Shown here in pieces: positions 1 through 64,000 of a stretch of DNA of 64,000 nucleotides. Positions within the stretch are counted from its first letter, which is position 1. Each line of letters begins with the position of its first letter. Location of the stretch: contig JAUXAG010000005.1 of the NCBI GenBank assembly GCA_030614915.1, positions 62,001-126,000 on the forward strand, given 5' to 3'. The notes under the pieces were generated by a model, which was not told where the DNA came from, made no database searches, and saw nothing but the letters and a program-made list of their open reading frames with translations. The position numbers and the translations under genes were made by a program. This stretch comes from Actinomycetes bacterium (GTDB lineage: Bacteria > Planctomycetota > Phycisphaerae > JAACET01).

Positions 1-792
1 ATTTACACGGATAAGAAGGATGTGGAAAAGATACTGCCCGAGGGCCGCAAAGCTTTTGACGCTCGCGACGACCGCATCGCGGGGATGAGCGATGAGTCGG
101 TGGATATTTTCTACTCCTGTACCATTTGCCAGAGCTATGCGCCGAACCACGTTTGCGTAATTACGCCGGAACGGCTGGGATTGTGCGGGGCCTACAACTG
201 GCTGGACGGCAAGGCGGCCTTCGAGATTAATCCGGCCGGTCCCAACCAGCCGATCAAGAAGGGCAATGTCATCAACGAGCGGATGGGCGAATGGGAGGGA
301 GTCAATGCGTTCGTATATGATAAATCCAACCGGAGTGTGGATCACTTCAGCGCCTACTCGCTGATGGAAAACCCCATGACCAGTTGCGGGTGCTTCGAGT
401 GTATCCTGGCCATCGTGCCCGAGGCCAACGGGGTGATGATCGTCAATCGTGAGTACCCGGGCGACACTCCCATCGGTATGCCCTTCAGCACTTTAGCCGG
501 GTCGGTTGGCGGAGGGGCCCAGACGCCGGGCTTTTTGGGCGTGGGAAGGCTGTATCTGACCAGCAAGAAGTTTATTTCGGCCGAAGGCGGGCTGGGCAGG
601 CTGGTGTGGATGCCCAAGGAGCTCAAGGAGGCCATGCGCGAGCGTCTTTCCGCCAGGGCCAAGGAGGCCGGCCTGGGAGAGGACTTCATGGACAAAATTG
701 CCGATGATAGCATATGTACGGACAGCGAAGGGCTGATGGAGTTTCTGACCAAGGTGGAGCACCCGGCTATGGCCATGGAGGCACTTTTTTAA
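1..792 (+). CDS. acsB: CODH/acetyl-CoA synthase beta subunit (AcsB), 3' part
   Basis: The frame is open from base 1, so this is the C-terminal ~263 residues of a longer protein. AcsB condenses CO, a corrinoid-bound methyl group and CoA to acetyl-CoA at the A-cluster. All A-cluster ligands are visible: a CTIC motif (first Cys codon at 118), then Cys 12 and 22 residues after the first, and a Cys-Gly-Cys 89 residues after it. These spacings match those recalled for Moorella AcsB (C506, C509, C518, C528, C595-G-C597), so the Ni-Ni-[4Fe-4S] centre should be intact. A GTG at 22 is only an internal codon. The Wood-Ljungdahl genes acsC to acsE follow on the same strand, giving strong context. The missing N-terminal part and probably the CODH subunit lie upstream of the window. 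Confidence 0.96.
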   Translation: MYTDKKDVEKILPEGRKAFDARDDRIAGMSDESVDIFYSCTICQSYAPNHVCVITPERLGLCGAYNWLDGKAAFEINPAGPNQPIKKGNVINERMGEWEGVNAFVYDKSNRSVDHFSAYSLMENPMTSCGCFECILAIVPEANGVMIVNREYPGDTPIGMPFSTLAGSVGGGAQTPGFLGVGRLYLTSKKFISAEGGLGRLVWMPKELKEAMRERLSARAKEAGLGEDFMDKIADDSICTDSEGLMEFLTKVEHPAMAMEALF

Positions 793-870
793 AATCAAAT
801 ATCAAAAATAAAAATGCAAAATGACAAATCAAAATTTAAAAAGCGGATAAGCGACAAATAAGTAGCTCAG
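793..870. other. AT-rich low-complexity spacer between acsB and acsC
   Basis: The spacer is built of A-rich words such as ATCAAA, CAAAAAT and CAAAATGACAAAT, in sharp contrast to the GC-rich genes on both sides. No terminator hairpin or clear promoter is seen. It may be a dispersed AT-rich intergenic repeat; no second copy was found in this window. Confidence 0.5.
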
Positions 871-889
871 ACAATATCGGAGGATTGTT

Positions 890-2227
890 ATGGCTTTGAC
901 AGGACTGGCAATATTCAAGCATTTGCCCAAGACCAACTGCAAGGAGTGCGGCTTTCCGACCTGTTTGGCTTTTGCGATGAAAGTAGCAGCCGGGCAGGAG
1001 GGTCTGGATTCGTGCCCCACGATGACCGACGAGGCCCGGGCGGCGTTGAGCGCGGCCAGCGCCCCGCCGCAACGGCTGGTCAAAATCGTCGGTCCCAAAA
1101 GCGAAGTAGCCGTTGGTCAGGAAACAGTGATGTTCCGTCATGACGAGACCTTTCACAATCCGACGGGCGTGGCTATCCAGGTTTCCGATGCACTTGGCGA
1201 CGAGGAAATCAAGGCCCGCTGCCAGGCGATTAAGGCTCTGACTTTTCACCGGGTGGGTACGGATATCAGCGTGGACCTGGCGGCGGTGAAGAACGATTCG
1301 TCCGATGCGGCCAAGTTCGCTTCGGTGGCCAAGACCGTCAGCGAGCAGACCGAATTGCCGCTGCTGCTGATCAGCGCCGATGCCGCAGCCCTCAAGCAAG
1401 CTGCCCAGGGCTTGGGCGACGGGGTCAAGCCTCTCTTGGTTCCCAGCAACGGAGCCCTGGAAGGTGCGGCGGAGCTGGCCAAGACGGGCAAGTATCCGCT
1501 GTGCGTGACCGACGGCAACCTTGAGGCCTTGGCGGGCGTGAGCGAAAAACTCAGCCCCGACGTGCCGGACCTGGTGATTTCTCCGGGCGAGCAGGCGAGT
1601 CCCAAGGTAATCGAATTCCTGACCACCGCCCGTCGGGCAGCGTTGAAAAAGAAATACCGCCCGCTGGGTTTTCCGGCTTTGGCGTATGCAACGGAGTCGG
1701 ACCCGGCCAAGGCAGCTATCCGGGCCAGCTCCTATGTGAGCAGGTACGCGGGTATCGTGGTGCTTGATACGATCGAGCCTTGGGCGGTGGTGGCGGTGCT
1801 GACCACGAGGCAGAATCTTTACACCGATCCGCGAAAGCCAGTCCAGGTGGAGCCCAAACTCTACGAGATCAGCAGCCCCAGCGACAGCGATCCACTGTTG
1901 ATAACTACTAACTTTTCGCTGAGCTACTACAGCGTGGAAGGTGAGCTGACCGCGGCGAGGCTGCCGGCGAGGATTCTGGCGGTGGATACGGAAGGCACGT
2001 CGGTGCTGACGGCCTGGGCGGCGGATAAGTTTAATCCGGAGACCATCACCAAGGCCCTGAATGATTTTGAGGCCGACAAGGCTCTCAAGCACCATAAGGT
2101 GGTGATCCCCGGGCACGTGGCGGTGATTTCGGCGGGTCTGGCGGACGAATCGGGCTGGGAGGTGCTGGTAGGTCCAAAGGAGGCCTCGGGCATACCCAGC
2201 TATATTAAGAATGACTGGAAACCCTAA
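890..2227 (+). CDS. acsC: corrinoid iron-sulfur protein large subunit (AcsC, CFeSP gamma)
   Basis: This 445-residue protein is about the length of known AcsC. The N-terminus carries the [4Fe-4S] motif as C17, C20, C25 and C42 (CxxCxxxxC plus a distal Cys). A TIM-barrel region follows, and then a C-terminal cobalamin-binding domain from roughly residue 320. With AcsD it forms the CFeSP, which takes the methyl group from AcsE and delivers it to AcsB. The ATG is preceded by a GGAGGA ribosome-binding site at about 880. It lies downstream of acsB across an AT-rich spacer and upstream of its own activator gene. A minus-strand open frame of more than 400 codons covers the gene but is a composition shadow. 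Confidence 0.97.
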   Translation: MALTGLAIFKHLPKTNCKECGFPTCLAFAMKVAAGQEGLDSCPTMTDEARAALSAASAPPQRLVKIVGPKSEVAVGQETVMFRHDETFHNPTGVAIQVSDALGDEEIKARCQAIKALTFHRVGTDISVDLAAVKNDSSDAAKFASVAKTVSEQTELPLLLISADAAALKQAAQGLGDGVKPLLVPSNGALEGAAELAKTGKYPLCVTDGNLEALAGVSEKLSPDVPDLVISPGEQASPKVIEFLTTARRAALKKKYRPLGFPALAYATESDPAKAAIRASSYVSRYAGIVVLDTIEPWAVVAVLTTRQNLYTDPRKPVQVEPKLYEISSPSDSDPLLITTNFSLSYYSVEGELTAARLPARILAVDTEGTSVLTAWAADKFNPETITKALNDFEADKALKHHKVVIPGHVAVISAGLADESGWEVLVGPKEASGIPSYIKNDWKP

Positions 2228-2324
2228 AGAGACTTGGGCTTTAGTAAGTAGTTCGGCCAAGAAGCAACGGCGGATACCCCCTCAGTTCTGAATAGATTGG
2301 CCTGCCTGAGCCAAGGTGAAAAAG

Positions 2325-4265
2325 ATGGCCAAGACCTACACAGTTCTTTTTACGCCTGAGCAGGTAGAGGTACAGGTTGAGCCGGGCACCACTATCCTGG
2401 CAGCGGCAGCCAAGGCGGGGGTCTTTATCAACAGCCTCTGCGGCGGGGACGGTGTGTGCGGCAAGTGCCGGGTTATTATCCAACTGGGTGAGGCCCAGGG
2501 CGGGACGACCAACCATCTGACCCGCAAAGAGATTCAGCAGGGCTATATCCTGGCCTGCGAGGGCCAAGTGATGAGCGACCTGGTGGTTGAAGTGCCACCG
2601 GAGTCGCAGTTACGTTCGGCGGTCAAGACCGAGGACCACCCGGCCGAGCAGTTCTCCGAAACGTTCCTGATGAGGCGGTACACGCCAGCCTTGGACCCTC
2701 TTGTTAGAAAGGCTTATCTGGAGATACCACCGCCGTCGTTGGAAAACAATTTGGCGGATCTTGAACGGCTGGAATACGCCCTGAGCAAGGCCCTGGGGAC
2801 GCGGGAGTTCCAGATGGGGCTGAAGATTACTCAGCGGCTGCCGGAGCTCTTGCGCGGGGCTGACTGGAAGGTTACAGCCACCTCGGCCTATCGCGGCTCG
2901 TTGAGCGAGATTACCGAGGTCGAACCCGGGGATACCTCCCGCTGCAACTTGGCTGTAGCTGTGGATGTTGGGACCACCACGGTGATGGCTCAATTGATCG
3001 ACCTGACCACCGGCCGGGCCATGGGTGTGGCCAGCAGGTACAACTCCCAGATTCGCTGTGGGGGCGATGTTATCCGGCGAATCATATTCGCCTCGGGAGA
3101 AGAGGAGGGTCTAAGGACCCTGCAGCAGGCGGTGGTCGGGGATATCAATTCGCTGATCCAGGAGCTGCAGCAGAAATTCCGCCTGGGTTGTGCGGACATC
3201 ACCATGGTGACCGCGGCTGGCAATACGACCATGCTGCACTTTTTGCTGGGCATTCTGCCCAACTACATCCGCAAGGAACCTTACATAGGGGCGGTGTATT
3301 GTCCGCCGGCCTTTAGAGCGGCAGAGGCGGGGATAAAGATCAATGCCAGGGGGCTGGTTTACAGCCTGCCGTGCGTGAGTTCTTTCGTGGGGGCGGATAT
3401 TACAGCGGGGATTCTGGCGGTGGAGATGCACAAAGCCGAGGAGCTGACCATGTTCGTCGATATCGGTACCAACGGCGAGGTGGTCATCGGCAACAAGGAA
3501 TTTATGGTGGCGGCCAGTGCATCGGCAGGCCCGGCCTTTGAGGGAACCGACAGCCGTGATGGTATGCGGGCCTCGTCCGGAGCTATCGACCACCTGCAGA
3601 TATATAACAAGGATCGGCTGATGAGCTTTTCGACCATCGGCGATCAGGAGCCGGTGGGCATCTGCGGCACCGGGTATATCGACCTGTTGGCTGAGCTGCT
3701 CAAGACCGGTCTGATAGACAAGAGAGGCAAGCTCAACACCGAGTGCGGCTCGAAGCGTATCCGCACAGGAGACCAAGGCCAGCCCGAATACGTGGTGATC
3801 TGGGCCCGGGATTCCGGCCGGGGCAAGGACGTGGTCATTACCCAGGCGGACATCGCCAATATGCTCCGGGCCAAGGGTGCTATCTACTCGGCGGCCCAGG
3901 TGCTGTTGCGCTCGTTGGGCTTTACTTTCGAGGATGTCAAGCGGGTGATGGTGGCCGGTGGGTTTGGCTCGTCCTTGAGCCTGGAAAGCGCGGTAACCAT
4001 CGGGCTGTTGGCTGATCTGCCCCGCGAGCGGATGCAATTCGTGGGCAACGCGGCGATTACCGGTGCGGGCTTGGCGGCTATCTCCAGGGAGAAGTATATG
4101 GAGGCTAGAGAGATTGCCCAATCGATGACTTATTTCGAGCTGAGCACGGACCCGTACTTTATGGGCGAGCTGGTTTCGGCCTGTTTCTTTCCCCATACCG
4201 ATATCCAGCGGTTCCCCAGCGTGATGGGGGCCCTGGCTAAGGGGCGTTCCAAGCAGGAAGGTTAA
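2325..4265 (+). CDS. acsV: RACo-type reductive activator of the corrinoid protein (2Fe-2S ferredoxin + ASKHA domain)
   Basis: The product is about 646 residues. It starts with a plant-type [2Fe-2S] ferredoxin domain (C39, C45, C48, C78). A linker follows, and from about residue 215 an ASKHA/DUF4445 ATPase-like domain with two phosphate-loop motifs, VDVGTTTV and VDIGTNGE. RACo proteins use ATP and a low-potential electron to return inactive Co(II) CFeSP to Co(I), which fits its place between acsC and acsD. ATG 2325 is preferred because AAGGTG lies 6-7 bases upstream; GTG 2316 is a possible alternative. The stop codon overlaps the next start (TAATG), suggesting translational coupling to the cooC-like gene. 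The ASKHA family also includes other metal-protein activators, so substrate specificity is inferred from the neighbours. Confidence 0.92.
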   Translation: MAKTYTVLFTPEQVEVQVEPGTTILAAAAKAGVFINSLCGGDGVCGKCRVIIQLGEAQGGTTNHLTRKEIQQGYILACEGQVMSDLVVEVPPESQLRSAVKTEDHPAEQFSETFLMRRYTPALDPLVRKAYLEIPPPSLENNLADLERLEYALSKALGTREFQMGLKITQRLPELLRGADWKVTATSAYRGSLSEITEVEPGDTSRCNLAVAVDVGTTTVMAQLIDLTTGRAMGVASRYNSQIRCGGDVIRRIIFASGEEEGLRTLQQAVVGDINSLIQELQQKFRLGCADITMVTAAGNTTMLHFLLGILPNYIRKEPYIGAVYCPPAFRAAEAGIKINARGLVYSLPCVSSFVGADITAGILAVEMHKAEELTMFVDIGTNGEVVIGNKEFMVAASASAGPAFEGTDSRDGMRASSGAIDHLQIYNKDRLMSFSTIGDQEPVGICGTGYIDLLAELLKTGLIDKRGKLNTECGSKRIRTGDQGQPEYVVIWARDSGRGKDVVITQADIANMLRAKGAIYSAAQVLLRSLGFTFEDVKRVMVAGGFGSSLSLESAVTIGLLADLPRERMQFVGNAAITGAGLAAISREKYMEAREIAQSMTYFELSTDPYFMGELVSACFFPHTDIQRFPSVMGALAKGRSKQEG

Positions 4266-5038
4266 TGGCTATGTCTTTGAGCATTGCAGCCAGCGGCAAA
4301 GGTGGGGTGGGCAAGAGCACGCTTTGCGCCCTGTTGGTACGCTACTTTATTGAGATGGGGAAGAAGCCGGTTTTGGCGGTGGACGGTGACCCCAACTCCA
4401 GTCTGGGGGCATTGCTGGGGATGGAGCCGGAACGAAAAATCGGCGACCTTCGCGAAGATATTAACGATCCGGCCAACACTCCCAGTGGGGTTCCCAAGGC
4501 TCGGGTGTTGGAGGGCAAGCTCAACGAGATCATCCAGGAAGGGCGGGGCTTTGACCTGCTGACCATGGGGCGGGGCGAGGGGCCGGGATGCTACTGTTAT
4601 GTGAATGATTTGCTGCGGCAATTCTTGAGCCGACTCAAGAAATCATATTCAGTGGTCGTCATAGATAACGAAGCGGGGATGGAGCACCTCTCCCGGCTGA
4701 CCACCGACAACGTGGATTGTCTGATAGTGGTGAGCGAACCAACCACTCCGAGCGTTCGCACGGCCGAGCGGATACTGGAATTGGCTGACAGTCTGCCAGC
4801 CAAGATCGGGCGAAAGGCCATGGTGTTCAACAAGGTCAGGAACTCTCGAGTGGCGGACATTGTTCTGGAGCGGGCCCAGAATCTGCCGGTTTCGGCCAAC
4901 ATCCAACTTTCTCACAGCCCAGAACTGGAAGAGCTCGGCGAACGGGGGGGGAGCGTTTTTGAGCTGCCTGGTAAATTAGAAGATAACCCTCAGCTGACCA
5001 GGATCGTAGAATGGTGCCTGGACGGCGATAACCATTGA
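4265..5038 (+). CDS. cooC: CooC/AcsF-type nickel-insertion ATPase
   Basis: This 257-residue MinD/SIMIBI-type P-loop ATPase has the deviant Walker A motif GKGGVGKST at residues 11-19. The switch/Walker B region follows, with a conserved DGDPN at about 40. A Cys-Tyr-Cys pair at residues 109-111 matches the CxC that binds nickel between two CooC monomers. The family delivers Ni to the C-cluster of CODH or the A-cluster of ACS. The start overlaps the previous stop by one base (TAATG); a second in-frame ATG two codons later is also possible. In the acs operon its most likely client is AcsB or the associated CODH. Confidence 0.93.
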   Translation: MAMSLSIAASGKGGVGKSTLCALLVRYFIEMGKKPVLAVDGDPNSSLGALLGMEPERKIGDLREDINDPANTPSGVPKARVLEGKLNEIIQEGRGFDLLTMGRGEGPGCYCYVNDLLRQFLSRLKKSYSVVVIDNEAGMEHLSRLTTDNVDCLIVVSEPTTPSVRTAERILELADSLPAKIGRKAMVFNKVRNSRVADIVLERAQNLPVSANIQLSHSPELEELGERGGSVFELPGKLEDNPQLTRIVEWCLDGDNH

Positions 5039-5062
5039 CCGCAGCAAAAGGAGTCAAACGAT

Positions 5063-6034
5063 ATGGCAGTGCCAGATGTCAAAGAAAAATGGAGCGCAAT
5101 AGTCAACACCGTAACTATCGGGGCAACCTCCGAGCAGGGCGGGACTCGGAGCAGCACGGTGACCGTTGGTGGAGCCGGTGGGCTCGGAGCCCTGAGCTTT
5201 GAAGGTCCGCTGGGCAATCGCCCGGCCATTGCCGTGGAGGTTTGGGACATCGGAGGTGATACTCTTCCGCTGGCTCTGCAGGAAGTGTACGGCGATTCGC
5301 TCAACAGCGCCGCCGACTGGGCCAAGAAGGCGGTCGAGTTCGGGGCCGAGATGATCTGCCTGAAGCTGCAGGGCACGCACCCCGATGGCGGGGACCGCTC
5401 AGCCCAGCAGGCCTGCGACGATGTCAAGGCCGTCCTTGAAGCTGTGGGCGTGCCCCTTATCGTCTGGGGCTGTGGCGTGAACGATAAGGATAACGAAGTG
5501 CTGCCCCGCTGCTGCCACACAGCCAGCGGAGAGAACTGCATTTTCGGGACCATCACCGAGAAGAACTACCGGACGCTGGTGGCGGCCTGCCTGGCGGACA
5601 AGCATAAGATATTAGCCGAGTCGCCCCTGGACATCAACATTGCCAAACAGGTGAACATCCTAGCTTCGGACGTGGGCTTTGCCCTGGAAAACATCGTTAT
5701 ATTTCCGACCACGGCTTCGCTGGGCTATGGCCTGGAGTATGTTTATTCTATAATGGAGCGGAGCCGATTGGCTGCTTTGACTGGAGATAAGCTGCTGCAG
5801 CAGCCGGTGCTGTGCAACGTGGGCTTCGAAGCCTGGCGGGCCAAGGAAGCCCGGGGCTCAGATGAGGAGGTGCCCGGCTTCGGACCGGCCCAGAAGCGAG
5901 GCCCGCTGTGGGAGGCAACCACGGCGACTAATCTGTTCCAGTCCGGGGCGGACATATTTGTCATGCGCCATCCGGAAGCCATAAGGATGCTCAACGAGTC
6001 GCTCGACGAATACTACGGACCTCGCCAAGGCTGA
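5063..6034 (+). CDS. acsD: corrinoid iron-sulfur protein small subunit (AcsD, CFeSP delta)
   Basis: This 323-residue protein has the CdhD/AcsD TIM-barrel fold. The Gly-rich start, with IGATSEQGGTRSST at about residue 20, is typical of the family. It pairs with AcsC to cap the cobalamin and helps present it to the methyltransferase. An AAAGGAG ribosome-binding site lies about 9 bases before the ATG. The gene follows the nickel ATPase by 24 bases and precedes acsE by 55, consistent with one operon. Length and sequence are normal for the family, with no frameshift. Confidence 0.96.
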   Translation: MAVPDVKEKWSAIVNTVTIGATSEQGGTRSSTVTVGGAGGLGALSFEGPLGNRPAIAVEVWDIGGDTLPLALQEVYGDSLNSAADWAKKAVEFGAEMICLKLQGTHPDGGDRSAQQACDDVKAVLEAVGVPLIVWGCGVNDKDNEVLPRCCHTASGENCIFGTITEKNYRTLVAACLADKHKILAESPLDINIAKQVNILASDVGFALENIVIFPTTASLGYGLEYVYSIMERSRLAALTGDKLLQQPVLCNVGFEAWRAKEARGSDEEVPGFGPAQKRGPLWEATTATNLFQSGADIFVMRHPEAIRMLNESLDEYYGPRQG

Positions 6035-6089
6035 AGAGTCAATCCCCCCCGGCAAGGCTTGGCCGGGTCTACCACAAGGAGGATCAGGA

Positions 6090-6878
6090 ATGTACGTGAT
6101 CGGCGAACTAATCAACGGAATGTTTTCCAACGTCAAGAAGGCTATCCAGGAGAAGGACGGGCAGGTAATCCAGGATTTGGCCAAGGCCCAGGCCGATGCC
6201 GGGGCTTACGCCTTGGACGTGAACGTGGGACCGGCTAGTCGCGACGCGGTCGGGGCCATGCTCTGGTTGGTGGAGAACATCCGCAAGGTCAGCGATATTC
6301 CCGTGGCTATCGATAATGCCAAGTGGGAAGTTATGCAAGAGATAATCCCCCAGGTGCCGGGCGAAAAGATTATTAATTCCTCCAAGGCCGATGAGGATCT
6401 TCTGGACAAGTACGTGCCTTTGGCGGTGGCAAACAATGCTTCGCTGATCGGACTGACTCTCGACCAGGCCGGCGTGCCCAACGACGTGGACAAACGGGTG
6501 GAACTGGCTGCGGCTATCCTGACCAAGTGTGCCGAGCACGGCCTGGACGTAGGCAAGCTTTTTATTGATCCGATTATTCTGCCGGTCAACGTAGCCCCGC
6601 AGCAGGCGGATAATGTTTTGCGATCTTTGGAGCAGATGAAGATGCTTAGTGATCCGGCACCGCACTTTTTGCTGGGGCTGTCGAACCTCTCGCAGAACTG
6701 CGCCAACCGCAGCCTGATCAACCGCGTTTATCTGGCCATGGCCAGGGGTTCCGGTCTGGACGCCGCGATTCTGGATCCGCTGGATAGCGAGCTAATGGAT
6801 GTAGCCATTACTACCGATTTGCTTTGCGGGGCGACCATTTATTGTGATTCGTTCCTTGAAGCTGCCCGGTCCAAGTAA
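6090..6878 (+). CDS. acsE: 5-methyltetrahydrofolate:corrinoid/iron-sulfur protein methyltransferase (AcsE)
   Basis: The 262 residues match the usual AcsE length. It is a pterin-binding TIM barrel. The DVNVG and DNAKW segments near residues 45-75 contact the pterin. The GLSNLSQ segment near residue 198 holds the Asn that hydrogen-bonds N5 of methyl-THF in the Moorella enzyme. The enzyme moves the methyl group from methyl-THF to Co(I) of the CFeSP, joining the folate branch to acetyl-CoA synthesis. A strong AAGGAGGA site precedes the ATG. MetH-type pterin domains are related, but the length and the acs context make AcsE secure. Confidence 0.96.
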   Translation: MYVIGELINGMFSNVKKAIQEKDGQVIQDLAKAQADAGAYALDVNVGPASRDAVGAMLWLVENIRKVSDIPVAIDNAKWEVMQEIIPQVPGEKIINSSKADEDLLDKYVPLAVANNASLIGLTLDQAGVPNDVDKRVELAAAILTKCAEHGLDVGKLFIDPIILPVNVAPQQADNVLRSLEQMKMLSDPAPHFLLGLSNLSQNCANRSLINRVYLAMARGSGLDAAILDPLDSELMDVAITTDLLCGATIYCDSFLEAARSK

Positions 6879-6922
6879 GCCCAAGTAAGGGGCTCGGCCG
6901 GGCAGGCAAAGGGGAAATAGCC

Positions 6923-7255
6923 ATGGATTTGAACTGTCCCGGACGCAAGCATGGCGTGCCGCCCGAGTCGAGTATCAAACGCTGCGGCAAATGTGGCAAA
7001 GAGGTGGAAATCTTTGCCGACGAGGTTTACGTCCGCTGCCATTGCGGGACTACCGTCTATGCTGAGGAGCCGCCGGCCTGCACCAAGTGGTGTCCCTCGG
7101 CCGAGCTGTGTCTGGGCAAAGTGACCAACCTCAACCAACTGCACGCCAAGCTCAGCGAGTCTGAGCGCCAAGACGCCAAGGAGTGCGTCGAGCGCATCGG
7201 CAAGATGATCGCCCGGGCCAAGGAACGACACGAAGATCATGACTCACAAGGCTAA
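6923..7255 (+). CDS. 110-residue Cys-rich zinc-ribbon-like protein in the acs operon
   Basis: I do not recognise a named family. The protein has nine or so cysteines: CxxC at about residues 21-24, CxC at about 39-41, and a C-x3-C-x5-C-like cluster at about 53-63. This suggests a zinc ribbon or Fe-S binding fold. The last ~40 residues are a charged helix (many K, R, E). It starts 44 bases after acsE with an AGGGGAA ribosome-binding site, and its end overlaps the next gene by 17 bases. That argues for an operon role, perhaps in Fe-S or metal handling for the Wood-Ljungdahl enzymes. This role is inference from position only. Confidence 0.85.
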   Translation: MDLNCPGRKHGVPPESSIKRCGKCGKEVEIFADEVYVRCHCGTTVYAEEPPACTKWCPSAELCLGKVTNLNQLHAKLSESERQDAKECVERIGKMIARAKERHEDHDSQG

Positions 7256-7895
7256 AACCCGCGAGCTGATCGAGGCAGTTTTGCGGGGCGAGAGCCCTCA
7301 AAAAAACTACCAGCAGGCCTACGAGCTGGCCCTGGCTGAGGTCCGCAAGACCCCACTGGCTGTTCTGGAGCGGCTGGGCGTGGTGAGCGAATCGCCCCAG
7401 CAGTTGAGCGTTGCTGTTCTGGGGGGAACCTTTCACGTTGATCTTGCAGCCGGTACGGTCAGAGACGACAGCGGGCAACAGATACGAGTGGCCTGGGCTA
7501 TCCTTGTGCTGCATTATTTAATCAGCCGCCCAAGTGAGCAGATTGGGGGGGGCTATATTTCCTTTATGGATATTCCGGATGCTCGCGGTTATGCCAAGCC
7601 CTACCAAGGGCGGGTAATCGAGCGTTTTCTGCATACCGCCGGTCGCGATGAAGCAGCCTTCAGGGCAGCGGCCAAGCGGCTGGGCGGCCAAGAAATCGAC
7701 CAGGCCGATGCCGCTTATGAGTTTGCGGTGTTTCCCCGGGTGCGCGTGCGTCTTCTCTGGTATCGCGGCGACGAGGAGCTCGGCCCGGGTGCCAGCTTCC
7801 TATACGAGAAGCAGATCGTTGGTATCTTTTGCGTGGAAGACATTGTGGTGATGTCGGAACTACTGGTGGGAGCCCTTTCCGCGAAGCACTCGTGA
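7239..7895 (+). CDS. DUF3786-like protein, acs-linked
   Basis: This 218-residue soluble protein resembles DUF3786, a family of unknown function that I recall from anaerobes, often near corrinoid or Wood-Ljungdahl genes. Features include the LAAGTV strand region near residue 70 and a central LHYL followed by a GGYISFMDIPDARGY stretch. The ending is a beta-rich FLYEKQIVGIFCVEDIV. No membrane segment or signal is seen. It overlaps the Cys-rich gene by 17 bases and has only a weak ribosome-binding site, so it is probably translated by coupling. A partner or chaperone role for the corrinoid protein is speculation. Confidence 0.85.
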   Translation: MTHKAKTRELIEAVLRGESPQKNYQQAYELALAEVRKTPLAVLERLGVVSESPQQLSVAVLGGTFHVDLAAGTVRDDSGQQIRVAWAILVLHYLISRPSEQIGGGYISFMDIPDARGYAKPYQGRVIERFLHTAGRDEAAFRAAAKRLGGQEIDQADAAYEFAVFPRVRVRLLWYRGDEELGPGASFLYEKQIVGIFCVEDIVVMSELLVGALSAKHS

Positions 7896-7952
7896 TTCTC
7901 CTGCTTTTCAAGATTCGGGCCGAGGACTCCAAGATTGCCAAGGATGAGCATT

Positions 7953-8750
7953 ATGAACAAATCCAAAGGTTTCACGCTAGTCGAGTTGATAGTGGTGGTC
8001 GTACTTATTTCGCTGCTCCTTATGTTTTTGATGTCTATTCCCGGGCCGCAGATGAGCAGGGAACAGGCCAACCGGGCGGTTTGTGCGACTAGGCTCAAAG
8101 GTATCGACAATGCCTCCTATTTGTATGCCAATAGCAATGGTGGTAAGTATCCCATAGGTTGGCGGCACGAAAATGACAATTGGGATGTCGCCGACAAGAG
8201 CCAGGTAACTCCCGAGGACAGCTTCGCTTTGTTGGTTCACCTGGACTATCTCCCTACCAAAATGCTGACATGCCCCGTCGTCGGAGGCGAACCTGCTGCT
8301 GACGAATGGGAGCTGGGCGGCCTTGACGGGAAGTATAAGGGTGATCCGGGTGCCGCGGCTGAAGCCTATATCCACTATGCCTATCAGGATGTGGGCGTAG
8401 GTGACGGCAAGAATTATCTGCCCTCCCCGGACCTCAACGACAACCGCCCAATTTTTGCCGACCGCGGAGAACGCCTGGCACCGAATAAAGGCAATTACCA
8501 GTTGACCGGCAACGGCAGTGCCGACCATTATTTTATGCAGAAAGGCAGTGGCTGCCGGGGTAGCCGTGAAGAACGCTATCAGAACATAATTTTGGCTGAC
8601 CATTCAGTCCAGCGGTTCCCGAGCGATTCCAGGGGTGAATGCCTAGTCGGCTATATCGACGGCGAGTTGGGCGATAATATTTACAGCGATTCGCTCGGCG
8701 AAGATGACACCTATTTGCTCAGCAGCAAGGCCCAGACGGGCACTCCCTGA
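7953..8750 (+). CDS. type IV pilin-like / DUF1559-style prepilin protein
   Basis: The N-terminus has the prepilin leader MNKSKG followed by FTLVEL, the site for cleavage and methylation by PilD. A hydrophobic helix (about residues 7-28) follows, and then a ~235-residue extracellular domain. ATG 7953 is chosen because AAGG lies 9 bases upstream and it gives a short, normal leader; ATG 7944 and TTG 7935 are in frame but less likely. Near the C-terminus a DHSVQRFPSDSRG stretch resembles the H-x9-DG-type ends of planctomycete prepilins. Such proteins occur in large paralogous sets in Phycisphaerae, which supports the taxonomic guess. It is an isolated copy, not linked to a secretion operon. Confidence 0.9.
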   Translation: MNKSKGFTLVELIVVVVLISLLLMFLMSIPGPQMSREQANRAVCATRLKGIDNASYLYANSNGGKYPIGWRHENDNWDVADKSQVTPEDSFALLVHLDYLPTKMLTCPVVGGEPAADEWELGGLDGKYKGDPGAAAEAYIHYAYQDVGVGDGKNYLPSPDLNDNRPIFADRGERLAPNKGNYQLTGNGSADHYFMQKGSGCRGSREERYQNIILADHSVQRFPSDSRGECLVGYIDGELGDNIYSDSLGEDDTYLLSSKAQTGTP

Positions 8751-8757
8751 AAAAAAA

Positions 8758-8766
8758 TGCTATAAT
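8758..8766 (+). promoter_or_regulatory. extended -10 promoter element upstream of miaB
   Basis: TGCTATAAT combines a TGn extension with a perfect -10 hexamer, just after the prepilin stop and about 50 bases before the miaB ATG. No good -35 is seen at 17-base spacing, as is usual for extended -10 promoters. Confidence 0.5.
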
Positions 8767-8816
8767 GTTTGGCGAAAGATCGGCGAAGCAAGACTAGCGG
8801 TTTTGAGTCCATAGTC

Positions 8817-10208
8817 ATGGCTGCGAAAGTACATATAACTACCTTCGGCTGTCAGATGAATAAACTGGACAGCGAGCTTGTCGCTGGTGAGTTACTGGGC
8901 GATGGTTTCGAGTTGGCTGGGCTAGCGGACGCAGCGGACGTTGTGGTTTTCAATACCTGCTCGGTCCGTCAACATGCTGAGAATCGGGTGCTGACTTGTC
9001 TGGGTCGATTGGCCAAGCAGAAGGCGCAAAGGCCGGGATTAGTTGCGGCCCTGGTGGGCTGCATGGCTCAACGGCAGGGAGCCGAACTGCTGCTGCAATT
9101 CCCCGCCTTGGATATCGTCTGCGGGCCTGGTGAGCTGCATCGGCTGAGCGGGCTTATAAAGAAGGTCCGGGCCGGGGCCTCTCAGCAATTGGCCGTGACC
9201 GAGCGGCTTCGGGCGCGACGGGAGGTGCCGGCGGGCCTGGAAGAATTGGATGTTTCTCGTCGGACTGCTAAAGGTTCCTGTAAGGCCCAGGCTTATGTGC
9301 GGGTAATGCGAGGCTGCGATAAGTTCTGCTCCTATTGCGTCGTGCCTAGCGTTCGCGGCCGAGAAATATCCCGCCCGCTGGAGCATGTGGTCGATGAGGT
9401 GCGCAGGCTCGTCGAGGCTGGCTGTATCGAAATCACCCTGCTGGGCCAGACGGTCAACTCCTACTGCTATAGCGGTGATAGCCGGGAGGTCAGCTTTGCC
9501 GAGCTGCTCCGCAAAGTCGGAGCAATTGCGGCCCTGGAGCGTTTGCGCTTCGTGACCAGTTATCCGATTGGTTTTAGCGAGGATATTTTTCGGGCCATGG
9601 CCGAGGTGCCGGCGGTGTGCAATTACCTTCATTTGCCAGCCCAGTCGGGCTCGGGTCGGATTCTGGCGGCGATGAATCGGCCCTACACTGTCCGGCAGTA
9701 TCTGGCGCTGATCGAGCAGGGCCGAGCCATCGTCCCCGATTTGTCGCTGGCTGGTGATTTCATCGTGGGCTTTCCCGGTGAGAGCGAGCAGGACTTTGAG
9801 GAGACGGTTCGACTCGTGCGGGCGGTGGGCTATAAGAATTGTTTTATCTTCAAGTACTCGCCCCGTCCGGGTACGGCTGCGGCTAAGCGTTTGAAAGATG
9901 ACGTGCCGGCAGAGGTCAAACGCCGGCGGAACAATGAGCTATTGGCTGTGCAGGAGGAGATTTCACGCGAGTTGCATCGGGCCTTTATCGGCCAAACGGT
10001 CGAGGTCCTGGTGGAAGGTCCCAGCAAGAGCGCCCGCAAAGGAAGGGCCGACCGTCGGCATCAACTAACCGGGCGAACCCGAGGCGATCATATCGTGGTT
10101 TTTGACGCATCCGGTAAAGCCGACGAACTTACCGGAAAATTGGTACACGTAAAGATCGTCGACACCTCCGCCCTGACCCTCTTTGGCGAATTAGTTGCCC
10201 CGGCCTGA
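8817..10208 (+). CDS. miaB: tRNA-2-methylthio-N6-dimethylallyladenosine synthase MiaB
   Basis: This ~463-residue methylthiotransferase adds a methylthio group to i6A37 of tRNAs. The N-terminal UPF0004 domain has the three cluster-binding cysteines C12, C48 and C82. The radical-SAM domain has CxxxCxxC at C167, C171 and C174 (RGCDKFCSYC). A C-terminal TRAM domain (about residues 390-460) binds tRNA. The LGQTVNSY motif is close to the LGQNVNSY of MiaB rather than RimO. ATG 8817 gives the standard KVHITTFGCQMN start; upstream TTG 8769 would add 16 unconserved residues. An extended -10 element precedes it. Confidence 0.95.
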   Translation: MAAKVHITTFGCQMNKLDSELVAGELLGDGFELAGLADAADVVVFNTCSVRQHAENRVLTCLGRLAKQKAQRPGLVAALVGCMAQRQGAELLLQFPALDIVCGPGELHRLSGLIKKVRAGASQQLAVTERLRARREVPAGLEELDVSRRTAKGSCKAQAYVRVMRGCDKFCSYCVVPSVRGREISRPLEHVVDEVRRLVEAGCIEITLLGQTVNSYCYSGDSREVSFAELLRKVGAIAALERLRFVTSYPIGFSEDIFRAMAEVPAVCNYLHLPAQSGSGRILAAMNRPYTVRQYLALIEQGRAIVPDLSLAGDFIVGFPGESEQDFEETVRLVRAVGYKNCFIFKYSPRPGTAAAKRLKDDVPAEVKRRRNNELLAVQEEISRELHRAFIGQTVEVLVEGPSKSARKGRADRRHQLTGRTRGDHIVVFDASGKADELTGKLVHVKIVDTSALTLFGELVAPA

Positions 10209-10236
10209 TTAGCACCTGTCCGGGGTGACCCTGGCT

Positions 10237-10953
10237 TTACGCATACTTGTTGAGCAGCACGGTGTCGGCTTGCCCATCAGCACCGATCTGCCGTACAGCC
10301 AGCGAGATTCTGTTATCCTCATCGAGAACCTGCCAATAGAAACCGGCAATGTCCTGCGCCCCGCCTTGTAGAGGCACTATGTAAGGCACGGACTCGAACG
10401 CTGGAATCGGATTACCATCTTCCCGATACGTCGTAATTGTATAGCCATATCCGTCCTGCACGAAGGCATACCGAAAACAATGATGCTCCGAATACTCCGT
10501 ACTGAACGGGCTCACTTTAATAATCGACAGCCACGCTGGCCCATCACTCTCGCTCAAATCCACAAGCCCTGAAATTCGTGGTGTCCAATTTGGCTCGTCC
10601 GGCTCATGATTGCGGCTGGCCAGCACCTCCTCGAAGCTCAGGCCCTTACCAAGCCCCTCATAAATCGTATCTGTCTGATCGCCGTTACTGACGATCCATT
10701 TGCCTTGCCGTTCCCGCATCGCATTATAAATAATCAGCGAAGGATCCTTCACCTTCGCCGGATCGGCAGGGTGCGTTTTCAGCAGGCCGTCTTCCACGAC
10801 GAACACGCGATTGCGACTGTTCTCGCTGCGGCCCATGATCCAGTAAACCTGAATCCACTGCTCCATCTCGTTCTTACCGATGATAATTCCCCGCCCCGGA
10901 TAACGATTCCCCCGCAAACGACCCTCAACATTAGCTAATGCCAGTTGTTGCAC
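10237..10953 (-). CDS. PurO-type IMP cyclohydrolase family protein
   Basis: The protein of about 238 residues resembles the IMP cyclohydrolase family typified by archaeal PurO (final step of IMP synthesis, closing FAICAR to IMP). The early NRYPGRGIIIGKN and YWIMGRSENSRNR segments match its first strands, and the later GLVDL and PYIVPL strands also fit. Most bacteria use the PurH C-terminal domain unrelated to this fold, so the gene may replace or supplement PurH. GTG 10953 sits 6 bases after an AAAGGAG site; ATG 10977 in the same frame lies upstream of that site. It converges with miaB. Confidence 0.85.
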   Translation of the reverse strand: MQQLALANVEGRLRGNRYPGRGIIIGKNEMEQWIQVYWIMGRSENSRNRVFVVEDGLLKTHPADPAKVKDPSLIIYNAMRERQGKWIVSNGDQTDTIYEGLGKGLSFEEVLASRNHEPDEPNWTPRISGLVDLSESDGPAWLSIIKVSPFSTEYSEHHCFRYAFVQDGYGYTITTYREDGNPIPAFESVPYIVPLQGGAQDIAGFYWQVLDEDNRISLAVRQIGADGQADTVLLNKYA

Positions 10954-11009
10954 CACATGCTCCTTTCTTATGGTCATTTCATGTTCACGATGATTTGGGT
11001 ATCATTTGG

Positions 11010-11525
11010 TCAGGAAGGACTCGAAGTGTCCAAAGGCCCGGCGAACTTGGCCTTAACCCGCTTGACGATGGGCTCGGGCAGAAAGGCGGAGATGTCGCCG
11101 CCCATGCTGGCGACCTCCTTGATCAGGCTGCTGGATAGGTGGGCGTACTGCTCGGAGCTCATGACAAATATGGTCTCTATGCCGGCTACCGAGCGGTTGG
11201 TCAGGGCCAAGGTGAATTCGTAATGGTAGTCGCTAAGGGTGCGGATGCCACGGAGGATAACGTCGGCCTGGATCTTGCGGACGTATTCGACGGTGAGGCA
11301 ATCGTAGCTGTCCACCCGCACATTGGGGATCTCGGCTACCAACTGGCGGATCATCTCCAGCCGTTCGGCTAAGGGGAAGAAGTGCTCCTTGGCGGGGTTT
11401 TCGCCGACGGCTACGATCAATTCGCCAAACAGTGGCGCACCCCGGCGGACCACATCGAGGTGGCCCAGGGTAAAGGGATCAAAAGCTCCAGGAAATACCG
11501 CTTTGACTTTGCCGTTCTTGGCCAT
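11010..11525 (-). CDS. coaD: phosphopantetheine adenylyltransferase
   Basis: This 171-residue nucleotidyltransferase catalyses the penultimate step of CoA synthesis (4'-phosphopantetheine plus ATP to dephospho-CoA). The GAFDPFTLGH motif (residues 13-22) is the T/HxGH nucleotide site, RGIR at about 92 binds phosphate, and HLSSSLIKE at about 130 matches the SSSLIKE signature. The length is normal, with a short C-terminal extension. An AGGAG ribosome-binding site lies about 7 bases before the ATG. CoA supply is relevant to acetyl-CoA synthesis but no operon link to acs is visible. Confidence 0.96.
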   Translation of the reverse strand: MAKNGKVKAVFPGAFDPFTLGHLDVVRRGAPLFGELIVAVGENPAKEHFFPLAERLEMIRQLVAEIPNVRVDSYDCLTVEYVRKIQADVILRGIRTLSDYHYEFTLALTNRSVAGIETIFVMSSEQYAHLSSSLIKEVASMGGDISAFLPEPIVKRVKAKFAGPLDTSSPS

Positions 11526-11596
11526 CGTCTTGCTCCTGTTGGCATGTTTAGTCGGTGGTGATTTTACAGCCCCGCCGGCGGCCGGGCCATTGTTAA

Positions 11597-12322
11597 TTAG
11601 AAGCGCTTTTCGATCCTGATAGCCAGGGGACAGAGAAAATCCACGTCGGTGCGCTCGACGAGGATGTTATCGTGCTCAGCCTGGTTGAGCGGTATCAGTA
11701 GGAGCATGTCCTCGACCTGCTCGACGCGCTTGAAGGTTACGCCGTGGCCTTTGGCACAGTCGCTGGAAAAGCGCACAAAGCAGTCCTGGCCGCTCTCGGC
11801 CGGCACCGAGGGAAAGAAGATGAGGATATCGCCGCGGCGATAGGCTGGGGCCATGCTTGAACCGAGCACCTTTATGCCAAAGGCATCGGGGTCGTCGCAG
11901 TCGAGGATAGGAAAATATTCATCGGCATGCCCGACCGGATAGTCCAGGTCGGTCCAGTCTTCCGGCGGTCCGGCTGGGGCCCAGTTGATGACGGGCACAG
12001 CAGCGACGCTGGCTAAATGCTCTGGGACGGTCCCAGCGGGCTGGGGATACAGTCCGTGCTGACGGGCCCGGTCGACCACGGCCAGGACGTCGGGGTGACG
12101 CTGGGCGGCAGCCAGGAACGTGAGCTGAGCTATCTCCTGCTGGCTGGCTCGGCAAGCCCGGCCGATCTGGGTGTTGGTCTCGGGCGTGGCGGGGGGGTCC
12201 TGGCCGCTGGCGATGCGCGAAAGGTAACCGCTGGTAATGCCGGCAGTTCTGGCGACAGAGCGCTGGCTTTGCCCAGATCGCTTGATAAGGCTCTGGAGCA
12301 ACTTGCAGTAGTCGCTAGCCAT
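11597..12322 (-). CDS. CI/LexA-like repressor: XRE helix-turn-helix plus S24 self-cleaving domain
   Basis: This 241-residue protein has an N-terminal XRE-type HTH (about residues 15-45, SQRSVARTAGITSGYLSRI). After a linker comes a C-terminal S24 peptidase-like domain. The catalytic dyad is visible: Ser156 in GSSM and Lys198 in TFKRVE. An Ala117-Gly118 bond lies 38 residues before the Ser, close to the LexA arrangement (Ala84-Gly85, Ser119, Lys156), so RecA-stimulated self-cleavage is plausible. It diverges from the HTH-darT-darG genes. An operator-like half-site lies inside its own promoter and a dyad lies at the opposite promoter, so it probably represses both. The start codon is only 6 bases from a -10 box, implying a leaderless mRNA. 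Confidence 0.9.
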   Translation of the reverse strand: MASDYCKLLQSLIKRSGQSQRSVARTAGITSGYLSRIASGQDPPATPETNTQIGRACRASQQEIAQLTFLAAAQRHPDVLAVVDRARQHGLYPQPAGTVPEHLASVAAVPVINWAPAGPPEDWTDLDYPVGHADEYFPILDCDDPDAFGIKVLGSSMAPAYRRGDILIFFPSVPAESGQDCFVRFSSDCAKGHGVTFKRVEQVEDMLLLIPLNQAEHDNILVERTDVDFLCPLAIRIEKRF

Positions 12323-12328
12323 AACTCC

Positions 12329-12357
12329 ATTATAACCGATTACTAAGCATGCAACAA
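12329..12357 (-). promoter_or_regulatory. repressor promoter with an operator half-site in its spacer
   Basis: On the minus strand TTGTTG (12357-12352) and TATAAT (12334-12329) are 17 bases apart. The spacer contains GCTTAGTA, the same half-site as in the dyad at 12425. Transcription should begin about at the ATG (12322), giving little or no leader. Confidence 0.55.
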
Positions 12358-12395
12358 TAATTCTCCAAAATTTTGCGATTTCTTTGGATTCCTAC

Positions 12396-12424
12396 TTGTC
12401 GAGAGGTCTGCTTTCGTGTATCTT
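12396..12424 (+). promoter_or_regulatory. probable promoter of the HTH-darT-darG operon
   Basis: TTGTCG (12396-12401) and TATCTT (12419-12424) are 17 bases apart, an acceptable sigma-70-type match. The operator-like dyad starts on the next base, covering the expected start site. Confidence 0.5.
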
Positions 12425-12442
12425 GCTTAGTGATTAGTAAGC
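12425..12442. promoter_or_regulatory. operator-like dyad GCTTAGTGATTAGTAAGC
   Basis: GCTTA and TAAGC form symmetric arms, with further near-symmetry inside (GCTTAGT / AGTAAGC). It abuts the -10 of the darTG-side promoter. A related stretch, GATTACTAAGC (12338-12348), lies in the divergent repressor promoter. The longer 17-base words starting GATTA share 14 of 17 positions. It is the likely binding site of the CI-like repressor. Confidence 0.55.
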
Positions 12443-12492
12443 ACACAAGGCTGTTGGTGGTCCGTTCGGGTCTTTCCTGGCAGGAGATGAGC

Positions 12493-12678
12493 ATGAATAG
12501 CTTCATTGAAGAGTACCTTACGGCTGAAAAGGCAGCAGCGATTCTGGACGTAACCCCGCAGATGATTCGTAAACTCTGTCATGGAGGACACTTACCTTTT
12601 TATAAGGTCGGCCGATGTATCCGTATCTCCCGAGCGGATTTCGATAAGTATCTAGCCCGCCAGCGGGTTGCCAGTTGA
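12493..12678 (+). CDS. small MerR/excisionase-like helix-turn-helix protein
   Basis: This 61-residue DNA-binding protein of the excisionase/HTH_17 type starts YLTAEKAAAILDV, the family's helix-turn-helix, followed by a wing GGHLPFYKVGRCIRIS and the terminal DFDKYL helix. ATG 12493 has AGGAG 6 bases upstream; earlier in-frame codons back to 12373 lie in the promoter region. It is the first gene downstream of the dyad operator and lies before darT, so it may be an extra regulator of the toxin-antitoxin operon or a leftover from a mobile element. The same frame stays open for 85 codons beyond its TGA. Confidence 0.75.
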   Translation: MNSFIEEYLTAEKAAAILDVTPQMIRKLCHGGHLPFYKVGRCIRISRADFDKYLARQRVAS

Positions 12679-12854
12679 TCAGACAACATTGGTGCAAATT
12701 GGACGGACTTCATTAAGGACTTATCCAAGCGTGCCAAAGAGATTATCAACCATTTAGGTTTTGGGGAGCACATCGTCAAGCTCAGCGAATACCTCACAGC
12801 CTTGATTTTGCGGGCGATAACGGGCAAGATAGATTTGCGCAAGGAGGTTCTCTG
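12679..12854 (+). other. gap between HTH gene and darT, open in the HTH frame
   Basis: No start codon with a ribosome-binding site is seen here. Reading on past the HTH stop codon gives a protein-like segment including FIKDLSKRAKEIINHL, open to 12936 where it overlaps darT in another frame. It could be the remains of a longer fused protein interrupted by TGA, or coincidence. The last bases hold the darT ribosome-binding site. Confidence 0.4.
12841..12847 (+). promoter_or_regulatory. strong ribosome-binding site deciding the darT GTG start
   Basis: AAGGAGG lies 7 bases before GTG 12855 and fixes the darT start, which would otherwise be ambiguous because no ATG is nearby in frame. Confidence 0.75.
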
Positions 12855-13499
12855 GTGCCTGTACCGAGCCCTACGCCAATCTACCGCTTTATCCATGTGG
12901 ACAACCTCCACGTATGTCTCCGGCGCACTGGTTTGAATGCTCCCAATTACACACCCGATGATGGGCTGACATACAAGCCAATCCACAACGTTGATATTCA
13001 ACAACATCGCCGAGTTACCCAAATTCCATGCGGCCCCGGCGGCGTTATTCACGATTATGTGTCCTTCTACTTCGGCTATCAGTCTCCGATGATGTTTCAG
13101 CTAAAAACGGGCCGAGTGGACGGCTATAATGAAGGGCAGGAACCCTTGATTTACCTGCTCTCGACCGTACAGGCCGTGCAGCAGGGCGGCGCTCGCTTTG
13201 TGTTCTCAGATGGACACGGTATTGCCCGTTGGACAGACTGGTTTGACGATCTCAAGGAATTGAACAAAGTAGACTGGGACATGGTGTACGAACGTTATTG
13301 GGCAGACAACACCGACGATATGGACCGCCAACGCAGAAAGCAAGCTGAGTTTCTGGTCTACAAATTCTGCCAGTGGTCCTTGATAGAGAGAATTGCTGTA
13401 ATTAATGATAGTATGAAGAGCAGGGTTGAAGGTATCATGAGCAACTTCTCGTCGGACATGCGTCGAGATGTACTCATTAAGCCGCAGTGGTATTACTGA
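12855..13499 (+). CDS. darT: DarT-type DNA ADP-ribosyltransferase toxin
   Basis: This 214-residue protein of the DarT (DUF4433) family transfers ADP-ribose from NAD to thymidine in single-stranded DNA, blocking replication. The N-terminal PIYRFIHVDNL matches the family's NAD-binding start. R52/R53 and the central substrate-binding region follow. E165 in KQAEFLV matches the catalytic Glu (E160 in Thermus, E170 in E. coli). The GTG start is fixed by AAGGAGG. The antitoxin gene darG follows after 13 bases. DarTG systems defend against phage. Here the pair sits under a CI-like repressor, an arrangement I do not know to be described. All recognisable catalytic residues are present, so it is probably active. 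Confidence 0.93.
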   Translation: MPVPSPTPIYRFIHVDNLHVCLRRTGLNAPNYTPDDGLTYKPIHNVDIQQHRRVTQIPCGPGGVIHDYVSFYFGYQSPMMFQLKTGRVDGYNEGQEPLIYLLSTVQAVQQGGARFVFSDGHGIARWTDWFDDLKELNKVDWDMVYERYWADNTDDMDRQRRKQAEFLVYKFCQWSLIERIAVINDSMKSRVEGIMSNFSSDMRRDVLIKPQWYY

Positions 13500-13512
13500 A
13501 AGGGAGATCTCC

Positions 13513-14565
13513 ATGATAGAGATCACTCGGGGCAACATTCTTAGGGCTGATGCGGAGGCCCTGGTCAACACGGTGAACTGTGTTGGCTACATGGGCAAAG
13601 GCATTGCACTTCAGTTCAAGAAAGCCTTTCCTGCGAACTTCAAGGCCTATGAACGTGCTTGCCGTGCGGAAAAGGTCGTGCTGGGAAAGATGTTCGTGTT
13701 TGCAACGAATTCTTTCGTGAACCCAAAATACATCATCAATTTTCCCACCAAGCGACATTGGCGAGGGAAGTCGCGGCTTGCGGATATTGAATCCGGATTG
13801 AGAACGTTAATCGAGGAGGTCAAGAAATTGGACATTTCGTCCGTTGCAATTCCTCCTCTGGGGTGCGGTCTCGGCGGACTTAATTGGGGTGTCGTACGTT
13901 CGATGATTGAAAAGGCGTTAGCCGAATTGCCCAGCGTGCAGGTACTGCTCTTTGAACCTGCCGGAGCGCCGGATGCCAGAGCCATGCCGGTGCGGACGCA
14001 GCAGCCCAAAATGACTGTAGCCAGAGCACTGCTCGTCAAGCTCATGCAGCAATACGCAGAAACGGCCTATCGTCTCACGTTACTCGAGATTCAAAAGTTG
14101 GCTTATTTTCTTCAGGAAGCTGGCGAACCCCTGAGGTTGAAATATGAACGACATATCTATGGGCCTTATGCACATAACTTGAACAAGGTCCTGGAAGTAA
14201 TGGAAGGCCATTTCACGCAAGGCTATGGCGATACACAAAAACCGGACGTCGAAATCGAACTGCTTTCCGGCACAACACAAAAAGCCGATAAGTTTTTGGC
14301 GACACATCAAGAGTATCATGTACTTCTGCAGAGAGTGGAGGAATTAATTGAGGGGTTTGAAACGCCTTACGGAATGGAATTGCTCTCCTCGGTCCATTGG
14401 GTGGCACGGCACGACTCCACAGCTGCCCGAAACGCAGACGAAGCTGTCCGGAAAATTCACGAGTGGACTGATCGCAAACAGCGAATGTTCCGTTCGGAGC
14501 ATATTTGTGTCGCTTGGGACCGCTTGACAGAAAAGGGATGGTTGCCGCAAACGCCGAAAAGCTAA
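13513..14565 (+). CDS. darG: DarG antitoxin: macro-domain DNA ADP-ribosylglycohydrolase with DarT-binding C-terminal domain
   Basis: In this 350-residue protein, residues 1-155 form a macro domain with ITRGNIL, NTVNCVGYMGKGIALQF and PPLGCGLGGL, the loops that hold ADP-ribose. It removes ADP-ribose from thymidine. Residues ~170-350 form the DarG C-terminal domain (KLAYFLQEAGEPL, YGPYAHNL), which binds and blocks DarT. ATG 13513 has AGGGAGA just upstream; the frame is open to 13468 but that would overlap darT. Length and domain order match known two-domain DarG proteins. Confidence 0.94.
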   Translation: MIEITRGNILRADAEALVNTVNCVGYMGKGIALQFKKAFPANFKAYERACRAEKVVLGKMFVFATNSFVNPKYIINFPTKRHWRGKSRLADIESGLRTLIEEVKKLDISSVAIPPLGCGLGGLNWGVVRSMIEKALAELPSVQVLLFEPAGAPDARAMPVRTQQPKMTVARALLVKLMQQYAETAYRLTLLEIQKLAYFLQEAGEPLRLKYERHIYGPYAHNLNKVLEVMEGHFTQGYGDTQKPDVEIELLSGTTQKADKFLATHQEYHVLLQRVEELIEGFETPYGMELLSSVHWVARHDSTAARNADEAVRKIHEWTDRKQRMFRSEHICVAWDRLTEKGWLPQTPKS

Positions 14566-14616
14566 TGTTGAAGATAACAGATAGAACAAGTTTTTGAAAC
14601 TGCTAAGGAGCAGGCT

Positions 14617-15492
14617 ATGCAGATTCGTCATGCGGTGGCGGCGGGTAGTTTCTATGAGGCCAGCGAAAAAGCCTGCAGGGCGAGTCTAGCTAAGTGTATT
14701 CCGGAAACAATCGACTCGGTGGAATTGCCCGAGCGGATTGTGGCGGGCATCGTGCCCCACGCCGGCTGGATCTTCAGCGGGCAGGTGGCTGGGGAAGTTT
14801 TCCGCAGTATTGCCCAGCAGGGGCAGCCGGAGGTGTTTGTTTTATTCGGGGCGATGCACCGGGGTATAGCTCAGCTGGGGGGAATGTTTGCCGACGGGGG
14901 CTGGCGAACGCCGCTGGGTGATGTGGCGATTGACGAGCGGTTGGCCGAGCGAATTTTGGGCGGAACCAATCTGATCGAACGCAATGCCAGGGTCCACGCG
15001 GACGAACACTCGCTGGAAGTAATCGTTCCTTTTATTCAGCATCTATTTGGCGAGGCTAAGATCTTGCCGATAGCTGTGCCGCCGGTGGGCGAGGCCCACG
15101 AGATCGGCCAGGCCGTGGGCAGAATACTTGCCGCAGAGCAGACAGCGGCGGTGTGCATCGGCTCCACGGATCTTACCCACTATGGTCCGGGTTACGGCTT
15201 TGTCCCCCAAGGGGCGGGGCAGGAGGGCATCATCTGGGCCAAGGATGTCAACGACCGGAGCATCATTGACCTGATTTGCCGCCTGGAATCTGAGAAGATA
15301 GTAGCCGAGGCCGAGCTGCACAGGAATGCCTGCGGGGCTGGGGCGGTAGCGGCCACCGTCGGCGCTGCGGTCCAAATGGGAGCCAAGCGGGCCAAGCTGC
15401 TCAGCCATATCTGCAGTGCCCAGGTCAGTGAAAGACTCTGGGGCCAGCAAAGCAGCGAATCAGTCGGGTATGCGGGCATCGTTTTCGGCTAA
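14617..15492 (+). CDS. amrB: AmrB / MEMO1 family protein
   Basis: This 291-residue member of the MEMO family is the B component of the AmmeMemoRadiSam system. Conserved features include AAGSFYEA near the start, VPHAGWIFSG at about 46-55 (His of the metal site), HADEHSLEVIVPF at about 130, and a STDLTHYG motif near residue 187. The fold resembles class III extradiol dioxygenases. Bacterial function is unsettled, and the family is usually near a radical-SAM AmrS and an AMMECR1 protein. Neither is seen here, so it is a solo gene. An AAGGAG site lies before the ATG. A promoter for the next gene follows it. Confidence 0.92.
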   Translation: MQIRHAVAAGSFYEASEKACRASLAKCIPETIDSVELPERIVAGIVPHAGWIFSGQVAGEVFRSIAQQGQPEVFVLFGAMHRGIAQLGGMFADGGWRTPLGDVAIDERLAERILGGTNLIERNARVHADEHSLEVIVPFIQHLFGEAKILPIAVPPVGEAHEIGQAVGRILAAEQTAAVCIGSTDLTHYGPGYGFVPQGAGQEGIIWAKDVNDRSIIDLICRLESEKIVAEAELHRNACGAGAVAATVGAAVQMGAKRAKLLSHICSAQVSERLWGQQSSESVGYAGIVFG

Positions 15493-15532
15493 AAATGGCC
15501 AAACAATGGCGAGTTTTTTGTGGGCGGGGGTA

Positions 15533-15561
15533 TTGCCAGGGTATTTCCAATCGCCTATAAT
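15533..15561 (+). promoter_or_regulatory. sigma-70-type promoter of the corrinoid-protein gene
   Basis: TTGCCA (15533-15538) and a perfect TATAAT (15556-15561) are 17 bases apart in an otherwise GC-rich gap. The expected leader is about 75 bases, ending in the GGAGGAT site before ATG 15645. Confidence 0.7.
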
Positions 15562-15644
15562 GCCCGGCCACTAAATGTCCGGTCCGCGGCAGCAGCAGAG
15601 GCGGCCGGGAGAAGTTCCTATCCAGGTATGTGGAGGATGTTTTC

Positions 15645-16274
15645 ATGGCTGATTTGAAGGGAATTGCAGAGGCGATCATCAAAGGTGATCGCGACACCAC
15701 TGCAGCTAAGGTCGAAGAAGCGATAAAGGAAAAGGTCGCTGCCGAGCAGATCCTCACTGAGGGCCTGATGGCGGGAATGAGTGTTATAGGCGAGCGATTC
15801 AAGAAGAATGAGGTCTATGTGCCGGAGGTGCTGATCGCCGCCCGGGCTATGAAGGCCGGTATGGAGCTGCTTCAGCCGTTGCTCAGCGAAGCGGGAGTCG
15901 AACCGGTGGGCAGGGTGGTTCTGGGCACGGTCAAAGGCGACCTGCACGACATCGGTAAGAACCTGGTCCGGATGATGCTGCAAGGTGGTGGCTTCGAGGT
16001 GATCGACTGCGGCATCGACGTGTCGGCTGAGAAGTACATCGAGGCGATCAAGGACAGCGGGGCCAAGATTCTGGCGATGTCTGCTCTGTTGACTACGACC
16101 ATGCCGCAGATGGCCGAGGTGGTCAAGGCGGTCAAAGAGTCGGGAGTTGGTGATATCAAGACCATGATCGGCGGCGCTCCGGTGACCCAGGCGTACGCCG
16201 ACGAGATCGGGGCCGACGGTTATGCCGCCGATGCGGCTAGTGCCGTGGACAAGGCCAAGGAACTCGGTACCTGA
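15645..16274 (+). CDS. methyltransferase-type corrinoid protein (MtbC/MttC-like)
   Basis: In this 209-residue protein an N-terminal helical methionine-synthase-like cap (about 1-85) is followed by a B12-binding domain. The lower-ligand motif is D99-L-H101-D-I-G104, with H101 as cobalt ligand, and SALLTTTM and GGAPV complete the pocket. Such proteins shuttle methyl groups from methylamines, methanol or methoxy compounds to THF or CoM. No substrate methyltransferase or activator is adjacent, so the methyl donor is unknown; it could feed the acs pathway. GGAGGAT lies 7 bases before ATG 15645; GTG 15630 overlaps that site and is less likely. It has its own promoter and a terminator-like hairpin. 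Confidence 0.93.
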   Translation: MADLKGIAEAIIKGDRDTTAAKVEEAIKEKVAAEQILTEGLMAGMSVIGERFKKNEVYVPEVLIAARAMKAGMELLQPLLSEAGVEPVGRVVLGTVKGDLHDIGKNLVRMMLQGGGFEVIDCGIDVSAEKYIEAIKDSGAKILAMSALLTTTMPQMAEVVKAVKESGVGDIKTMIGGAPVTQAYADEIGADGYAADAASAVDKAKELGT

Positions 16275-16315
16275 GCCGAGGGGCTTCCGGCAGCAAGTTG
16301 TGGGGTGTTAGTTAA

Positions 16316-16350
16316 CAAGGGCCTCGGTTTTTGAGCCGGGGCCTTGCTTT
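16316..16350 (+). terminator. hairpin terminator after the corrinoid-protein gene
   Basis: CAAGGGCCTCGG and CCGGGGCCTTG form a GC-rich stem with one bulged G and one wobble pair, an 8-base loop, and then CTTTC. The weak T-tract lowers certainty. Confidence 0.55.
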
Positions 16351-16386
16351 CGGTGTTGTTGCTTTCGCGACCCAGGAGCAGAAGGC

Positions 16387-17400
16387 ATGACTCCTCGTCA
16401 ACGCAACAGTCTGGATGAGGCCGTGAGCGACGAATCCACGCTGGTGCGGATCGAGGTCAGGAAAAGCCTCTCGGGCAAAAGGCTGGATAAGTATCTGCAT
16501 GGACGTCTGGCCAGGTTCAGCCGCACGGCTCTGCAGCGGTTGATCAAGGACGGCAACGTACACGTCGACGGCCAGGCGGTCAAGCCCAGCTACGAAATTC
16601 ACGGCGGGGAAATAATCGAGGCCCTGATCCCCCCGGCCGAGCCTGCGGAAATTCAGGGCGAAGACATTCCCCTGGATATAATCTGGGAAGATGAGCATCT
16701 GATCGCCCTGAACAAACAGGCCGGCATCGTGGTGCACCCAGCCCGGGGGATCGGCTCGGGCACACTGGTCAATGGGTTGGTGTATTACGCCGAGTCGCTT
16801 TCGACCGGCTCGCAAAGGTTTCGCCCGGGCATCGTGCATCGGCTCGACAAGGACACCACCGGTGTTATGCTGGTGGCCAAGACCGACCAGGCTCACTGGC
16901 GCTTGGCCCAGCAGTTCGAGCATCGCAAGGTACGCAAAACCTACGTGGCGGTGGCTGAGAGAGAAATGGAACTGCTGGCCGACCTTATCGATCTACCTTT
17001 GGGTATGCATCCGGTATTTCGCGATCGCTGTGCGGTGCGCACGGTCAGCGGCAAGGAAGCCCAGACCTTTTATGAAGTTCTGGAGAAGTTTCGCGGCTAC
17101 AGTCTCTTGGCCTTGAAGCCCCGCACCGGGCGGACGCATCAGCTCCGTGTGCACCTGAGCTATCTCAAACACCCTTTGGTGGGGGACCGGATTTACGGCG
17201 GGGCCCTGGTGAGTCTGGCGGATTTGTCCGGCGATCGGTCGCTGCCGGGCGAGCCGATTATCGACCGACAGGCCCTGCACGCCTGGAAGATAGAGTTTCG
17301 CCATCCGATCAGCGGCAAGGATATGCAGTTGGAAGCCCCCTGGCCGGAAGACTTCCGCCAGCTGGTCGAGGCCCTGAGGCAATATTGCCGGCTGAGCTGA
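16387..17400 (+). CDS. rluD: RluD-family 23S rRNA pseudouridine synthase
   Basis: In this 337-residue protein an N-terminal S4 RNA-binding domain (about residues 20-85; KRLDKYL, SRTALQRLIKDGNVHVDG) is followed by the RluA-type catalytic domain. The catalytic Asp154 lies in HRLDKDTTG, and KPRTGRTHQLRVH at about 244 is the second family signature. RluD makes pseudouridines 1911, 1915 and 1917 in helix 69 of 23S rRNA. RluC is related, so the exact target is inferred. It ends 24 bases before the tatA promoter. Confidence 0.93.
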   Translation: MTPRQRNSLDEAVSDESTLVRIEVRKSLSGKRLDKYLHGRLARFSRTALQRLIKDGNVHVDGQAVKPSYEIHGGEIIEALIPPAEPAEIQGEDIPLDIIWEDEHLIALNKQAGIVVHPARGIGSGTLVNGLVYYAESLSTGSQRFRPGIVHRLDKDTTGVMLVAKTDQAHWRLAQQFEHRKVRKTYVAVAEREMELLADLIDLPLGMHPVFRDRCAVRTVSGKEAQTFYEVLEKFRGYSLLALKPRTGRTHQLRVHLSYLKHPLVGDRIYGGALVSLADLSGDRSLPGEPIIDRQALHAWKIEFRHPISGKDMQLEAPWPEDFRQLVEALRQYCRLS

Positions 17401-17423
17401 GCCGCGGGCGAGCCTTCTCGGCG

Positions 17424-17451
17424 TTGACATTTGTGGTATTGGGGATATAAT
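17424..17451 (+). promoter_or_regulatory. consensus sigma-70-type promoter of tatA
   Basis: Perfect TTGACA (17424-17429) and perfect TATAAT (17446-17451) are 16 bases apart. The expected start is near 17458, about 40 bases before the tatA ATG, with an AAGGAGGA ribosome-binding site between. Confidence 0.8.
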
Positions 17452-17496
17452 GCTATGTGTTTAGCAGCACAACAGGAGCGATAAGGAGGACTGAAC

Positions 17497-17727
17497 ATGT
17501 TTGAAGTCCCCACGGTGTTGGCTTTCTTCAGCTTGGGACCGGCTGAACTTATTGCCATCGGCATAGCGGCGGTACTTCTGTTCGGCCGGCGACTACCGGA
17601 AGTGGGCCGATCGCTTGGGCGGGGCATCGTCGAGCTCAAGAAGGGCCTGCGGGGCGTGGCTGATGAAGTTGAATCGGCCGGCCGGGAAGAGCAGGAAAAG
17701 CCCAAAACCGACGACGAAAAGGCTTGA
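17497..17727 (+). CDS. tatA: Sec-independent translocase protein TatA/TatE
   Basis: This 76-residue membrane protein has one transmembrane helix (about residues 10-29), the FGRR hinge, an amphipathic helix (LPEVGRSLGRGIVELKKGL) and a charged, acidic tail. TatA oligomers form the pore that exports folded Tat substrates. The size suits TatA rather than the longer TatB. An AAGGAGGA ribosome-binding site and a consensus promoter precede it. tatC is not in the window; the next gene is a tRNA. Confidence 0.93.
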   Translation: MFEVPTVLAFFSLGPAELIAIGIAAVLLFGRRLPEVGRSLGRGIVELKKGLRGVADEVESAGREEQEKPKTDDEKA

Positions 17728-17739
17728 GCCGTCGTTGGC

Positions 17740-17813
17740 GGTCGCTTGGCTCAGTTGGCTAGAGCGCCTGGATCACACCCAGGAGGTCACAGGTTCGAGT
17801 CCTGTAGCGACCA
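17740..17813 (+). tRNA. tRNA-Val (anticodon CAC)
   Basis: This is a full cloverleaf of 74 nt without encoded CCA. The acceptor GGTCGCT pairs fully with AGCGACC, the D arm is GCTC/GAGC, and the anticodon stem is CCTGG/CCAGG around loop ATCACAC (anticodon CAC, reads GTG). The T arm is ACAGG/CCTGT with TTCGAGT, and the discriminator base is A. A reading frame across it is a typical tRNA shadow. Confidence 0.96.
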
Positions 17814-18172
17814 TTATCATAACCCTATATAATATAATATCTTACAAATATCCCTGTTCTGCTTTTCAACCCCCAAGAACTTGATACAATTAGTTCTTTT
17901 TGCCCCTAAACTTGATACCGTATCAAATTTTCAAAAAAGTGAAAACCGCCTGTTAACCCAGCAGAAGGTTTTCACTTTGTTTGGATCTGGCTTTTAGGGC
18001 TTTCTCTGGCTCTGATAGGGTCAGGACTATCCGTAATAGACCCCCTATAAGGTCCAGAAATCCCTAAACCCGGATTTCCCAGGTAACCGGTGATAAAAGA
18101 ACAGTATTTTGATAGTATAAAGCTTATGGAGGCAATTCAGGCCAGTTTTGCTGTTCTGATTTGGAGAACCCA
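17814..18172. other. AT-rich gap after tRNA-Val, with the probable left end of an IS1380 element
   Basis: No gene is seen in 17814-18160. Around 18042-18085 the sequence CCCCTATAAGGTCCAGAAATCC resembles, from memory, IS1380-family terminal repeats and lies about 90 bases before the transposase start. Two short related words (TTGATACAATTAG and TTGATACCGTATC) occur near 17880-17925. Confidence 0.45.
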
Positions 18173-18610
18173 ATGGGTGAAGCATGCAAGGACGCTTTGA
18201 GAGTTAATTTTGACCGAAAACTGAAACTCGAATTTCATGGTGTGAAGGTCACCAGCGATGCCGGTTTGTTAGCCTACCGAGAGCTTGATGACGTCTTTGG
18301 ATTGACAGATATGGTTGCTTGCGAACTTAGAGATAATCGGACTGGAAAGAACACCCAGCACAGCCTTCTGGCTCTGTTGAGGCAATCGATCTATAGCCGC
18401 CTGGCAGGTTATGAGGATACCAATGATGATGAACGGCTGTGTGTTGATCCGGCCATGCGTCCGGTTGTTGGAGAACGAGCAAAAGATAAGACGGCAGGTT
18501 CTGTTCAAAAGCGGGTATTGGAAGGGAGTCGAAGCATCCAAAGCTCTGTTATTACCGAAATTTTTACAAAAACTACTTCGACAACGAAAATCCTTGACTG
18601 CTCAAGGTGA
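18173..18610 (+). pseudogene. truncated IS1380-family transposase
   Basis: The first ~105 codons match the N-terminus of IS1380 transposases closely: VTSDAGLLAYRELDD, RTGKNTQHSLLALLRQSIYSRLAGYEDTND and VDPAMRPVVG. Family members are about 430-480 residues; this one loses similarity after about residue 110 and stops at 145, so the DDE catalytic core is missing. ATG 18173 has GGAG upstream. It is a dead remnant left by deletion or rearrangement. No convincing right end was found. It begins a run of three damaged genes. Confidence 0.88.
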
Positions 18611-18702
18611 TTGTTGCAAAACTATCGATGCCGTACGGAGGAATTTGTGTTTTCTAGACGTCTAAATGGGAAATCCCAGATCAGGATGCCAGGGAAAAGA
18701 TC

Positions 18703-19182
18703 ATGAACTTTATAATTATCATGTTGGATTCACTTCGGCAGGATCATGTTAGCTGCTACCGTTGGGACAAGCTGCCTGTTCAAACACCCAACATCGACGC
18801 CTTCGCCGCCGAAGCTGCCGTATTTGATAACATTTATCCCGAAGGGCTCCCCACTATTCCCGCCCGCACTGAGCTGATGACCGGGCAGTGCTCACTGACC
18901 AACCGATCCTGGCAGCCCTTGGTACAGACCGATATCTCCGCGGCGGAAATCTTCCGCAAAGAAAAATATCTGACCGCCATAATCGCCGACACCTATCATT
19001 TGTTCAAACCGAACATGAATTTCCATAGGGGTTTTGAGGTGTTCAATTGGATTCGCGGCGCTGAGTACGATAGTCTCAGGGCCGGTCCGTTGAAACATTT
19101 CAAGCTGGAAGACTATATTACTCAACGCATGCCAAAGGAGTGGATGCCCCTGGTCATTTGTGCCTTGCGCAATCTGGCATGA
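18703..19182 (+). pseudogene. truncated sulfatase/alkaline-phosphatase-superfamily protein
   Basis: This is a 159-residue N-terminal fragment of a sulfatase-like enzyme (family about 450-550 residues). It has the metal-binding start MLDSLRQDH (D9), TPNIDAFA, and the active-site helix LPTIPARTELMTG. At the position normally Cys or Ser (converted to formylglycine) there is Thr51, as in phosphodiesterase/phosphoethanolamine-transferase relatives. Even the full-length ancestor may therefore not have been a true sulfatase. The C-terminal metal ligands are absent. AGGGAAAAG precedes the ATG. A GC-rich perfect hairpin follows the stop. Confidence 0.8.
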
Positions 19183-19191
19183 AGCAAACGT

Positions 19192-19219
19192 CCCCCCGGC
19201 AGCAAAGGTTGCCGGGGGG
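19192..19219 (+). terminator. perfect GC-rich hairpin after the sulfatase fragment
   Basis: CCCCCCGGCA (19192-19201) pairs fully with TGCCGGGGGG (19210-19219) around an 8-base loop. There is no T-tract, so it may be a pause, a partial terminator or a processing hairpin. Confidence 0.4.
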
Positions 19220-19474
19220 CGCACGGGCGCTCTAGCATATCACCTTCTATTAGTCCTGACTGCCTTTCTTTCGCGGGGAGGCAAGAGGATGAGGGGTAAA
19301 TCTGTTTGCGCAAGAACGATCTCGACTATTGCTCTGCTGGCAGCCCGGAAACTATCCAGCGACTGGGGGCAAGCTGAGGAGAGAGAGTCCATACTTCAGA
19401 AAATCCACCCTGAACCATTACAAGTATCAACGCTAAGGGGCCAAGGTTGGAAGTTGAGGCGACCCTTGCGAACT

Positions 19475-20569
19475 ATGCTCTTGTTAATGGCATTTTCTCA
19501 AGTCTTATTTTTGACTGTTGCCGGACAGGGCCTTAGAGCGGAGGACCTCGTCCTTGTCAGTGACGGCAAGGCGCGTATGACAATCACATACGCCGAGGGC
19601 CCAACTGATAAGGAGCTTGCCGCAGCAAAAAGACTTCAGCACTTCCTTGCCAAAATGACAGGCGTTTCTGTACCCATTGCCCCGCTGTCGGAAGCCCCGG
19701 CGGATCGCGGGCGCATCCTTCTCGGTCCGCGGGCAGCCAAGACCGTGGGTATCGACATCGCCCAGACCTACCCCGGGGGCGAACGAGTCGTGGTCAAAAG
19801 AGTCGGCAATGATCTTGTGATTGCAGGCAATGATGCTCGGGTGCAGTTTCAGCCTGTTTATACCGGCACAAGATACGCTATAGACACGTTTCTGGCAGAG
19901 CTGGGAACCGAATTCTATGGCCCGGACCCGAATTGGCATGTTGTGACGCAATATGACCACCTGGCTGTAGGCAATATTAACATCGACACCTCGCCTGCCT
20001 TCGAGGGTCGCGAAACTTTCTTTTGGCAGCACCCCTTCGGCGGCGTTAGCCATCCCGATTTTGATGGACCCTCCTGGGGCAATGGCGGCACACCGTATCA
20101 TATTACGCATAATTACTGGCAGATGTACCCACCGGATCAGTTCTTTGCTGACCACCCCGAATGGTACGCCCTGGTAAGTGGAGAACATCAACTACACGAA
20201 GAAACTAATCTGCATAAATATAAGAAAGCAGAAGGAGACGCTGTTCGGCAGACTTCGCAGATATGCTTTTCCAATGCGGAGGTTCAGGCCAGAGCCATCG
20301 AACTTGCTCGTGCCCATTTTGACAACGACTCGTCCCAGGTAATGTTTAGCCTGACGGCGAATGACGGCCTAGGGTTCTGCCAGTGCGGCCCCTGCAGCCA
20401 AATGGGGGGACAATGCCAGCGGACAGAGCCTGGCCTTTGCCAATATCGTGGCGGCCGGCTTGCGTCAGACCCATCCGGACAAGGACGTAGCATTTTTGGC
20501 TTTCTGGGGGACGGCTGCGGCGCCGGTGCAGGTGCAGGCCGGGCCCGGTGTGCAGGTGTGGGTGGTTAA
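19475..20569 (+). CDS. DUF4838 carbohydrate-active-like protein, N-terminal part (frameshifted)
   Basis: A signal peptide (MLLLMAFSQVLFLTVAGQGLRA) at 19475 leads into a DUF4838 protein. There is an N-terminal glycoside-hydrolase-associated domain (about residues 25-150, with AAKRLQHFLAKMTG), then the GH-like barrel with FYGPDP, a His/Trp-rich stretch and CQCGPC near residue 305. DUF4838 proteins are secreted and thought to act on uronic-acid-type polysaccharides. Homology stops at the six-G run at 20404-20409; the frame then runs on to a spurious stop. The rest is in the +1 frame (20448-21260). An in-frame ATG at 19289 with GGGGAGG upstream is an alternative start but would bury the signal peptide. 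Confidence 0.82.
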   Translation: MLLLMAFSQVLFLTVAGQGLRAEDLVLVSDGKARMTITYAEGPTDKELAAAKRLQHFLAKMTGVSVPIAPLSEAPADRGRILLGPRAAKTVGIDIAQTYPGGERVVVKRVGNDLVIAGNDARVQFQPVYTGTRYAIDTFLAELGTEFYGPDPNWHVVTQYDHLAVGNINIDTSPAFEGRETFFWQHPFGGVSHPDFDGPSWGNGGTPYHITHNYWQMYPPDQFFADHPEWYALVSGEHQLHEETNLHKYKKAEGDAVRQTSQICFSNAEVQARAIELARAHFDNDSSQVMFSLTANDGLGFCQCGPCSQMGGQCQRTEPGLCQYRGGRLASDPSGQGRSIFGFLGDGCGAGAGAGRARCAGVGG

Positions 20570-21260
20570 CCACACTTGTAAGGCCTATTCGCTGGATGAT
20601 GCGTCCTGTGCGGCAAAGGCGGTCTGGAAGCAGAACTTTCAGAACTGGAAGGCGACTGGTGCAGACGTCAGCGGTATCTACGAATACTATCTGCCCAGCT
20701 GGGGCGGATGGGAGCATGTCCCCTGGGTGCCGGGCGATGCGGCATTGAGTGATCTGCGATATTTCCGAGATAATGGCATCAGGTATATGTATTATGAGGG
20801 CGTTGCATTCGAGGTAATAGAGGACGCGCCGATCCGCTGGCCGCTGGCCTATGTTGCCTCCAGGGGCATGTGGAATCCGGACCTTACGGCTGAGCAGATT
20901 TTGCGGTCGGCCTGCCAGAGGCTTTTTGGAAATGCGTCCGAACCGATGCTTGACTTCTACCTCGAATGCGCCAGGGCTGTGGAGGCCAATCCAGGTCACT
21001 CCGGAATGTGGGGCTTGCCGAGGCCACAGCTCTCATATACACCCGAGGTGGTAAGAACGATCAAAGGGCTGCTTGGTAAGGCCAGGCAAATGGCCGCGGG
21101 CGAATCCCCAGAGGTGCTCCGTCGTATCCGCGACGTCAACGAGTGCTGGGCCAAGACGGAGCAAAGACTAATCGAAGTTAAGGCCGAGCGGAAATGTCCA
21201 AAATACCTCAGAATTGCCATTAATGGTACTCCGTGGTACCTATGGCCAGAAGATCCATAA
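20448..21260 (+). CDS. DUF4838 protein, C-terminal part in the shifted frame
   Basis: This continues the preceding gene. The homologous frame begins at the G-run near 20405, reading DNASGQSLAFANIVAAGL, before the nominal GTG at 20448. It ends with PWYLWPEDP. Typical DUF4838 features are the WGGWEHVPW, YYEG and MWNPDLTAEQILR segments. There is no ribosome-binding site or signal peptide, so it is not a separate gene. Removing one G from the run restores a single protein of about 595 residues. Whether the shift is real or a sequencing error cannot be told from the sequence. Confidence 0.82.
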   Translation: MAAGLRQTHPDKDVAFLAFWGTAAAPVQVQAGPGVQVWVVNHTCKAYSLDDASCAAKAVWKQNFQNWKATGADVSGIYEYYLPSWGGWEHVPWVPGDAALSDLRYFRDNGIRYMYYEGVAFEVIEDAPIRWPLAYVASRGMWNPDLTAEQILRSACQRLFGNASEPMLDFYLECARAVEANPGHSGMWGLPRPQLSYTPEVVRTIKGLLGKARQMAAGESPEVLRRIRDVNECWAKTEQRLIEVKAERKCPKYLRIAINGTPWYLWPEDP

Positions 21261-21424
21261 GGCATTTCCAATGACCCGCCAGGGTGTAAGGTGGCGATTC
21301 CAACGGCTGTTTTCGGACATCTACGTGAATGCTTTCGAAGCGATCCTACTAATCGAGAAAACCTTCGGCCCCCGGCTGGGCGGCTGACGATACGGATGGG
21401 AAAGAATACGCGTTTTCCGGTATC

Positions 21425-21483
21425 ATGCCGGCCTATGGTTCTACCTCCTCTGTCGTGCCTCAACCCCGAGCGGAGAGGCCCCT
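21425..21483 (+). repeat. short intergenic repeat, copy 1
   Basis: The words ACCTCCTC, CGTGCCTCAAC, CCGAGC and GAG recur in the same order at 27655-27697, with small gaps and substitutions. Both copies lie in non-coding gaps and begin with TATCATGC. Confidence 0.5.
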
Positions 21484-21510
21484 GAATGCTAAGCGAAGCG
21501 AGGCGATGAC

Positions 21511-23010
21511 TCACGCCGTTTTTCGCGTTATGCCGGTGGCCTTTGCAAAGATTACCCAGAAGACCCCGGCGCTGGCGGCGATGCCGAAGACGGGCCAGCC
21601 GCCCCACAGGGCGATCAGGGGGATGGCGGCCCCGGTCCAGAGCCCGCCACCCATGAACGGTTCGTGCAGGATCTGCTTGTAGGCGAATGCGTCGGCTGCC
21701 GGCGATTCGTAGTCCGGGTCGACTACGCGAAGCAGCATCAGGCCGGTGGCTGTCACTCCCATCGACTGACCCATCTCCGCGATTGATCGTTCGAACCATG
21801 CATCCGGCAGCATCCGCCGGGCGAGGACGACGACGCAGAAGACGTTCCAAAGGATCCCCGCGGCGACGAGAATTAGCAGGGGGGCAAGGCCAGCCTGGAT
21901 GACCTTCACATTGATCGTTGCAATGGCGGCTACGACCAGAAAGTCCAGGGAGATATTCTGGATCCGTCGCATCAGGCCTGAGTCGATTAGCTTGTGGCGG
22001 TCGTACTTCTGGTGGATCACCTGGATGATCAGCCCGCCGATCATGCATAGAGGAAAGAGGGGGAAGGATATCATCATCTTCATCACCGACTCGTTTTGGC
22101 TCACTTGGCCGATGACTAGCAGTCCCTGCTTCATGACCCAGCCGATACCGATGGCCAGGCCGACGATGGCCAAGTGGAGCGTCAACGACTCGATAGCGCT
22201 GGAAGAGACCGTCAGCTTGCCTGCCTCGGGACGCCTCTCTACCGGGATCACTCCGATGGTGTCATCTTCCGGAAAATCCTGCGGGCTACGCCGGCGGACA
22301 ACATAGCCTCTTCTTTGGGCCCAATTGACAAGAGCCATACCGACTATCACAGCGCCAAGTATCCCGAATGTGGCACTAGCCAGGGCATAGTCCTTTCCGG
22401 CTGTCCAGCCCTCTTCCTCGAAGGTCTGGGCCATCCCCGCAGCCGTACCGTGTCCGCCCTCGAAGCCCACTGGCAGGACGCCAGCGAACATAGCCGGAAG
22501 CTCTGGATTCATGTGAGTAATCACTACCAAGAACAGGCCGATTCCCACGACGTACTGCCCCCAGGCCACGATCTGTCCATAAACCAACTGCGGACCCGCC
22601 CTGCGCCATATCGTCTTGAGGTTCGGTATCACCATACCAAGGAATAGGCAGGCGAAGACGATGTTGATCAGAAAGCCGGGCAGCTTACCCCAGCCTGATG
22701 TGCAGGCAACGAGGAAGGTGGTGGTGGCTGGCCATCCGCCCTGAGGGGCTCTTCCCGGAAAGCTCTCCGGCGCCGGTGCGCCGACCTTCCATGCCTTCCA
22801 GTCGTCCGGCGGTGCTTTATCTGTCATGCGCTGCGGCATCGGCGGCTGAGCAAGGTGCAGGATTATCTGGATGACGATAAGTCCCAGCAGTCCGGCGATA
22901 ACGCTGGATGGCAAATATAGCTTCTGCAGCAGGGATATCTTCATCCGTAACACGTGGCCGAGCCAGACAAGAACACACAGCGAGACAAAGGAGACGACAA
23001 TCACGTTCAT
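21511..23010 (-). CDS. GltS-like sodium/glutamate symporter family protein
   Basis: This polytopic membrane protein of about 499 residues has roughly 10-12 hydrophobic helices. The GGHGTAAG motif (about residue 208) and the later GVTATGLMLLRVVDP region match the two pore-loop motifs of GltS (ESS family), which import glutamate with Na+. A non-hydrophobic insert at about 66-100 and another at about 250-275 make it longer than the ~400-residue E. coli protein. ATG 23010 has GGAG 8 bases upstream. Frames open to 23073 add a non-conserved start. Substrate specificity is not proven. Confidence 0.85.
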   Translation of the reverse strand: MNVIVVSFVSLCVLVWLGHVLRMKISLLQKLYLPSSVIAGLLGLIVIQIILHLAQPPMPQRMTDKAPPDDWKAWKVGAPAPESFPGRAPQGGWPATTTFLVACTSGWGKLPGFLINIVFACLFLGMVIPNLKTIWRRAGPQLVYGQIVAWGQYVVGIGLFLVVITHMNPELPAMFAGVLPVGFEGGHGTAAGMAQTFEEEGWTAGKDYALASATFGILGAVIVGMALVNWAQRRGYVVRRRSPQDFPEDDTIGVIPVERRPEAGKLTVSSSAIESLTLHLAIVGLAIGIGWVMKQGLLVIGQVSQNESVMKMMISFPLFPLCMIGGLIIQVIHQKYDRHKLIDSGLMRRIQNISLDFLVVAAIATINVKVIQAGLAPLLILVAAGILWNVFCVVVLARRMLPDAWFERSIAEMGQSMGVTATGLMLLRVVDPDYESPAADAFAYKQILHEPFMGGGLWTGAAIPLIALWGGWPVFGIAASAGVFWVIFAKATGITRKTA

Positions 23011-23176
23011 AAGATTACTCCAGGCTAATTCGGCTTGTGGAGAATAACTGTGCCCTAATGTGATTGGACACAAGAACTCATAGTGCCCTTGTCAACAGTT
23101 GCTGGATGAAGCACTGTTTGAGGACAGTCATCCCCGCCCCGTCCATGCGGCCCTAGCCCTAGGCCGATACAGCAAC

Positions 23177-24136
23177 TTATGGTTTATTGCCTTTAGGCTT
23201 GTTCGAGGGCTCCTGGAGCTGTCTAAAGAATTTGTTGTCCGAGGACAGGATCAATCGGGTACCGCGTCTGAGCGTCTTTTTGTAGGCTTCCAGAGACCGG
23301 AGAAACTCGTAGAACTCAGGTGATTTCGAATAACCTTCCGCGGCGATCTTGATTACTTCGGCGTCGGCCTGGCCTCGAATCTCGGCTGACTTCTGCGCCA
23401 TTTCCCCTTCGATTACGTCGAGTTCTTTGCGCATCCGACCAAGGATGCGGTTCTGTTCCTCTTTGGCCTCGGATTCGAACAGTTGGGCGATGCGCAGCCG
23501 TTCGGACCGCATACGCCGATATACCTGCAGCCGTACGTTTTCGATATAGTTGATGCGCTTTACGTGAACGACGGTCAGTTCCATGCCGTACCGCTCTTTC
23601 AGGTCGGTACTGGCTACCTGGAGAATCTCGGCCTCCATCTTGGCCCGGCCGGCGGTAATGACCTCGCGTCCAGCGGCAGCATCCTCGGCTAACTCTTTGG
23701 TTTCATAATGCAGTTCCCGGTTGCTGCTGCGCACGACCTCTATCAGGTTGTACCGGGCCACCACGTCACGCACAGCCGAATCTACCAAATCATCCAGGAT
23801 TTTATAACCCCACTGCTCGGTGCGAACAGCCTGGAAAAACTTCATAGGATCGACGATCCGCCAGCGGGCCCAAACGTCAATGAAGATACGCTTCTTATCG
23901 CGGGTCTGCATGTTTTCCGGATCGCCGTCCCAGGGCAAGAGCCGTTTCTCCAGGCGGTTGACCGTTTGGATAAAAGGCGTCTTGAAGTTCAGCCCAGGGT
24001 CCGTGACCACATTTACCGGCTTGCCAAACTGAGTAATGACCGCCTGCTGACCTTCTTGAACGACATACAGCGAAGCCTTGGCGAATATAGCTGCCAGTAC
24101 GACCAGGATGATGATTATGATTACAGTGGTCCTCAT
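23177..24136 (-). CDS. hflC: HflC-like SPFH/band 7 membrane protein
   Basis: In this 319-residue protein an N-terminal transmembrane anchor (about residues 3-21) is followed by an SPFH domain (VQEGQQAVITQFG, DPGLNFKTPF). A coiled-coil region follows, ending in AEGYSKSPEFYEFLRSLEAY, the typical HflC end. With HflK it forms a cage around FtsH and tunes membrane protein turnover. The start overlaps the end of hflK by 4 bases (ATGA) and has a strong AAAGGAGG site. ftsH itself is not in the window. Confidence 0.93.
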   Translation of the reverse strand: MRTTVIIIIILVVLAAIFAKASLYVVQEGQQAVITQFGKPVNVVTDPGLNFKTPFIQTVNRLEKRLLPWDGDPENMQTRDKKRIFIDVWARWRIVDPMKFFQAVRTEQWGYKILDDLVDSAVRDVVARYNLIEVVRSSNRELHYETKELAEDAAAGREVITAGRAKMEAEILQVASTDLKERYGMELTVVHVKRINYIENVRLQVYRRMRSERLRIAQLFESEAKEEQNRILGRMRKELDVIEGEMAQKSAEIRGQADAEVIKIAAEGYSKSPEFYEFLRSLEAYKKTLRRGTRLILSSDNKFFRQLQEPSNKPKGNKP

Positions 24137-25167
24137 CTGGCACCTCCTTTCTGAGTGGCTGGCAAGGGGCCAGTTGATCCCAGATCCAGCAAGGGCAGTA
24201 GCCCCCGGACTGATTCGTCGATTATGATCTTGCTGTCCACCGCCGATAGGATTTCTTCCATAGTCTCAAGATAGAGCCGGCTTCGGGTCACCTCCGGAGC
24301 CTTTTCATACTGGGCCAATTGGGCCAGGAAGGCATTGACCCGCCCGGTCATGGTCTTGACTACCCGTTCGTGATAGCCCTCAGCTTCGGAGATGGCCCGA
24401 TCGCGATTTCCACGGGCTGCGGGAACCTGACGGTTACGCTCACCCTTGGCCTCATTAATCACCCGCTCCTTGTTTTGCTTGGCCCGGTTGACCGCGTCGA
24501 AGGCGTCTTTGACCGCATCGGGGGGAGTGGCTTTCTTCAGCTTGACGGTCACAACCTCCACCCCCGTATTGAACTTGTTCAGCATCTCTTGGATCTGGAC
24601 CTTAGCATCGCTGGCGATTTGATCGCGGCCGATGGTGATGACCTCGTCCACACTAGCATCCCCTACCAGCTTTCGCATAACCGCCTCAGATACGCTTCGG
24701 ATCGTGTCGTTCACAGCCACAGCCGAGCTCCGAGCCCCGCCGATCTTGAAAAGGTAGTTGTAAGCATCCTTGATGCGATATTGTACCACCCATTCCACGT
24801 GAGCCAGGTTCAAGTCGCCGGTTAGCATGCGAGCTACATCTCCGTGCTCCTCGGTCCTTCGATATTGTGTAACCCGACCAGCCGCAGCCGTAGCGAATCC
24901 AAATTCCAGTATTTGAATCCTTTGCACCGGCACAACATACACCTCTTCAATCGGCCAGAAAAGCTTCGCGTGCAAGCCTGGCTCAGTGGTCTTGGCATAC
25001 TTGCCGAAGCGGAGGACCACCCCTTCACTGTCCGCTTCGACCTTGTAGAGGATGGAACTGATCACCACGATGGCCAAGATGACCACAGCTCCAATCCCTA
25101 TGTGCCGATGATAGCGGCGCCAATAGTCCCCTATGGGGAATTCAATTTGGTCGTATGTTCCGTTCAT
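24133..25167 (-). CDS. hflK: HflK-like SPFH/band 7 membrane protein
   Basis: This 344-residue protein has one transmembrane segment (about residues 24-42), the SPFH start EADSEGVVLRFGKY with GLHAKLFWP, and VVQYRI. A long charged coiled coil with NEAKGER and SEAEGY follows, then LYLETMEEIL near the end. It is the upstream partner of hflC in a two-gene operon. AAGGAG precedes the ATG. The N-terminal Gly-rich segment of proteobacterial HflK is absent, as in many non-proteobacterial forms. Confidence 0.92.
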   Translation of the reverse strand: MNGTYDQIEFPIGDYWRRYHRHIGIGAVVILAIVVISSILYKVEADSEGVVLRFGKYAKTTEPGLHAKLFWPIEEVYVVPVQRIQILEFGFATAAAGRVTQYRRTEEHGDVARMLTGDLNLAHVEWVVQYRIKDAYNYLFKIGGARSSAVAVNDTIRSVSEAVMRKLVGDASVDEVITIGRDQIASDAKVQIQEMLNKFNTGVEVVTVKLKKATPPDAVKDAFDAVNRAKQNKERVINEAKGERNRQVPAARGNRDRAISEAEGYHERVVKTMTGRVNAFLAQLAQYEKAPEVTRSRLYLETMEEILSAVDSKIIIDESVRGLLPLLDLGSTGPLPATQKGGAR

Positions 25168-25337
25168 GGTTCACTCCTTAATAGTACGCTGCCACATCTA
25201 ATTCTAGCCCGAATTAACCGTGCTATCATAATCTGCCACACAGATTATACCACTTGCCGAGTTCCCATTCCATGCTCTATCGCCCAACCGTCTCTTCTGC
25301 CGTCATCATACCACAATCTGCAGCCAGATACATCCCA

Positions 25338-25349
25338 TTTATTGGTTGT
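25338..25349 (+). repeat. 12-base repeat TTTATTGGTTGT, copy 1
   Basis: This is an exact 12-mer, found again inverted at 25837-25848 and direct at 26307-26318. Copies 1 and 3 are both followed by an AT-rich stretch and AGG. Confidence 0.6.
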
Positions 25350-25836
25350 ATAAAGGCCCGTCACCCTGGCCCTGCTGTGGCTGGGCGGTTTGGCACTGCT
25401 GAGTTCCAGGCGGTCGGTCTGAGTTGCCGGATATAATCAGGGAGCCGCTTGCCACCCTCGGGAAAATTCCGTCCCCCCGTGGCGGGTTATTGCTTGGTAG
25501 TAAATCCGCCGGTATAGCACCCCCTTATAGGCTAGAATCCGGCCAGATGCTGAATCTCGCAGATTTCCTTATCCCACTGACGGTGCCATAGCCTTTTGCG
25601 CAATTGCCACTTATGACAAACGAGTACAAAGTATAATTCGAACACACGGCTGGCCGTGCGGATGGGAAGTTTTCTTTATCCACCCCTAACTACAGCACAA
25701 ACAATAAAATAGGCAATATATTCTGATTGTGAGGGAGTAGATATCTGTTTGAACAGGATTTTGAGGACCCCCATTTTTCTTGCGGAGAAAGGAAAATGCT
25801 CTCTATATTTCTTCTTCCCCAAAACATATTCTTTTT

Positions 25837-25848
25837 ACAACCAATAAA
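25837..25848 (-). repeat. 12-base repeat TTTATTGGTTGT, copy 2 (inverted)
   Basis: This is an exact reverse complement of copies 1 and 3, about 120 bases upstream of the small His-rich gene. Confidence 0.6.
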
Positions 25849-25964
25849 TTCAATGGAATTCCAAGTCAGCAGGTGGTAGAATCCCCAAGACTACTTCTTC
25901 AAAAGAAGCACGCGCGTTTCTTATTGGATAGAGAATCGGGGTAATAATATAGAAAGGAATTATT

Positions 25965-26225
25965 ACGAGGAAAGCTGTAGTCTGGGTCACATTGATATCT
26001 TTTACACTAAGCTGTAGTGGTTGTTACAGTTTTTGTGAAGGAGAACATTATCCAAGCAGAGTAGCTTATGCAGGTGAAAGACCAACTGCTCCACGCAGAA
26101 GGCACGTTGATGTAGAAGTTTTGACAAGCATTCTAATCTTCGCCGTACTAATAGCCACTGTTGTCACTGGGCATTCTCACGGATACTACTCCACTGGTCA
26201 TCATTACGGTTCTTACCACCATTAA
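25965..26225 (+). CDS. small putative lipoprotein with one membrane helix and His-rich tail; start codon uncertain
   Basis: I do not recognise a family. Read from ACG 25965 it is 86 residues: basic RK, a hydrophobic signal-like stretch (AVVWVTLISFTLSC), a Cys-rich start, then a second helix (about residues 55-70) and a tail with seven His (GHSHGYYSTGHHYGSYHH). AAAGGA lies the right distance before ACG, which would be a perfect start if it read ATG. The nearest ordinary start, TTG 25992, cuts the signal peptide. Either a rare start is used or the gene has lost its ATG. The His tail suggests metal binding. It stands alone between 12-base repeats. Confidence 0.45.
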   Translation, partial: TRKAVVWVTLISFTLSCSGCYSFCEGEHYPSRVAYAGERPTAPRRRHVDVEVLTSILIFAVLIATVVTGHSHGYYSTGHHYGSYHH

Positions 26226-26306
26226 TGCGGGAACCCCGTAATACGTATGGCCTGCTCCCCGAATCTTGATCCATTTCTTATGAGAGTTTAACCTGAGATT
26301 TTGGTG

Positions 26307-26318
26307 TTTATTGGTTGT
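26307..26318 (+). repeat. 12-base repeat TTTATTGGTTGT, copy 3
   Basis: This is the third exact copy, between the small His-rich gene and the DUF2284 gene. Confidence 0.6.
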
Positions 26319-26406
26319 TTTATACAGGGTACCTGGCGTAATCTGTATGAGCGTGTCGATTCAATATGCTTCTAGCACATCCAGAACCAAGGGAAAGCGG
26401 GTTATC

Positions 26407-26943
26407 ATGGCCAAGAAGTCAGTTCCCAAGATACGCTCATCCAAACTTTCACAAAGCCAACTCAAGCAGATGGCGATGGGCCTGCGAGCTATCAAAGCAA
26501 AGGTCATCTCACCCGCGACGGTCCAGACTGCCGGATGGGTACGGTGGAAATGTCAGTTCGGCTGCGGAGGCTTCGGAACCAGTCTGGTTTGTCCTCCGCA
26601 TACCCCTAGCCCAGCGGAGACTCGCCTGATGCTGGATGAATACAAGAGGGCAGTTTTGTTTGAGGCCCCGCGGGGCAAGGCTAAGAAGATCGCAGCGGCT
26701 CTGGAGCGGAAGCTCTTTTTGGCAGGTTACTACAAAGCCCTGGGTTTGGGAGCGGGACCCTGCAATCTCTGTGAGTCTTGTGCCTTCGAGGAGGGCTGCT
26801 GTCATCCGTCCCAGGCCCGGCCTTCCATGGAGGCCTGTGGTATCGACGTCTTTGTCACGGTTCGCAGGCACGGCTTCACTATCAACGTGGTCCGCACCCA
26901 GCGGGACCCGCAGCACTATTTTGGTTTGGTCCTGGTAGAATAG
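26407..26943 (+). CDS. DUF2284 putative metal-binding protein
   Basis: This 178-residue Cys-rich protein has two clusters, C-x3-C-x9-C-P-P-H (WKCQFGCGGFGTSLVCPPHTP, residues ~47-67) and CNLCESC with further Cys (residues ~119-145). These match DUF2284, a family predicted to bind metal or Fe-S and common in anaerobes; its function is unknown. The start at ATG 26407 is chosen because the MAKKS start follows a stretch with no conservation; ATG 26347 and 26311 are in frame. It is followed after 86 bases by a Cys-containing flavoprotein, a possible redox partner. Confidence 0.85.
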   Translation: MAKKSVPKIRSSKLSQSQLKQMAMGLRAIKAKVISPATVQTAGWVRWKCQFGCGGFGTSLVCPPHTPSPAETRLMLDEYKRAVLFEAPRGKAKKIAAALERKLFLAGYYKALGLGAGPCNLCESCAFEEGCCHPSQARPSMEACGIDVFVTVRRHGFTINVVRTQRDPQHYFGLVLVE

Positions 26944-27029
26944 TTGCTGTGTACCAAGATAATCTGCAGGTTGGACTATCGATTCGGCCACTTCTTGAAG
27001 CCGGCAGTTGTCCGGGAAAGGAGTATGAC

Positions 27030-27590
27030 ATGACGGTTTTAGCTATTTTGGGAAGTCGAAATCCAAATGGGCAAACGGCCCAGGCTGCTGGGGCATTGCG
27101 TGAAGGCGTAATAAGTGAAGGTGGCCAGTATGAACAGGTGTTCTTGCCGCAAATGAAAATCGAGCGCTGCCGTCAATGTGAAGATGACGGATGGGGCCTT
27201 TGTCGGAAGGAAGGGCGCTGTGTCATAGAGGACAACTTCAGCTCGCTGGTTGACAAAGTCGAGAAGGCCAACATGGTAGTCTTTGCAACACCTGTCTACT
27301 TCAGTGATCTCAGTGAAAGCATGCACGCGTTCCTCGACCGTCTGTGGAGGACTTGGTTGCATGAATCTGGCAAAGAGAGGGTCAGCGGCAAACCGGCTAT
27401 GGGAATATGCGTAGCTGGTGGTGGAGGTGGTGGAGCCCCAGCTTGCACGGTAAGCTTGGAGAAGTACTTGAGCGGCTGTGGTTTTGACGTAGTGGATATG
27501 GTGCCGGTACGCAGACAGAATCTCAATATGAAGCTGAGCATCCTTAAGGCTACCGGCAAATGGCTAGTGAAGGGTATTAGCATCGTCTGA
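27030..27590 (+). CDS. NAD(P)H-dependent FMN reductase / iron-sulfur-flavoprotein-like
   Basis: This 186-residue protein has a flavodoxin-like fold. The FMN phosphate loop is GSRNPNGQT (residues 7-15) and ATPVYFSDLSESMHAFLDR (about 87-105) is the conserved flavin-contact region. Between them a C-x2-C-x7-C-x5-C cluster (CRQCEDDGWGLCRKEGRC) resembles the Cys motif of archaeal-type iron-sulfur flavoproteins, with different spacing. It probably transfers electrons in anaerobic metabolism. An AAAGGAG site lies 6 bases before ATG 27030. A Gly-rich run GGGGGGAP at about 130 is normal for this subgroup. Confidence 0.88.
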   Translation: MTVLAILGSRNPNGQTAQAAGALREGVISEGGQYEQVFLPQMKIERCRQCEDDGWGLCRKEGRCVIEDNFSSLVDKVEKANMVVFATPVYFSDLSESMHAFLDRLWRTWLHESGKERVSGKPAMGICVAGGGGGGAPACTVSLEKYLSGCGFDVVDMVPVRRQNLNMKLSILKATGKWLVKGISIV

Positions 27591-27650
27591 CCCGAAGCCT
27601 TGCATCCCGAGCCTTCACGCCCGCCCGCGTCTTCGACTATAATTCCTATC

Positions 27651-27700
27651 ATGCGCTTCCACCTCCTCCGTGCCTCAACGCCGAGCAGAGCGGCTACGGA
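27651..27700 (+). repeat. short intergenic repeat, copy 2
   Basis: This is the partner of 21425-21483: TATCATGC, ACCTCCTC, CGTGCCTCAAC, CCGAGC and GAG in the same order, with shorter spacers. It lies just after the flavoprotein gene. Confidence 0.5.
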
Positions 27701-27974
27701 GCCTGTCATCTCCCCGCGGATTCGGGTAGGATGCCTGCATTTGCCAGCGGTCATCGCATTTGCAGCGTGCAGGCTGTAAAACTACGCGCCAAGCTGCGCC
27801 ATGATGCAATATACCCCTGTGGCTAGGACAGGATAAATAACCGTTCCTAATCTGTAAACGGCGGAGCAAAAGTGTCCCGCCTGACCGGGCAACGCACCCG
27901 GCGGTAAAACCCCAAATCCTCAATCTGTTTCGCAATGTAAACCTGCCGTGCTGTTTTGCAGGCACTTTTTTTTC

Positions 27975-28136
27975 GGTGCTTGTTCCATCCACTGTTGGTA
28001 GTGCCGCGGTAACTCATTGAAAATAAAGCTATCACCTGCACAATTCACGAGGCAAAAACTCACAAATCACGAACATAACTTGTTCGGAATCAAACAGTTA
28101 CACCGGAGTCACCAACAGCTAACGACAGAACCACCC
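27975..28136 (-). repeat. diverged ~165-bp repeat, copy A
   Basis: Read on the minus strand this aligns with 48254-48421 on the plus strand almost end to end. The first ~40 bases are nearly identical (GGGTG, TTCTGTCGTTA, CTGTTGGTGACTC, GTAAC). Patchier matches follow, through ATAGCTTT and GCGG to AAGCACC. It lies just downstream of the last gene of the first polysaccharide locus. Confidence 0.75.
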
Positions 28137-28192
28137 AAATTCTTTTGAGAACATGGTCGGCATTACCTCCGTCTTCGCCAAGGGGTTGCGTT

Positions 28193-28234
28193 AAAAACAA
28201 AACGAGCCAACGCAAATAAGATGCGCGGCTCGTT
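28193..28234 (-). terminator. intrinsic terminator of the first polysaccharide locus
   Basis: On the minus strand AACGAGCC and GGCTCGTT form a perfect 8-bp stem with an 18-base loop, followed by TTGTTTTT. It lies 30 bases after the stop of the DUF2723 gene and should end the long minus-strand operon. Confidence 0.8.
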
Positions 28235-28263
28235 AGATAAGATCAGCGAAAGAGTGGTACAGG

Positions 28264-29838
28264 TTAGTCAGTCAGCTTTGCTGCATACTGGATTTCGTAA
28301 AGGGGATCTCTGAACACCAGGCTGAATCGTCCTTCCGCTCCCAATTGCTCAACCAACCCCCGCTGCCGAACTGGACTAATAATGAAAACCCGTCGGCCCG
28401 AGGCTATCCAGCGGTTTACGGTGGCTAAATCGCCAGTAACTTCCCTGGGGGCTTGAAGGTCAGGACCTTTAGCCAAATGTACGCCGCGATGACGACCCTC
28501 AACCTCCTGAAGATAAATGATCGGATTGCGCGTGGTGTTGTCAGCAATGATCAGCCCATCTGGCTGAGCTAACTCCAAAACGCTCCGGGAAAAATCGCCG
28601 GCGCTATGATCGCAATTTTTCCGCGGCCGAATGAAGTAGGTATAGGTATCCCGCCCCGGGATAGCCCGCTCGACCCGCAAGGCCTTGGCCGCAAGGCCAG
28701 CCAGAACCGGAATTCTCCGGACTGCTGAAGGGGCAACCTCATAGACCAAAGCAGGCAACACGGCCAATAGCAGGATGGTAATTCGGGCCACCAAGGAAGC
28801 CGGCGACAACCTTGTGTTGGCTATTCTTCCTGCGCCGAGCCCAATAAAGACGGCTGTGAAAATATAGCAAGGATAGAAAAATACATACTGGTCAGCTACC
28901 TGATAGCGTAGGGCAAAAACAAAGGCCACAATGCACGTTGCAAACCACACGCTTGCTATCGGCCGAGTCTGCCTGTCCCGTAGGCCGAGATAGATTCCCA
29001 CCGGCCACAACAGGAGTAGCGGTGTGGGGAAATTCAATAGGAAAAATCCGAAGCACTTGGCCAAGACAGCCGAGTTGGGCATACGACCGATTACATAGTC
29101 CTGAAACTGCAGACCAAACAAGGCGGAGCGGATGGTATCGCCCATGCCAGCCCCGCGGGCAATTTGAACGACTATCATAGCCTCGTAGAGCCCGGCTCCA
29201 ATAATCCAGGCCAGAGCCATCAGGAACAGGAACCTAACGGGCAATCGCTTGGCTCGGATTTGCAGTAGAGTATAGATGCCGTAAGCCGGCAAGTGCAGCA
29301 GAGCCAGCAGATGGTTGGAGACACTCAAACCGTTTATAAGCATCAGGGCCAGTAGCCACCATGCGGGGCGTCCCTTTTGGGCCTGGCAGTAGCGGACCAG
29401 CAAATACATCTCCAGAGCCAAGAGCAAAGCATAAAGCCCATAGACCTCGGCGATAACAGCGTGTGTCCAAAAGGTATGGCTTAGAGCTAAGAGGGTAACC
29501 GTCAGCAAAGCTGTCCAGTTGGAGCGGCTCAGTCGCCTTATGACGGCAAAGAGTAATCCGATCGCCCCAGCAGAGCAGACGGCACTGAAGAGATTAACTC
29601 GCCAAGCAAAATCGCCCGGCACAACTGCTGTGAACGCTCGGCACAGAACGATGTACAGCGGATGGCTCAAGGCTAAACCGAGTCGCCCGACCAGGTCCCC
29701 CTGCCAGACACGCAGCTGGAACATTCCGCTGTCCTGCCATAACAGGCCGGGTGCCAGGCTGAACAGGTATAGCACACCGGTAATACCGGCTACTAACCAG
29801 ACTGGATAGGCCTTGAGCGCCTTAGAGTTTGTGGACAT
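28264..29838 (-). CDS. DUF2723 / GT39-like multi-pass membrane protein
   Basis: This protein of about 524 residues has 10 or more membrane helices. The start PGLLWQDSGMFQLRVWQGDLVGRLGLALSHPLYIVL, with Asp in the first periplasmic loop, is the DUF2723 signature. These are GT-C relatives of protein mannosyltransferases that probably use a polyprenyl-phosphate sugar. The C-terminal ~150 residues are a soluble domain. ATG 29838 overlaps the preceding gene by 17 bases; the frame is open to 29922 inside that gene. It is the last gene of the operon, before an intrinsic terminator. Confidence 0.85.
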   Translation of the reverse strand: MSTNSKALKAYPVWLVAGITGVLYLFSLAPGLLWQDSGMFQLRVWQGDLVGRLGLALSHPLYIVLCRAFTAVVPGDFAWRVNLFSAVCSAGAIGLLFAVIRRLSRSNWTALLTVTLLALSHTFWTHAVIAEVYGLYALLLALEMYLLVRYCQAQKGRPAWWLLALMLINGLSVSNHLLALLHLPAYGIYTLLQIRAKRLPVRFLFLMALAWIIGAGLYEAMIVVQIARGAGMGDTIRSALFGLQFQDYVIGRMPNSAVLAKCFGFFLLNFPTPLLLLWPVGIYLGLRDRQTRPIASVWFATCIVAFVFALRYQVADQYVFFYPCYIFTAVFIGLGAGRIANTRLSPASLVARITILLLAVLPALVYEVAPSAVRRIPVLAGLAAKALRVERAIPGRDTYTYFIRPRKNCDHSAGDFSRSVLELAQPDGLIIADNTTRNPIIYLQEVEGRHRGVHLAKGPDLQAPREVTGDLATVNRWIASGRRVFIISPVRQRGLVEQLGAEGRFSLVFRDPLYEIQYAAKLTD

Positions 29839-30412
29839 AGATATTGGTTTGCACTCCATGGCTGTCGTAGACGCCGGCTTTTTCAAAGCCTTCCTTAAGA
29901 TAGTATTTATTTGCTGACTCATTATCTACGGCTACAGCCAGTTTGACGGCGGAGATTCCCCTGCGTCTGAACTCGTCCAGGGCCGCATGCATAAGCTTGT
30001 GACCGACACCCATCCTCCGGGCATCGGATGCAACTACCACAGAGAGGACCTCAGCCGGCGGATATTCTTCGGATGTTCGACTGGGATACAGAAGGGTCTG
30101 AAATACCTTGCCTATAGTCCGCAGACTAAAGACAAAGCGAACCAGGCAGGCAGACATGAGCAGACCTCGCCTGAGAAGAACGAACTTATATAGCCTTCCC
30201 ACCGATTCCGCCCCGGCAATGAACCCCAGGACATGACCCTGCTCAAGAGCGACCAGACAAAAGCCATACTTACAGCCGGCAATTCCGCGATACAATTGCT
30301 TTACAAACGTCGGCCCCAAGGAGGCGATAAAACCGCTGCTGATGTTTTCTATGTGCAGCAGGGCCACTGATGCCACATGCTCAGGTGTAAGATGTTTGAT
30401 CACTGTTTTCAC
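29822..30412 (-). CDS. GNAT family N-acetyltransferase
   Basis: This 196-residue GNAT-fold protein has VLSVVVASDARRMGVGHKLM (about 125-145) as the acetyl-CoA-binding motif A (RxxGxG). It then has AVAVDNESANKYYLKEGFEKAG (motif B), ending in a short strand. Its substrate is not visible, but its place in the polysaccharide operon suggests N- or O-acetylation of a sugar or its precursor. The GTG start lies 4 bases after the stop of the upstream glycosyltransferase. No signal peptide or membrane helix is apparent. Confidence 0.85.
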   Translation of the reverse strand: MKTVIKHLTPEHVASVALLHIENISSGFIASLGPTFVKQLYRGIAGCKYGFCLVALEQGHVLGFIAGAESVGRLYKFVLLRRGLLMSACLVRFVFSLRTIGKVFQTLLYPSRTSEEYPPAEVLSVVVASDARRMGVGHKLMHAALDEFRRRGISAVKLAVAVDNESANKYYLKEGFEKAGVYDSHGVQTNIYVHKL

Positions 30413-30416
30413 GAAA

Positions 30417-31658
30417 TCATCTCTCTTGGCGAATAACCTGATGATTCAGAATGTCCAGGTATTTATCAGCCAAAACACTTCTGTCGAAATTCTTTCTGAC
30501 AAAGCTCAAGCCGTTTTGGCCGTATTCTTTGCATAACTGGGGATCACTTTTGAGTCTCAGGACGGCCTCAACAAACTCGCCGGCATTTTCCGGCTCGGTA
30601 TACATTCCGGCCCTGGCATCTTCCACCAGCTTCCTGGCCACCCCGTCGATGGCCACAATAACAGGTTTGGCTACGGACATGTAGTCAAAGACCTTATTGG
30701 GATATACTGTCTTGAAGGTATCGACCTTCTTCAAAACGGCTGTGCAGACGTCGCTGGCGGATATATAATCGGCTATCACGCTTTTGGGTACGGGGTCAAC
30801 AAAAAGCACGTTGTCAAGTTTCCAGCGGGCAGCCTTTTCCTTCAACATCGGCTTTTCCATGCCGTCACCAACCAGCATTAGGACGATCTCGGGATATTGT
30901 TTGAGCTTCTTGGCGCTTTCAAGCAGTTGAATCAGATGATTTGCCACTCCATGTGCACCAACATAGGTAACAACGAATTTGTCACCGAGTTCATGTTTGG
31001 CTCTCACCCAGTTATTGCGTTCGCCCGGCTGAAAAATATCCAGGTCTGCCCCGTTGGGTATCATGCTTATTCTGTCGGCTCTAACCCGCTTGTTGGCAAT
31101 TAAGGCCTTCTCGAAAGCGGGTGTCAGAACATTTATCCACCTGGCTGACCTATAACTCAAGCGTTCCAGCCAGAAAGATATCTTTATAAGCCATTTGTTC
31201 GTCAGTACCCCGGTGTCGATAGCCGATTCCGGCCAGAGGTCCCGTACCTCGAAGACCATTGGTATTTTCTTGAGTCTGCTCAGTATCCAGCCGGTAAGTC
31301 CCACGCTTAGCGGCGGGGAGGTACAGATTATGACATCGGCTTTGCCGACGCAGAACAATCCAGCCAGCACTGAGCTGAAGGTGAATGATAGATAGGCCCA
31401 GAATCTCCCAATAAAGCTTTTGTTATAGCTTTCGCTGACGTGGCAGCGCAGGACTTCCACGTTTTTCTGTTCCCGCTCACGGACAACGAGTTTACCCCTG
31501 TATCGGGACTCTTTTTCGCCTGTGGCGTAATGGACTGTGCCGGCCAATACCGTTACCTTATGACCTGCCTGGGCCCAGTATTTTGCAAATTGATTCCATC
31601 GGGAGCCACCCGCGTCTTCTTTACCCAAAAAATATTGATGAACCACCAGGATGTGCAA
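30417..31658 (-). CDS. GT4 glycosyltransferase, WbuB-like
   Basis: This 413-residue GT-B enzyme has the N-terminal MHILVVHQYF, GSRWNQFAKYWAQAGHKVTVL and EVRDLWPESAIDTG segments characteristic of WbuB-like transferases. The C-terminal GT4 domain has MIPNGADLDIF (about 203), YVGAHG, and a late EPENAGEFVEAV stretch standing for the E-x7-E nucleotide-sugar region. It acts on the cytoplasmic face of the membrane. It sits 1 base from the heparinase-like gene. A second member of this subgroup is encoded at 52715. Confidence 0.9.
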   Translation of the reverse strand: MHILVVHQYFLGKEDAGGSRWNQFAKYWAQAGHKVTVLAGTVHYATGEKESRYRGKLVVREREQKNVEVLRCHVSESYNKSFIGRFWAYLSFTFSSVLAGLFCVGKADVIICTSPPLSVGLTGWILSRLKKIPMVFEVRDLWPESAIDTGVLTNKWLIKISFWLERLSYRSARWINVLTPAFEKALIANKRVRADRISMIPNGADLDIFQPGERNNWVRAKHELGDKFVVTYVGAHGVANHLIQLLESAKKLKQYPEIVLMLVGDGMEKPMLKEKAARWKLDNVLFVDPVPKSVIADYISASDVCTAVLKKVDTFKTVYPNKVFDYMSVAKPVIVAIDGVARKLVEDARAGMYTEPENAGEFVEAVLRLKSDPQLCKEYGQNGLSFVRKNFDRSVLADKYLDILNHQVIRQER

Positions 31659-31659
31659 T

Positions 31660-33747
31660 TTACATTTTCCCCAAGATTGAATTCAAATCTGCACTTTGCT
31701 CTTGTCCAGAACTGGCCCAGATCCATGATACCGTGTTTGCTTGGCTCAGGCAGGCGCTCTTGATCACCTCGCCAAGGCTGACCAGCGTCGCAAATCTGAC
31801 CGGAAGCTCTGCACACGCCGAACAAACCAACACAGGCGCCGGCCGACGATCGCCATAATGTAGAGACTGCCAGCCGATGGGTCTATCATCCCCCCTGAAG
31901 CATTTACAGCCGATCTCATTGTCGCACGCTATAACAGCCAGGCCGACGAGGCCGGCTTCAGTGTTCAGAGTCAGCTGATTATCGGATAGCTGATAGCCAC
32001 TGTCGCAAACCTGCCAAAACAGCTCCAGCTCATGTCTACCTGATCCGAGCAGATCATCCACAATGATCCAGCAGTCGTCCGACCAGGACAGAACCGTTCG
32101 ACGATGGACTAAATTCTGGCCTTTCCTGTGATAGCCATAATGCTCGCCTTGCATCAGCTTGCTACCGTGGCCGCTGTTATACGTGGTGAGCTTGGCTTTG
32201 GTCCAGTCAAACCACATGAATCGCGAGGCCCTTGTCATCTGGTCTGCCCCGTCCACGGTTATGGTGTTATGCGCAGCCGTCGAAGGAAAATAGCTTTCCC
32301 ACGGCTCGTCAGAAGTGTACATGTACGTTCCCGAGTCGCGCAAAATGTTCTGACCTTTCCACCACAAATCCAGGTGTAGCATATCCGCATGGCTCGGACG
32401 CTCGGTGAAGCTGTGGCAGCGCATCATCGCCCAACTGTCTTTGTTGCGCAGGCTGTAATAGCCGCGGGATGTATAGGCCTTGCTTTCTCGCGTAGCCGGC
32501 TTCAGTAGACTTCTCAGGGCGTCCGCCCCAAAGAACCAGAGCGTATCTTCATCCCATGGGCCAGGCTCGTAAAGCCTGACGTGGTTCAGCAGATAGTTCG
32601 TTGCCTGCAACACCGGCCGATAGTCAAGATAGCCGCAACTGTTAAGCACAATGATCAGGGCTCCATCGTTAGCACCATAATTCGGAACTCTGCCGCTGTC
32701 GTCCTGCATCTGGTATAGAAACTCAACAGCCCGGCGCACTCGCGAGACTAATTCGTCAGAAAATGAATCGTTATTCAGTTGGGCCAATCGTATTACCCAA
32801 AGAAAATCCTGCAGCATCAGACGATGATAATTCATCGAATGCTGAATATAAGAGCCATCCAGGCGAATTTGCTTCAATCCCTCAGCAGTGAGAACCTTCT
32901 TGCCGATCCTGACCCAACGAGCCGAATGTTTGAACTCGGGGAATAATATTCCTGCTGTATAAAGCCCAGCTGCTTCGGTTAATGAGTGATTTGTTTGCGT
33001 TGAGATCGCGAAGTCTATATTCTTCTCAATCCGACCCGCGTGAACACCGATGCCCGTGACAAGTTTTATTTTTCTCTCGACCGTGCTGGCCCGAGCCTCC
33101 CACAGTGCATATAAAGCAAAACACATCGCCATAAGCCGAATGGCACATTCCTGCCCGCAAGCGTAGTTGGGTCCCATGTTCGGCTGATTCGCCTCAAGCC
33201 AGGACTCAAAAAGCTGCCAAAACTTCTCCGCGTACTTATTATCTCGCGTGGCCGCATAGGCCCGCACCAATGTGTAAGCCCAGGCAAAACGCGACGGCTC
33301 CCAGATAAATTTGATATCCCCCACTCTCGGATCGAACACATTAATGTCACACCAATGCGCCGCCGGATCGACTCTCTGGCCGTTCAGAGGATTTACAAAC
33401 CAGTCGGGATCAGAGCCCAGACTGTGCCACTTGTCGAAAAAATACTGAAACCTGTTTTGTAAAACTTTGTCGGCCGCAGCAATGACCGCTGGGTCGGGCT
33501 GCGGTAGCTCGCCGGGTTCAAAAAAGAAACGCCGACCATTTGCCTTATGCCTCTGTAAGAAGGCCTCAGGTCGGGAATCCGCCGAGGGACAAAGCAAATC
33601 AGCAAGCGCTATTTGTGACCAGCTCTGAGCGGGAAAACTGCGCTTCAACAGACCCAGCTTCTTGCGCAAGGCATACTGAACCCGAAACACACAGAACCCT
33701 AACCCCTTATGCCTAATAATGTTATACGCTCTGCGGAACTTGGCCAC
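31660..33747 (-). CDS. heparinase II/III-like polysaccharide lyase
   Basis: In this 695-residue protein an N-terminal alpha/alpha toroid (about 60-390, with QTNHSLTEAAGLYTAG containing the Asn-His pair) is followed by a beta-sandwich domain. The latter starts near SRGYYSLRNKDSWAMMRC and includes HADMLHLDLWWKGQNILRDSGTYMY and AHNTITVDG, the heparinase II/III C-terminal signature. Such lyases cut uronic-acid-containing chains by beta-elimination. No signal peptide is obvious. Its place inside an assembly operon suggests editing or release of the operon's own polymer. The start is GTG. The pairing with the next dehydrogenase is common in uronate capsule loci. Confidence 0.92.
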   Translation of the reverse strand: MAKFRRAYNIIRHKGLGFCVFRVQYALRKKLGLLKRSFPAQSWSQIALADLLCPSADSRPEAFLQRHKANGRRFFFEPGELPQPDPAVIAAADKVLQNRFQYFFDKWHSLGSDPDWFVNPLNGQRVDPAAHWCDINVFDPRVGDIKFIWEPSRFAWAYTLVRAYAATRDNKYAEKFWQLFESWLEANQPNMGPNYACGQECAIRLMAMCFALYALWEARASTVERKIKLVTGIGVHAGRIEKNIDFAISTQTNHSLTEAAGLYTAGILFPEFKHSARWVRIGKKVLTAEGLKQIRLDGSYIQHSMNYHRLMLQDFLWVIRLAQLNNDSFSDELVSRVRRAVEFLYQMQDDSGRVPNYGANDGALIIVLNSCGYLDYRPVLQATNYLLNHVRLYEPGPWDEDTLWFFGADALRSLLKPATRESKAYTSRGYYSLRNKDSWAMMRCHSFTERPSHADMLHLDLWWKGQNILRDSGTYMYTSDEPWESYFPSTAAHNTITVDGADQMTRASRFMWFDWTKAKLTTYNSGHGSKLMQGEHYGYHRKGQNLVHRRTVLSWSDDCWIIVDDLLGSGRHELELFWQVCDSGYQLSDNQLTLNTEAGLVGLAVIACDNEIGCKCFRGDDRPIGWQSLHYGDRRPAPVLVCSACAELPVRFATLVSLGEVIKSACLSQANTVSWIWASSGQEQSADLNSILGKM

Positions 33748-33753
33748 GCTTGT

Positions 33754-35901
33754 TTATTCTATCTTTAGAACTTGGCCTGTCCTTGCTGACTCGACTGCCA
33801 GGAAGCTGGCCAAAGTGACATTCTCAATCTCGCTAAAAGACATCAGTGGTTCACCCCCGGATACTGTGCGTTTGATAAACTGGCCATATTCATTATGATG
33901 ACCCTTGTCTTGTCGCCAGAGGTTCATCTGCCTGAAATTGCTCCAGCCGAAGCCTCTCAATTTTCTAAAATTATCCAGATGAAGAACTTTACCGTCGCAG
34001 AATAATTCCACGGTTTCTTTGGGATAGCGTTTATGGCCGTTGGCGAAATAATGCAGGCTTCCGACTGAGCCGTCAGAGAAACCGAGTGTTATGCTCATTT
34101 TGTCGTCGCGAATCTCCACCCCGGAATCCCGGCCAACCATGGTAGCGCTCACGGAGACTATTGGTGCACCTACAATATAACTCATCAAATCTAGCCAATG
34201 GCAGCCCTCGCCGATTATACGCCCCCCGCCGACATTTTTGTCCTGCACCCAACTGTCCGCGGGGATAGCACCGGCGTTTACTAGACAAGTCATACATACC
34301 GGCCCATTTCTAGCTGCAATCAAGGACTGCATCTTCTGGACATGCGGGGAAAACCTCCGATTGAAGCCTACTAATAGTTGTTTGTTTTGCGCTTGTTGAT
34401 AGGCCTGCTTTATTTCTATGAGTTGGTCCCGATTGAGACACAACGGTTTTTCGACAGCTACGTGTTTGCCCGCCTGCAGGGCCTCAATGACCATAGGCGC
34501 ATGCAGATCGTGCCGGGTCGTTATGATAACGGTGTTTATCTCCGGATCGCTAAACAATTGCCGGTAGTCGTTGGTCGTTTGCTCAAACCCGAATTTCCGC
34601 CCAGCATGAGCCCCTGCGACACCGTTAATGTCGGCCACGGTCCTGAGTCTTGCCCCAATGGGCTTTAGTGCAGGCAGTAGGGTCATTTTGGCGAAATTGC
34701 CTGCCCCAATCAATCCCACCACCGCCTGCGGTATAGCCGCTGATCTGACCAATTCAGCCGGTGTCTTTACCGTATGATCTCTGGCTGGCGTTTCTTTGGG
34801 GTAGGTCAGAATAAGCGCTAGTGTGCTGCTGTCTTCGGTCAGTGTCTGATAGGCCCGGCTCGCTTGCTCCAAAGGAATGCGCTCGCTGATAAGCTCTTTG
34901 ACTTTCAAATCGCCGCGAGCCAGACTACCGAGAACTGCTTCGAAATTACGCTGCTCTGTCCAGCGCACAAAGCCCAGAGGATAATCCTGACCTTTCTGTT
35001 CGTAATTACTGTCATATCTGCCGGGGCCGTAGGAGCAGGAGACCTGAAAGCTTAATTCCTTTTCATAGAAGTCTGCCCGGTCCAGATTCAAATCCACCAC
35101 ACCTACAAGGACTATCCGACCACGCTTGCGACACATCTGAGCCGATTGATGAACTATCGAATCCCCCTTGGCAGAGGCAGTTATAAGCACACCATCAACA
35201 CCACTGGCGCCTGACTTGGCTATCGCCGAAGCAACTGCATCCGCACCAGCAGTAACGTCAATAATCTCAGCTCCAAATCGCTCAGCTAGATCGAGCCTTT
35301 TCCTGTTGATGTCTATTCCGACGACCTTACAACCGCAGCTTTTGAGTAGCTGCACGCAGATAAGTCCTATTAGACCCAGACCGAAGACCACGATGGTTTC
35401 GCCAAGGGTCGGTTTCATTAGCCTTATCCCCTGCAGGCCGATGGAGGCTAACACTGTAAAGGCTGCTTCTTCATCGCTCACGCAGTCGGGTACTTTCGCA
35501 CAGAGGTTCTTAGGCACACACACAATCTCAGCGTGCGGACCGTTACTTGCGACCCGATCGCCGACTTCGAAACCTTCGACGCCTTGGCCAACCTCTAGTA
35601 CTGTACCGCAATTGCAGTACCCTAGCGGCAACGGCTCGTCGAGACGGCTAAAGACCGCTTCGAGCGTAGGCAGCAGACCGTCAGTTTTTATCTTATCGAG
35701 AACCTGCTTGACCTTGTCCGGCTGCGAGCGGGCCTTAGCCAGTAGTGAACCCTTGCCGAACTCCACCAGCATGCGTTCCGTCCCAGCCGAGATCAGGCTC
35801 GCCCGCGTCTGAATGAGAACGCTAGTGCGGCCCAGCCCGGGGGCGGGAACGTCTTCGACTTTTGTCTCACCCGATCGGAGATTCTGGAGTATCTGTTTCA
35901 T
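33754..35901 (-). CDS. two-domain oxidoreductase: zinc-type alcohol dehydrogenase fused to Gfo/Idh/MocA
   Basis: In this 715-residue fusion, residues 1-350 are an MDR-type dehydrogenase. It has GERVASNGPHAE-like catalytic-domain features and a Rossmann motif VFGLGLIGLICVQLL near 172. Residues ~385-715 are a Gfo/Idh/MocA domain with VGLIGAGNFAKM and the EKPLCLN motif (Lys in EKP is catalytic in this family). Such fusions recur next to heparinase-like genes in capsule clusters and probably act on a nucleotide sugar. The gene ends 6 bases before the heparinase-like gene. A 33-residue ORF at 57772 resembles the first residues of this kind of protein. Confidence 0.9.
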   Translation of the reverse strand: MKQILQNLRSGETKVEDVPAPGLGRTSVLIQTRASLISAGTERMLVEFGKGSLLAKARSQPDKVKQVLDKIKTDGLLPTLEAVFSRLDEPLPLGYCNCGTVLEVGQGVEGFEVGDRVASNGPHAEIVCVPKNLCAKVPDCVSDEEAAFTVLASIGLQGIRLMKPTLGETIVVFGLGLIGLICVQLLKSCGCKVVGIDINRKRLDLAERFGAEIIDVTAGADAVASAIAKSGASGVDGVLITASAKGDSIVHQSAQMCRKRGRIVLVGVVDLNLDRADFYEKELSFQVSCSYGPGRYDSNYEQKGQDYPLGFVRWTEQRNFEAVLGSLARGDLKVKELISERIPLEQASRAYQTLTEDSSTLALILTYPKETPARDHTVKTPAELVRSAAIPQAVVGLIGAGNFAKMTLLPALKPIGARLRTVADINGVAGAHAGRKFGFEQTTNDYRQLFSDPEINTVIITTRHDLHAPMVIEALQAGKHVAVEKPLCLNRDQLIEIKQAYQQAQNKQLLVGFNRRFSPHVQKMQSLIAARNGPVCMTCLVNAGAIPADSWVQDKNVGGGRIIGEGCHWLDLMSYIVGAPIVSVSATMVGRDSGVEIRDDKMSITLGFSDGSVGSLHYFANGHKRYPKETVELFCDGKVLHLDNFRKLRGFGWSNFRQMNLWRQDKGHHNEYGQFIKRTVSGGEPLMSFSEIENVTLASFLAVESARTGQVLKIE

Positions 35902-35922
35902 AAAGGTGGTTCCCTATTCGAT

Positions 35923-37341
35923 CTAAAACGCTTCATTCGTTCCTGACGGAAGGTACTGATCCCGAAACACCCGGGACACAATCTGTCGGAACTTGCCATT
36001 GGCCTCACGCGGAATAGCTTGGAGATATTCGAACTGTATGCCAATTTCATTTCCCAAATACCGCCTCATGCCAGCAAGAAAGGACTCTTCATCCCTGGAA
36101 GTATATCCAGGCGAACGGACGATCTTGACCGTGACAGAAGAGAGCTCATTCTGAATCAATTGGGCTTCCTCGATCTTGGCGGAATCCTTGAACAGAAAAT
36201 CAAGGCGGCCCATCTGGCGCCCATCCGGGGTTATGATGTATGATTCTATACGACCGTCGATTTTCTCAACTGTTGGGGACTGCCGACCGCATGAACAAGG
36301 CAGCTCTGACAATGTGGCAATATCACCAATGTTATAACGAATCAGGGGCATTGCCATATTCCGAAATCCAGTACATACGATCCGCCGCACGTTCGAAGGC
36401 ATTCCCTCCAGCGGAAGGAACTCCACCACCCCAAACTCCATATCGACATGGTACGTATGTTTCTCACACTCACTAATATTGCTGCACTGTTCTGATGCAC
36501 CATACTGATCAGCCAATTCTGTTTGTAACGCCTGTTCGATAGTCAGCCGTTGGTGGGGAAGCACTGTCTCAGCACCGGTTACCGTCACTCTCGGTGGATG
36601 CTTCAGTACGATACCATTTTGCAAAAGATATGATGCCAAAAGATACAATGCCGAGGGATACCCGCTGTAATAAGCCACTTGGCGTTTCTGCAGGTAGCTT
36701 ACTAAAATCGGCATATTCTGCTTGGTCATATGATGAACTGATACGTACGTCTGATGCATCGGCAAATTGCGCCGCCAAAAAGGTGGGTCCATTGTGCTTA
36801 GAGGAACAACACTTCGGCCCGCGAAAACTATGAATGAGTCATTCAGCTTCAAGCCGAAACGCTGTCTATGTCGCCACCAGATAGCCCATTGCCAGGGCTG
36901 GGTATCAACATCGGATACTAAACTTAAGGCAGTGCCTGTTGTCCCTCCTGTGTGACCATAAACCACTCGTTTCCTCGGCCATTCTTTGGACTGCAAGTCA
37001 CGGAAATGTCTACGGATAGTTTGCTTTTTGAGAATCGGCAGTTTAGACAGATCGTCAACCGTGCGAATATCCTTGGGGGTTAGTTTCCTTTCATCAAATA
37101 TCTCGCGATAATAAGGAACAGTGTCATAAGCATGTTTCACTATTCGCTGCAGTTGTTCGTTCTGATAAGAACGTAATTCTTTAAGAGACCACCACTGCGA
37201 TTGCTCCAGAAAACGTAGCGCCTTATGAAATGTGTTATTATAACGACTTCGACGCATCTTGATGCCAGCGTGACTGCAGGCGACATTCTGCGCCCATATA
37301 GGCAACTTGGAGTAAATTCGGAACGCTCTTGAATCTGCCAT
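35923..37341 (-). CDS. CapK/PaaK-like adenylate-forming enzyme
   Basis: In this 472-residue member of the phenylacetate-CoA ligase/CapK family, the P-loop YGHTGGTTGT is at about 128-137. ADQYGASEQC, about 283-292, is the A5-type acyl-binding motif, and RYNIGDIATL at about 338 includes the ribose-binding Asp. The C-terminal lid domain ends with EANGKFRQIV, which carries the catalytic Lys. CapK proteins occur in polysaccharide loci and may activate an acyl or amino acid group for attachment to sugar. The exact substrate is unknown. It precedes the two-domain dehydrogenase by 21 bases. Confidence 0.9.
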   Translation of the reverse strand: MADSRAFRIYSKLPIWAQNVACSHAGIKMRRSRYNNTFHKALRFLEQSQWWSLKELRSYQNEQLQRIVKHAYDTVPYYREIFDERKLTPKDIRTVDDLSKLPILKKQTIRRHFRDLQSKEWPRKRVVYGHTGGTTGTALSLVSDVDTQPWQWAIWWRHRQRFGLKLNDSFIVFAGRSVVPLSTMDPPFWRRNLPMHQTYVSVHHMTKQNMPILVSYLQKRQVAYYSGYPSALYLLASYLLQNGIVLKHPPRVTVTGAETVLPHQRLTIEQALQTELADQYGASEQCSNISECEKHTYHVDMEFGVVEFLPLEGMPSNVRRIVCTGFRNMAMPLIRYNIGDIATLSELPCSCGRQSPTVEKIDGRIESYIITPDGRQMGRLDFLFKDSAKIEEAQLIQNELSSVTVKIVRSPGYTSRDEESFLAGMRRYLGNEIGIQFEYLQAIPREANGKFRQIVSRVFRDQYLPSGTNEAF

Positions 37342-37497
37342 GTTTATCTCTTTCGAATGCTGTTACTGGCGACGATCAGGCTGCCAGAAGCCACGCATCA
37401 GGCCTGTCGCCAATACCCAGGACAAAGCAGCGCCCCAGCGCGAACGCGGGCAGAGAATACCAGGATGCGAACATCCTGGGCAAGGAAGCTGAGGCAC

Positions 37498-38655
37498 CTA
37501 GGTTTGTCCACCATTTGAGCTGACCAGTTCCTCCAGTTCGTGCAGGGCGATAGCTACAATATCATCCCACGAGCGAAACAACGTCTGCAAGCGAGATTTC
37601 CCTTTCTCCACTAGGTCTTCTCGCAAATGAGGCTCGTTCTTTAGCCTCAAAATGGTGTTTTTGATCGACTCCGGGCTCCAGGGATCGCAGTATATAGCGG
37701 CATCCCCGCATATCTCATGGGCGAAGTCCAGGTCACTGGTGATGGTGGGACAACCGAAGTGCATCGCCTCTATATACGTCCCGCTGAAGGACTCCAGCAG
37801 CGTCGGGAAAAACATCCCGTCGGAGTGCTCGAAGTAGCCGGCCAGTTCCGTCTGCGGTACGACTCCAACACTCTTGATCTGCGAGGCAAGGCGATTCCTG
37901 GATATTGATCGGAGGAATCTGCGAGCAGCCTTGCCCTGTTCGGGACAAACGGTCAGGATCACAGTCACGTCCTGTAGTTCGTCGCGATACTGGGCGAAGG
38001 TCTTGACAATGCCCTCCAGGTTCTTGTGGGGTGCGTATCCTGTCAGGCAGAATAGCACGAAACGACCTTCAAGTTCGGCGAAAACAGCCGGCCGGTTCTT
38101 TGCGCTGCTTTGAAGGGTCTTAGTGGATACGGCATTTGGGAAGAGCTTAACGGGCTTGCAAAACCGATAGGTCTTGATGAACCGCCTTCTCATCGTCTCT
38201 GTCTGACAGAAGACCATGTCCATGCGAGGTAATTGCAGGCGCAAATGGAGGCTCCGCAGCCAGCGGTTGATCTTCTGTCGGAGCGGAATCGGACCGGCAT
38301 GCTTCGTCGGATAGATGCGGTGAGAATTATGCACGAGAATGGCTGCCGGGCAACCAGGTCGGCGCACACCCATATTCCCCAACCCGAGGACCACGTCCGG
38401 CCGGAATGCCCGCACCTTTTCCGACAGCCGATACCTGTCATAGCGCAGGCGGCGCACAACGCCCCCCCCGCCAACATACATCTCCACTTGGCAGTTGGGC
38501 AAGACCCGGCACAGGTCATGATAGCCCCGCTCGGCGGGGATCGACACGAAATACTCATGCTCAGGAGCAATCCGCCCAAGAGCAGCCAAGATGTTCTGCC
38601 CAACTGAGGCCCCACCGCCGACACGAAGGTTGTGGGCGAGAATCGCGATTCTCAT
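37498..38655 (-). CDS. GT4 family glycosyltransferase
   Basis: This 385-residue GT-B enzyme begins MRIAILAHNLRVGGGASVG, the usual GT4 acceptor-domain start. Its C-terminal donor domain includes LFCLTGYAPHKNLEGIV (about 212-228) and PTLLESFSGTYIEAMHFGCP (about 293-312), the E-x7-E motif. It ends with RLQTLFRSWDDIV, as in GT4 enzymes. The start overlaps the stop of the upstream glycosyltransferase (ATGA), so the two are translated together. The sugar specificity cannot be read from sequence. Confidence 0.92.
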   Translation of the reverse strand: MRIAILAHNLRVGGGASVGQNILAALGRIAPEHEYFVSIPAERGYHDLCRVLPNCQVEMYVGGGGVVRRLRYDRYRLSEKVRAFRPDVVLGLGNMGVRRPGCPAAILVHNSHRIYPTKHAGPIPLRQKINRWLRSLHLRLQLPRMDMVFCQTETMRRRFIKTYRFCKPVKLFPNAVSTKTLQSSAKNRPAVFAELEGRFVLFCLTGYAPHKNLEGIVKTFAQYRDELQDVTVILTVCPEQGKAARRFLRSISRNRLASQIKSVGVVPQTELAGYFEHSDGMFFPTLLESFSGTYIEAMHFGCPTITSDLDFAHEICGDAAIYCDPWSPESIKNTILRLKNEPHLREDLVEKGKSRLQTLFRSWDDIVAIALHELEELVSSNGGQT

Positions 38656-39845
38656 TGATCCAAGCCTTTGCTAGCACAGTCGTTAAGAAGATGCTCATAG
38701 AGCCGAAGATAGGAAGCTGAAATGTTTTCCCAAGTCCAACCTTGGACCATTTGCTTGGCATTTAGGCCCATTTTATGAGCCTCGGCTGGAAAAGAAATCA
38801 TGTACTCAACAGCTCGTCGAAATCCTGGAATGTCTCCATTCATGATGCAGAAACCCGTAAGATAGTCCATTAGTACGGATTTGCCAATTCCGGTAGGAGT
38901 ACCTATTACGGGTACACCCAACGTCATGGGCTCCAGGAAATTATGTCCGAAGGTCTCATACCGGCTTCCGACAATAGCCGCTCGACATTGCAACACTACC
39001 CACGGCACCCACTTCCGGTCAATTCGTCCGGGGAGAACGATTTGTCCCGACAAGCCAAGCTGCCTAATTCGTAAGCCTATAAAATCTTTTTCCTTCCCTT
39101 CGCCGGCAAAGACAAATCGAACATTAGAGTTTCTTCGAAGAAGAGGCTCTATAGCTTTGAGAATCCAATGATGTCCTTTGTTTTTTGAGAAGTTGGCCAG
39201 ATAAACAAAATTGCAATGGCCGTCTTGTCCGAAAAACGAATGTAGGTCCGGATCGCCAACCGGAACATCCGGCGATCGTACATTTACAGCAATATCTGCT
39301 TCGAGGCCAAGAGGGATGAAACCAGCCCTCTTTCCCTTCAGTAATCTTGCAGAACCGATAAAGAGATCGGCGGTTGCAGAAGATTGAAATATGGTGAAGT
39401 CCACATATCGTCGATAGGCCAGAGACTGAACAAAACTGGCAACGTATCTCTGCCAGCCTCGTCCAAGCCGGAATGAATGTGTCGTAACCACCACCGGCAT
39501 CTTGCTGCCATAGTGCTTCTTGAGTTTTCGTAATGCCAATACATTACGAACGCCTTGTACCTGAACGACTGCCATACCGCATTGTTCAAGTATTCCGCCC
39601 ACACATTTGGTCAGGGAGTCCCGCAGATCCGGAACAATGTGGATATCTTCTTTAGGAAATCTGCTTTTGAGCATATCCAGAAGACCTGGGTTCTGCTCTT
39701 TGGGGGTAGTCACGATTTGCAGGCGAAACCCTCGCTCCCTAGCTTGTCCTTGCATTGCGCAAAGACAATGTGTATTGTGAAATGTTAGGCCTTGCCCATG
39801 ACAAGCAGGAAGGAAAATTGCTGTCTTCTTCCTCAAATCCTTCAT
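38652..39845 (-). CDS. GT4 family glycosyltransferase
   Basis: This 397-residue GT-B enzyme has an N-terminal HGQGLTFHNTH acceptor-side start. The donor domain has YLANFSKNKGHHWILKAI and FAGEGKEKDFIGL, then GSRYETFGHNFLEPMTLGVPVIG with the conserved Glu pair. It overlaps the next gene by 4 bases. A 480-base poorly coding stretch separates it from the upstream glycosyltransferase and includes a possible gene remnant. The donor and acceptor are unknown. Confidence 0.9.
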   Translation of the reverse strand: MKDLRKKTAIFLPACHGQGLTFHNTHCLCAMQGQARERGFRLQIVTTPKEQNPGLLDMLKSRFPKEDIHIVPDLRDSLTKCVGGILEQCGMAVVQVQGVRNVLALRKLKKHYGSKMPVVVTTHSFRLGRGWQRYVASFVQSLAYRRYVDFTIFQSSATADLFIGSARLLKGKRAGFIPLGLEADIAVNVRSPDVPVGDPDLHSFFGQDGHCNFVYLANFSKNKGHHWILKAIEPLLRRNSNVRFVFAGEGKEKDFIGLRIRQLGLSGQIVLPGRIDRKWVPWVVLQCRAAIVGSRYETFGHNFLEPMTLGVPVIGTPTGIGKSVLMDYLTGFCIMNGDIPGFRRAVEYMISFPAEAHKMGLNAKQMVQGWTWENISASYLRLYEHLLNDCASKGLDQ

Positions 39846-39985
39846 CGTGTTACCTTTTCGACATGGGACGACAGCCCGTCCGTCGATCCTGACCTATCGT
39901 AGCTCAATTCATTGCTTGACTATCGCAGCCACTAGGGCCCTGAGCAGGCGAGGGTATTCTCTGGGCCAGATCATTGGAGGCGCCC

Positions 39986-40327
39986 TCAACCGAGAATCGC
40001 TCTGCCGAGAGCCTTGACCAAACGGACACAGTCCGACGGAAACAACACAGGAAAGACTGCCAGACGACGGGCCAACTGCCGACAACCCTCGAGCCATTTT
40101 CGTTCCCGGAAGGCTCCTGCAGAGAGGTTCATCCTGATGCGAGCCTGGTAGTATATTGCGACCCATCTGCCATGCTCTGCGCGGATGTGCGCGACATGGG
40201 ACTCGCGAAACGGGGCTGCCTGCGCTGATAGTATTTTAGTGAGGTCTTGTCCCAAAGATAACGGGGAGTCAGATGTCTGTACTGACGATGACCTATGGCA
40301 AACTCCTAACAGCTCTCTTCTAAACAT
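39986..40327 (-). pseudogene. possible remnant of a glycosyltransferase C-terminus
   Basis: This 113-codon frame starts directly after the stop of the upstream glycosyltransferase (TAG then ATG). Its second half (IYYQARIRMNLSAGAFRERKWLEGCRQLARRLAVFP) has the helical, Arg-rich look of a GT2 C-terminal tail. The first half does not look like a catalytic domain. Downstream bases to 39846 contain no gene. It is either a decayed glycosyltransferase or a small unknown protein; a shadow is also possible. Confidence 0.35.
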
Positions 40328-41440
40328 CTACATGTGAAGACTTACCCGATCCATGATGGAACGCATGATATTACGGGTATCAATACTATCGTATAGTCGC
40401 TGTGCGGCTTGACTGAATGAATCATATTTGTCGTCAATCTCCCTTAATGCCGACGCTATTTGCCTGCTATCTTGTATGTCTACGCATAGTCCAGCCCCGT
40501 TTGCCTGTACATCCAACTGGAGCGGAGGCAAGTCGTTGCAGAGCATGGGCAACCCGAACCCAGCATACTCCCAAGTCTTATTAGGAGCACAAAAAACATT
40601 ATTGAGACGCTCATAGGAATATGTAACTACTCCAATATACGCGTGGCTGGTTATCTGAAGGTGGTAGGGAGCGACCACCTTCGGAATGTAGATGAGGCTT
40701 GGATAACTCTTTCTAAGGTTTTCCAAATACTCTTTGTCTGCTGTTCCCATAGCAGCGAATCGCCAACCATCGTCCATAGTCTGGACTGCCTCAGCAACAA
40801 ACCTCAGTTCCCTGAAAGGCGAAATGCCACCTTGATATAGAACAATCTTCTCATCCCCCCTTAGTCTTGCCAGCATGTCTCGGGCACGCTCGTCTTCAAT
40901 CTCAAGATTAGATCGACGTGGATGGTTGGCTGGTTTGTTGGGAAGCACAAGCGGTGTTTGTTTCAGGCTGTACCACGATCTGAATATGCCGGCTCTGCAG
41001 ATTTGAGGAACCACAACACAACTTGCGCCACGAGCATATTTAGCCAACATGCGGCGATAAAGAGGATATTTGTCATAAAGCTCACGTATCTGCAAGACGT
41101 AATGTCGTCGAAGCAGCCTCTTCCCTAACGCCAGAGCTGTGTCACCAGTGCTGATCCAAAGAACAGCCTCCTCAGTCTTCTGACCAATCTGACTCCACGC
41201 TCTCTTTGCAAACGTTCTCCAGAAGTGAGCCTTCTTCAGAACGGTTGAAGGAAATGGTTCAAACTCCGGCATGAGATCTATGATATTTATTCCCTTTTCT
41301 GCAAATGCAGCCTTCGTCTGGGGCTCTGAGCGAGAGGTGATGACTTCAACATCATGCCCCAGTTCCTTAATCACGATTGGTAATGCCATAATTGCCGCCA
41401 ACGACTCAAACACAGTTTTGCATAAGACAATCAGTTTCAT
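40328..41440 (-). CDS. GT4-like glycosyltransferase
   Basis: This 370-residue GT-B-type protein begins MKLIVLCKTVFESLAAIMAL, with a VLYQGGISPFRELRFVAEAV donor-domain start (about 204-223). It then has MGTADKEYL and APNKTWEYAGFGLPMLCNDLPPL (about 292-314), a variant of the E-x7-E region. ATG 41440 has GGAG about 7 bases upstream; frames open to 41521 add residues in the upstream gap. Substrates are unknown. The gap before it (41441-41658) shows no gene. Confidence 0.85.
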   Translation of the reverse strand: MKLIVLCKTVFESLAAIMALPIVIKELGHDVEVITSRSEPQTKAAFAEKGINIIDLMPEFEPFPSTVLKKAHFWRTFAKRAWSQIGQKTEEAVLWISTGDTALALGKRLLRRHYVLQIRELYDKYPLYRRMLAKYARGASCVVVPQICRAGIFRSWYSLKQTPLVLPNKPANHPRRSNLEIEDERARDMLARLRGDEKIVLYQGGISPFRELRFVAEAVQTMDDGWRFAAMGTADKEYLENLRKSYPSLIYIPKVVAPYHLQITSHAYIGVVTYSYERLNNVFCAPNKTWEYAGFGLPMLCNDLPPLQLDVQANGAGLCVDIQDSRQIASALREIDDKYDSFSQAAQRLYDSIDTRNIMRSIMDRVSLHM

Positions 41441-41658
41441 AAACCATCTCCATGTGTTACAGGCTCCATAAATGCTGGCTGAAAGCCTGTGAGGAATAAT
41501 CCACACTTTCCTTACCAGCAAAATTCACGTTGATTGATTACAGCTATCAGCATTTTCAAGTACCGGTCTGATGCTATATTGTTCGTTCCACATTGCGACA
41601 ATACGAAGATTTCGGCGCTGCAGCACGAAAAGCAGAATGCCCTCAAGCTGCGCGGAAG

Positions 41659-42939
41659 CTACAGAGATGGCACGACCCCCTCCTCGCTCGGGCCCATTGG
41701 CATTTCCTCAAATGCCTTCTGCTCGCGTAGCCAAAGGTTGTAGCCGGCAAGCAGGCCCAGACACGCAAAGAATCCACGATCCATAGGCAAGTCGCCGGTG
41801 AAACAGGCCTGAAAGAAGCTGATCCAAAACACCATCTGCACGGCTCGGGACAACGCTATATCGGGATCGCGCCGAATTCGTAATAGGTGCCAGATTCCCA
41901 TTACAGTCAAGATGGCCAAGGGGATCAATCCGATGAGCCCTTGCTCCGAGGCGATCTCCAGCCAGAGGTTGTGTGGATAACTGCGCCTGATAGGAACCCA
42001 TCTGAAAGTGGCAGTGTAGAATTGCGAGAATCCGCCGGCCCCGATTCCTTTGATAGGATAGTTCATAAAAACCCTTACAGCAATTTCAAACAACTCTTTC
42101 CGGTCGGATTCCGCATACGAAAGTTGCTTCATTCGTTCGTAGAAGATCGCCGGAGCCAAGAATCGTGCTGCCACACCGAGCATCCCGAGGATCAGGACCA
42201 AGACCAGCATGGAACGAAAGAATCGTCGGAAGGTCATGAAAGTTAGGCCGGCGCCCAAAAGGAGAAAAACAACCGCGCCCCGAGAGGCGGTGAACGGCAG
42301 AACACTGATCGCCACAGCCATCGCGACCAGAGCAGCCGTCTTCTGGAACAGGTTTCCGCAGTACAGCCAGTAGACCAGGAATCCAACACAGGTGGTTATC
42401 CAGATAGCGTACATGATGGCCATGCCACCACCAAATCGGTCCATGGCGGTCAGGTATTCGGTGGCGGACAATAGTATCAGGAAGAACAGCCAGACGATGG
42501 CCGTGGAAAACCAGGCACCGCTGTGCATGGTCATGCGTATTATTTCCGGATTTCGTCCGCACATTCGCCCCAAGTAATACAGGGGAACACACGAACCCAG
42601 GAATAGAAGGACCTTGTGCCTGCCGTACTCCGGTGAGGGGGTGTATTTTAGCGAGACCAGCACGATCAGTGCCAAAGCTAACATTGCCCAATCACTCAGG
42701 CTGTTCTCCCAGAGCTTTATCCCATATTTCACACGAAGCAATACTATCCCGAAGACCATGAAAATTAGCCAGCTCAGCGAGACGCCACCTTCGAAGTGTA
42801 GCACATGGATAATCGTAATGGAAAAGACCACTGCACCCACAACACCCACGGCGAAGGCAACCACCGGCCGGAACAACAGGGCCACTGTCACCGTGCTCAG
42901 CATGATGACGCTAAGAATTATGACAAGAGTTGAACCCAC
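41659..42939 (-). CDS. O-antigen ligase / Wzy-like polymerase family membrane protein
   Basis: This 426-residue protein has about 11-12 membrane helices and one large periplasmic loop (about 275-340). The loop carries MNYPIKGIGAGGFSQFY and SYPHNLWLEIASEQG, the H-N-x-W-L-E signature of the Wzy/WaaL family. It polymerises repeat units or ligates chains on the periplasmic side. With the flippase at 43032 it completes a Wzx/Wzy-type export path for this locus. The second locus has its own polymerase of another family at 59949. Confidence 0.88.
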   Translation of the reverse strand: MGSTLVIILSVIMLSTVTVALLFRPVVAFAVGVVGAVVFSITIIHVLHFEGGVSLSWLIFMVFGIVLLRVKYGIKLWENSLSDWAMLALALIVLVSLKYTPSPEYGRHKVLLFLGSCVPLYYLGRMCGRNPEIIRMTMHSGAWFSTAIVWLFFLILLSATEYLTAMDRFGGGMAIMYAIWITTCVGFLVYWLYCGNLFQKTAALVAMAVAISVLPFTASRGAVVFLLLGAGLTFMTFRRFFRSMLVLVLILGMLGVAARFLAPAIFYERMKQLSYAESDRKELFEIAVRVFMNYPIKGIGAGGFSQFYTATFRWVPIRRSYPHNLWLEIASEQGLIGLIPLAILTVMGIWHLLRIRRDPDIALSRAVQMVFWISFFQACFTGDLPMDRGFFACLGLLAGYNLWLREQKAFEEMPMGPSEEGVVPSL

Positions 42940-43031
42940 ATTTGGATCCTAAAAGATCTGACACGATTTTGCTTCAGGCCGCCGATACGCAATTGTTTTC
43001 CCGATAGAAAGTGGGACGATACTATTAATTT

Positions 43032-44411
43032 TCAACAATGCCGCCTCAATACCATAGAAAGTTCAATGTTCATGGCAACTCCCCGAAATATACATGCAAC
43101 AAGGACGATAATCCAGATAAAACAAGAGACACTCGAATACGGCGCAACCGCCCAAGCGATCAAAAGCGCTGAAAGGCTGGAAATACTTCCGTAAATGGTC
43201 TGTCCCTTAAAGCGACTCAGTCCATCTAGCACTATGGACTGGGTCGTGCTCCATGTGCGAACACATCCCCATACACAACAAGCCAGAAGAAGAGAGAATA
43301 CGGGAACTGCCTCCGACTCGCGGGTCCAGATTCGAATTATCCATTGGCCTGCGAATACAAGAAATACAAAAGACGGGATACACACCAGGCTCCACAGACG
43401 AACCGTTCGCTTCAATGTTCTGCGAATCCACGACCAATCACCACGGGCGGCCGCCTCAGAATATGCTGGCCATAGAGGACTTAAGAACATGGTAAACAGG
43501 CCTACACCTGTAAAAATAAGACGAAGCGTCACGGCGAACGGGGTTACGGCGGCCACACCGAACCGATTGGCGATCAACACCAAAGGCACGCTGTGTCGCA
43601 ATACGGTCGGAATTCGTGCTCCTAACGCCATGAGGCCTACTCCGGTAATGGTCCTGATCTTACCCACGGTGATCAGACGGGGATGAGGGCGAAGCGAGGG
43701 GGTCCGGACAAACAAAACGATGCTGCCGAGAAGCATAACGGAAAAACGTGCTCCGACCAAAGTTCCGGCCAGAATGGGCAAGCCCAGTCGAAGGTGGACA
43801 CACAGAAGCACTCCCAGCAGCCCCAGGATGTTGCCGCACGCGAGTTGGAGACTTCCCCAATAGCCTCGCTGGTAGGCGTTGTAAATTCGCTGAATCAGGC
43901 CGGCCGGTAGACCAAAACCAAACGCAATCAACACCGCCTGGGCCGTGGGCAGAAGTTCCTCCGTCGCAACGGCGCCCTGGACATTAAGCAGATCCCGGAG
44001 CGGAAGCAACGGAAGGATAAAGATCGCCACAGCCGTGAGTGCCGCGAACATCAGCAACATGGCTGCCAAGCCACTGGCTATATAGCCTCCGGGATTCTCA
44101 TGATCGTCCTGGCCGTACAACTTCGCCAGGGCATTTTGTAAACCAACTCCTAGCCCCAAATCCGTAAATACCAGGAACGATACGAAACTTGTGATCGCCA
44201 TCCACAGCCCGAAACGCTCCTGGCCCAGGTATCCGAGGGTCAACGGGACGACGATCAGCCCCGTGGAGATGTTGACCACTCGGGCCGCCGCTGCCGCCAA
44301 AGCCGAGCGAGCCGCTCTTCGATAGCGGTCCTGGCTGCGCCCGGCCGGCGTCGAGATATCCGGCTGGGGAGACAAGACTAGCTTCACCAGTTTTTTGGCT
44401 TTGATGAACAT
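43032..44411 (-). CDS. Wzx-like polysaccharide flippase (MOP superfamily)
   Basis: This protein of about 459 residues has roughly 12-14 membrane helices. The first helix region, AARVVNISTGLIVVPLTLGYLGQERFGLW, followed by FTDLGLGVGLQNALAK, is the usual Wzx/RfbX start. A charged N-terminal tail precedes it. It moves lipid-linked repeat units across the membrane. ATG 44411 is preferred; the frame extends to TTG 44435 without a ribosome-binding site. It sits between the polymerase and a methyltransferase. Confidence 0.88.
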   Translation of the reverse strand: MFIKAKKLVKLVLSPQPDISTPAGRSQDRYRRAARSALAAAAARVVNISTGLIVVPLTLGYLGQERFGLWMAITSFVSFLVFTDLGLGVGLQNALAKLYGQDDHENPGGYIASGLAAMLLMFAALTAVAIFILPLLPLRDLLNVQGAVATEELLPTAQAVLIAFGFGLPAGLIQRIYNAYQRGYWGSLQLACGNILGLLGVLLCVHLRLGLPILAGTLVGARFSVMLLGSIVLFVRTPSLRPHPRLITVGKIRTITGVGLMALGARIPTVLRHSVPLVLIANRFGVAAVTPFAVTLRLIFTGVGLFTMFLSPLWPAYSEAAARGDWSWIRRTLKRTVRLWSLVCIPSFVFLVFAGQWIIRIWTRESEAVPVFSLLLACCVWGCVRTWSTTQSIVLDGLSRFKGQTIYGSISSLSALLIAWAVAPYSSVSCFIWIIVLVACIFRGVAMNIELSMVLRRHC

Positions 44412-44527
44412 GATAAGTGGATAGGTACCAAACAAACAGATATGTGATGTTCAAATCTAAGCTTATCTCTTCGAAATCCAGATTTTGCACATACCCTCAG
44501 CGAAAGCCTCATTATTTCACAATGGAT

Positions 44528-45253
44528 TCACTTTTGAGTATTTTGAATAATGACACATGTCAAATGAACCTTCGCAGACCTGTCGCCTGGGCGAGGTGGA
44601 TAGATACGCTTGCCAAATGTCCAAAAATCACCCGTGAAGATTTCGTAGTACTCCTGGTCAATAATGGTTGCAGAGTTTGCCTCCAGCCAAGTGTCAATTT
44701 CCTTCCGAGAGTAAACCCGGCAAATACATGATACATCTTGGCCGTATCCTGCACCTTGCAGCTTATAGACATTGTCTATATACTGTTTTTCGTTATATGG
44801 AAATGTAAGCACAAGATATCCACCGGGCTTTAATAATCTGAACATCTGTCTGATAGCCTCTTCATGATTCGGGATGTGCTCAAGAACACTGATGCATGTT
44901 ATTAAATCGAATTGTTTTGTAATCTTTGGCTTGGTTATATCATCGTTTATAATGTAATAATGCCTATTGAAGAAACCGCCTCTCCAGTAACCCTCTATTT
45001 TGTCGATTGCTGTCACACTGAATCCGCAATTAGCCATCACGTGCGGCCAAGCAGTAGTGCCAGATCCCACGTCCAGTACTTCCATAGGATATATTTTTGC
45101 AAGCCACTTTAGCGCAAAAGCAAACTCAATGGGCCTCTCGTTAGGGGTCCGCCGCATTGAACTTTTCCATTCTAATCGAAGTATTGGGGAAAGATACCAT
45201 CTAGCCAGGGTACTATATAATCTGTAAAGAGCTTTTTTTATTACTTTACTCAT
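44528..45253 (-). CDS. class I SAM-dependent methyltransferase
   Basis: This 241-residue Rossmann methyltransferase has motif I VLDVGSGTTAWP at about 58-70, the acidic end of strand 2 in VTAIDKIEG, and motif post-II FDLITCISVLEHIPNHEEA. LLKPGGYLVLTFP is motif III. It probably methylates a sugar of the repeat unit or its lipid carrier intermediate. ATG 45253 has GGAG 7 bases upstream, so the open codons to 45283 are not used. No membrane segment is seen. Confidence 0.88.
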   Translation of the reverse strand: MSKVIKKALYRLYSTLARWYLSPILRLEWKSSMRRTPNERPIEFAFALKWLAKIYPMEVLDVGSGTTAWPHVMANCGFSVTAIDKIEGYWRGGFFNRHYYIINDDITKPKITKQFDLITCISVLEHIPNHEEAIRQMFRLLKPGGYLVLTFPYNEKQYIDNVYKLQGAGYGQDVSCICRVYSRKEIDTWLEANSATIIDQEYYEIFTGDFWTFGKRIYPPRPGDRSAKVHLTCVIIQNTQK

Positions 45254-45616
45254 TGGAAAGCTCCTAATTGCTGATCGGTCCACCTGGATTGGCTGGCCTA
45301 ACGACTATACTGTCATATCCTACGCCCCCGCCAATCATAACTTACAGAACCGCCATCACTGTGTTGCTCGCTTCCCCATCACCGGCTTGGGTCACGGCAA
45401 AGGGGTTAAGTATCGCCAATTCCTCGAAAAACGGAATTTTATAGTTCGAAACCATGAACTCTTGGGTCTATGCCGGGAGCAGATCACACCTGCCCGCCTC
45501 GGCCATCGACCAGAACACCCCTTTTGCCATCCGGTAGGCAAGCGGGGATCTTTGGACACGGTTAAACACCCGTCTCAAGAAAGAGGGGCAACAGGCGGAA
45601 ACTAATGATCTGACGT
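45254..45616. other. gap of about 360 bases with no gene seen
   Basis: It lies between the methyltransferase and a UDP-GlcNAc 2-epimerase. Short frames on the plus strand have no ribosome-binding site or recognisable product. No terminator, tRNA or repeat was found. Confidence 0.5.
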
Positions 45617-46762
45617 TCACGTGTTTCCCCCTCGTCCATTCAAAAACCGCCTGCAAGCGGCCAGTATCCGGCCCGTTGCCTTTCCGTCGCCGTAGGGATT
45701 TACGGCCTGGGCCATTCTGCCGTAGGCATCAGTATCGGTTAGAAGCTGGGAAACGGTGTCTATGATTTGCCTGACGTCCGTGCCGACGAGTTTGACGGTG
45801 CCGGCTTCTACGGCTTCGGGTCTCTCGGTAGTGTCGCGCATGACCAAGACCGGCTTGCCCAGACTCGGTGCCTCTTCCTGTACGCCGCCGGAATCGGTGA
45901 GGACCAGAGTAGATCTGTCCATCAGAGCCACGAAGGATAGATAGTCGAGCGGCTCTATCAAGCGAATATTCTTGCGATGTCCGAGCAGTCGAAAAACCGG
46001 CTCTCGGACGTTGGGATTCAAATGAACCGGATAGACAAACTCGGTGTCGGCAAACTTTTCAGCCAACGTGGCGATCGCCCGGCAGATACACTCAAAACCG
46101 TGCCCGAAACTTTCTCGTCGATGGCCGGTGATCAGAACCAACCGCTGGTCGATTGAACTGTTCAGCAATCCAGCGGACAATTCGGTGATTTGCGGCCTGA
46201 GCTTCCTAACTTTGTCAACAGCGATATAAAGAGCGTCTATGACTGTATTGCCGGTTACGTAGATACGTTCGGCTTGCACGCCTTCTTTGAGGAGATTTTG
46301 CTGGGCCCAGCAGGTCGGGGCAAAATGGTAGTCAGCTATGTGGCTAGCTAGAACCCGATTAATCTCCTCCGGATAGGGCGAGAACTTATTCCAAGTACGC
46401 AGGCCGGCCTCGACGTGACCAACGGGGATCCGATGATAGAAGGCTGCCAAGGCTGCGGTAAAGACGGTGGTGGTGTCGCCCTGAACCAGGACCAGATCGG
46501 GCTCGTAGTCGACTATGTAGCCGTCGATAGCAGTGATAGCTCGAGAGGTGAGGCTGGCCAAAGTTTGATTGTCCTGCATTAGCGCCAAATCAACGTCGGG
46601 GGTAACGCCGAATACCTGAAGGACTTGATCAAGCATTTCGCGATGCTGGCCGGTGGCACAAACGTGAGCCTCAAATTGAGGATCTTCCTGCAAAGCCAAA
46701 ACCAACGGACAAAGCTTAATTGCTTCAGGGCGGGTACCGAAGATAACTGAAACTTTCTTCAT
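45617..46762 (-). CDS. wecB: UDP-N-acetylglucosamine 2-epimerase (non-hydrolysing)
   Basis: This 381-residue WecB-type epimerase interconverts UDP-GlcNAc and UDP-ManNAc. Motifs are FGTRPEAIK at 9-17, QGDTTTVF at about 95, GHVEAGLRTW at about 117 and TGHRRESFG at about 213. TDSGGVQEEAPSLGKP at about 290 and RDTTERPE complete the UDP site. GAGG lies before the ATG. It supplies ManNAc-type precursors to the locus. A paralogue follows on the same strand at 46820 and a third, distinct homologue (WbjD-like) is at 53928. Confidence 0.94.
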   Translation of the reverse strand: MKKVSVIFGTRPEAIKLCPLVLALQEDPQFEAHVCATGQHREMLDQVLQVFGVTPDVDLALMQDNQTLASLTSRAITAIDGYIVDYEPDLVLVQGDTTTVFTAALAAFYHRIPVGHVEAGLRTWNKFSPYPEEINRVLASHIADYHFAPTCWAQQNLLKEGVQAERIYVTGNTVIDALYIAVDKVRKLRPQITELSAGLLNSSIDQRLVLITGHRRESFGHGFECICRAIATLAEKFADTEFVYPVHLNPNVREPVFRLLGHRKNIRLIEPLDYLSFVALMDRSTLVLTDSGGVQEEAPSLGKPVLVMRDTTERPEAVEAGTVKLVGTDVRQIIDTVSQLLTDTDAYGRMAQAVNPYGDGKATGRILAACRRFLNGRGGNT

Positions 46763-46819
46763 TTCATCCTCAGTGAACGCAAATTAGTCCAAGGTAAGCA
46801 GAACAATGTTCCGTACAGT

Positions 46820-47917
46820 TCATGTCTGAGCGAGGATGCTGACAATTCTTTGGGCGGCTTTGCCGTCCCAGAGTTCGGGACAGGAATGTGACCTTTTGTC
46901 GGCAGCGTCTATGATTTGCCGATAATGCTTGAAAATATCTTCGGTCCTGAGGTGCACGAGGCGATTTGTGCCTTGCTCGACGGTTATGGGCCGTTCGGTG
47001 CTCTCTCTAAGGGTCATGCAGGGAATGCCGAGAATGGTGGTCTCTTCCTGCATTCCGCCTGAATCAGTGAGCACCAATCTGGACTCAGCCATCAACTTGA
47101 GAAAATCCAGATAACCCACCGGCTCCAGTAGCCGGAAGTTGGGCATCTCTTTCAGGCGCGTATCGAAACCGAACCGGCTCAAATTCTTCCGCGTCCGTGG
47201 GTGCACCGGGAAGATTAACGGCATATCCCGTTGAATCTGGTCAAAAGCCTCCAGCAGAGCAGCCAAAACCTCCGGATCGTCGACATTACTGGGCCGGTGC
47301 AAGGTCAGGACAGCATATCCCTTCGGCTCCAGAGCCAAATCCTGCAGTATGGTGGATTTGTCGGCCCTTTTACGGTTGGCCAACAGAGTGTCAATCATCA
47401 CGTTACCGACCAGGAAAACCTTGCTATCGGCTACGCCTTCACGTTTGAGATTCTCAACACCACTAGGCTCAGTAACAAACAGCAAATCACTGATTTGGTC
47501 CGTCAGGATGCGGTTAATCTCTTCGGGCATGGTTCTGTCGAAGCTACGTAGGCCGGCTTCCACGTGGGCTAATCGTACGCCCAGCTTCACCGCCACCAAG
47601 CCGCAAGCGATGGTACTGTTGACATCTCCGACAACAAGCACATAGTCAGGCATACGTTCCAACAGCACCGGCTCAAAGCGCTTCATGATCTCGGCAGTCT
47701 GCTGGGCATGGCTGGCAGAGCCTACTTCCAGGTTAACATCGGGTCGAGGTATTTCCAACTCATCGAAAAACAATTTGCTCATGCGCTCATCGTAGTGCTG
47801 TCCCGTATGGACCAGGTAACCATGAATCTCGCCACGCCGAGCGAACTCCGCCAGCAGGGGGGCAATTTTCATGAAATTAGGACGAGCACCGCACACGCAA
47901 ATAACTTCTAGGGGCAT
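46820..47917 (-). CDS. UDP-N-acetylglucosamine 2-epimerase homologue
   Basis: This 365-residue second WecB-family protein has CGARPNFMKIAPL at the start, VGDVNSTIA, HVEAGLRSFDRTMPEE, TLHRPSNVD (in place of GHRRE) and TDSGGMQEETTILGIP with RESTERPIT. It is clearly diverged from its neighbour, so it may act on another UDP-HexNAc substrate. AAGGAAGG precedes the ATG. It is the first gene of the minus-strand polysaccharide operon; the promoter should lie in 47918-48250. Confidence 0.92.
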   Translation of the reverse strand: MPLEVICVCGARPNFMKIAPLLAEFARRGEIHGYLVHTGQHYDERMSKLFFDELEIPRPDVNLEVGSASHAQQTAEIMKRFEPVLLERMPDYVLVVGDVNSTIACGLVAVKLGVRLAHVEAGLRSFDRTMPEEINRILTDQISDLLFVTEPSGVENLKREGVADSKVFLVGNVMIDTLLANRKRADKSTILQDLALEPKGYAVLTLHRPSNVDDPEVLAALLEAFDQIQRDMPLIFPVHPRTRKNLSRFGFDTRLKEMPNFRLLEPVGYLDFLKLMAESRLVLTDSGGMQEETTILGIPCMTLRESTERPITVEQGTNRLVHLRTEDIFKHYRQIIDAADKRSHSCPELWDGKAAQRIVSILAQT

Positions 47918-48253
47918 GGCCTTCCTTTAGTAACGATTATAGCGAAGAGCTGGTTTTGCACTCCGTCCCCGTCGGTTGCAGGGACATTTTCTCGTAACCG
48001 CTGTGCACGTAAGATATTATAGGCCCCAGCCTGTCAATCAATTTCGGCCGGGGCTACTCATATATCGGCCAATAAGACTACGGTTCTGCACTACAACGGC
48101 TTATTTTACATACAGATATAGCGCTGTCGCTGGTAATACGATTCAGCAGTGCAGGTAGTTCGGGGGCAACAGAACGATAGAGGCACAAAGTGAAAGCCTC
48201 CCCGTTGCGTATGTGGGGTAATTGCCTGAATAATCAAGATGTGAGCATCTCCT
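47918..48253. other. gap holding the likely promoter of the first polysaccharide operon
   Basis: No gene is seen. A hairpin with bulge (AGGCCCCAGCC / GGCCGGGGCT, around 48022-48056) and a second one (GAGGC / GCCTC near 48181-48200) are visible. No clear -35/-10 pair on the minus strand could be fixed. Confidence 0.4.
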
Positions 48254-48421
48254 GGGTGCTTCTGTCGTTAACTGTTGGTGACTCGAGCGTAACCATCTGA
48301 TCCGGAAGAGGTTACATTCAGAATTTAGCAGCTTACACCTTGCATCGCAAAATTATACAGCTAATAGCTTTGTTTGTAAGAGGTTGCGCGGTTAGCACCA
48401 AGAATTGATGGCATAAGCACC
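48254..48421 (+). repeat. diverged ~165-bp repeat, copy B
   Basis: This is the partner of 27975-28136, in opposite orientation, on the other side of the first polysaccharide locus. It contains GTAACC (48289-48294) pairing with GGTTAC (48310-48315). It lies about 115 bases upstream of tRNA-Pro. Confidence 0.75.
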
Positions 48422-48537
48422 AGAATTGTTGTAGATTGACCTATTAAGCCGATTACAGAAGCAGCTAGATAGAATAGATTTTAGAATACTTATCTGCTTG
48501 AAAAATAGTAAGTTAGGGTGTATGTTATTTTGAGTTC

Positions 48538-48612
48538 CGGGGTGTAGCTCAGCTTGGCTAGAGTGCCTGCTTTGGGAGCAGGAAGTCGCTGGTTCGAATC
48601 CAGTCACCCCGA
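48538..48612 (+). tRNA. tRNA-Pro (anticodon TGG)
   Basis: This is a full cloverleaf of 75 nt without encoded CCA. Acceptor CGGGGTG pairs with CACCCCG, the D arm is GCTC/GAGT, and the anticodon stem is CCTGC/GCAGG around TTTGGGA (anticodon TGG). The T arm is GCTGG/CCAGT with TTCGAAT, and the discriminator is A. A terminator hairpin follows. A minus-strand frame across it encodes the familiar MTGFEPATSCSQ artefact. Confidence 0.96.
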
Positions 48613-48628
48613 CTTTCCTTCAAAAACG

Positions 48629-48660
48629 GCCGTTCGGCCAAAAAGTCGAACGGCTTTCTC
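48629..48660 (+). terminator. intrinsic terminator after tRNA-Pro
   Basis: GCCGTTCG (48629-48636) and CGAACGGC (48647-48654) form a perfect stem with a 10-base loop, followed by TTTCTCTTT. Confidence 0.75.
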
Positions 48661-48959
48661 TTTGTAAGACAAAGACTTACGCTATTAACAGCGAGGTTCA
48701 AACTGACGCAATCCAAGATCTCGCGTTTCTGGGCCGAGTTTGAACGCTACCACAGGCTCACGAGGTTCTGGCTGAAATCGAATACCGCCAAGGAACGCAC
48801 GGGCGTTCTAAACGGCGGAAGAAAAGTGTGGCGGGTGGCGGGGCGGAAGAAAAATGCGGGACCCCGGGAAGATTTCCGTGAGAATAACGGGCTTTGGACG
48901 ACTACGTGGCCCGTCCTTGGACTTGGCTTTCTCATGGAGGACTGGGAGTGTACCGCGAT

Positions 48960-49448
48960 ATGGACCAGTGGATAGAGATTCGGCAGAAAGTATTGGTTGA
49001 GAGGGTTTCCAAGCGGCAGATTCTTTGCCAGACCGGCATGCACTGGAAGACCCTGCAGAAGATTCTGACCCACAGCAGCCCGCCGGGCTACCGGCGGACC
49101 AAGCCTATCGAAAAGCCTAAGATCGCCCCCTTTCTGGAGCAGATTAAGCAGATCCTCCAGGCCGATCGGGAAGTACCACGCAAGCAGCGGCATACGGCCA
49201 AGCGGATCTTCGAGCGTCTAAGAGCCGAGGGATTCGACGACGGCTATACCATCGTCAAGGATGCCCTGCGAAAGCTGAAGGCTCATAGCAAAGAAGTCTT
49301 CATGCCCCTGATCCACCGACCTGGCCAAGCCCAGGTCGACTTCGGCTGGGCCGCGGTTCGAATGGCTGGGGTTCTGCTAAAGGTGGCCTTCTTGGTGATA
49401 GCCTTGCCTCACTCAGATGCCTTTTTTGTCATGGCTTTTCCCAAATAA
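48960..49448 (+). pseudogene. truncated IS21-family transposase (IstA-like)
   Basis: This is a 162-residue N-terminal fragment. MDQWIEIRQKVLVERVSKRQI is the IstA helix-turn-helix start. ARIFERL-type and DALRKLK segments follow, and then GQAQVDFGWA with the first catalytic Asp. IstA is about 340-520 residues; here a TAA follows VMAFPK and the remaining DDE residues and the istB partner are absent. The element is inactive. It lies just after tRNA-Pro and before the AT-rich second polysaccharide region, so it may mark the edge of acquired DNA. Confidence 0.85.
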
Positions 49449-49629
49449 GAAGCCAAGTTCAATACTCATAATTGTCTCGTAGTAGCCAAGAAAAAACCTT
49501 TCCTCGTCCAGGGATTGTATTGTGAAAGAGGACGGACATCAAATGAGCTGGCCTGAATTGGGCAGATTTTGAGGCCCTTGCCAAGGTCAGGCCCAATGAT
49601 GTACACTTTGGTAGAAGAAAGGCAAGATC

Positions 49630-51222
49630 GTGAACAAGACCCAGCAAAAGCGGAGAAACTCCAAAATTAGACGATACTCACAACCTGTTGTCACAAATGA
49701 TTATCCGGCTGCTACGGCTCGGGACAAACTTCATATTGCCCTACTGCTGATAATCTCACTCGGGATAGGAACATATATAATAGCTACTACAGTTTTAATT
49801 ACCCGAGACGGAGTGCAATATATCTGGACTGCCAAAAACTTTCCCCAAAATCTAATTGGCATGATAAAAGGTGAGCCTCCCGTTGGTTACTCATTTCTTA
49901 TTTTTTCAACTCATAAGGTGATTACATCCTTTTGGCAGGACAACTCTGTATATAGCTGGATTTACTCAGCTCAAGGTATCAGTTTATTATCCAGAGTACT
50001 GTCATTGGTACCGCTATATTATATTGGGAAACTGCTGGTTGGGGCACGTCGCAGTTTCTGGGGATTGTTGATCTTAATCCTGCTACCGTATCCAGCAGAA
50101 TTTGGAAGTGATGTTATTCGGGAATGGCCTCATATCCTGTTTCTGTCCCTAGGCCTTCTATTCCTAATTCGGGGCAGCAAATTCGGGAAGTGGTGGATGT
50201 TTGGAATCGCTGGATTGGCAGCAGGACTTGGGCAAACAATACGAGCGGAATGTGCACAAATAGTAGTATATGGAATCTTGTGGTTGTTAATCAGTTTGTT
50301 TCGGCCAAGACCGAATATAAGCAGGCTCAAAGCCGTTTGTCTAACGCTGATCCTTCTAATCGGATTTGCAATTCCAGCAGCGCCTTATATGAAAGCAAGA
50401 GGAACAGTCCTACCACCAAAACTGAAAGCGTTTATCAGCTCTGACACCCCAGGGCGGTCCAGTGGATTAGAACAAAGTGGCTTTGATGGTACGCTAGCAA
50501 CATGCACGGCTTCAGGGATGCCAACCGATATACTAAGGGCCCTTGGCAAACTCACACAACAAATCAGTGAAAACCTGCTATATTTTTTTGTGCTCCCCCT
50601 GGCGGTTGGCCTTTATTGTCATTACCGTAGGCTGCGAAAGATTTTGCTTAGTGACAGGTTCTTTATATTTACTTTGATAGCTCTGTATCTGGTAATGATG
50701 GTGTCGCTCCACACTAATTATGGCTATATCAGTAGAAGGCATTGTATGCCTATCGTTGTGTTTACTGCTTTTTACATTGCGGTTGGTCTGCAGATACTTG
50801 CACGCTGGCTAAGTGAAAGAACTTCTAAGAACAGCTTGACCATAAAGAAAAATAGACGATGCTGGTTTTTTGTCCTTATGATAGTTGGCTTCGCTTTTTG
50901 TGCGGTTAGGTTTGCCCGGATAACACCTCTGCGGTGGGACAAGCAAGGCTATCGTGACGTGGCAAACTGGCTGAAAGAGAATACCAGCGAAAAGGACCTG
51001 ATCGCCACGGACGATCCGCGGATTGGCTTTTATGCACAAAGGCTGAGCACGGCAATGGATGGCAAGGAAATCCCCCGAAATGCCACGTACGTGGTGAAAT
51101 TCTTAGATGGCAGGCAAGCAGACCCCAGCACAATCTTCAGTAGAGAAGTGCGAAAAAGATATTCGGTGCGGATGAATGCAAGGAAAAGAAAAAAACGGAT
51201 TGTTATTTACGAGGTGCTTTAG
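49630..51222 (+). CDS. GT39-like multi-pass membrane glycosyltransferase
   Basis: This 530-residue GT-C-type membrane protein has about 10 helices. The first periplasmic loop has LITRDGVQYIWTAKNF, with the Asp expected for ArnT/PMT relatives, and REW near residue 165. A soluble C-terminal domain (about 430-530) includes LKENTSEKDLIATDDPRIGFYAQR, typical of GT39-like proteins. It probably transfers a sugar from a polyprenyl-phosphate donor to lipid, protein or polysaccharide. The GTG start has AAAGGC upstream. It is the only plus-strand gene in the second polysaccharide region and ends 2 bases from the convergent next gene. Confidence 0.82.
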   Translation: MNKTQQKRRNSKIRRYSQPVVTNDYPAATARDKLHIALLLIISLGIGTYIIATTVLITRDGVQYIWTAKNFPQNLIGMIKGEPPVGYSFLIFSTHKVITSFWQDNSVYSWIYSAQGISLLSRVLSLVPLYYIGKLLVGARRSFWGLLILILLPYPAEFGSDVIREWPHILFLSLGLLFLIRGSKFGKWWMFGIAGLAAGLGQTIRAECAQIVVYGILWLLISLFRPRPNISRLKAVCLTLILLIGFAIPAAPYMKARGTVLPPKLKAFISSDTPGRSSGLEQSGFDGTLATCTASGMPTDILRALGKLTQQISENLLYFFVLPLAVGLYCHYRRLRKILLSDRFFIFTLIALYLVMMVSLHTNYGYISRRHCMPIVVFTAFYIAVGLQILARWLSERTSKNSLTIKKNRRCWFFVLMIVGFAFCAVRFARITPLRWDKQGYRDVANWLKENTSEKDLIATDDPRIGFYAQRLSTAMDGKEIPRNATYVVKFLDGRQADPSTIFSREVRKRYSVRMNARKRKKRIVIYEVL

Positions 51223-51224
51223 CT

Positions 51225-52520
51225 TCACCAGCCCTTTTTCAAAAGCACCGCCGGGACCGTTTTCAGCAAGATGTATATATTCAGCACAAGCGATCTTCTT
51301 TGAATATATAAAAAATCATATCTAATTTTATGCCTGGGATGCAGGTCGTAAAAATTCCTTATCTGGGCTAGACCGGTAAGTCCCGGCTTGACAGCCAATC
51401 GTAAACCCTGCAATACCCTGTGTAGTTTTACAAAATGTGGTCGTTCCGGGCGGGGACCCACAAGAGACATCTTGCCAAGCAATATGTTTAATAACTGGGG
51501 CAATTCGTCCAGTCGCGTAGTTCGTAACACTCTACCTATTCTGGTAATACGGGCATCGTTCTGCTTAGCCAGTACCGGGCCAACCACTTTTTCCGCGTCA
51601 TTTATCATCGTTCTAAATTTGTATAATGTAAATATCTTGCCGTCTTTACCCACTCTTTGCTGCTTGTAAAAGACAGGACCGGCGGTTGTCAGTTTGATCA
51701 GCAAAGAGATTAAGAGCATTGCTGGCCAAAGAATAAGTAAAATTGTAATACTGGCTACTATATCAAGCAGTCTTATCAGGAATTCCTCAAAATCCGATTG
51801 CCTGCCGACAAAAGTATTGAACAAAGTAACTGAAGAGTCGCCGTTTAGTCTTTCGGGCAGAAGCTCCAGGTAGACCAAAGGGCTGAATAGGATGTCAGCT
51901 TTGAACTTTCGCTCCAAATAGAGCAGCAGATTCAAGTGTTGTGCATTTCTAATTCTTTCACTTACCACTATTTCGTCAACGGCCGAATATTCCAGCAGTC
52001 CGCCAATCTGATCAATTCGTTTTCTTTCCACGTTTGCCTTTTTGTCGACAATGTCCTCTACTTTGCCCTCGCCGAGGATTACTATCTGCTTTTGTATCTT
52101 CTTCCTTGCTTTGAGAACAAGCTGATTAACCTCAAAAATCAAAAGCAGATTTAGAAGGAACGAAATGCCAAAAACACTCGTCGGAAATGCCCCCCAGCGG
52201 ACTCTGAAGACATAGACAAAAGCGACGGTCAGTAATGTTGCGAGAAATAAGGCTGAGAAAACTCTTTTGAATAAGTCCCAGGATGATTTGAACCTTTTCT
52301 TATAGACTCCGAACATCGCCAGTGCCGATAAATATATCAACGTTAGAAATACAAAGCTGTTTCTATAAGGCAGAAAACTACTCTCAGGGAATTGCAGGCC
52401 GTATCTAATCAAAAAAGAAATAAGAAAGCCGAGGTTTATTAGAACGGCATTTGTTATAAGTAAGAACACTCTTATCGCCATAGTGGACGTAAAGTAAAAT
52501 AATCGTAACTCTTTAGCCAT
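51225..52520 (-). CDS. polyprenyl-phosphate sugar-1-phosphate transferase (WbaP/WcaJ family)
   Basis: This ~431-residue priming transferase loads the first sugar-1-phosphate on undecaprenyl phosphate. Four to five N-terminal helices and a CoA-binding-like middle (about 115-230) are followed by a re-entrant helix (LLDIVASITILLILWPAMLL). The catalytic domain follows with KFRTM, TRLDELPQLLNILLGKMSLV and PGLTGLAQI. ATG 52520 starts just before the first helix; the frame continues to TTG 52631 without a clear ribosome-binding site. It is the last gene of the second locus and probably starts its repeat-unit synthesis. Confidence 0.92.
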   Translation of the reverse strand: MAKELRLFYFTSTMAIRVFLLITNAVLINLGFLISFLIRYGLQFPESSFLPYRNSFVFLTLIYLSALAMFGVYKKRFKSSWDLFKRVFSALFLATLLTVAFVYVFRVRWGAFPTSVFGISFLLNLLLIFEVNQLVLKARKKIQKQIVILGEGKVEDIVDKKANVERKRIDQIGGLLEYSAVDEIVVSERIRNAQHLNLLLYLERKFKADILFSPLVYLELLPERLNGDSSVTLFNTFVGRQSDFEEFLIRLLDIVASITILLILWPAMLLISLLIKLTTAGPVFYKQQRVGKDGKIFTLYKFRTMINDAEKVVGPVLAKQNDARITRIGRVLRTTRLDELPQLLNILLGKMSLVGPRPERPHFVKLHRVLQGLRLAVKPGLTGLAQIRNFYDLHPRHKIRYDFLYIQRRSLVLNIYILLKTVPAVLLKKGW

Positions 52521-52714
52521 TTTCTTATTCCCAAGAAACTCAAACGTTCTTTCGATTTGGTGATGGATCCTGGAGGATTTAATAATATTCAAAACATCAT
52601 ATAAGGCGTCTACTACAGTATTGCTGGTCAAGATAATTGTTCCATGCCGTCATGCTATATATCGAATTCATATCAAAATCTGGTTTATGTACCGCATTGA
52701 AAATATTCAAACGT

Positions 52715-53926
52715 CTAAATACTATCCAGCAGCTTCTTATATTTACCAATTACCGATTCGTATGAATATTTACATTGAGCGACATTACGTGCTCGCCTCC
52801 CCATTTCTTCCAACAGCACAGGATTATTTTTTGCTTTGATTATGGTCGAAACAAGCGAACTTGGGTTTCCGGGCGGTGTAACCCACCCTATGTTCTCCTC
52901 AGCCACGACAAGCCCAATCTCAGAGTCTTTCTCTACCACAGCCACAATTGGTTTGCCTGCTGCCATAATATTATAAGCCTTACTGGGCACGCTTAGCCCA
53001 AGCATACCAGGTGAAAGAGAAATAAGGCCCACATGACAAGCATTTAAAAAATCAATCTGTTCATCTCTTGGTCTATTACCTAATAAAGTCAGATTTGTCA
53101 ACTCTCCTCTACCTTTTTTTTCCTCTAGAAGATATTTCTTAGCGCCATCACCAACAAAAATGAAGTGAAGACCACCCTCATGTGATAATCTTTCCATAGC
53201 AGCAACTAGATACTCAATACCTTGTACTCGTCCTATATTTCCAGCAAATCCAACAACAAATTTACCTTCTAATTGAAGGTCGCTAATGAGCTTGTTTTTT
53301 TTGTACGGCAATGGATAAACATTCTCACAATCAGCCCAATTGGTGATTGCTTCGATATTGTCAGATCTTCCCGTAATAGCAGACAATATGGCACGCATAT
53401 CTCTTCCAATTACTATCACCTTATTTGCCGAACAGTACGCTAATATGGATAATTTTTTTAGCAAACTAAGAATAAGTGATTTATTTGAAACGATTCTTGC
53501 AGGAACCATATTATATGGAAATATATCGTGGGCTATAATTACAAATCGCGTTTTTTTTATGCGGCACACAACTGACATGAAAAATAGTATTGTTGCCGGG
53601 TTTGTAACAACTATTACAGTGTCACCCTTCTTGATTTCTGTTAGTGAACGGTAAGAAATAGCAAGACTTAGAATAAAAGCTCTTGCAATTCTAAGCACGA
53701 TTTTATTCTTGTTCAAGTGAGGCACAAAACATCTCAGTATGGTTACTTTGCCGAATGTTTCTTCTTTTCTTACAGCTTTAGTATTATTAGTATAATCTGG
53801 TTGGCCTGTAATTACGTTGATCCAATAATCATTCTCTAACCTCTTGGCAATTTCAGTCAAAATATGACTGGTTGCAGACTCTTCCGGATAAAAAATTTCA
53901 GAGATAATCCAGACCTTCTTTTTCAT
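52715..53926 (-). CDS. GT4 glycosyltransferase, WbuB-like (possible L-FucNAc transferase)
   Basis: This 403-residue GT-B enzyme begins MKKKVWIISEIFYPEESATS, and FVIIAHDIFPYNMV replaces the EVRDLWPE segment of other WbuB-like proteins. The donor domain has VVGFAGNIGRVQGIEYLVAA, FVGDGAKKYLL and SVPSKAYNIMAAGKPIVAVV. It starts right after the wbjD-like gene (TGAAATG). In E. coli O26 WbuB is the proposed L-FucNAc transferase, and the neighbouring UDP-L-FucNAc genes support the same role here, but this is inferred from context. Confidence 0.88.
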   Translation of the reverse strand: MKKKVWIISEIFYPEESATSHILTEIAKRLENDYWINVITGQPDYTNNTKAVRKEETFGKVTILRCFVPHLNKNKIVLRIARAFILSLAISYRSLTEIKKGDTVIVVTNPATILFFMSVVCRIKKTRFVIIAHDIFPYNMVPARIVSNKSLILSLLKKLSILAYCSANKVIVIGRDMRAILSAITGRSDNIEAITNWADCENVYPLPYKKNKLISDLQLEGKFVVGFAGNIGRVQGIEYLVAAMERLSHEGGLHFIFVGDGAKKYLLEEKKGRGELTNLTLLGNRPRDEQIDFLNACHVGLISLSPGMLGLSVPSKAYNIMAAGKPIVAVVEKDSEIGLVVAEENIGWVTPPGNPSSLVSTIIKAKNNPVLLEEMGRRARNVAQCKYSYESVIGKYKKLLDSI

Positions 53927-53927
53927 T

Positions 53928-55058
53928 TCAATATAATTTCCAAACAGTTCTTCTGATATAATCCGTATAACTGATGATGATTCGGATCACCTTATCGGAT
54001 ACATTTGGCATAGAATAATCAGCTACCTGCCTAAGCAAACGGTTGCTGCCTCGCGGCTGGTCTGCAAGTATGGCAAGCCCCTGCATGATTCGGTTGACCT
54101 CCAGACCAGTCACCATAACACTTGCTTCTTCCATACCCTCCGGCCGTTCGTGCGCCTCGCGTATGTTGAGGGCAGGAAAATTGAGGATCGATGATTCTTC
54201 ATTGATCGTCCCGCTATCGGATAAAACAACAAAAGCATTTTGTTGTAAATGAACATAATCAGTAAAGCTGAGGGGCGTCAGCAATTCGATATTTTCACGA
54301 AACTTGGTCTTGAGCTTTTGAACTTTGTTACGCGTTCGCGGATGCGTTGAAACAATAACCCGCTTCTTATACTGTTTGCTTAATGTATTAAGGATGTTTA
54401 CCAATTTAGAAAAATTTATATTTGACTCAATATTTTCTTCCCGATGCGCGCTCACCACAAAATAATCGTGCTTCGTCAGCTGCAGCCTTTCTAAGATAAC
54501 TGATTTTTCGATCTTTTTATCGTAATGGGATAACACTTCAAACATCGGGCTGCCAGTTTTGATAACCCTGTCTGGCGGCAGACCTTCACGAAGTAGGTAA
54601 TTACGAGCTATATCCGAATAGGTAAGGTTAATATCGCTTATGTGATCAACAATCTTGCGGTTGATTTCTTCCGGCACACGCTGGTCGAAACAGCGGTTGC
54701 CTGCCTCCATATGGAAAATAGGAATTTTTCGTTTTTTTGCCGGTATCGCGGCAAGACAGCTATTGGTATCTCCCAAAATCAGTACTGCTTCAGGATTTTC
54801 TTTTGCAAACACAGGGTCTATCTTTGCAATCGTGTACCCGATTGTTTCCGCGGCATTTTTACCTGCTGCCGCCAAAAAATAATCCGGTTTGCGAATATCC
54901 ATATCGACAAAAAATATTTCATTCAATTCGTAATCGCAATTCTGTCCTGTGTGAACCAGTATATGATTAGTGTATTGGTCCAGTTTGGCCATCACTCTCG
55001 ACAACCGGATTATTTCTGGCCGTGTACCAAGAACTGTCATTACTTTAATTTTTTTCAT
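53928..55058 (-). CDS. wbjD: WbjD/FnlC-like UDP-HexNAc 2-epimerase (UDP-L-FucNAc synthesis)
   Basis: This 376-residue WecB-superfamily enzyme has VLGTRPEIIRLSRV at the start, HMEAGNRCFDQRVPEE and SAHREEN. It also has SDSGTINEESSILNFP and REAHERPEGMEEASVMVTGL; that last stretch is typical of WbjD/FnlC, not WecB. It carries out the last step, from UDP-2-acetamido-2,6-dideoxy-L-talose to UDP-L-FucNAc. The wbjB and wbjC homologues are upstream in the same operon, with the small WbuC-like gene between. Confidence 0.92.
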   Translation of the reverse strand: MKKIKVMTVLGTRPEIIRLSRVMAKLDQYTNHILVHTGQNCDYELNEIFFVDMDIRKPDYFLAAAGKNAAETIGYTIAKIDPVFAKENPEAVLILGDTNSCLAAIPAKKRKIPIFHMEAGNRCFDQRVPEEINRKIVDHISDINLTYSDIARNYLLREGLPPDRVIKTGSPMFEVLSHYDKKIEKSVILERLQLTKHDYFVVSAHREENIESNINFSKLVNILNTLSKQYKKRVIVSTHPRTRNKVQKLKTKFRENIELLTPLSFTDYVHLQQNAFVVLSDSGTINEESSILNFPALNIREAHERPEGMEEASVMVTGLEVNRIMQGLAILADQPRGSNRLLRQVADYSMPNVSDKVIRIIISYTDYIRRTVWKLY

Positions 55059-55091
55059 TGGTTGCCTCGATGTGACAAATTATGAATTTAT

Positions 55092-55559
55092 TTACGTGGC
55101 TGATTTCAACTTTTCAAGGTATGCCTCTGCTTCTAATGTCCCTTCGATTGGTGCCCATGGAGCAAAATCATCAATACTCAAAGGCATATAAGGCCCCGGT
55201 TTAACTTCTAAAAATACAGATCCTTTTTTCAGGGAGATTACTGTGTGCCAAATGGCCGGTGCAATCTCCACTCCATGTATATCTCCAACTATGGTCAGCC
55301 GACATGTTTCTTTTATTTGTCCATCATCGCTGAATATGATCAACCTCAGTTCGCCAGCTACTGCATAGAATAATTCAGGCTTAGGATGTATTGCATGACG
55401 GTGCGGCCGTATATACGATCCAGGCTCCATTGCATTCAAAAGTCTTTGGCATGTGTCATCAAGGCTGTTGTGAAGATTATAATTTTGCCTCAGTCGCGGA
55501 TTTGTTGAGGCCTTTTCTGACAGCACCTTCAGTAAATCAGAATCAATTATTTTTATCAT
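55092..55559 (-). CDS. wbuC: WbuC family cupin-fold protein
   Basis: This 155-residue cupin protein has LNAMEPGSYIRPHRHAIHPKPELFYAVAGEL (metal-binding His-x-His and Glu), VVGDIHGVEI, and a WH pair in APAIWHTVISL, with an FLEVKPGPY end. WbuC genes accompany L-FucNAc synthesis genes in O-antigen loci, with no settled activity. ATG 55559 overlaps the preceding gene by 17 bases; codons further upstream lie within that gene. It sits between the wbjC and wbjD homologues. Confidence 0.9.
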   Translation of the reverse strand: MIKIIDSDLLKVLSEKASTNPRLRQNYNLHNSLDDTCQRLLNAMEPGSYIRPHRHAIHPKPELFYAVAGELRLIIFSDDGQIKETCRLTIVGDIHGVEIAPAIWHTVISLKKGSVFLEVKPGPYMPLSIDDFAPWAPIEGTLEAEAYLEKLKSAT

Positions 55560-56688
55560 AAAGATATGCTTCAGTTTTAACATTAGCAAAATATGTGTCC
55601 GGCTTTTCAGGATCAAATATCTGGTTTGACCAGAAAAGCGTTATCATTTCGCTTTCGCCAATGTTTTCGATATGGTGTGTGTACCCTGGAGGGATATCCA
55701 CCACTGTCCATTTCGTTCCCGATACTCGGCACTCAATCACCTCGTTAGTGACGATATGTCGGAAACGGATTACCGCCTCGCCCTGTAAAACACAGAACTT
55801 TTCGATTTTGCTGTCATGATAATGATTGCCACGGGTGATTCCTGCGTAGGTGCGAGATACGAACATCTGCCCAAAATGCGCAGATTTGATCAATTCAGCC
55901 AACTCGCCGCGATGGTCAGTCTTTATGTCAAGTCCGTAGGAGAAATCATCGGCCGCAACGTAAGAAAGGTAGGTGGCATATAGTTTTCTGGTGAAATCAT
56001 CGCTCAAATCAGGAATAACGAGTCTAGTACGAATCTCCCGCAATGCGTATATGCGATCAGCAAGCTCACCCAAGGTTATGCGGTAGGTAGGACTGACAGC
56101 AAGGTGAGTTGCAGAAGGGAGAATGCTACCATTCAAAATGCCAATGAACTCAGCAATGATGTCGTCGATATATACAAGCTCAACCACATTGGCCGGGTTT
56201 GAAATGGTAATTTCAATGCCGTGGGCTATGTTGTGACAGAAAGTAGAGACAACCGAGTTATAGTTTGGACGGGACCATTTGCCAAATACATTAGTAAGAC
56301 GATATACATACACCGGTGCCCCCCTTTCTTTGCCATAGGTGAATACTACATCCTCAGCCGCTTTCTTACTCCTACCATACGGATTGTCCAGCGCAGCCTG
56401 AATTGATGACAAAATAACAACTGGTATTGCCGTGCCCTGCTTCTTCAATGTCTCAACTATCTGGCAGGTCAAATCAGTATTACCGGTTTTAAACTCTTCT
56501 TCTGACTGGGGACGATTGACTCCTGCAAGATGAAAGACGATATCTGCCTGAGAAAGCAAACCAGATAGCGTTGCGGGATTGTCCTGCACATCATAGCATA
56601 GGATTCTGATATCGTCCTGTCTCTGCAGTGCAATGCGCAGATTCCGCCCGATAAAACCCTCTGCTCCCGTAACTAAAATCGTTTTCAT
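55543..56688 (-). CDS. wbjC: WbjC/FnlB-like reductase-epimerase (SDR plus cupin)
   Basis: In this ~381-residue bifunctional protein an N-terminal extended SDR domain (ILVTGAEGFIGRNL at 4-17, LSSIQAALDNPYGRSKKAAE with the Tyr-x3-Lys pair) is followed by a C-terminal cupin. The cupin starts near GITRGNHYHDSKIEKF and ends DIPPGYTHHIENIG. This matches WbjC/Cap5F, which reduces and epimerises the keto-sugar made by WbjB to UDP-2-acetamido-2,6-dideoxy-L-talose. ATG 56688 gives the normal MKTILVTG start; the frame is open to GTG 56769. It lies 61 bases after wbjB. Confidence 0.93.
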   Translation of the reverse strand: MKTILVTGAEGFIGRNLRIALQRQDDIRILCYDVQDNPATLSGLLSQADIVFHLAGVNRPQSEEEFKTGNTDLTCQIVETLKKQGTAIPVVILSSIQAALDNPYGRSKKAAEDVVFTYGKERGAPVYVYRLTNVFGKWSRPNYNSVVSTFCHNIAHGIEITISNPANVVELVYIDDIIAEFIGILNGSILPSATHLAVSPTYRITLGELADRIYALREIRTRLVIPDLSDDFTRKLYATYLSYVAADDFSYGLDIKTDHRGELAELIKSAHFGQMFVSRTYAGITRGNHYHDSKIEKFCVLQGEAVIRFRHIVTNEVIECRVSGTKWTVVDIPPGYTHHIENIGESEMITLFWSNQIFDPEKPDTYFANVKTEAYLYDKNN

Positions 56689-56749
56689 TATTCTTTTCTC
56701 TTCGTCTTTAGTTCTTACCCATTTACCTTCAGCGTTCAACTTTATATTA

Positions 56750-57772
56750 CTATGCTTCCACCTTTTCACCCCGCAGTGCTTGCTGTACGCACTCCAGCTT
56801 TTTCAGTAAAGTCATCATTCCTTCAATATCCAGCCGGGTTGCATTATGAGAATTAAAATCCTGCAACTCCGACACACGCTCTTCACCCTCGGTGAAATAC
56901 TTCCCATAATTTAGGTTGCGGTTATCGGTAGGCACGCGGTAATATCCGCCAAGATCATGGGCAACTGCCATTTCCTCGCGGGTAAGAAGTGTCTCATATA
57001 GTTTTTCTCCGTGCCGAGTGCCAATGATTTGAATGCTTGTATTTGTGTTTAACAACTGCTTAATTGCCTCGGCAAGCACGCCGATAGTGCAGGCCGGTGA
57101 TTTTTGTACAAAGATATCACCAGGGTTGCCATGTTCAAAGGCATATAACACTAAATTAATAGCATCCTCAATCGTCATCATGAACCGGGTCATGTTGGGG
57201 TCAGTAATTGATAGCGGTCGCCCTTCCTGTATCTGTTTTAGAAACAACGGAATAACTGACCCCCGACTGGCCATCACATTGCCATAGCGAGTCACGCAGA
57301 TGATGGTATCGGGTGCCGCTACTCGGGATTTAGCAACCGCCAGCTTCTCCATCATCGCCTTGGATATTCCCATTGCATTTATCGGATACACCGCCTTGTC
57401 AGTTGAGAGAACAATCACCCGCTTTACTCCTGCAGAAGTTGCGGCAGTAAGAACGTTTTCTGTGCCTAAAGAATTGGTAAGCAAGGCCTCCAGGGGAAAG
57501 AACTCGCACGATGGAACCTGCTTTAAAGCAGCTGCATTGAAAACAAAGTCTACTCCGCGCATTGCACCATACAGACTCGACTGGTTGCGTACATCGCCGA
57601 TGTAAAAACGTAGCTTATCGTCGCTGTAAGCCTTTCGCATGTCATCCTGTTTTTTTTCATCACGAGAAAAAATGCGAATTTCTGAAATCTCTGTTGGCAG
57701 AAAACGGCGAAGTACCGCATTGCCAAAAGTGCCAGTGCCGCCGGTGATTAGCAGAGTTTTACCGGTAAACAT
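56750..57772 (-). CDS. wbjB: WbjB/FnlA-like UDP-GlcNAc 4,6-dehydratase/5-epimerase
   Basis: This 340-residue SDR enzyme starts the UDP-L-FucNAc pathway. It has the nucleotide motif LITGGTGTFGNAVLRRF at 8-24, AAALKQVPSCEFFPLEA (about 82-98), and the catalytic STDKAVYPINAMGISKAMMEK (about 123-143). In that motif the usual SDR Tyr is Met, as in the FlaA1/WbjB group. Its ATG shares bases with the stop of a 33-residue ORF (TAATG), so it is translationally coupled. The full set wbjB-wbjC-wbuC-wbjD-wbuB follows in order. Confidence 0.94.
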   Translation of the reverse strand: MFTGKTLLITGGTGTFGNAVLRRFLPTEISEIRIFSRDEKKQDDMRKAYSDDKLRFYIGDVRNQSSLYGAMRGVDFVFNAAALKQVPSCEFFPLEALLTNSLGTENVLTAATSAGVKRVIVLSTDKAVYPINAMGISKAMMEKLAVAKSRVAAPDTIICVTRYGNVMASRGSVIPLFLKQIQEGRPLSITDPNMTRFMMTIEDAINLVLYAFEHGNPGDIFVQKSPACTIGVLAEAIKQLLNTNTSIQIIGTRHGEKLYETLLTREEMAVAHDLGGYYRVPTDNRNLNYGKYFTEGEERVSELQDFNSHNATRLDIEGMMTLLKKLECVQQALRGEKVEA

Positions 57773-57873
57773 TATTCCTCCAATGAAGTTTGAAGCTCCT
57801 CTACAGTGTTAAACATAGGGACTTCAAGCATCTCAAGATTGCCGTTACTGTAATTTTGTGCAAGTATTTTCAT
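57772..57873 (-). CDS. 33-residue coupled ORF, probable dehydrogenase remnant
   Basis: This short frame runs from ATG 57873 to TAA 57772. The start overlaps the stop of the upstream glycosyltransferase (ATGA) and its stop overlaps the wbjB start (TAATG), so ribosomes must pass through it. Its first residues (MKILAQNYSNGNLEMLEVP) resemble the opening of the MDR-type dehydrogenase half of the two-domain oxidoreductase at 33754. It may be what is left after an internal deletion, retained as a coupling leader. Confidence 0.5.
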   Translation of the reverse strand: MKILAQNYSNGNLEMLEVPMFNTVEELQTSLEE

Positions 57874-58994
57874 TTGCTTCTTAATATATCTACAAGCCAA
57901 TAATAATATTTATCAAATTGCCACTCCGCCCAGACTTCTTCATAGCTCCTTCTTGCATTCATAGACAATTCTATGAAATTAGTTTTAACATACTCCATCG
58001 CTCTTACAGCATCAGCAGGAAGGCACTTAAAAGGAATTACATATCCGTTTTTCATGTGATTTACATGCTGTGTTAGTCCTTGAATGTCTCTCGTTATTAT
58101 AGGAGTCTTATTCATATACGCAACAGGAATAACTCCGCTTTGAGTAACTTCCTTATCGAGACGGAAAACGGCAAGGCTTTCTCTAATTACTTCGTTAATT
58201 TCGGAGTCTGTGATACTATCTTTATTTACTATCTTTACTTTCTGTGTCCCTTTTTCTGTCAAATTCTCAATATATTTTGTTATATTGCTCGAACTTATAA
58301 GGGCAAATTCACAATCAAGCTCTTTCTCTGCCGCATAGTTGACAATCTCTATAAAAGTATCGTGCCCGGTCGCAGAATGAGCTCCACCTATGATTGAAAA
58401 AAATCTGCGTTCAGTATTTACATTAACCCATTTATCTGGAATCAATAAAGGAGCAATATAGTTTTTACCATTAAATTCAGGATAATATTTTTTGTAGAGG
58501 TACGATGAATATTCAGAGGGCGAAACTACGTAATCCATATATCTGACAGTTAGCTTCTGTATCACTTCAACAAGCTTAATATAAATACCTTTTTTAAAAC
58601 CATAAGAACTTTTATCCGGCTTGTATGGGTCGTGGAGGTAAAGGGCTGTAATTGCTTCTGGAAAATTTCTTTTGATTAATCTTGCAATAAATGGATTCAA
58701 AGGATGCGGATTATAAAAAAGAACAAAATCAGGGTGGCTTGAAGAAAATATTTCCATAAATTTCTTACTATTAATAAATTTAAGCGTATCCATGACTAAT
58801 CTACTTATATTATCAGCAGTTGAAATATATTCTATACCGTTATATACTCCTTCGATATTAGAATACTTTTCAGCAATAATATATTTTAAATCCATAGTGT
58901 TGCTCCTTATATTTTCCCCAAGGGCAAAAAATTCCTTTTTTAAGCCAGGAGCAAACTTTAGACTTACAATATAAGCAGTTTTCTTAGAAACCAC
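57870..58994 (-). CDS. glycosyltransferase (GT4-like, AT-rich)
   Basis: This ~374-residue protein has a GT-B-like layout: YNPHPLNPFIARLIKRNFPEA with LYLHDPYKPDK in the first half, RRFFSIIGGAHSATGHDTFIEIV at the start of the second, then TQSGVIPVAYMNKTPIITRDIQGL, a variant donor-site region. GTG 58994 overlaps the preceding methyltransferase end by 11 bases; TTG 59012 and a codon at 59087 are alternatives. The gene is markedly AT-rich compared with the acs region. Specificity is unknown, and the family assignment is by general pattern only. Confidence 0.75.
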   Translation of the reverse strand: MVSKKTAYIVSLKFAPGLKKEFFALGENIRSNTMDLKYIIAEKYSNIEGVYNGIEYISTADNISRLVMDTLKFINSKKFMEIFSSSHPDFVLFYNPHPLNPFIARLIKRNFPEAITALYLHDPYKPDKSSYGFKKGIYIKLVEVIQKLTVRYMDYVVSPSEYSSYLYKKYYPEFNGKNYIAPLLIPDKWVNVNTERRFFSIIGGAHSATGHDTFIEIVNYAAEKELDCEFALISSSNITKYIENLTEKGTQKVKIVNKDSITDSEINEVIRESLAVFRLDKEVTQSGVIPVAYMNKTPIITRDIQGLTQHVNHMKNGYVIPFKCLPADAVRAMEYVKTNFIELSMNARRSYEEVWAEWQFDKYYYWLVDILRSK

Positions 58995-59724
58995 CTTGCA
59001 GCTTTCTTCCAATTGCCATATAACTTTCTCCTTTATACCAATGAAAATATCCAAATATAGCCATTGGGATCCAGTTAATAAGAGCAAGAGGGAATTTCTG
59101 TAATACCCTTAATCCTGTAAGACTTGTTGTCCCATCGTCTAACATTTGAAATCCTTTGTTTTGAATTAGGCTCCTCCATTCAGGCGGGGATTTCAGAGAT
59201 ATATGGTCATACCTATTGCCTTGCCACCTAGTGCCAAGTATTCTTGCAGATATGCCGATTGGATTAGGAGTGGCAATTAATAACAAACCATTTTCTTTTA
59301 AAATTCTGTATGCCTCAGTAAAAAACCTTCCCGGCTTCTCAAGGTGTTCAATGACTTGAAGTGAAACAACAACATCAAAACTTCGGTCTGGAAAAGGCAT
59401 TGCCTGGCCGTCATGCCTGATAATTGTTGCCCTTTTTACGTGCACTTTTGCAAATTCAACAAGGGATTTATCTATATCCAGACCGTATATCTCACAATTT
59501 GGGAACCACCTTTCAGCACGCCTCAAATACAATCCAGGTCCACTTCCGACTTCAAGTAACTTGAATTTGGAATTCTTTTTGAACCCGCCATATTTAGCAA
59601 GTTTTCTTTTCCACACCCTATATGCAACACTTGTCTTTAAAGACGCAAAGCAATGTTTGAATTTACTCTTGGGCAGGTATGGTGAATCTTTATTTCTTTC
59701 CATTGCAAAATCTACAGCCTCCAT
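58984..59724 (-). CDS. class I SAM-dependent methyltransferase
   Basis: This ~246-residue enzyme has motif I LLEVGSGPGLYLRRAERWFP at about 56-75 and YGLDIDKSLVEFA at the end of strand 2. FDVVVSLQVIEHLEKPGRFF and ILKENGLLLIATPNP follow, typical of UbiE/Methyltransf_11-type proteins in polysaccharide loci. The tail has a weakly hydrophobic stretch (ALINWIPMAIFGYF) that may touch the membrane. ATG 59724 is preferred over GTG 59769, but neither has a strong ribosome-binding site. It probably methylates a sugar of the second polymer. Confidence 0.85.
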   Translation of the reverse strand: MEAVDFAMERNKDSPYLPKSKFKHCFASLKTSVAYRVWKRKLAKYGGFKKNSKFKLLEVGSGPGLYLRRAERWFPNCEIYGLDIDKSLVEFAKVHVKRATIIRHDGQAMPFPDRSFDVVVSLQVIEHLEKPGRFFTEAYRILKENGLLLIATPNPIGISARILGTRWQGNRYDHISLKSPPEWRSLIQNKGFQMLDDGTTSLTGLRVLQKFPLALINWIPMAIFGYFHWYKGESYMAIGRKLQGGF

Positions 59725-59948
59725 GCGTTTCTTTCGATAACTGTGGCGGGCTCCTGGCAGTAGGGTCACATTCTAAGTTATGTCAATAGGCATTTAATTT
59801 AATATTTGGTCATATATTTCATCAACGACTATTTTCGCCTAGTTGTGCAAAGCTCGCTCGCACATCGTTTCATCACGGTCTCTCCTCAAAGGTTTCTGTT
59901 TCCCAAAACAAACCATAAAGAGAGATCGTGATTTTTTCAAATCATGCT

Positions 59949-61088
59949 TTACCAAACCTTTTGAACAGTACCAATGATTATCGAGAGATAGGGGACGTAC
60001 TGGTCATGATTAAGCGTGAGGATGCGAAGATAGTAGACCAATGCGACCGCCATGGAGCCAATAAAGACCGCTCTGTGCAACAAGCCTTTTCTGGCAGCGA
60101 AGATCAGCGACGCGGCGCAAGCCTGAAATATGCAAGCCATCACATAGGCCCTGGAATACATCACATAACTTCCGGGAAAGATAATAATCAGCACAACCGT
60201 CAGGAGGATGGAGAAAATAGCGAACCGAGAGATGAATGCCTGTTCCTCGGTGAGATGACGCGAGTATCTGATGAAATAGATCACCAGCAAGAGCAAGTAC
60301 GGACCGAAAACAAGCACGCCGATCCCTCGGGGCAGTTGCGTCTCTTTGTAAATCCTAATTTTGTACTCATAGATCGACGGTACTATCAAAGTCAGAAGCG
60401 AATAGAAGTCAAAGAAGCAATTGATCACATATAAGGTCAGGATGGTCACAAGGCAAAGAGAAAAAGCCCACAGGAATTTGTTCCTCTTCACCTTGGACCA
60501 TCCAAGCACCAGAATCAGCAGAATGATGTAAAAGATCGCCGAGTATTGGAAGAAAAGTCCGAGCAGACATATAGCCAAGGCTGTCAGCACTTTTCTATGC
60601 CGGCGGTAGTAATCGCATCCCAAAAGAAAGAGCGCGATTGCTATGGACTGCCTTACCTGAGCGAAGTGAAGAATCAGGAAACTGTAGCCCGTGTAAATCG
60701 TCAGGATGTAGAACCTGTTTACGGCAAGCCGATGGGTGAAGCGGTACAGCGCATAGACGCAAAACAGGGACGCAAGGAGAAAAACCACGGAGTAGGTGCC
60801 GCCAAAATATTTGACGGCGTAGTTGAGCAGGTAATACCCGATCTCGTACGGCGGTTGGACGAATCGCTCATTGAAATAAAGGTCGATGGGGTTTTGCGAC
60901 AAATCGAGGTTTTGGAAAAAAACCTCGTAACCTAGCCAGTCATGTCCCGTCTCCAGTCTCAAGCCGGCGAAGAGGCCAATGGCAAGAAGAGCTAAGCCGT
61001 AAAAGGTTCTGTTGAGTCTCAGCAGTCGCAGTTGGTACAGAACTGCAAGAAGCGCGAAAAACAGAAATGGGAAGAGATAAATCGCCAT
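59949..61088 (-). CDS. EpsG-family polysaccharide polymerase
   Basis: This 379-residue protein has about 10-11 membrane helices. Early LRLETGHDWLGYEVFF corresponds to the EpsG motif (R-x-x-x-G-x-D-Y), followed by PYEIGYYLLNY and HFAQVRQSIAIALFL, the conserved QxR-x-x-AxA region. EpsG proteins polymerise repeat units of exopolysaccharides. It is unrelated to the Wzy/WaaL-like protein of the first locus, so each locus seems to have its own polymerase. No flippase for this second locus is in the window. Confidence 0.85.
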   Translation of the reverse strand: MAIYLFPFLFFALLAVLYQLRLLRLNRTFYGLALLAIGLFAGLRLETGHDWLGYEVFFQNLDLSQNPIDLYFNERFVQPPYEIGYYLLNYAVKYFGGTYSVVFLLASLFCVYALYRFTHRLAVNRFYILTIYTGYSFLILHFAQVRQSIAIALFLLGCDYYRRHRKVLTALAICLLGLFFQYSAIFYIILLILVLGWSKVKRNKFLWAFSLCLVTILTLYVINCFFDFYSLLTLIVPSIYEYKIRIYKETQLPRGIGVLVFGPYLLLLVIYFIRYSRHLTEEQAFISRFAIFSILLTVVLIIIFPGSYVMYSRAYVMACIFQACAASLIFAARKGLLHRAVFIGSMAVALVYYLRILTLNHDQYVPYLSIIIGTVQKVW

Positions 61089-61215
61089 ATTATTGAGTTA
61101 AATAGGCCCCCACCCCATGCTGCAGATTGAGATTTGTTCTCTCCGTTTGCCGCCAGGGTTCCCGGCAGCGCCACAGTATTTCAACTATATAGTGGTCGAA
61201 GTGGATACCCTTTTG

Positions 61216-62061
61216 TTATTCCACAATGAATTTCCCGTTATATTTATCGAATTTTTTGTACAAAAACCGGATCGCATCTTCTCTCGTCATAGTCAGTAAG
61301 TCTTCCATATCAGAGTTCCAAGGGAATTTTACTTTTCTGTCAACTCTATTCCTATAACCGATATCATACGCCCTTTCTGGCGACAAAGGTTCAGATTTGT
61401 TTAGTTCTTGAGCTATAATAAACAGATTATTGTAATGCAGTTCTAAAATCTCATAATTATATTTTTTACATAACTCGTAACATTTTGAAAGACTTTGACC
61501 GTGAAAATGATCTCCTGACCACATATGATTAATATCGTACTTTACTGTAAATTGAATTGGTGGTGGAATATTCTCATTAATTTCGACACATATCAAACTC
61601 GGTCTAAAATCATTTAGCAGTTTATCTAATACAAAAAAGTCATAACCATCTATGTCTAAGTTTAACAAAGAAAAGTCTTTGGGACACATACAGGATTTCA
61701 ATATAGATGAAATATTATCGGGAATTATTTTTGTTTTTATAAGATTTACATTGGGAAATCTTCTATATATAATTGCGAGCATTGCAAATTTTGTCGAATC
61801 AAGTTCTACTGCTATTCCATCCCATCCACTTTTGAAAAGTGAATATGTATTTGATGAACTTATTCCATCAGAAGCAGCAATATCAACGCAGTAGTTGTTT
61901 TTTAACTGTAAATAGTCTAGGTATTTGTTTATAATATTTTCTTCGTCAAGGAACGAGCTAGCACTTTTCCATTTCCTATTAAATCTATATTTACTAAGCA
62001 CTAATAGCACCAATAAACCTGGAGGTAGAATACTCTTTACTGCTTGTCTTAATAATGACAT
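61216..62061 (-). CDS. FkbM-like methyltransferase-fold protein
   Basis: This 281-residue protein has a hydrophobic N-terminus (LPPGLLVLLVLSKY). The nucleotide-binding segment is CVDIAASDGISSSNTYSLFKSGWDGIAVELD (about 58-88), in place of the usual FkbM GxNxG motif. LLNLDIDGYDFFVLDKLL (about 131-148) is a typical FkbM-like strand. It may methylate a sugar hydroxyl. Low GC and isolated spacing on both sides suggest acquisition. Exact activity is not known. Confidence 0.7.
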   Translation of the reverse strand: MSLLRQAVKSILPPGLLVLLVLSKYRFNRKWKSASSFLDEENIINKYLDYLQLKNNYCVDIAASDGISSSNTYSLFKSGWDGIAVELDSTKFAMLAIIYRRFPNVNLIKTKIIPDNISSILKSCMCPKDFSLLNLDIDGYDFFVLDKLLNDFRPSLICVEINENIPPPIQFTVKYDINHMWSGDHFHGQSLSKCYELCKKYNYEILELHYNNLFIIAQELNKSEPLSPERAYDIGYRNRVDRKVKFPWNSDMEDLLTMTREDAIRFLYKKFDKYNGKFIVE

Positions 62062-62173
62062 ATTAAAATACCTTCCTGATTATTAAAATGGGCATAAAGT
62101 CAGCGATTATATGAAGCCTGACAAATCTCTAAACGCCGACCCGCAGACCGTCGGAATAAGATGATCCATTTGA

Positions 62174-63424
62174 TTAATATTTCCATAATCCACGATTTTG
62201 TCGGTAGCTAGATAGATAAACTAATAGCCTGGAAAAGTTGTAGAACCTATTTGATCCAACTAAACGCAAAATCGTTCGCATTATAAAATAAACAAATCTC
62301 ATTTTATATTTATTTTTAGATAAATCATGAAAACCGCTTGGTGCATATACAGCGGTTTTTCTTTCAAACAGAAAATTTTTCCTTGCGAAATCACCAATAA
62401 CACCATTGGAGTCGAATGGATCATGATTCGGCGGAAGCTCTCCTGCAACACACGCATAAGCCCGACGAAGTGTTGGGGATATATATTCTCCTCCGGACAT
62501 GTAGTCAAATCCGTATTGTATTAATGCCAGCTCTGTGTTTTTTGCAGAGAGGGCCTGTTTGTAGGTTGTACTAAGTTCTAAAAGAGCTGGGCATTTTACC
62601 TCTTTTTTTAACAAAGACCTTTCCTTTAAATAATCAAGGTCGTTTTCATCGAAATTACTAAAGTGGAAAAAAACGAGAGGGTACATGTCATTTACAATAT
62701 AGCCTCCATCATGGTTTTTCTCTATACATCTCTCAAAAATATTCCAGGGAGCAGCGTTATAGCCCAAATTAAATGAAACATATAAATCCTTGAAGAAACA
62801 AGGCGCAATACTAACCCATTTCTGATCGGTAGAAAGGCTGAATTGGGATTCCATAAAATTTAATTTCGAACATCTATCAGACCACCACCTTAAAAAACTT
62901 AGCCCTTGGGGGGAATCTTTTACAGCATAAAAGCCCAGATTAAATGAACCAAACCGCATCATACCAATATCGTCTCCCCATCCCGGATGGCTATGGATTG
63001 ACAATGGCGTTGTATAGTGAGGGGTCAAGACAATAGAATGATCTTCTAAGTCACTAAGAATAGGCCCAACTGAATTATACGAATACGTATCGGGATCCAA
63101 AAAAATCACCTTCTTGAATCTGTCAAGTAATTTTAATGTAAGGCAAGGCTTGAGGCTCGTACTCAATTCTGTGATGTCATATTTGAATGCCAACTCATAC
63201 AGATGTGGAATGCCAATATCTTCAATCCAAAAAATATTGGCTTCTATGGCGGAAAAGTCAACATCTACTTTCCTGTCAATAAGATATATATTTAGCTTTA
63301 AATTATTAAATTTCAATACCGATTCGGAAAGAGCTATTGCCTTTGGAAGGTAAGCCAAATTGCATACCGTGAAAATCGCATATTCCTGCTTCTCGTTTAC
63401 GGTCATTTCATTATCCACTTTCAT
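62174..63424 (-). CDS. GT8-like glycosyltransferase (putative)
   Basis: In this 416-residue protein the N-terminal half has a GT-A layout: YAIFTVCNLAYLPKAIALSESVLKF, then VIFLDPDTYSYNSV with a D-x-D at about 112, and FNLGFYAVKDS. The C-terminal 120 residues show no family I recognise and may bind acceptor or membrane. It overlaps the next gene upstream by 4 bases (ATGA). The low GC content fits the rest of this locus. The substrate is unknown. Confidence 0.75.
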   Translation of the reverse strand: MKVDNEMTVNEKQEYAIFTVCNLAYLPKAIALSESVLKFNNLKLNIYLIDRKVDVDFSAIEANIFWIEDIGIPHLYELAFKYDITELSTSLKPCLTLKLLDRFKKVIFLDPDTYSYNSVGPILSDLEDHSIVLTPHYTTPLSIHSHPGWGDDIGMMRFGSFNLGFYAVKDSPQGLSFLRWWSDRCSKLNFMESQFSLSTDQKWVSIAPCFFKDLYVSFNLGYNAAPWNIFERCIEKNHDGGYIVNDMYPLVFFHFSNFDENDLDYLKERSLLKKEVKCPALLELSTTYKQALSAKNTELALIQYGFDYMSGGEYISPTLRRAYACVAGELPPNHDPFDSNGVIGDFARKNFLFERKTAVYAPSGFHDLSKNKYKMRFVYFIMRTILRLVGSNRFYNFSRLLVYLSSYRQNRGLWKY

Positions 63425-64000
63425 GTAAAAGCATTGATTAATCTAGCCACCAACTGCCAGTAAAGATACACCGCCAATGAACGAATAATTGCAATGAAAA
63501 ACACCACGTTCCTGGTTGTAATTGAGGTAATCAGCAATCTTGTACTTGCAGTGATGGTACCAATTATTCGTTTTGCAGAATACTTGCGTAATAATCGCTC
63601 TTTGCCGAAGACTATATATCTAACATCAGGCTGTTCTGACTCATGATCAAAACCAGGGGCTATTGAGCACTCACCAATTTTAAAATTATTATTGTTAGAG
63701 TTTAGGCAAAACTCATAATCCACACAATCAACAAAATATTTTTCATTATGCCAGTTAATTTTCTTTAGATTTTCAAGAAAAAAAAGGCTTCCACTGCTCC
63801 TTGCAAGCAGAACATCTTTAAATACACAATTACTCTCGGCACAATCACCGGAATTTTGGGAATTAAATACTATTGCGCTATAATTAGATGCTATGTTAGC
63901 GTTGTTAATATAAAAGTTTTCAATAAAATCCAAAGTATTTTCATCAAACACCGTATCTTGGTCAAAGAATATCAAGGCCGGAAAGGAGTCGTAATATGCT
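63421..64000 (-). CDS. GT2 family glycosyltransferase, 3' part
   Basis: The frame is open to the window edge, so the 5' part is missing; 193 residues are visible. FPALIFFDQDTVFDEN is the D-x-D region of rhamnosyltransferase-like GT2 enzymes, with SSGSLFFLENLKKI and YFVDCVDYEFCLN following (acceptor loop and catalytic base region). The tail has a hydrophobic helix (NVVFFIAIIRSLAVYLYW). The TTG at 63975 is an internal codon. It overlaps the downstream GT8-like gene by 4 bases. Confidence 0.85.
   Translation of the reverse strand, partial: AYYDSFPALIFFDQDTVFDENTLDFIENFYINNANIASNYSAIVFNSQNSGDCAESNCVFKDVLLARSSGSLFFLENLKKINWHNEKYFVDCVDYEFCLNSNNNNFKIGECSIAPGFDHESEQPDVRYIVFGKERLLRKYSAKRIIGTITASTRLLITSITTRNVVFFIAIIRSLAVYLYWQLVARLINAFT

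Follow-up and report, generated by a model that had tools for sequence, protein, structure and literature searches.

ORF110 and a DUF3786 gene, two genes under selection at the end of an acs operon and a candidate module for upkeep of the corrinoid iron-sulfur protein

In the Wood-Ljungdahl pathway, methyl groups are carried by the corrinoid iron-sulfur protein (CFeSP), for which RACo is the known repair protein. PMC4934906 describes a [4Fe4S] cluster in CFeSP and the ATP-dependent reactivation of oxidised Co(II)-CFeSP by RACo. The two genes considered here, ORF110 and a gene of the DUF3786 family (PF12654), lie behind acsE in an operon in which RACo (AcsV) is a separate gene, and CFeSP is the proposed target of the pair as well. 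Unlike RACo, neither protein carries a [2Fe-2S] or ASKHA domain. Their identity as a RACo-type reductive activator was ruled out, since no RACo, ASKHA, or [2Fe-2S] match was found in either protein at E<=10.

The window, meaning the whole stretch of 64,000 nucleotides that was analysed (G000:C22:62001-126000), comes from a 2.56-Mb draft genome. The pair is preceded in it by acsB, acsC, acsV/RACo, cooC, acsD, and acsE, and the upstream stretch (L002) together with the window also carries cooS, a ferredoxin-like protein, and NuoE/F-like and hydrogenase-like subunits, the names cooS, NuoE/F, and hydrogenase being assigned by eye. The P-loop ATPase of the operon is presumably cooC, a name taken from operon position. 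ORF110 begins 44 bases after the end of acsE and overlaps the DUF3786 gene by 17 bases, exactly as a sequence-only reading of this DNA had placed a 110-residue Cys-rich gene and its neighbor; the same reading called the second protein DUF3786-like, which was borne out by a PF12654 match of 128.6 bits (cut-off 27) spanning profile positions 2-174 of 176. A promoter and terminator scan of 6000-8900 gave no excess over shuffled sequence. A pilin-like gene (N_methyl, window 7935-8750) lies 3' of the DUF3786 gene and is missing at that place in the sister genome L132, in which a G+C stem and, after it, a T-rich stretch were spotted by eye right 3' of the DUF3786 stop codon.

Table. Genes of the acs operon in the window, with the matches or values that support each assignment (dN/dS from comparison with the sister genome)
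Feature	Position	Strand	Evidence
acsC, corrinoid iron-sulfur protein large subunit	890..2227	+	NF003195 E 1.8e-151; PF04060 FeS domain residues 12-43
acsV / RACo reductive activator	2316..4265	+	RACo_C_ter 7.7e-95; NF040756 5.7e-199 (under its curated cut-off of 800)
cooC-like P-loop ATPase	4265..5038	+	CbiA/ParA families
acsD, corrinoid iron-sulfur protein small subunit	5063..6034	+	NF003376 E 1e-112
acsE-like methyl-H4F:corrinoid methyltransferase	6090..6878	+	PRK07535 domain model 6.5e-77; PF00809 1.3e-17
ORF110, eight-cysteine zinc-ribbon-like protein, 110 aa	6923..7255	+	8 invariant Cys; dN/dS 0.12
DUF3786 protein, 218 aa	7239..7895	+	PF12654 E 2.5e-37; dN/dS 0.21; AlphaFold2 pLDDT 90.9

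The locus was compared with two relatives. The sister genome L132 (DAOVKO010000008.1, genome G246) falls in the same phylum group as the window genome although its public title reads Actinomycetes, and one of these placements is probably wrong; it is ~90% identical in nucleotides across the operon and retains the gene order and the 17-base overlap. The dN/dS values of ORF110 and the DUF3786 gene in this comparison are given in the table, and those of acsC, acsV, cooC, acsD, and acsE were 0.05-0.18. Judged by their sequence divergence, ORF110 and the DUF3786 gene are real genes under purifying selection. The second relative, L133 (genome G031, a 'Candidatus Brocadiia' MAG), belongs to a distant lineage and has the order acsC-acsV-cooC-acsD-acsE-ORF110-DUF3786 with a 1-base overlap; the pair is followed there by a Pta-N/BioD-like AAA_26-DRTGG protein and by further ORFs taken, on inspection by eye, to be FolD and MetF. 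Protein identity between the window and L133 was 38% for ORF110 and 43% for DUF3786, and 56-66% for AcsC, AcsD, and AcsE. The stretch between acsE and ORF110 is ~200 bases longer in L132 (L132:9439-9684), where it contains an inverted repeat, than the 44 bases of the window.

For the DUF3786 protein of the window, AlphaFold2 gave a confident single-domain model (pTM 0.84). A Foldseek search of the PDB with this model returned 0 of 687 matches at E<=0.001, VIA-align 2 gave middling scores (Z of at most 6.2, across 90 residues that lie mostly within 104-218), and function from the fold was therefore dropped as a line of argument. The PDB sequence search gave nothing for DUF3786. In the alignment of the family, Y93 is the one invariant column, and no Cys is conserved. 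The window protein resembles PF12654 members in its full-length match; it differs in lying beside acs, which most of the phylum's members do not, and in having no Fe-S domain, where ten members carry one as a fusion. These fusions all belong to f48, a family that we take to be Brocadiaceae-like, where a 4Fe-4S domain recognized by its Cys pattern is N-terminal to DUF3786 in 10 of 10 sampled genomes (10 of the 33 DUF3786 rows). When the Fe-S domain of one member was scanned, the AcsC model was the best NCBIfam match (1.7e-17 versus 1.9e-4 for RnfB). In the DUF3786 tree, from which one short fragment (L025) was left out, the acs-linked proteins grouped with those of G041 and G445 (support 99/95), and all five genomes of this five-member clade carry acs genes.

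We then asked how the two families are distributed across 246 genomes of the phylum. Genomes were taken as acs-positive when they had an AcsC/AcsD (PF03599) match at E<1e-15, which gave 33 out of 81 matching at E<=0.001; the rest, with weaker matches, are by frame length probably methionine synthase and similar proteins, and G089, with a match of 9.8e-15, was counted as acs-negative under this cut. The families did not occur mainly in genomes without acs, the pattern that the sequence-only reading had named as telling against a pathway role: inside the phylum, DUF3786 was found in 24 of the 33 acs-positive versus 0 of the 213 acs-negative genomes (Fisher p 3e-26, a guide only, as the genomes are related), and ORF110-like proteins at E<1e-5, which mix several subfamilies, some of them fused to other domains, in 29/33 versus 0/213. 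These 29 genomes were counted from 44 with matches at E<=0.01, and the acs-negative G047 has a match of 2e-5. The four acs-positive genomes with no ORF110-like match are 73-83% complete. DUF3786 was missing from 9/33 acs-positive genomes, including well-assembled genomes of family f76 (94-96% complete), so DUF3786 is dispensable.

Physical linkage of the pair to acs is much rarer. The count covered 22 acs clusters, namely 17 of 20 acs stretches with a gene visible after acsE, together with those of G445, Acetoanaerobium, the window, L132, and L133; L184, L195, and L197, which show no gene after acsE, were left out. The pair directly follows acsE in 3/22 (window, L132, and L133) and in 0/17 of the other stretches with a visible downstream gene, and since it stands there in just these three, it was ruled out as a core component of the CODH/ACS cluster. 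When DUF3786 genes were required to share a contig with a PF03599 match no more than 20 kb away, the count was 2/30 (G000 and G031), and contig breaks may hide more. The earlier argument that tight packing suggests a pathway role thus held in part: the packing is real and the families track acs in the phylum, but the packing is lineage-specific. Besides L132, the AcsC, AcsD, AcsE, and AcsV proteins of G031 are the nearest to those of the window among the loci compared, and the linkage was therefore counted as one origin; it probably arose once and was then inherited or moved with the operon. As the 16 same-class genomes listed in the PF03599 search had no strong AcsC/AcsD match, it is plausible that the operon reached the window lineage by transfer. 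A single origin would also suit a pair that came to lie behind acsE through an ancestral chance event and was kept for an unrelated reason, as would the related DUF3786 of G445, which is on a different contig from its acs cluster, and the extra bases in front of ORF110 in L132. However, the gene order was kept despite the divergence of the proteins, and the co-occurrence of the families with acs spans the phylum; we regard such hitchhiking as improbable.

In families f76 and f48, the acs clusters contain further genes of note. A ClpP-family protease gene lies between acsB and acsC (L179:3945-4565 and L186:3033-3641; PF00574, E 3e-68 and 2e-67), and ORFs matched by size only occupy this position in L178, L180, L188, L189, and L191. 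A 4HBT-type thioesterase gene follows acsE (L179:10980-11381 and L186:10439-10834; PF13279), with similar ORFs, 4HBT-type by eye, in L178, L180, L188, L189, L191, and L196. This thioesterase is a possible acetyl-CoA-releasing partner.

ORF110 has nine Cys, of which eight (C5, C21, C24, C39, C41, C53, C57, and C63) are invariant in 16/16 aligned relatives, as are CPG and W56, giving the family pattern CPG...CxxC...Cx(1-2)C...Cx3WCx5C. With these eight Cys and the CPG and WC motifs, ORF110 is by sequence a member of an eight-cysteine CPG family whose proteins are stand-alone or N-terminal to rubrerythrin, 4Fe-4S, and HD domains. It shares all eight Cys with them, but is a stand-alone protein with a helical tail and CxC spacing, and it lies in an acs operon instead of hcp/ferredoxin surroundings. 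The eight Cys would suit two putative metal sites. No Pfam or NCBIfam family matched ORF110 over its cut-off, its AlphaFold2 model was of low confidence (pLDDT 66.8), and in the PDB sequence search its matches, zinc-ribbon and ferredoxin-like, were all weak. The central CxxC...C(x)C ribbon weakly matches the zinc ribbon of RNA polymerase subunit P/Rpo12, from which ORF110 differs by four further invariant Cys; assignment to subunit P was rejected (18.9 bits versus an equivalog cut-off of 89).

The relatives of ORF110 keep a different company. In a rubrerythrin (L105), a ferredoxin-type protein (L103), and HD proteins (4/5 scanned), they make up the N-terminal domain, and others adjoin an FrdX-like 4Fe-4S protein and, at several loci, hcp (by eye), with a DUF2249-DUF438-hemerythrin protein also among the neighbors. 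Such surroundings, in which flavodiiron proteins occur as well, fit the view that the two proteins belong to general anaerobic redox-stress defense and are co-expressed with acs in one lineage, the pathway being sensitive to O2 and NO, with no specific action on CFeSP; PMC1274295 describes hcp and frdX as core targets of HcpR in nitrosative stress, and that most DUF3786 genes are not near acs fits as well. However, a plain anaerobe trait predicts DUF3786 in acs-negative genomes that carry the anaerobe marker NrdD, a control separating the acs link from anaerobic life that is imperfect, as NrdD also occurs in facultative organisms. With 49 genomes used at E<1e-60 (from 93 with matches), DUF3786 was found in 0/23 acs-negative NrdD-positive genomes (p 9e-9 by genome and 7e-5 by family), and ORF110-like matches at E<1e-5 likewise in 0/23; by family, DUF3786 was present in 13/17 acs-positive families versus 0/11 families of NrdD-positive acs-negative genomes. 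The AcsC-type Fe-S domain fused to DUF3786 also points to the pathway. We consider the redox-stress explanation somewhat unlikely, with a sizeable minority chance of being right.

Among the 14 control genomes, the methanogens M. jannaschii and M. acetivorans had a CdhD match but no PF12654 match. A scan of named genomes returned four relatives, all of them near. Outside the phylum, the analysis covered one acetogen record with both DUF3786 and acs. In that record, Acetoanaerobium noterae NZ_CP154629.1 (2.6 Mb, filed as a plasmid), DUF3786 is not near acs, and the full acs cluster does not hold the ORF110-DUF3786 pair. The record also encodes a 178-aa protein with a C-terminal AcsC-type 4Fe-4S domain (L143:9675-10211; PF04060, 1.5e-12), whose gene is flanked by valS and a cysteine-desulfurase-like gene, both named by eye. 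Helicobacter is not known to carry acs genes. Because a table in PMC12666383 has HP0386 of Helicobacter as a DUF3786 protein, no exclusive link between DUF3786 and acs is claimed beyond the phylum. Our literature search returned no result for PF12654, DUF3786 solely as this table entry, and nothing specific on either gene.

Taken together, we tentatively favor the explanation that ORF110 and DUF3786 form a lineage-specific accessory module maintaining the corrinoid iron-sulfur protein AcsC/AcsD, at a probability of roughly 0.38. The two genes, the last of a CODH/ACS operon variant, would be co-translated as a module; DUF3786 would be the part that docks on CFeSP, or on a neighboring step, the metal or redox site that protects or repairs the Fe-S and cobalt centers would come from ORF110, and the pair would work alongside RACo, with RACo performing the ATP-driven Co(II) reduction. 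For this mechanism, we infer the binding of the two proteins to each other or to CFeSP, metal binding by ORF110, and the repair or protection role. In its favor are the arrangement of the overlapping genes, shared by two lineages, the purifying selection on both, their co-occurrence with acs in the phylum, the f48 fusion, the five-member DUF3786 clade from acs-carrying genomes, and the redox and stress company of the ORF110 relatives. Counting against it are the rare linkage and its probable single origin, the low-confidence ORF110 model, the 9/33 acs-positive genomes without DUF3786, the methanogens without PF12654, the Helicobacter table entry, the absence of conserved Cys in DUF3786, and the absence of a functional fold match. 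An earlier suggestion that the two proteins handle Fe-S or metals, or maintain CFeSP, agrees with the AcsC-type fusion and the eight invariant Cys of ORF110, the role itself being putative.

The module might also serve another part of the Wood-Ljungdahl pathway, either the folate/methyl branch or the maturation of ACS/CODH metal centers; DUF3786 would then be a scaffold or a small enzyme. The families co-occur with the pathway as a whole, and the pair in L133 precedes the AAA_26-DRTGG protein and the putative FolD and MetF. On the other hand, the operon already has a CooC-type maturation ATPase, and the AcsC-type Fe-S fusion of DUF3786 together with the position next to acsE favors the corrinoid protein as the target. 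We judge a role at another step unlikely; this and the redox-stress explanation are nevertheless close rivals of CFeSP upkeep. A stronger form of the CFeSP explanation, rather doubtful as it stands, is an unrecognized dedicated maintenance system beside RACo, with DUF3786 as the docking domain, self-sufficient in f48 through its AcsC-type Fe-S fusion, and ORF110 as its metal or redox partner.

The pair is a real, selected two-gene addition to the acs operon, its families are tied to acs in this phylum, and it probably helps to maintain the pathway. It would be a second accessory module tied to acs besides RACo, with a confident DUF3786 model that has no clear PDB match. If true, a CFeSP maintenance system would be the first function for DUF3786. 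The pair is thus a testable candidate for protecting or repairing the Wood-Ljungdahl pathway and provides a first functional hypothesis for DUF3786.

Follow-up and report, generated by a model that had tools for sequence, protein, structure and literature searches.

Conserved operator sites at a predicted S24 repressor switch, with darTG as an apparent late addition

Introduction

Which protein acts at the two matching, operator-like sites that lie between a pair of divergent genes, and is control of the nearby toxin-antitoxin module darTG what these sites are for? The question concerns a 170-bp intergenic region within the 64,000-nucleotide stretch of DNA analysed here (the window), flanked on one side by a gene for an S24 (LexA/CI-like) repressor and on the other by a gene for a small HTH_17 protein, behind which darT and darG follow. 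The reading we favour, at a probability of about 0.7, is that both sites are operators of the adjacent S24 repressor and form part of a CI-type divergent switch that would be released upon DNA damage, with darTG transcribed by read-through. The window's genome (G000) was compared with two congeners, G001 (L022, with the repressor at 88%) and G002 (L023, with the repressor at 82%), and the comparison is therefore one of three genomes, two of which (G000 and G001) are fairly close.

Results and Discussion

The repressor gene (11597–12322, minus strand) encodes a 241-aa protein in which Pfam recognises an XRE-type HTH (PF13560 HTH_31, 6e-7, 30.1 bits against a cutoff of 27, residues 9–67) and a peptidase S24 domain (PF00717 Peptidase_S24, 1.4e-11, 44.5 bits). 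Residues A117-G118, S156 and K198 are invariant in a five-row alignment, and the A-G/Ser/Lys set is nearly invariant in about 20 relatives from the class, the exceptions being T-G in L028 and P for S in L029; the cleavage site and the Ser/Lys pair look intact. Because AlphaFold gave too poor a model of the repressor (mean pLDDT 58), the S24 active site was judged by sequence only; a sequence search for the repressor returned no PDB chain. The possibility that the protein is the genome's own LexA was rejected, as it carries HTH_31 and has no PF01726 match, and LexA is encoded by a separate gene (G000:C32). A prophage origin found no support: no relative was found on a viral contig, and the matches comprised distant CI-type phage sequences and two weak plasmid ones. 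In L039 and L042, from further members of the class, the opposite-strand neighbour of a related S24 repressor is another one, by eye a short sigma-like or HTH-like gene.

On the plus strand, as the first gene behind what we term operator 1, stands the HTH_17 gene (12493–12678), the product of which is a 61-aa excisionase-type DNA-binding protein (PF12728, 9.7e-16; TIGR01764, 1.4e-12) that has counterparts with 95% and 82% identity in the two congeners and shows no Phage_AlpA match in Pfam even at E 10. Its promoter, which probably also serves darTG, reads TTGTCG-17-TATCTT on the plus strand (12396–12424; −35 at 12396–12401, −10 at 12419–12424), and that of the repressor reads TTGTTG-17-TATAAT on the minus strand (12329–12357; −35 at 12357–12352, −10 at 12334–12329). 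Both are weak consensus matches, neither of which is reported by a 9/12 promoter scan, and the position, hexamer cores and 17-bp spacing of both are kept in the intergenic alignment of the three genomes. At the HTH_17 promoter, TTGT, TAT..T and the spacing are conserved and most spacer bases vary; at the repressor promoter, TTGTT and TATAAT are found in all three aligned genomes. The repressor ATG lies 6 nt past the −10 element, and since this TATAAT-N6-ATG arrangement (12320–12334 in the window) recurs in all three genomes, the repressor message is probably leaderless.

Operator 1 (GCTTAGTGATTAGTAAGC, 12425–12442, plus strand) is an 18-bp dyad with 7 of 9 pairs matched. As the preliminary description had it, the dyad begins directly after the TATCTT hexamer; we find that it can be extended by one pair to a 20-bp dyad (TGCTTAGTGATTAGTAAGCA, 12424–12443, 8 of 10 pairs). 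It covers the expected transcription start of the predicted HTH_17 promoter and contains a 7-bp direct repeat (TTACTAA TCACTAA). Operator 2 (GATTACTAAGCA on the plus strand, 12338–12349), a single or half-site, falls inside the repressor promoter's spacer, the minus strand of which contains GCTTAGTAATC, and this is where a related site had been placed before. The reported identity of 14 out of 17 bases over GATTA-TAAGCA--CAA was likewise recovered (12338–12354 against 12432–12448), but the trailing CAA does not belong to the shared core, which measures about 11–12 bp: at operator 1 the third genome does not conserve CAA, and at the repressor promoter these bases fall within the −35 element.

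Could the similarity of the two sites be due to chance, with their conservation reflecting core promoter constraint and close kinship? Among dinucleotide shuffles of this 170-bp region, 5% contain a 20-bp dyad with 8 or more of 10 pairs and 1% contain a 17-mer repeat with 14 or more of 17 identities; on that measure taken by itself, the dyad is marginal and the repeated 17-mer modest. The pattern GMTTASTAAKC occurs in the whole window at the two operator sites only, against 0.09 occurrences expected, a figure that is indicative only because the two sites served as the template for the pattern. It is conservation that decides in favour of the sites. In the three-genome intergenic alignment, 17 of the 20 columns of operator 1 are invariant, as compared with 36 of the 111 columns that belong to none of the annotated elements (Fisher P 1.3e-5), no other 20-column window of the region is as conserved, and the direct repeat is retained at 5–7 of its 7 positions. 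An explanation by chance can draw on shuffle P values (0.05 and 0.01) that are not extreme for a short intergenic region, and on the closeness of G000 and G001. Nearly all of operator 1, however, is located past the −10 element, on the downstream side where promoter constraint is weak, and the site is the top-conserved stretch even against G002, in which the intergenic region outside it is merely 45/111 identical, and we hold chance to be highly improbable as an explanation.

Conservation in related genomes had been proposed as a check in the preliminary description, and both sites are indeed present in G001 and G002. Judged from these alignments, the two operator sites are real and conserved, and the regulatory switch belongs to an established type. 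At the position of operator 2, G000 and G001 both carry GCTTAGTAATC and G002 carries GATCACTAAGC, which is one base off its reverse complement. Being kept but flipped in G002, operator 2 can be read as one half of the dyad or as a pseudo-palindrome of 11 bp. The term half-site, as originally applied to the repressor promoter, thus stands as one fitting reading and has to share the data with a pseudo-palindromic 11-mer. The usual size of XRE/CI-type dimer operators, 18–20 bp, favours the half-site of a 20-bp dyad over the pseudo-palindrome.

A motif scan of the three genomes with the operator 1 pattern, allowing up to 3 mismatches, returned this intergenic region in each of them and, elsewhere, one weak 3-mismatch match in G000; there was no match at the lexA and recA loci. 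Operator 1 being nearly unique, the switch looks local and not like a regulon. The same scan bears on the idea that operator 1 is a LexA box, bound by the LexA that the genome itself encodes, which would place HTH_17 and darTG in the main SOS regulon. All three genomes do encode a canonical LexA, and dyads of the TTAG...CTAA form serve as LexA boxes in some bacteria, but with a single weak match beyond the intergenic region and none at the two SOS loci, we regard this as the least probable of the readings considered here. A candidate third operator (6643–6654) falls within a methyltransferase-like open frame (6090–6878) and was taken as a chance occurrence, and further copies of the 12-bp half-site (GATYACTAAGCA) in G000 and G001, all of them within long open frames, were set aside as well.

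The 61-aa HTH_17 protein is another candidate binder of the sites, acting either by itself or as a competitor of the S24 repressor, in a Cro-like or Xis-like role. The protein matches excisionase-family DNA-binding models and is as conserved as the repressor, and the 7-bp direct repeat in operator 1 would suit cooperative binding of a small winged-helix protein. On the other hand, a dyad of 18–20 bp positioned over the start site has the dimensions usual for an XRE/CI-type dimer. HTH_17 and the repressor are both present in all three genomes, and co-occurrence cannot tell them apart. On balance, we consider HTH_17 an unlikely binder of these sites.

With the S24 repressor as the binder, the switch would operate through steps (repressor binding, RecA-dependent cleavage, read-through and feedback by DarT) that we infer as follows. 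Repressor bound to the 20-bp dyad would shut off the HTH_17 promoter by covering the region where transcription starts, and repressor bound to operator 2, between the −35 and −10 elements of its own promoter, would limit its own synthesis (negative autoregulation). Since the repressor sequence carries the cleavage site of S24 proteins together with the catalytic residues, RecA-mediated release after damage would be expected from the family: DNA damage would activate RecA, the repressor would cut itself at A117-G118, and both promoters would be freed. HTH_17 would then be produced and, in the two species carrying darTG, darTG would be co-transcribed by read-through. In E. coli, expression of DarT raises the levels of RecA, a hallmark of the SOS response, and the cell perceives the toxin's activity as DNA damage (PMC7003065). 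A feedback loop is therefore possible, in which damage inflicted by DarT would itself release the repressor.

The gene for the ssDNA thymidine ADP-ribosyltransferase toxin, darT (12855–13499, plus strand; NF048013, 231 bits against a cutoff of 150), is followed in tandem by that for the macro-domain antitoxin, darG (13468–14565 from the upstream-most ATG, plus strand; NF048014, 478 bits against a cutoff of 250), and both score above curated cutoffs. The NF048014 match starts at residue 17 of the darG frame, and the true darG start is probably further in, near 13513. The start of darT lies 176 bp beyond the end of the HTH_17 gene, a gap in which no terminator-like site was found; read-through across it into darT is assumed, a weak, unrecognised promoter within the gap being the alternative.

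The preliminary description, which leaves the HTH_17 gene unmentioned, had presented strong control of darTG as the purpose of the switch, and here our analysis departs from it. In G002 (assembly about 89% complete), the order is repressor, HTH_17, memo, with both operators present and darTG absent from the locus, which argues that the switch is older than darTG. Between G000 and G001, darTG is about 99% identical, with a block at about 12800–14600 that shows 95–100% identity per 100 bp (mostly 98–100%), against 74–95% (mostly 80–95%) in the flanking 100-bp segments. This break in identity, together with the absence from the G002 locus, marks darTG as a late insert, and it appears to have been inserted behind an existing repressor/HTH_17 switch. 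With HTH_17 as the first gene, a G002 locus that lacks darTG and an insert that looks recent, control of darTG would thus be secondary, by read-through.

An open frame before darT (12697–12873, plus strand) is a candidate 3′ remnant of hsdS: a 26-aa segment of it matches, at 54%, the C-terminal end of an HsdS encoded directly upstream of another darT, and the frame has no significant Pfam match. Tentatively, we take this frame to be an hsdS remnant carried in with darTG. In EPEC, DarTG2 is located between hsdS and hsdR (PMC12255303), and the candidate remnant suggests that darTG may have been excised from a type I RM operon. Of the other 23 darT matches in 392 genomes of the phylum, not one has an S24 repressor or HTH_17 within about 1.5 kb. 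We put forward, at somewhat less than even odds, that a mobile DarTG from an RM operon was placed behind a self-cleaving S24 switch, which would tie its expression to damage and possibly set up a positive loop. If this is true, a stand-alone toxin-antitoxin module may come under damage-responsive control when it inserts behind a repressor switch that is already in place. With operators, repressor and a darTG-free sister locus available, this is a small testable system.

In G001, a short PIN-like gene and an XRE-metallopeptidase-like gene (ImmA-type by eye; L022:4715–6311) are placed between an IMP cyclohydrolase-like gene and miaB, where they are not seen in the window. The stretch from the IMP cyclohydrolase-like gene to miaB may be an insertion hotspot.

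Comparison with Known Systems

The operator pair as such is ordinary for CI-type switches, and the less ordinary aspect is a DarTG module seemingly captured by a switch of known type. Like the lambda CI switch, the locus combines an XRE plus S24 repressor with divergent promoters and operators at both, and the repressor message is predicted to be leaderless, as is the lambda cI message from PRM; PrtR of the pyocins and SetR of SXT likewise belong to repressor switches of the lambda-CI type. It differs from lambda in having two visible sites only and in lying in the chromosome, with coaD on one side and memo (or darTG) on the other, and no integrase turned up in the sequence read.

The nearest working analogue appears to be AlpR-AlpA-alpBCDE of Pseudomonas aeruginosa, in which a repressor that cleaves itself upon damage controls a small DNA-binding regulator, AlpA, that acts as an antiterminator at the separate alpB promoter (PMC7969949). 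Judged from the genes alone, gene order and operators fit, with an S24 repressor beside a small HTH gene and harmful genes at the end of the switch. In contrast to AlpA, HTH_17 is not a Phage_AlpA match, darTG seemingly resides on the HTH_17 transcript, and darTG is here a late addition, absent at the G002 locus. On the EPEC island, a type I RM operon has DarTG2 immediately after hsdS, under a dedicated 9-kDa repressor, RptR, whose targets are short repeats in the promoter of its own gene (PMC12255303). In both cases darTG lies with a repressor gene, but the repressor here is another one and the RM genes are gone save for a possible hsdS remnant. Finally, CapH+CapP, CapW/BrxR and CapK+CapS are damage-sensing regulators that adjoin immune operons and sense by a separate protease, by direct ssDNA binding or by a kinase (PMC13373217), whereas the sensing predicted here is self-cleavage of the S24 repressor.
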